Assembly: GCA_016783505.1 (NCBI GenBank) | Contig: JADHWK010000075.1 | Coordinates: 1 to 9,009, forward strand | DNA length: 9,009 nucleotides | Reading direction: 5' to 3' | Origin: Candidatus Zhuqueibacterota bacterium | Lineage (GTDB): Bacteria; BS750m-G25 | In this document: positions 1 through 9,009 of the stretch, one piece after another | How the letters are laid out: each line of letters begins with the position of its first letter | How positions within the stretch are numbered: the first letter of the stretch is position 1 | Position numbers and translations under genes: made by a program | Notes under the pieces: model-generated | Seen by the model: only the letters and a program-made list of their open reading frames with translations | Told to the model about the DNA's origin: nothing | Databases searched by the model: none

Positions 1-436
1 GTTCGCCCCACAGGACTTCACCCAGAAACTGTTTCAGGGCTGCCATTTTCAGGGGACCCCGCCAGATGACCGGCATATCGGGGTGGCCTATCAAGGAGGC
101 CATGGAGATCGCCCACAGGTTGGGACCCGCCAGTATCGGCGCCATTCCCTGGGGAGTTACCGGCAGTCTTTTCCCCTCAAATCCCAACATCTTGGCCACC
201 GAGGGACCGTGAATATCCGCATCCATTATTCCCACCTTCGTCCCGTTTCTACTCAGGACAGCAGCCAAATTTACTGCTACCAATGACTTGCCCACCCCGC
301 CTTTGTTAGAGAGCACCAGTATCTTATGCTTGATCTTGGCCATATTCTCTTTAAGCTTTCGGTCTAATTCTAAACGTGCCCTCTGGCGGTTAGCCAGGGT
401 TTCTTTCTGGTTGCCGCTCCTATCGTATCCCGACAT
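1..436 (-). CDS. mrp: Mrp/ApbC-type P-loop ATPase, iron-sulfur carrier (partial, C-terminus outside window)
   Basis: The first 145 residues are visible; the window edge cuts the rest. A charged helix-like N-terminus of about 35 residues leads into a deviant Walker A motif (SNKGGVGKS, residues 43-51), the DADIHGPS switch motif (72-79) and the Mrp signature WRGP (125-128). These identify the Mrp/NBP35 branch of the SIMIBI P-loop ATPases, known as carriers that bind and pass on [4Fe-4S] clusters in the cytoplasm. There is no N-terminal DUF59 domain and no NBP35-type N-terminal cysteine cluster; the CxxC expected near the C-terminus lies outside. The ATG at 436 is supported by GGAGG nine bases upstream. 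The gene follows the radical SAM gene in the same direction, with a hairpin-rich leader between them. The family is certain; the client proteins are not known. Confidence 0.93.
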
Positions 437-503
437 TTGTTACTTCCTCCCTAATTTGCCTGGTATCCTGCAATAACTTGAAGACTCCCTTCTGCTCTTA
501 TTC

Positions 504-548
504 GATAAAAATAAACCCGTCCATACGGATCCGTCTGGATAAACGGGT
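504..548 (-). terminator. Candidate intrinsic terminator in the mrp leader
   Basis: On the minus strand a GC-rich hairpin is followed by a T-rich tract. The outer stem pairs 515-519 with 544-548. The inner stems pair 520-523 with 536-539, and 525-528 with 531-534. The run TTTATTTTTAT (514-504) follows at once. It lies after the radical SAM stop and 79 bases or more before the mrp start, so it would either end the radical SAM transcript or act as a regulated terminator for mrp. The stem has one mismatch and a small bulge. Confidence 0.55.
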
Positions 549-589
549 AACTCTTGGAGAATGACGGAGTTACCCCGAAACTTCGGGGT
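545..589 (-). promoter_or_regulatory. Overlapping hairpins, possible antiterminator before mrp
   Basis: Two further stems precede the terminator-like hairpin. ACCCCGAA (572-579) pairs perfectly with TTCGGGGT (582-589). GGGTAACTC (545-553) pairs perfectly with GAGTTACCC (567-575). The second stem uses bases 572-575 of the first and 545-548 of the terminator stem, so neighbouring stems cannot form together. If the first forms, the second is blocked and the terminator can fold; if the second forms, the terminator base is lost. The pairing is seen directly; the regulatory role is inferred. I recognise no known riboswitch aptamer. Confidence 0.4.
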
Positions 590-658
590 TTATAATTTTT
601 TATATAACCGTATATTTACCAAAATGTCAATATTATCAAGCCAATTTTTTGCACCAAT

Positions 659-1612
659 TTAATTTGAGGTTTGGTCCGTATGTTTTTTTATCGAAAAATA
701 TATGCGCCGATTATGCCTTTGGAAATGGACAACTTTGTCCTTCTGCAATAGATTCAGTTGTTTTAGCAATTCGTTTGGGTTGGCGTCAAGAGCCGCTGCG
801 AGGTCATCTACCGTGCAGGGCCTTCTCTTTAAAAGTCCCATGATCTCGGTACGCAGGGGAGAACGGTACACCCCGGCAGTGCTTTTATCATAATCGGCAA
901 TGATTTCTACCGGCCCATTAAATAATCTTTTAACCTTTTCCATACGTTCTTTTTTTAACTGCCCAACAAAATCCTCCGCCGGCGGCCGCACTGCGGTGTT
1001 AAGTTGAACCCTATCGGGATTGATTGGAGTAATCAAGGATTGAATGCTTTCGATCTCCTTTGTCTGAATGTTGACCCCGTCTAGGAGGAAAACCTCAAGC
1101 CACACCTCCCCCGAATATTTCGACCGGAAGTCGGCCAGTCCATCAGTCACGGTTTTCAGATTTAAATCGGGATGGGGTCTGTTGATGTATCGAAATAGGG
1201 ATTCCGTGCCGGCATCAAGGGAAGGAATAATCAGGTCGGCGGGAAGAAGATCCTCCTGCACTCCCTTCTGGGAGAGAAGGGAGCCGTTGGTAAGGACCGC
1301 CACCGGAATGTTCGTTATCGCCTTTACCGCCGGTATCAATTTGCCCAGATTTTTATTTAACGTGGGTTCGCCGGAACCTGCAAAGGTGATATAATCTACG
1401 GAAACGTTCGAATCTAATACCCGTTTAATTTCCCCTAAAATCTCAGGGACGGAAAACCAGGATTTTCTGTGGATGGTTTTTTGGGTGGTACGCCCGAGCT
1501 GACAGTAGACGCAGTCGTAGCTACACCATTTGAAAGGTACGATGTCTATCCCCAGGGAATTTCCCAGTCTCCGGGAGGGGACGGGACCGTAGACATATTT
1601 AAAATTTTTCAT
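659..1612 (-). CDS. Radical SAM protein, COG0731-like, with C-terminal winged helix
   Basis: 317 residues. The cluster-binding motif C30-x3-C34-x2-C37 (CSYDCVYC) and the glycine-rich SAM-binding segment SGEPTL (80-85) define a radical SAM core over roughly residues 5-230. The opening YGPVPSRRLGNSLGID is typical of the group related to archaeal wyosine synthase TYW1, but bacterial members usually have other, unassigned roles. Residues from about 250 to 312 look like a winged helix-turn-helix, which suggests nucleic-acid or protein binding. The ATG at 1612 has a weak AAAGG about eight bases upstream. The neighbouring NifU-like scaffold and Mrp carrier suggest a link with iron-sulfur supply or cofactor assembly. 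The family is sure, the substrate is not. Confidence 0.88.
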   Translation of the reverse strand: MKNFKYVYGPVPSRRLGNSLGIDIVPFKWCSYDCVYCQLGRTTQKTIHRKSWFSVPEILGEIKRVLDSNVSVDYITFAGSGEPTLNKNLGKLIPAVKAITNIPVAVLTNGSLLSQKGVQEDLLPADLIIPSLDAGTESLFRYINRPHPDLNLKTVTDGLADFRSKYSGEVWLEVFLLDGVNIQTKEIESIQSLITPINPDRVQLNTAVRPPAEDFVGQLKKERMEKVKRLFNGPVEIIADYDKSTAGVYRSPLRTEIMGLLKRRPCTVDDLAAALDANPNELLKQLNLLQKDKVVHFQRHNRRIYFSIKKHTDQTSN

Positions 1613-1654
1613 ATCGTTAGACCTTTTTGATGAAACATTAGAAAAATGGAATTA

Positions 1655-1723
1655 TGGAATAGTGGAATATTGGCGTGTAAAAAGGTTTTCTATTCTCCAT
1701 TACTCCAATATTCCATTATTCCA
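1655..1723. repeat. Imperfect inverted repeat with 19-base arms
   Basis: The arm at 1655-1673 pairs with 1705-1723 at 18 of 19 positions; the exception can form G-U in RNA. The arms are built from short tandem units of the type TGGAATA, so the element may have grown by unit duplication. It lies between the NifU-like gene and the radical SAM gene. No T-tract follows on the minus strand, so it is not an obvious terminator. Confidence 0.7.
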
Positions 1724-1751
1724 ACGCTCGACTAATTTAAATTCTATTTTT

Positions 1752-1776
1752 TGCTTCAAGGTTGTACCTTGAAGCA
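1752..1776. repeat. Perfect hairpin, 11-bp stem
   Basis: TGCTTCAAGGT (1752-1762) and ACCTTGAAGCA (1766-1776) flank a three-base loop. It shares the core TTCAAGGT/ACCTTGAA with the hairpin at 1822-1842, so the two are copies of one small palindromic repeat. On the minus strand it is followed by an A-rich, not T-rich, stretch, which argues against a minus-strand terminator. Confidence 0.7.
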
Positions 1777-1821
1777 TTAAAGAACACCTTCAGGTTATAC
1801 CGCAGCAGTAATAAATAATTT

Positions 1822-1842
1822 TTTCAAGGTTCAACCTTGAAA
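1822..1842. repeat. Perfect hairpin, second copy of the TTCAAGGT palindrome
   Basis: TTTCAAGGT (1822-1830) pairs with ACCTTGAAA (1834-1842) around a three-base loop. It begins 17 bases beyond the stop codon of the NifU-like gene and could protect its 3' end or weaken read-through. The tract after it on the minus strand is mixed A and T. Confidence 0.65.
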
Positions 1843-1858
1843 GAACAGAAATATCGGA

Positions 1859-2320
1859 CTATATATTTCTATATGCTCGTTTCCAGGGCTCCCTTTTGGA
1901 CGCCAAATAATCCAAAATGGCCTTGAGCAGGGTGCCCGCCGCCAGCTCGGCACAATGGCGATCTGATTCGGGAAGACCACCAAGGTGATCTAAAACATAT
2001 TTGGTATTTATCTTTAGTGCTTCATGGACGTCCTTTCCCTTAGCCAGTTCCGTGGCCATACTCCCGGAGGCAATGGTGGTGCCGCAGCCATCGGTCATGA
2101 ACTTAGCATCCGCAATTCTATCATCACTTATTCTGAGATATATCTCAATTGTATCCTCGCAGCTTCCGGTTAACTTTCCGTGTCCTTCGGCCCCCTCAAT
2201 TTTACCCACATTTCTGGGATGTAAGAAATGATCTATTACTACCTCAGAGTATACCTTCCGCATCTCTTTCATAATGGATCGGTCCAACTCATTAACCATC
2301 TGATCAAAATCCGATGACAT
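1859..2320 (-). CDS. NifU/IscU-like iron-sulfur cluster assembly scaffold
   Basis: With the start at 2320 the protein has 153 residues. It carries the three scaffold cysteines: C54 in GSCEDTIEI, C79 in DGCGTTIASGS, and C123 in RHCAELAAG. The aspartate that tunes cluster stability in IscU (Cys-Gly-Asp) is kept as D56 in Cys-Glu-Asp, while the usual glycine is replaced. This is the NifU N-terminal domain, on which [2Fe-2S] and [4Fe-4S] clusters are built; no NifU ferredoxin or C-terminal domain is attached. The reading frame stays open to an ATG at 2419, but the added 33 residues are translated palindromic repeat, whereas 2320 has TAAGGAG ten bases upstream. No cysteine desulfurase gene is in view. 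Confident on family; the sulfur donor is unknown. Confidence 0.9.
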   Translation of the reverse strand: MSSDFDQMVNELDRSIMKEMRKVYSEVVIDHFLHPRNVGKIEGAEGHGKLTGSCEDTIEIYLRISDDRIADAKFMTDGCGTTIASGSMATELAKGKDVHEALKINTKYVLDHLGGLPESDRHCAELAAGTLLKAILDYLASKREPWKRAYRNI

Positions 2321-2368
2321 CTCTGCTATGCTCCTTATTCGATTCTCCCCGAATTCCAGTAAAATGGA

Positions 2369-2396
2369 TTGCAATCCCGAAGTTTCGGGATTGCAA
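2369..2396. repeat. Perfect hairpin, 13-bp stem
   Basis: Bases 2369-2381 pair without mismatch with 2384-2396 around a two-base gap. The core AATCCCGA/TCGGGATT recurs at 7558-7577 and a variant sits at 572-589. It lies in the leader of the NifU-like gene and probably in the tail of the membrane-protein transcript. No T-tract follows on the minus strand. Confidence 0.75.
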
Positions 2397-2397
2397 A

Positions 2398-2418
2398 TGC
2401 AAAAGCAGGGCTTTTGCA
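2398..2418. repeat. Perfect hairpin, 9-bp stem
   Basis: TGCAAAAGC (2398-2406) pairs with GCTTTTGCA (2410-2418) around AGG. It lies directly beside the larger palindrome at 2369-2396, in the 131-base gap between the membrane-protein gene and the NifU-like gene. On the minus strand it comes first. It could be a 3'-end stabiliser or part of a structured leader; nothing decides between them. Confidence 0.65.
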
Positions 2419-2451
2419 CTCCAACTTTATGAAGTTTGGTAAAGTTTAGTT

Positions 2452-3084
2452 TTAAGTTGTCTCCTCTTTAGTGATAAGAATGGGGAAGATAATATCAGAT
2501 GTGCAGCAGGGGATTATTACTGCCAGGGTCATATAGATAAAAACGGCGCCGATCTGGTGGATCCACTCCACCATTCCAAAAGAGACCAGATAGAGAATAG
2601 AAGCCATAGAACTCACCAGAACATGGGCCGAATGGGAGAAGATGGTGGTCTGAATACTGGTAGGCATGGTGAGACCGATCAAGACCCCAGCGGCCACGAA
2701 GGGCAAGATGATCTGCGGATGTTCGATGATACAGATATGCAAGTGCATCTTGACCCCGAGAAGGAATCCGGAAATATAAGGTATTATAATGTCACTGAGT
2801 CCGCATATTAGTACTGCCCCAACAATACCAACGATCACTGATTTTATTAATTTTCTCTCATGTCGCCAGAACATGGCGGTGGTAGCAATGGAAGAGAAGA
2901 GTATATGAATAGGATGGAAGACATGGAATAGTCCCTGCGAGGGGATGGAAAAATCCTTCGTGGTTACTAAATTGGCGATGAACGTAAGTATCCCCAGCAT
3001 TATAAGCCCGGAAGTGACACTGAAACCGGTGTAAGGGAGATGGGCCTTTAACTCTGTCGCTAAGTGATGAATTTTACCCTTCAT
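2452..3084 (-). CDS. Six-helix membrane protein with internal duplication, function unknown
   Basis: 210 residues, I do not recognise the family. Hydrophobic segments at about 20-40, 54-73, 81-110, 125-142, 151-171 and 178-204 suggest six membrane helices with both ends in the cytoplasm. The two halves share a motif pair. H57-x2-H60 followed by hydrophobic-SS-x-A matches H151-x2-H154 with the same tail. C94-x2-S97-D98-I-I-x-P102 matches C193-x2-S196-D197-I-I-x-P201. Three helices per half implies oppositely oriented repeats, as in many transporters. Paired His, Cys and Asp in membrane segments, plus His-rich loop residues (114, 116, 122), fit metal binding, but this is inference. The ATG overlaps the methyltransferase stop (ATGA) and has GAGG upstream, so the two are translationally coupled. 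Confidence 0.85.
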   Translation of the reverse strand: MKGKIHHLATELKAHLPYTGFSVTSGLIMLGILTFIANLVTTKDFSIPSQGLFHVFHPIHILFSSIATTAMFWRHERKLIKSVIVGIVGAVLICGLSDIIIPYISGFLLGVKMHLHICIIEHPQIILPFVAAGVLIGLTMPTSIQTTIFSHSAHVLVSSMASILYLVSFGMVEWIHQIGAVFIYMTLAVIIPCCTSDIIFPILITKEETT

Positions 3085-3725
3085 TTTATCCTCACCAGAA
3101 TTCCTAGAAAAGCCCCAAAGGGGTTTTTAGTCATAATAGGGGGTAGGGTGCCCTGCCAGTTCACCTTTAAGCTACGATCAATCTTTTTGATCATTCTTTT
3201 TAGTTCAAATATACTGTAAAACCTTGCCTGGTTATAGATCGAATCTGTGAATTTCCCTTTAAGCCTTCGCTTCAGGGCGAGTAGTGAATAGCGATTTAAA
3301 ACACCCAATAGGACCTGCTCCCGGGCGACCCGGATCATCTCTGATAGGGCCTTCATGGGTTTAGCCACAAATTCCAGGGTGGTAATCATGGCTGCCATCT
3401 GGAAAGTTTTATCATTAAAGGGAAGGTTCTCGGCAAAACCCTGACAGAGCCTGGTTTCTGATTTAAGCTTTTCCCGGGCGATTTTGAGCATGTGGGGAGA
3501 ATTGTCTATGCCGTAGACGGCTAAATCTAGTTCCTTAAACCAGACCAGATGGTGTCCTGTGCCACAGCCGATGTCCAGTAAAGATTGACCGGGACTTATC
3601 GTCATTAATCTTAGCATTAGCTCCTTTTCCTGTTTGTCGGCATACCGACCCGCCGGGGTCTTAAACCACCGATCATAATTTTCTGCTACCTTTTGATTGA
3701 ACACTCTCATCTGCTTGGTGCTCAC
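3081..3725 (-). CDS. Class I SAM-dependent methyltransferase (Methyltransf_11 type)
   Basis: 214 residues. Motif I LLDIGCGTG (49-57) binds the SAM methionine part, and the acidic residue D74 in GIDNSPHML should bind the ribose. The first 35 residues, with YDRWFKTPAGRYADKQEK, form a cap often seen in small-molecule methyltransferases of anaerobes. There are no paired cysteines of the arsenite methyltransferase kind. The start is GTG at 3725 with no clear Shine-Dalgarno site; an ATG at 3710 is an alternative that loses five residues. The gene overlaps the membrane protein by four bases, so the two products probably work together, perhaps on a membrane or transported substrate. The substrate cannot be told from sequence. 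Confidence 0.87.
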   Translation of the reverse strand: MSTKQMRVFNQKVAENYDRWFKTPAGRYADKQEKELMLRLMTISPGQSLLDIGCGTGHHLVWFKELDLAVYGIDNSPHMLKIAREKLKSETRLCQGFAENLPFNDKTFQMAAMITTLEFVAKPMKALSEMIRVAREQVLLGVLNRYSLLALKRRLKGKFTDSIYNQARFYSIFELKRMIKKIDRSLKVNWQGTLPPIMTKNPFGAFLGILVRIK

Positions 3726-3807
3726 TGTAGAATTTCTTGACTAGCGCCTTATTTTCTATATACAATTCAACTGCCTTTTAATTTAAAAATTTATATTTTT
3801 CCATATT

Positions 3808-4737
3808 TCATATCAGTTCTTTTATGTAATCTCTAGCCGATATGGCGGCGATTGTGCCTTCTCCACAGGCAACATCTATCTGACGCACGCGCTTGGAGCG
3901 TACATCACCTACTGCATATATGCCGGGTACGGATGTTTCCATTTTTTCATTAGTAACGATGTATCCTGAGTCATCTAATTCGACAATATTTTCTAAAAAT
4001 TTAGAGTTAGGTAAAAATCCCGCATATATGAAGACACCTGAAACCCGAAGTTTTTTTCCCTCACTGGTTTGACGGTTCTTTACTATAATAGAATTGACCC
4101 CAATATCACCATTTATAGAAGTGAGCATATGGTTTAACAGAAACCTTGTTTTCTCACTTTTTTGCAATCTTTCTTGCAATATTTTTTCAGCTGTCATATA
4201 AGGTAAAAACTCTATAAATGTTATACTTTTTACATGTTTGAGAAGAGATTCTCCTTCTTGCAACCCAGAATTCCCGCAGCCTATAACGGCGACATCCTTA
4301 TCCCTATATAGTGGCCCGTCACATGTGGCACAGTAGGAAACACCTTTGCCCATGTATTCTTCCTCGCCAGGAATATTTAACTTTTTTGGGATACTACCCG
4401 AGGCTACTATCACCGCATAAGCATTATACTCTTCTTCAGCTGTTTGTACTTTTATCCTTTTCCCGGCTGGTTCGATTCTTTCTACTTCCTTAAATTCGAT
4501 AATGTTTGTGCCAAATCTTTGCGCCTGTTCCTTAAACTTATTTATCAAGTCCATTCCGTTTATGCCATCTGGAAAACCAGGATAATTTTCTACCAAATCA
4601 GTAACCGCGGGTAATCCTCCGCATAGACCTTTTTCTAATAAAATGGTTTCAAGCCTATCTCTTGAGGTATAAATTGCGGCAGTTAAACCTCCAGGACCAC
4701 CTCCTACAATAATGACATCATTCGTAATATCATTCAT
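3808..4737 (-). CDS. trxB: Thioredoxin reductase-like flavoprotein lacking the NADPH motif
   Basis: 309 residues, the usual low-molecular-weight TrxR length. It has the FAD-binding GGGPGG (12-17), the redox pair C136-A-T-C139, a second Rossmann motif GCGNSG (153-158), and the late FAD motif around AVGD. It should move electrons from a reduced donor through FAD to thioredoxin. In NADPH-dependent enzymes the strand after the second Rossmann motif ends in HRRxxxR, which holds the 2'-phosphate. Here that place reads IEFLPYM, with E176 at the strand end. This argues against NADPH and suggests NADH or another donor. The start has GGAGG upstream and overlaps the thioredoxin stop by ATGA. The gene is richer in A+T than the genes at 659-1612 and 6302-7225. 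Confidence 0.93.
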   Translation of the reverse strand: MNDITNDVIIVGGGPGGLTAAIYTSRDRLETILLEKGLCGGLPAVTDLVENYPGFPDGINGMDLINKFKEQAQRFGTNIIEFKEVERIEPAGKRIKVQTAEEEYNAYAVIVASGSIPKKLNIPGEEEYMGKGVSYCATCDGPLYRDKDVAVIGCGNSGLQEGESLLKHVKSITFIEFLPYMTAEKILQERLQKSEKTRFLLNHMLTSINGDIGVNSIIVKNRQTSEGKKLRVSGVFIYAGFLPNSKFLENIVELDDSGYIVTNEKMETSVPGIYAVGDVRSKRVRQIDVACGEGTIAAISARDYIKELI

Positions 4738-5096
4738 TTTGAACCCCCTCCTTTGTTTTTTTCTAAATGCGGTTCTATTTTTTTCTTAAGATCAGATTCA
4801 TAACTTGGTGTAACTCCAATAATTTGGTCCACTACCTCACCATCTTTATAAATATTTAATGTGGGTATGCTCATGATGACATATTTCATAGCTGTTTGGC
4901 GTCCCTCATCAACGTTCAACTTGCATACCTTTAATCTCCCCTTATATATTTGAGCTATTTTCTCAAGCACTGGACCAGCCATACGGCAAGGTCCACACCA
5001 AGGAGCCCAGAAATCTACTACCACGGGAACGTCTGATTTCAATACTTCTTGTTCAAAATCCTCATCCCCCACATTAATTGGTCTTCCTTCTTCCAT
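4734..5096 (-). CDS. trxA: Thioredoxin
   Basis: 120 residues. The active site is W33-C-G-P-C37, with the buried proton-relay aspartate D28 and the cis-proline P78 in SIPT. These are all the residues needed for a dithiol-disulfide reductase of the cytoplasm. The protein is slightly longer than the typical 105-110 residues because of a lysine- and glycine-rich tail after about residue 112. The ATG at 5096 follows GGAGG by seven bases. Its stop overlaps the start of the reductase, a clear sign that the two form a dedicated pair. A methyltransferase gene lies 45 bases upstream in the same direction and may be part of the operon. Confidence 0.96.
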   Translation of the reverse strand: MEEGRPINVGDEDFEQEVLKSDVPVVVDFWAPWCGPCRMAGPVLEKIAQIYKGRLKVCKLNVDEGRQTAMKYVIMSIPTLNIYKDGEVVDQIIGVTPSYESDLKKKIEPHLEKNKGGGSK

Positions 5097-5117
5097 TTTT
5101 ATCCTCCTTTGTGTTTA

Positions 5118-5137
5118 ATTTATAAAGTTTTATAAAT
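5118..5137 (-). promoter_or_regulatory. AT-rich palindrome upstream of trxA
   Basis: ATTTATAAA (5118-5126) and TTTATAAAT (5129-5137) form a 9-bp perfect inverted repeat, ending about 21 bases before the trxA start and just after the methyltransferase stop. It could hold a promoter -10 element or a TATA-like box, or be an operator. No matching -35 element is evident. In AT-rich DNA such a palindrome can arise by chance. Confidence 0.25.
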
Positions 5138-5141
5138 GTTT

Positions 5142-5789
5142 CTATTTTTTAAATGGCTCATCTAATACCTTTAAAAAGATTTCAACAGCTGGATGATTAC
5201 TATATAGTTTAACCCGAAATGGTATATCTTTGTCTATTTTGGAATTTTTAACTAACACAAGGGACTTCCATAAGTAAGTCAAAATGAGTGGCTTTTCTTC
5301 TGTTAATACTCTTGAAGTTTCTCTAAGATAATCTCTATGTGCTTGACTATCTTTTTCTACACAATAATAAGCATGTAAAAAAGGTACCATAGTATTGAGT
5401 GAAAAAATTCCATCTACTGATTCATCAGGAATATCTGAGTAATCAGAACCACTTCTTAATTCCAACCCCACATTATCATTATCAGAAAATCTGCTACGTG
5501 CAAGTTCTACTAAACTTTTTCGAACATCATGCGCAACTAACCTGTACTTGTTAATCCCCCTTTCCGATAAATCACTGCATATTTGAGCAGTTGTAACTCC
5601 ACTACCACAACCACTCTCGTATATCAATGGTGCACTACTATCTTTAGTTATTAGCCCAAATATATCATCAATACTTTGAGAAGTTAAAGCCACCTCTAAA
5701 GCATTACTATGCTCATATACACTATCCCAGTTGCCATTTTCTTTTAGAAACCTAAGTAGATCTTCTATTTTTTTAAAATTCATTGCCAT
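5142..5789 (-). CDS. Class I SAM-dependent methyltransferase, substrate unknown
   Basis: 215 residues. Motif I is Y57-E-S-G-C-G-S-G64, and D88 in AHDVRKSL should bind the SAM ribose. ESVDGIFSLNTMVPFL, near residues 122-137, takes the place of motif IV and its surroundings. An N-terminal helical region of about 50 residues precedes the core. I do not recognise the subfamily, and it is not closely like the other methyltransferase in this window. Two start codons are possible: ATG at 5789 and, two codons on, ATG at 5783. Neither has a good Shine-Dalgarno site. The gene is strikingly AT-rich (about 35% G+C in one 60-base sample), which hints at a different origin from the GC-richer neighbours. 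Its place just upstream of trxA-trxB suggests joint expression. Confidence 0.82.
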   Translation of the reverse strand: MAMNFKKIEDLLRFLKENGNWDSVYEHSNALEVALTSQSIDDIFGLITKDSSAPLIYESGCGSGVTTAQICSDLSERGINKYRLVAHDVRKSLVELARSRFSDNDNVGLELRSGSDYSDIPDESVDGIFSLNTMVPFLHAYYCVEKDSQAHRDYLRETSRVLTEEKPLILTYLWKSLVLVKNSKIDKDIPFRVKLYSNHPAVEIFLKVLDEPFKK

Positions 5790-5821
5790 ATTATTGACAA
5801 TATTTCATCTAACCTTCCCAG

Positions 5822-5847
5822 CATAAAAGAGGTCCCGCAAAGCGGGA
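5822..5847 (-). terminator. Candidate terminator after the tautomerase gene
   Basis: TCCCGC (5833-5838) pairs with GCGGGA (5842-5847) around AAA. On the minus strand the stem is followed by CCTCTTTTATG, a modest T-rich stretch. It lies about 105 bases past the tautomerase stop. The stem is only six pairs and the T-run starts late, so efficiency is doubtful. Confidence 0.35.
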
Positions 5848-5856
5848 TTTGGGTGA

Positions 5857-5872
5857 TCCCAATTTATTGGGA
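5857..5872. repeat. Perfect hairpin, 7-bp stem
   Basis: TCCCAAT (5857-5863) pairs with ATTGGGA (5866-5872) with two bases between. It stands immediately beside the hairpin at 5833-5847, giving a tandem pair of palindromes in the tail of the tautomerase transcript. Confidence 0.55.
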
Positions 5873-5951
5873 GAACTGCAAACCCCCTGACTTTGGCCTA
5901 ATAAAAAGTATCAGACGAAGGAATAGATTTACCAACACACAAAATGTAATC

Positions 5952-6140
5952 TTATTTCTTGGGCCGATCAGCTATCAATTGTCCGTTGACTCCGACATTC
6001 TCGGGAGCGTTTTCTCGTATGAGTACGACAATGTGCTCGATTCTATATACTTCAACTGCAACCTCTGTGAGCTTTTTCACCAGTTGTCTTTTCAGTTCAA
6101 TGTCCTGAATCTTCGGTCCGTCTACAGTAATCGTCGGCAT
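5952..6140 (-). CDS. 4-oxalocrotonate tautomerase family protein
   Basis: 62 residues, the normal size for a short 4-OT monomer. The initiator methionine is followed by proline, which becomes the catalytic N-terminal base after methionine removal. The opening PTITVDGPKI and the late segment IRENAPENVGVNGQ are family hallmarks; R42 probably corresponds to the conserved substrate-binding arginine. The other 4-OT arginine, mature position 11 in the Pseudomonas enzyme, is not present, as is common in members with unassigned substrates. The protein should form hexamers and act on an enol or keto acid, but the substrate is unknown. AAAGGAG lies ten bases before the ATG. It lies 161 bases downstream of the DUF89 gene, in the same direction. 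Confidence 0.9.
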   Translation of the reverse strand: MPTITVDGPKIQDIELKRQLVKKLTEVAVEVYRIEHIVVLIRENAPENVGVNGQLIADRPKK

Positions 6141-6267
6141 CGCAATTCATCTCCTTTCTTCATACTCTTTCGCCTAACTACAGATCTGCGACATAAACTA
6201 TTGCCAATCCCCCTTTTGCTGAGGAACTACTTTTCAGACTCTACGGTTTCCTTCTCTACCCATGCTC

Positions 6268-6291
6268 GTCGAGGATATTATCATCCTCGAC
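6268..6291. repeat. Perfect hairpin, 9-bp stem
   Basis: GTCGAGGAT (6268-6276) pairs with ATCCTCGAC (6283-6291) around a six-base loop. It sits just after the DUF89 stop, in the gap before the tautomerase gene. There is no T-tract on either side, so it is more likely a processing or stabilising structure than a terminator. Confidence 0.55.
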
Positions 6292-6301
6292 CATAATATT
6301 G

Positions 6302-7225
6302 TCACCCCAGGAATTCCGGCGGATGACAACATCCACCGGGAGCGCGGGGATCTATATGTGGTATTATTGCTGTGCTCCGGTGAATTACCGAATCCCCGAC
6401 CTGGCACCCCAGGTCTCTGGCTACAACGGGGCATTTTACTTTCAGTAAGAAATAGACGGGGCGCCCCGTTTCGCTTAAGGTTTCATAATTTCCCTGCCCT
6501 TTGGCGATAACCACATCGGCAGCATCAAAGGCCCGCCGGACCTCGGGTGAACTCTCGGTCAATATGGTAGCCGGGGCTCCGTGACCGTCAGGGATTACCT
6601 CACAGATCCTGTCCATGCCCACAAATTTAGCATCCTCTAGTGTGGCATCGTTCAAAATGGGTTCACCCTTGACTACAAATTTGATCGTTAAGCTCCTGCA
6701 GTTCAGAATTTCTTCAACCAGTATCCTATCGAACACTATCTCTCCGGCGTTGTCCCCCAGATAAAGTATCCCTGATGCTCCAAGGATGTCCCGCCGCAGC
6801 TCGTCAAAACGATTGATGGCAGGGGCCGAGTTCAATACCCCTTTGATCGTCTGCTCCAGATCAAAGCTTTCACCCAGGGCGCCAAAGTCAATGATGTTCC
6901 CGGCTATGGCCAGTTTACAGGCTGTAAACAGGGAATCATCTGCCCCGGAAACCAGGCGCTTCAGGTCAGGATACATCCGTAGGGCAATTTCATTATATTT
7001 TCTTTTCACCCCTACGTAGGGATCTTTGTTCCCGGTTTTTTCTTTAATGATGCGATGAATCGTTTGGGTAATCTCCGGTGGCGTTGCACTCAGGGGAAAT
7101 CTGGTCAGTTCTCGTAAGACCCTGACCAAAACTTCATGTTGCACCCTCTCATCGGGCGTTGTCATTCGGGCGGACTGTAAGGCATGCCTGAGCACGCAGG
7201 GGAAACAATCAAGGTAGGTTTTCAT
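6302..7225 (-). CDS. DUF89 / ARMT1-like metal-dependent phosphatase family protein
   Basis: 307 residues. The N-terminal C7-F-P-C10 is typical of the bacterial and archaeal DUF89 group. The metal-site segments follow: AGNIIDFG (108-115), LGDNAGEIVFD (156-166, with D158 and N159), KGEPILNDAT (186-195) and KGQGNYE (242-248). DUF89 proteins are metal-dependent phosphatases, proposed to remove damaged or toxic phosphometabolites; the substrate here is unknown. The conserved domain ends near VGDSV (276-280), where relatives usually stop. The last 27 residues, including two cysteines and PRAPGGCCHP, look like an added tail. The ATG is fixed by the conserved N-terminus but has no Shine-Dalgarno site, because a repeat abuts it. 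The gene is GC-rich compared with its neighbours. Confidence 0.9.
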   Translation of the reverse strand: MKTYLDCFPCVLRHALQSARMTTPDERVQHEVLVRVLRELTRFPLSATPPEITQTIHRIIKEKTGNKDPYVGVKRKYNEIALRMYPDLKRLVSGADDSLFTACKLAIAGNIIDFGALGESFDLEQTIKGVLNSAPAINRFDELRRDILGASGILYLGDNAGEIVFDRILVEEILNCRSLTIKFVVKGEPILNDATLEDAKFVGMDRICEVIPDGHGAPATILTESSPEVRRAFDAADVVIAKGQGNYETLSETGRPVYFLLKVKCPVVARDLGCQVGDSVIHRSTAIIPHIDPRAPGGCCHPPEFLG

Positions 7226-7237
7226 CTAAAAATAGAC

Positions 7238-7288
7238 CACGGATTATCCCGACAGGGATCCCTTACGGGACACGGATTTTCACAGATT
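7238..7288. repeat. CACGGATT direct repeats around a nested palindrome
   Basis: CACGGATT occurs at 7238-7245 and 7271-7278, with a variant CACAGATT at 7281-7288. Between the first two, TCCCG (7247-7251) pairs with CGGGA (7266-7270), enclosing the palindrome AGGGATCCCT (7254-7263). The unit ends 12 bases before the DUF89 start codon, where a Shine-Dalgarno site would be expected. Similar CACGGATTTTCACAGATT strings are scattered in many environmental genomes, to my recollection. Confidence 0.55.
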
Positions 7289-7329
7289 TTCTTATAAAAA
7301 GCTGACGCCTTAATTCTAATCAGTCGGGC

Positions 7330-7523
7330 GGGCCTGTGGCACAACTTAGAGATCCTTGATTTTCCGTCTGAAGATCTTGTCTGCTCAGCAAGGGCCAAAA
7401 CCTATCTAAAGATAAGGTTCTGGTTAAGGCTTTCTTTAACAACTATTTAACCAGAACCGCTCTTTAGAGCGGTTCTAAACATAACCCCTAAATTATCAAT
7501 CGCGATAGTTCTGCAACAGGCCC
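7330..7523. mobile_element. MITE-like unit with 17-base inverted ends (candidate)
   Basis: GGGCCTGTGGCACAACT at 7330-7346 matches the reverse complement of 7507-7523 at 15 of 17 positions. The likeness extends outward: bases 7321-7329 resemble the reverse complement of 7528-7536 (7 of 9), after a four-base insertion. The arms resemble the GG..CTGTTGCA ends of IS6-type and similar insertion sequences. No transposase is encoded within the 194 bases, and no direct target duplication is visible. It may be a decayed non-autonomous element or a large folded RNA. Confidence 0.4.
7399..7476. repeat. Chain of three overlapping hairpins
   Basis: The first stem pairs 7399-7402 and 7403-7407 with 7416-7419 and 7410-7414. 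The second pairs GGTTCTGGTTAA (7416-7427) with TTAACCAGAACC (7447-7458). The third pairs AGAACCGCTCT (7453-7463) with AGAGCGGTTCT (7466-7476). The second and third are perfect. Each shares bases with its neighbour (7416-7419 and 7453-7458), so adjacent stems exclude each other. All lie inside the MITE-like unit. Confidence 0.6.
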
Positions 7524-7557
7524 GAGCGCCTGACCGATAATTTCAAACCACGGTGTT

Positions 7558-7577
7558 AATCCCGATGCTTCGGGATT
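7558..7577. repeat. AATCCCGA/TCGGGATT hairpin
   Basis: AATCCCGA (7558-7565) pairs with TCGGGATT (7570-7577) around TGCT. On the plus strand it is followed by a T-rich stretch (TTATTTTCTTTC), which would suit a plus-strand terminator, but no plus-strand gene precedes it. The same core occurs in the palindrome at 2369-2396. Confidence 0.55.
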
Positions 7578-7684
7578 TTATTTTCTTTCAGTAGATTCTA
7601 AAAATTGGCTACGGGGGTGTAGTTAAACTCAGATCCAAAAAATTTGTTTATGATGTTGGTACAAGTGTTGAAATCCTTAAGAAA

Positions 7685-7704
7685 CCCACGATTTTAATCG
7701 TGGG
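7685..7704. repeat. CCCACGA/TCGTGGG palindrome, copy 1
   Basis: CCCACGATT (7685-7693) and AATCGTGGG (7696-7704) form a perfect 9-bp stem with a two-base gap. Its outer seven bases per arm are identical to those of the palindrome at 7830-7851, so the two may mark the ends of a small element or be two copies of a REP-type sequence. Confidence 0.6.
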
Positions 7705-7729
7705 GTATCAAATATAAAAGAATATACAC

Positions 7730-7745
7730 AACCGATTCATCGGTT
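7730..7745. repeat. AACCGAT/ATCGGTT hairpin
   Basis: AACCGAT (7730-7736) pairs with ATCGGTT (7739-7745) across two bases. It lies between the two CCCACGA palindromes. Confidence 0.5.
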
Positions 7746-7765
7746 TTCCGAAAATTCATATCTTT

Positions 7766-7785
7766 GAAGAAAACGATTATTCTTC
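7766..7785. repeat. GAAGAA/TTCTTC hairpin
   Basis: GAAGAA (7766-7771) pairs with TTCTTC (7780-7785) around an eight-base loop. It lies just downstream (minus strand) of the candidate terminator of the ATPase gene and is weak on its own. Confidence 0.35.
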
Positions 7786-7788
7786 TTG

Positions 7789-7806
7789 AAAAAAACCCTA
7801 CGGGTT
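7789..7806 (-). terminator. Candidate terminator of the hypA-ATPase transcript
   Basis: On the minus strand AACCC-GTA-GGGTT (7806-7794) runs straight into a T-run; seven T in total, of which the first two belong to the stem. The stem is only five pairs, but position (45 bases past the ATPase stop) and strand fit the end of the hypA-ATPase operon. Confidence 0.45.
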
Positions 7807-7829
7807 AAACATCTTAACGGGCTTTAAGG

Positions 7830-7851
7830 GCCCACGAATGAATTCGTGGGC
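7830..7851. repeat. CCCACGA/TCGTGGG palindrome, copy 2, at the ATPase stop codon
   Basis: GCCCACGAAT (7830-7839) pairs perfectly with ATTCGTGGGC (7842-7851). The last base of the ATPase stop codon TAG is inside the stem, so the palindrome begins exactly where the gene ends. An adjoining stem is possible between GGGC at 7820-7823 and GCCC at 7830-7833, which would compete for the same bases. Confidence 0.65.
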
Positions 7852-8588
7852 TAAGGGGTGAGATTCCCAATCTTGGTTGAAACAATTTCCCTTATATTTT
7901 GAGCGAAGTTAGTTTCTAAAAGTCGGTTTACATCCCCTATCGAATCCTCAAGATTTTCATCGAAATCTATGGTACCCAAATAAGACACATTGAACGTTTT
8001 TATCTGCTCCATAACAAATGAAGATTCCCTGACCTTCATATTTTCGATAACGCCTACAATTGGAACTCCCAGCTCCTTTAACATCTTTAATACTTTTTTA
8101 ACGGTTTCCAGTGCCATTTTTGATTGAGTAGTTATTATGAGAAATTCAGTTTTTTTTATTAATCGAATTGTATCCAAGGTTGTATCACCAATGCCGGGAG
8201 GCATATCAATAATTAGAAAATCTAATGAGCCCCAGCGAGTAATGGCGAGTAATTCTATTATGGCATTGGAAATATCAATACCCCTCAGGGGTGAAGGGTT
8301 ATCACCAGCATAATAAATAATTGACATAAACTTGATGCCATAAATTTCAGGGGGGATAATTCCTTTCTCTTCTTTAGGGTAAATCCCCCTTATTCCTAAT
8401 ATTATGTGGGTGGAGGGACCGCAAAAATCCAGATCCAATAGACCAACCTTAAAGCCAGACTTTGATAGGGTCAATGCCAAGGTAGCTGCAACTGAACTTT
8501 TGCCAATCCCACCTTTTCCACCGGAAATGGCGATCAGTCTTTTAATACCTATTAGTCTTTTATCAATGATGCTCAGTCTCGGATCCAT
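7851..8588 (-). CDS. Mrp/MinD-type ATPase paired with HypA (archaeal HypB-like)
   Basis: 245 residues. It has the deviant Walker A GGKGGIGKSS (23-32), the switch segment LLDLDFCGPS (50-59), PLRG (100-103) in the place of the Mrp motif WRGP, and the Walker B region DMPPGIGDT (128-136). The CxxC of cluster-carrying Mrp proteins is absent from the C-terminal half. The whole pattern, including KFMSIIYY and ITRWGSLDFL, resembles from memory the Mrp-type HypB of Thermococcus, an ATPase that binds HypA and strengthens its nickel binding for [NiFe] hydrogenase maturation. It lacks the GTPase fold and histidine-rich region of classical bacterial HypB. The start follows hypA by six bases, with GAGAGG inside the hypA end, so the two are co-translated. 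Family certain, HypB role likely. Confidence 0.87.
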   Translation of the reverse strand: MDPRLSIIDKRLIGIKRLIAISGGKGGIGKSSVAATLALTLSKSGFKVGLLDLDFCGPSTHIILGIRGIYPKEEKGIIPPEIYGIKFMSIIYYAGDNPSPLRGIDISNAIIELLAITRWGSLDFLIIDMPPGIGDTTLDTIRLIKKTEFLIITTQSKMALETVKKVLKMLKELGVPIVGVIENMKVRESSFVMEQIKTFNVSYLGTIDFDENLEDSIGDVNRLLETNFAQNIREIVSTKIGNLTP

Positions 8589-8594
8589 CTTAAA

Positions 8595-9008
8595 TTACCT
8601 CTCTCCGCTAATAGAATCTATCCAAACCCCGCGTCCTTTTACGACTTCAAAATCGGAACTCTTACACTCAGGACATCTGACATAAACATGGGCAATCTCG
8701 GGGATGAAATGTATAAATTCGGACTCTTCCTCACTTAATCTTTTGATCGTATCGTCAAAGGCCCATTGATTTCCGCAGATCCTACATTTTAACACAGCTT
8801 TTTCTGTTTCGAACTCTATTTCTGTTCCTCTCAGTTTTGGGCTTTGGGGTTGGATAATTTCTTTCAAGGCAAATTCAAATATCTCCCTGTCTATTTGCTG
8901 CAGTTCGCCCATCATAAGTTTGATTTTAGTGATTTTTTTTAATTTTTCTTTTTTTGATACCTCAAGTGCAGTAGAAATTACTGCTTCTGCTAACGCCCAT
9001 TCATGCAT
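8595..9008 (-). CDS. hypA: Hydrogenase nickel-insertion protein HypA (archaeal long form)
   Basis: 137 residues, complete: it begins with the invariant nickel-binding M1-H2-E3 one base from the window edge. Zinc is bound by C75-x2-C78 and C112-x2-C115. The two cysteine pairs are separated by about 33 residues, against about 13 in E. coli HypA, which has 116 residues. The insert carries IHFIPEIAH with H100, corresponding to the extra nickel ligand described for the Thermococcus protein. HypA delivers nickel to the large subunit of [NiFe] hydrogenase in the cytoplasm. The next gene encodes the Mrp-type ATPase partner. No hydrogenase structural gene or other hyp gene is in view; they may lie upstream. 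Confidence 0.96.
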   Translation of the reverse strand: MHEWALAEAVISTALEVSKKEKLKKITKIKLMMGELQQIDREIFEFALKEIIQPQSPKLRGTEIEFETEKAVLKCRICGNQWAFDDTIKRLSEEESEFIHFIPEIAHVYVRCPECKSSDFEVVKGRGVWIDSISGER

Positions 9009-9009
9009 G

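Follow-up and report, generated by a model that had tools for sequence, protein, structure and literature searches.

We propose that a 210-residue membrane protein encoded by a Candidatus Zhuqueibacterota bacterium is probably an undescribed small transition-metal permease, most likely an importer of Ni2+ and/or Fe2+. The gene lies in a window of 9,009 nucleotides, which is the whole stretch of DNA analyzed here (positions 1 to 9,009 of contig JADHWK010000075.1). The family has two features expected of a transition-metal permease: a NikR, Fur or DtxR homologue directly adjoins the gene in 21 of 73 loci, though not in the window's own, and ligand-type residues are conserved in the predicted helices. 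The regulation and mechanism discussed below, like transport itself, its direction and the metal carried, are inferred from such features.

An internally duplicated membrane protein

The window features concerned, all on the minus strand, are the following.

2452 to 3084, minus strand: membrane protein of six helices with an internal duplication, a proposed transition-metal permease of 210 aa (based on the open reading frame, relatives, AlphaFold2 and the half-half match)
2755 to 3084, minus strand: first repeat, residues 1-110, with helices 2-40, 46-76 and 79-108 and the motifs H57xxH60 and C94xxS97D98xxxP102
2455 to 2754, minus strand: second repeat, residues 111-210, with helices 123-139, 144-169 and 175-204, residue H116 and the motifs H151xxH154 and C193C194xS196D197xxxP201
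3081 to 3725, minus strand: class I SAM-dependent methyltransferase, 214 aa, UbiE-like, under every equivalog cut-off
3081 to 3084, minus strand: ATGA overlap of the methyltransferase stop and the membrane protein start

The initial annotation had placed the overlap of the two genes correctly, as well as the four motifs that recur between the halves of the membrane protein: HPIHILFSSIA (57-67), HSAHVLVSSMA (151-161), CGLSDIIIP (94-102) and CCTSDIIFP (193-201). It had also proposed an internal duplication, with three helices per half in inverted topology, and each part of this proposal held up. We performed the profile-profile comparison that it had suggested, aligning residues 1-110 with residues 111-210 in hhalign using 77 relatives, and found the halves significantly similar (probability 95.5%, P 1.6e-8, score 48.3). 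The top score among 200 column-shuffled or reversed control alignments was 19.2, and a second, 39-sequence alignment gave a score of 43.8 and a probability of 94%. The repeat is beyond chance. The residues paired by the half-half alignment were H57/H151, H60/H154, S64/S158, C94/C193, S97/S196, D98/D197 and P102/P201.

AlphaFold2, run with 14 sequences, predicted six long helices at the positions listed above, three in each half (pLDDT 89, pTM 0.86). Mean counts of lysine plus arginine were 3.35 at the N-terminus, 3.48 in loop 2-3, 1.09 in loop 4-5 and 2.26 at the C-terminus, compared with 1.01, 0.90 and 0.14 in loops 1-2, 3-4 and 5-6. By the positive-inside rule, these charges fit a protein with both termini inside and its halves oppositely oriented. 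The protein thus combines the features of an inverted-repeat transporter: homologous halves, a predicted odd number of helices in each (three) and opposite orientation as read from loop charges.

Conserved residues and outside loops

Eleven residues were identical in all 77 sequences (H60, S97, D98, H116, H151, H154, P192, C193, C194, D197 and P201), and H57 was identical in 76. In the wider 39-sequence set, which includes Planctomycetota, the invariant residues were H57, H60, S97, D98, H116, H151, H154, S158, C193, C194 and D197. Seven of those identical in 77/77 (H60, D98, H151, H154, C193, C194 and D197) are located in predicted transmembrane helices. The family has two forms, one with C94, C118 and H54, to which the window protein belongs, and one with A94, G118 and mostly Y54.

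His-rich loops are a familiar trait of metal transporters. In Planctomycetota members of the family (L172 and L174-L178), loop 3-4 is extended by long His/Asp/Glu-rich inserts, immediately N-terminal of the invariant H116 and predicted to face outward. One such member, with its insert between helices 3 and 4, lies at positions 5803-7005 of L177; the others are in L178, L175, L176, L172 and L174. The suggestion that the paired His, Cys and Asp residues are metal ligands, made in the initial annotation, gains support from the invariant residues, the His-rich outside loops and the NikR, Fur, DtxR and FeoB neighbors described below.

Distribution of the family

The window protein matched no Pfam or NCBIfam family at E ≤ 1, and its relatives had no match in either collection. 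With a 39-sequence profile, no PDB chain was found at E ≤ 10, leaving no credible sequence relative of known structure, and no viral relatives were confirmed. Relatives were found in metagenome-assembled genomes (MAGs) labeled Omnitrophota, NPL-UPA2, Clostridia, Planctomycetota, Aenigmatarchaeota, Thermoplasmatota and Methanocellales. Among sampled genomes, the gene was present in 78 of 237 Omnitrophota, 33 of 343 Planctomycetota, 15 of 243 from the phylum of a Methanomassiliicoccales MAG and 24 of 246 from the phylum of the Methanocellales MAG, which we call Halobacteriota here. The family is real, widespread and apparently undescribed, in that it is absent from Pfam, NCBIfam, PDB and the open literature searched (TCDB was outside this scope).

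Metal repressors and FeoB beside the gene

To determine which genes adjoin the family, we examined 73 loci. NikR, Fur and DtxR homologues occupied 22 of the 144 slots one gene away from the membrane protein gene but only 5 of about 396 at a distance of three to six genes. The adjacent repressors were spread over Omnitrophota, Planctomycetota, Thermoplasmatota and Halobacteriota, and representatives were verified with both Pfam and NCBIfam, one NikR exceeding its equivalog cut-off. In L007, L172, L177 and L179, a Fur gene encoded on the same strand overlaps or abuts the membrane protein gene. FeoB was found within two genes in six loci, including split feoB genes immediately 5′ of the membrane protein gene in L009, L101, L102 and L103. 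The window's genome (60% complete) gave no NikR or CbiM match; it encodes a protein of the C94/C118 type, a weak NiFe-hydrogenase-like large-subunit match and hypA nearby.

Fur and DtxR classically repress uptake, and FeoAB is an importer. Import is favored for this reason, NikR too being a classical repressor of uptake genes (PMC7055735, PMC2667541). Nickel is favored where the neighbor is NikR, and iron where it is Fur or FeoB. Because these neighbors imply different metals (nickel for NikR, iron for Fur and FeoB, iron or manganese for DtxR/MntR), a single specificity across the whole family is unlikely, and metal specificity may differ by clade.

It is improbable that the protein works in the opposite direction, as a metal exporter or detoxification pump. 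Metal regulators may adjoin efflux genes too, exporters also have His-rich loops, and topology and residues leave direction unfixed. Nevertheless, the repressors found here are of the kinds that classically control uptake, the FeoAB neighbors are importers, and no RcnR-, CsoR- or ArsR-type neighbor was recognized (these were not the object of a targeted search).

Slightly less probable again is a role as a membrane-bound metal sensor or as an accessory subunit (of FeoB, for instance), with no transport by the protein itself. The protein is small, and its gene lies directly 3′ of split feoB in the four loci named above. However, most loci have no FeoB, the gene often stands alone with just a repressor, and the design, in which the helices of an inverted repeat carry ligand-type residues, is like that of a transporter. 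The gene neighborhood shared with FeoB in several relatives probably reflects the same physiological process; the membrane protein lacks a G domain and does not match FeoB models.

Other genes were common to the window neighborhood and the loci of relatives in other phyla, namely Mrp/MinD-type ATPases, an ARMT1-like gene and a radical SAM gene, and these suit a metallocofactor context. In three Omnitrophota loci (L008, positions 5711-13136, as well as L091 and L097), the gene adjoins putative tetrapyrrole biosynthesis genes, identified by reading translations by eye as hydroxymethylbilane synthase-like and aminotransferase-like, with a cyclic-nucleotide-binding-like gene upstream. Within the window, positions 1859-2419 encode a NifU/IscU-like scaffold whose Pfam match begins at residue 57, so that the true start probably lies downstream of the listed GTG, and positions 1640-1720 hold an imperfect intergenic inverted repeat (GGAATAGTGGAATATTGG ... 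CCAATATTCCATTATTCC) that is possibly a terminator or a small mobile repeat.

The methyltransferase gene

The methyltransferase had been put forward as a functional partner, forming a conserved two-gene system in which it would modify the substance transported or sensed by the membrane protein. The ATGA overlap and a GGTGAGG ribosome-binding site immediately 5′ of the membrane protein's ATG suggest translational coupling in the window's genome, but the pairing was seen at the window's locus only: a methyltransferase gene adjoins the membrane protein gene in 0 of 72 other loci (the window's own phylum is not among them), and the four generic, distant methyltransferases in the 73 loci (E 6e-8 to 1e-4) all lie two or more genes away. 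Since homologues of the pair do not occur together, a two-gene system is largely refuted at the family level and very unlikely overall. We rejected the methyltransferase as a partner and treat it as a bystander whose pairing is incidental. A second methyltransferase with a weak match is encoded at positions 5142-5789, adjoining thioredoxin and thioredoxin reductase genes.

A NikR paralogue and a shared intergenic dyad

The membrane protein gene and the NikR gene are divergent in 13 of the 14 NikR loci, six of which share synteny and are not independent. All 14 NikR-like neighbors retain four nickel ligands, spaced as H76, H87, H89 and C95, the nickel ligands of Escherichia coli NikR (PMC7055735). 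In Halobacteriota, the neighboring NikR is an additional copy, short and divergent, that scores about 57-66 bits against NikR_C, whereas most canonical copies elsewhere in these genomes reach 100-119 bits. By our reading of the tables, this short paralogue is present in about half (12-13 of 24) of the gene-positive Halobacteriota genomes and in 0 of 20 gene-negative ones. It is about 127 aa long; one copy lies at positions 2187-2570 of L108, with others in L109, L110, L111, L112, L115, L117, L118, L120 and L122.

The archaeal membrane protein gene is mostly divergent from the NikR paralogue across a shared dyad, TTATTAA-N15-TTAATAA. The dyad is enriched over dinucleotide shuffles with a z of 13.6, a value to be read knowing that the regions used for the test were also those from which the dyad was derived, with half-site and spacing picked after inspection. 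Across 12 whole genomes, five of its seven sites fall in this intergenic region. Its architecture resembles that of described NikR operators, GTGTTAC-N13/14-GTAACAC (PMC545781).

About a third of the 24 gene-positive Halobacteriota genomes, some of them incomplete, showed no CbiM-type importer, compared with 0 of 20 gene-negative genomes. This complementarity is only suggestive because most gene-positive genomes have CbiM as well.

Comparison with known transporters and structures

Known nickel and cobalt importers (NikABCDE, Nik/CbiMNQO, NiCoT, UreH, HupE/UreJ and CbtX) likewise often adjoin nikR or are predicted to be NikR-controlled (PMC2667541, PMC545781), but the membrane protein matched none of their Pfam or NCBIfam models. 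In archaea, a 2009 survey recorded no more than three nickel/cobalt families plus CbtX (PMC2667541). We rejected CbtX as the identity of the membrane protein, as CbtX is COG3366, which is described as a different protein. Neither the window protein nor its relatives matched the Pfam or NCBIfam models of NiCoT (NicO), CbiM/NikM, HupE/UreJ or ZIP. ZIP zinc transporters such as BbZIP are metal carriers with His and Asp ligands, and some of them have His-rich loops. The family resembles ZIP in these ligand-type residues and in the His-rich loops of some members, but has no sequence match to it, and structural Z scores of 4.5-5.2 are in the background range.

The only standout structural matches were TRIC/UPF0126 chains (PDB 5h36, 5wtr and 5wuc), with VIA Z scores of 8.9-10.3 over 133-138 residues at an rmsd of about 3; the next, unrelated match had a Z of 6.3 and the TRIC Foldseek E value was 0.19, and such Z scores may arise by chance among helical bundles. 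The structures compared were Foldseek's own candidates, so that the lack of a better match is no evidence of a new fold. TRIC proteins consist of two inverted three-helix repeats (PMC5477506), as is predicted for the membrane protein. The TRIC alignment begins one helix late (model residues 49-205 on TRIC residues 4-145), the seventh TRIC helix has no counterpart, and the His/Cys/Asp motifs fall where TRIC has GGG motifs. Neither the window protein nor its relatives matched the TRIC/UPF0126 Pfam models, and no TRIC chain was found by profile. Kinship with TRIC is only suggestive, a lead and not a result.

It is possible, if doubtful, that the family represents a new superfamily whose inverted-repeat fold is TRIC-like but circularly shifted and whose pore helices bear His/Cys/Asp ligands, and that in methane-cycling and related archaea it forms a private uptake module for nickel or a second metal with its own NikR paralogue.

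Proposed mechanism and implications

For the transition-metal permease that we favor, the two oppositely oriented three-helix repeats would form one protomer, in which HxxH (helices 2 and 5) and (C/A)xxSDxxxP (helices 3 and 6) could build a two-fold-related metal path across the membrane. Metal may be gathered at the outer face by H116 and nearby acidic or His-rich outside loops. On the model of other inverted-repeat carriers, transport would proceed by switching between two pseudo-symmetric ligand sets; alternatively, the protein may be a metal-selective channel. The adjacent NikR, Fur or DtxR repressor probably controls expression in many relatives.

Nickel and iron enzymes are essential to methanogens, anaerobic methane oxidizers and many uncultured bacteria. 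If our proposal is true, a metal permease that is small, widespread and unannotated, and that has its own repressor, would partly close the gap left where no CbiM-type importer was seen, and hypothetical proteins in several phyla would gain a testable role. Structural studies would also gain a very small metal carrier of the inverted-repeat kind.
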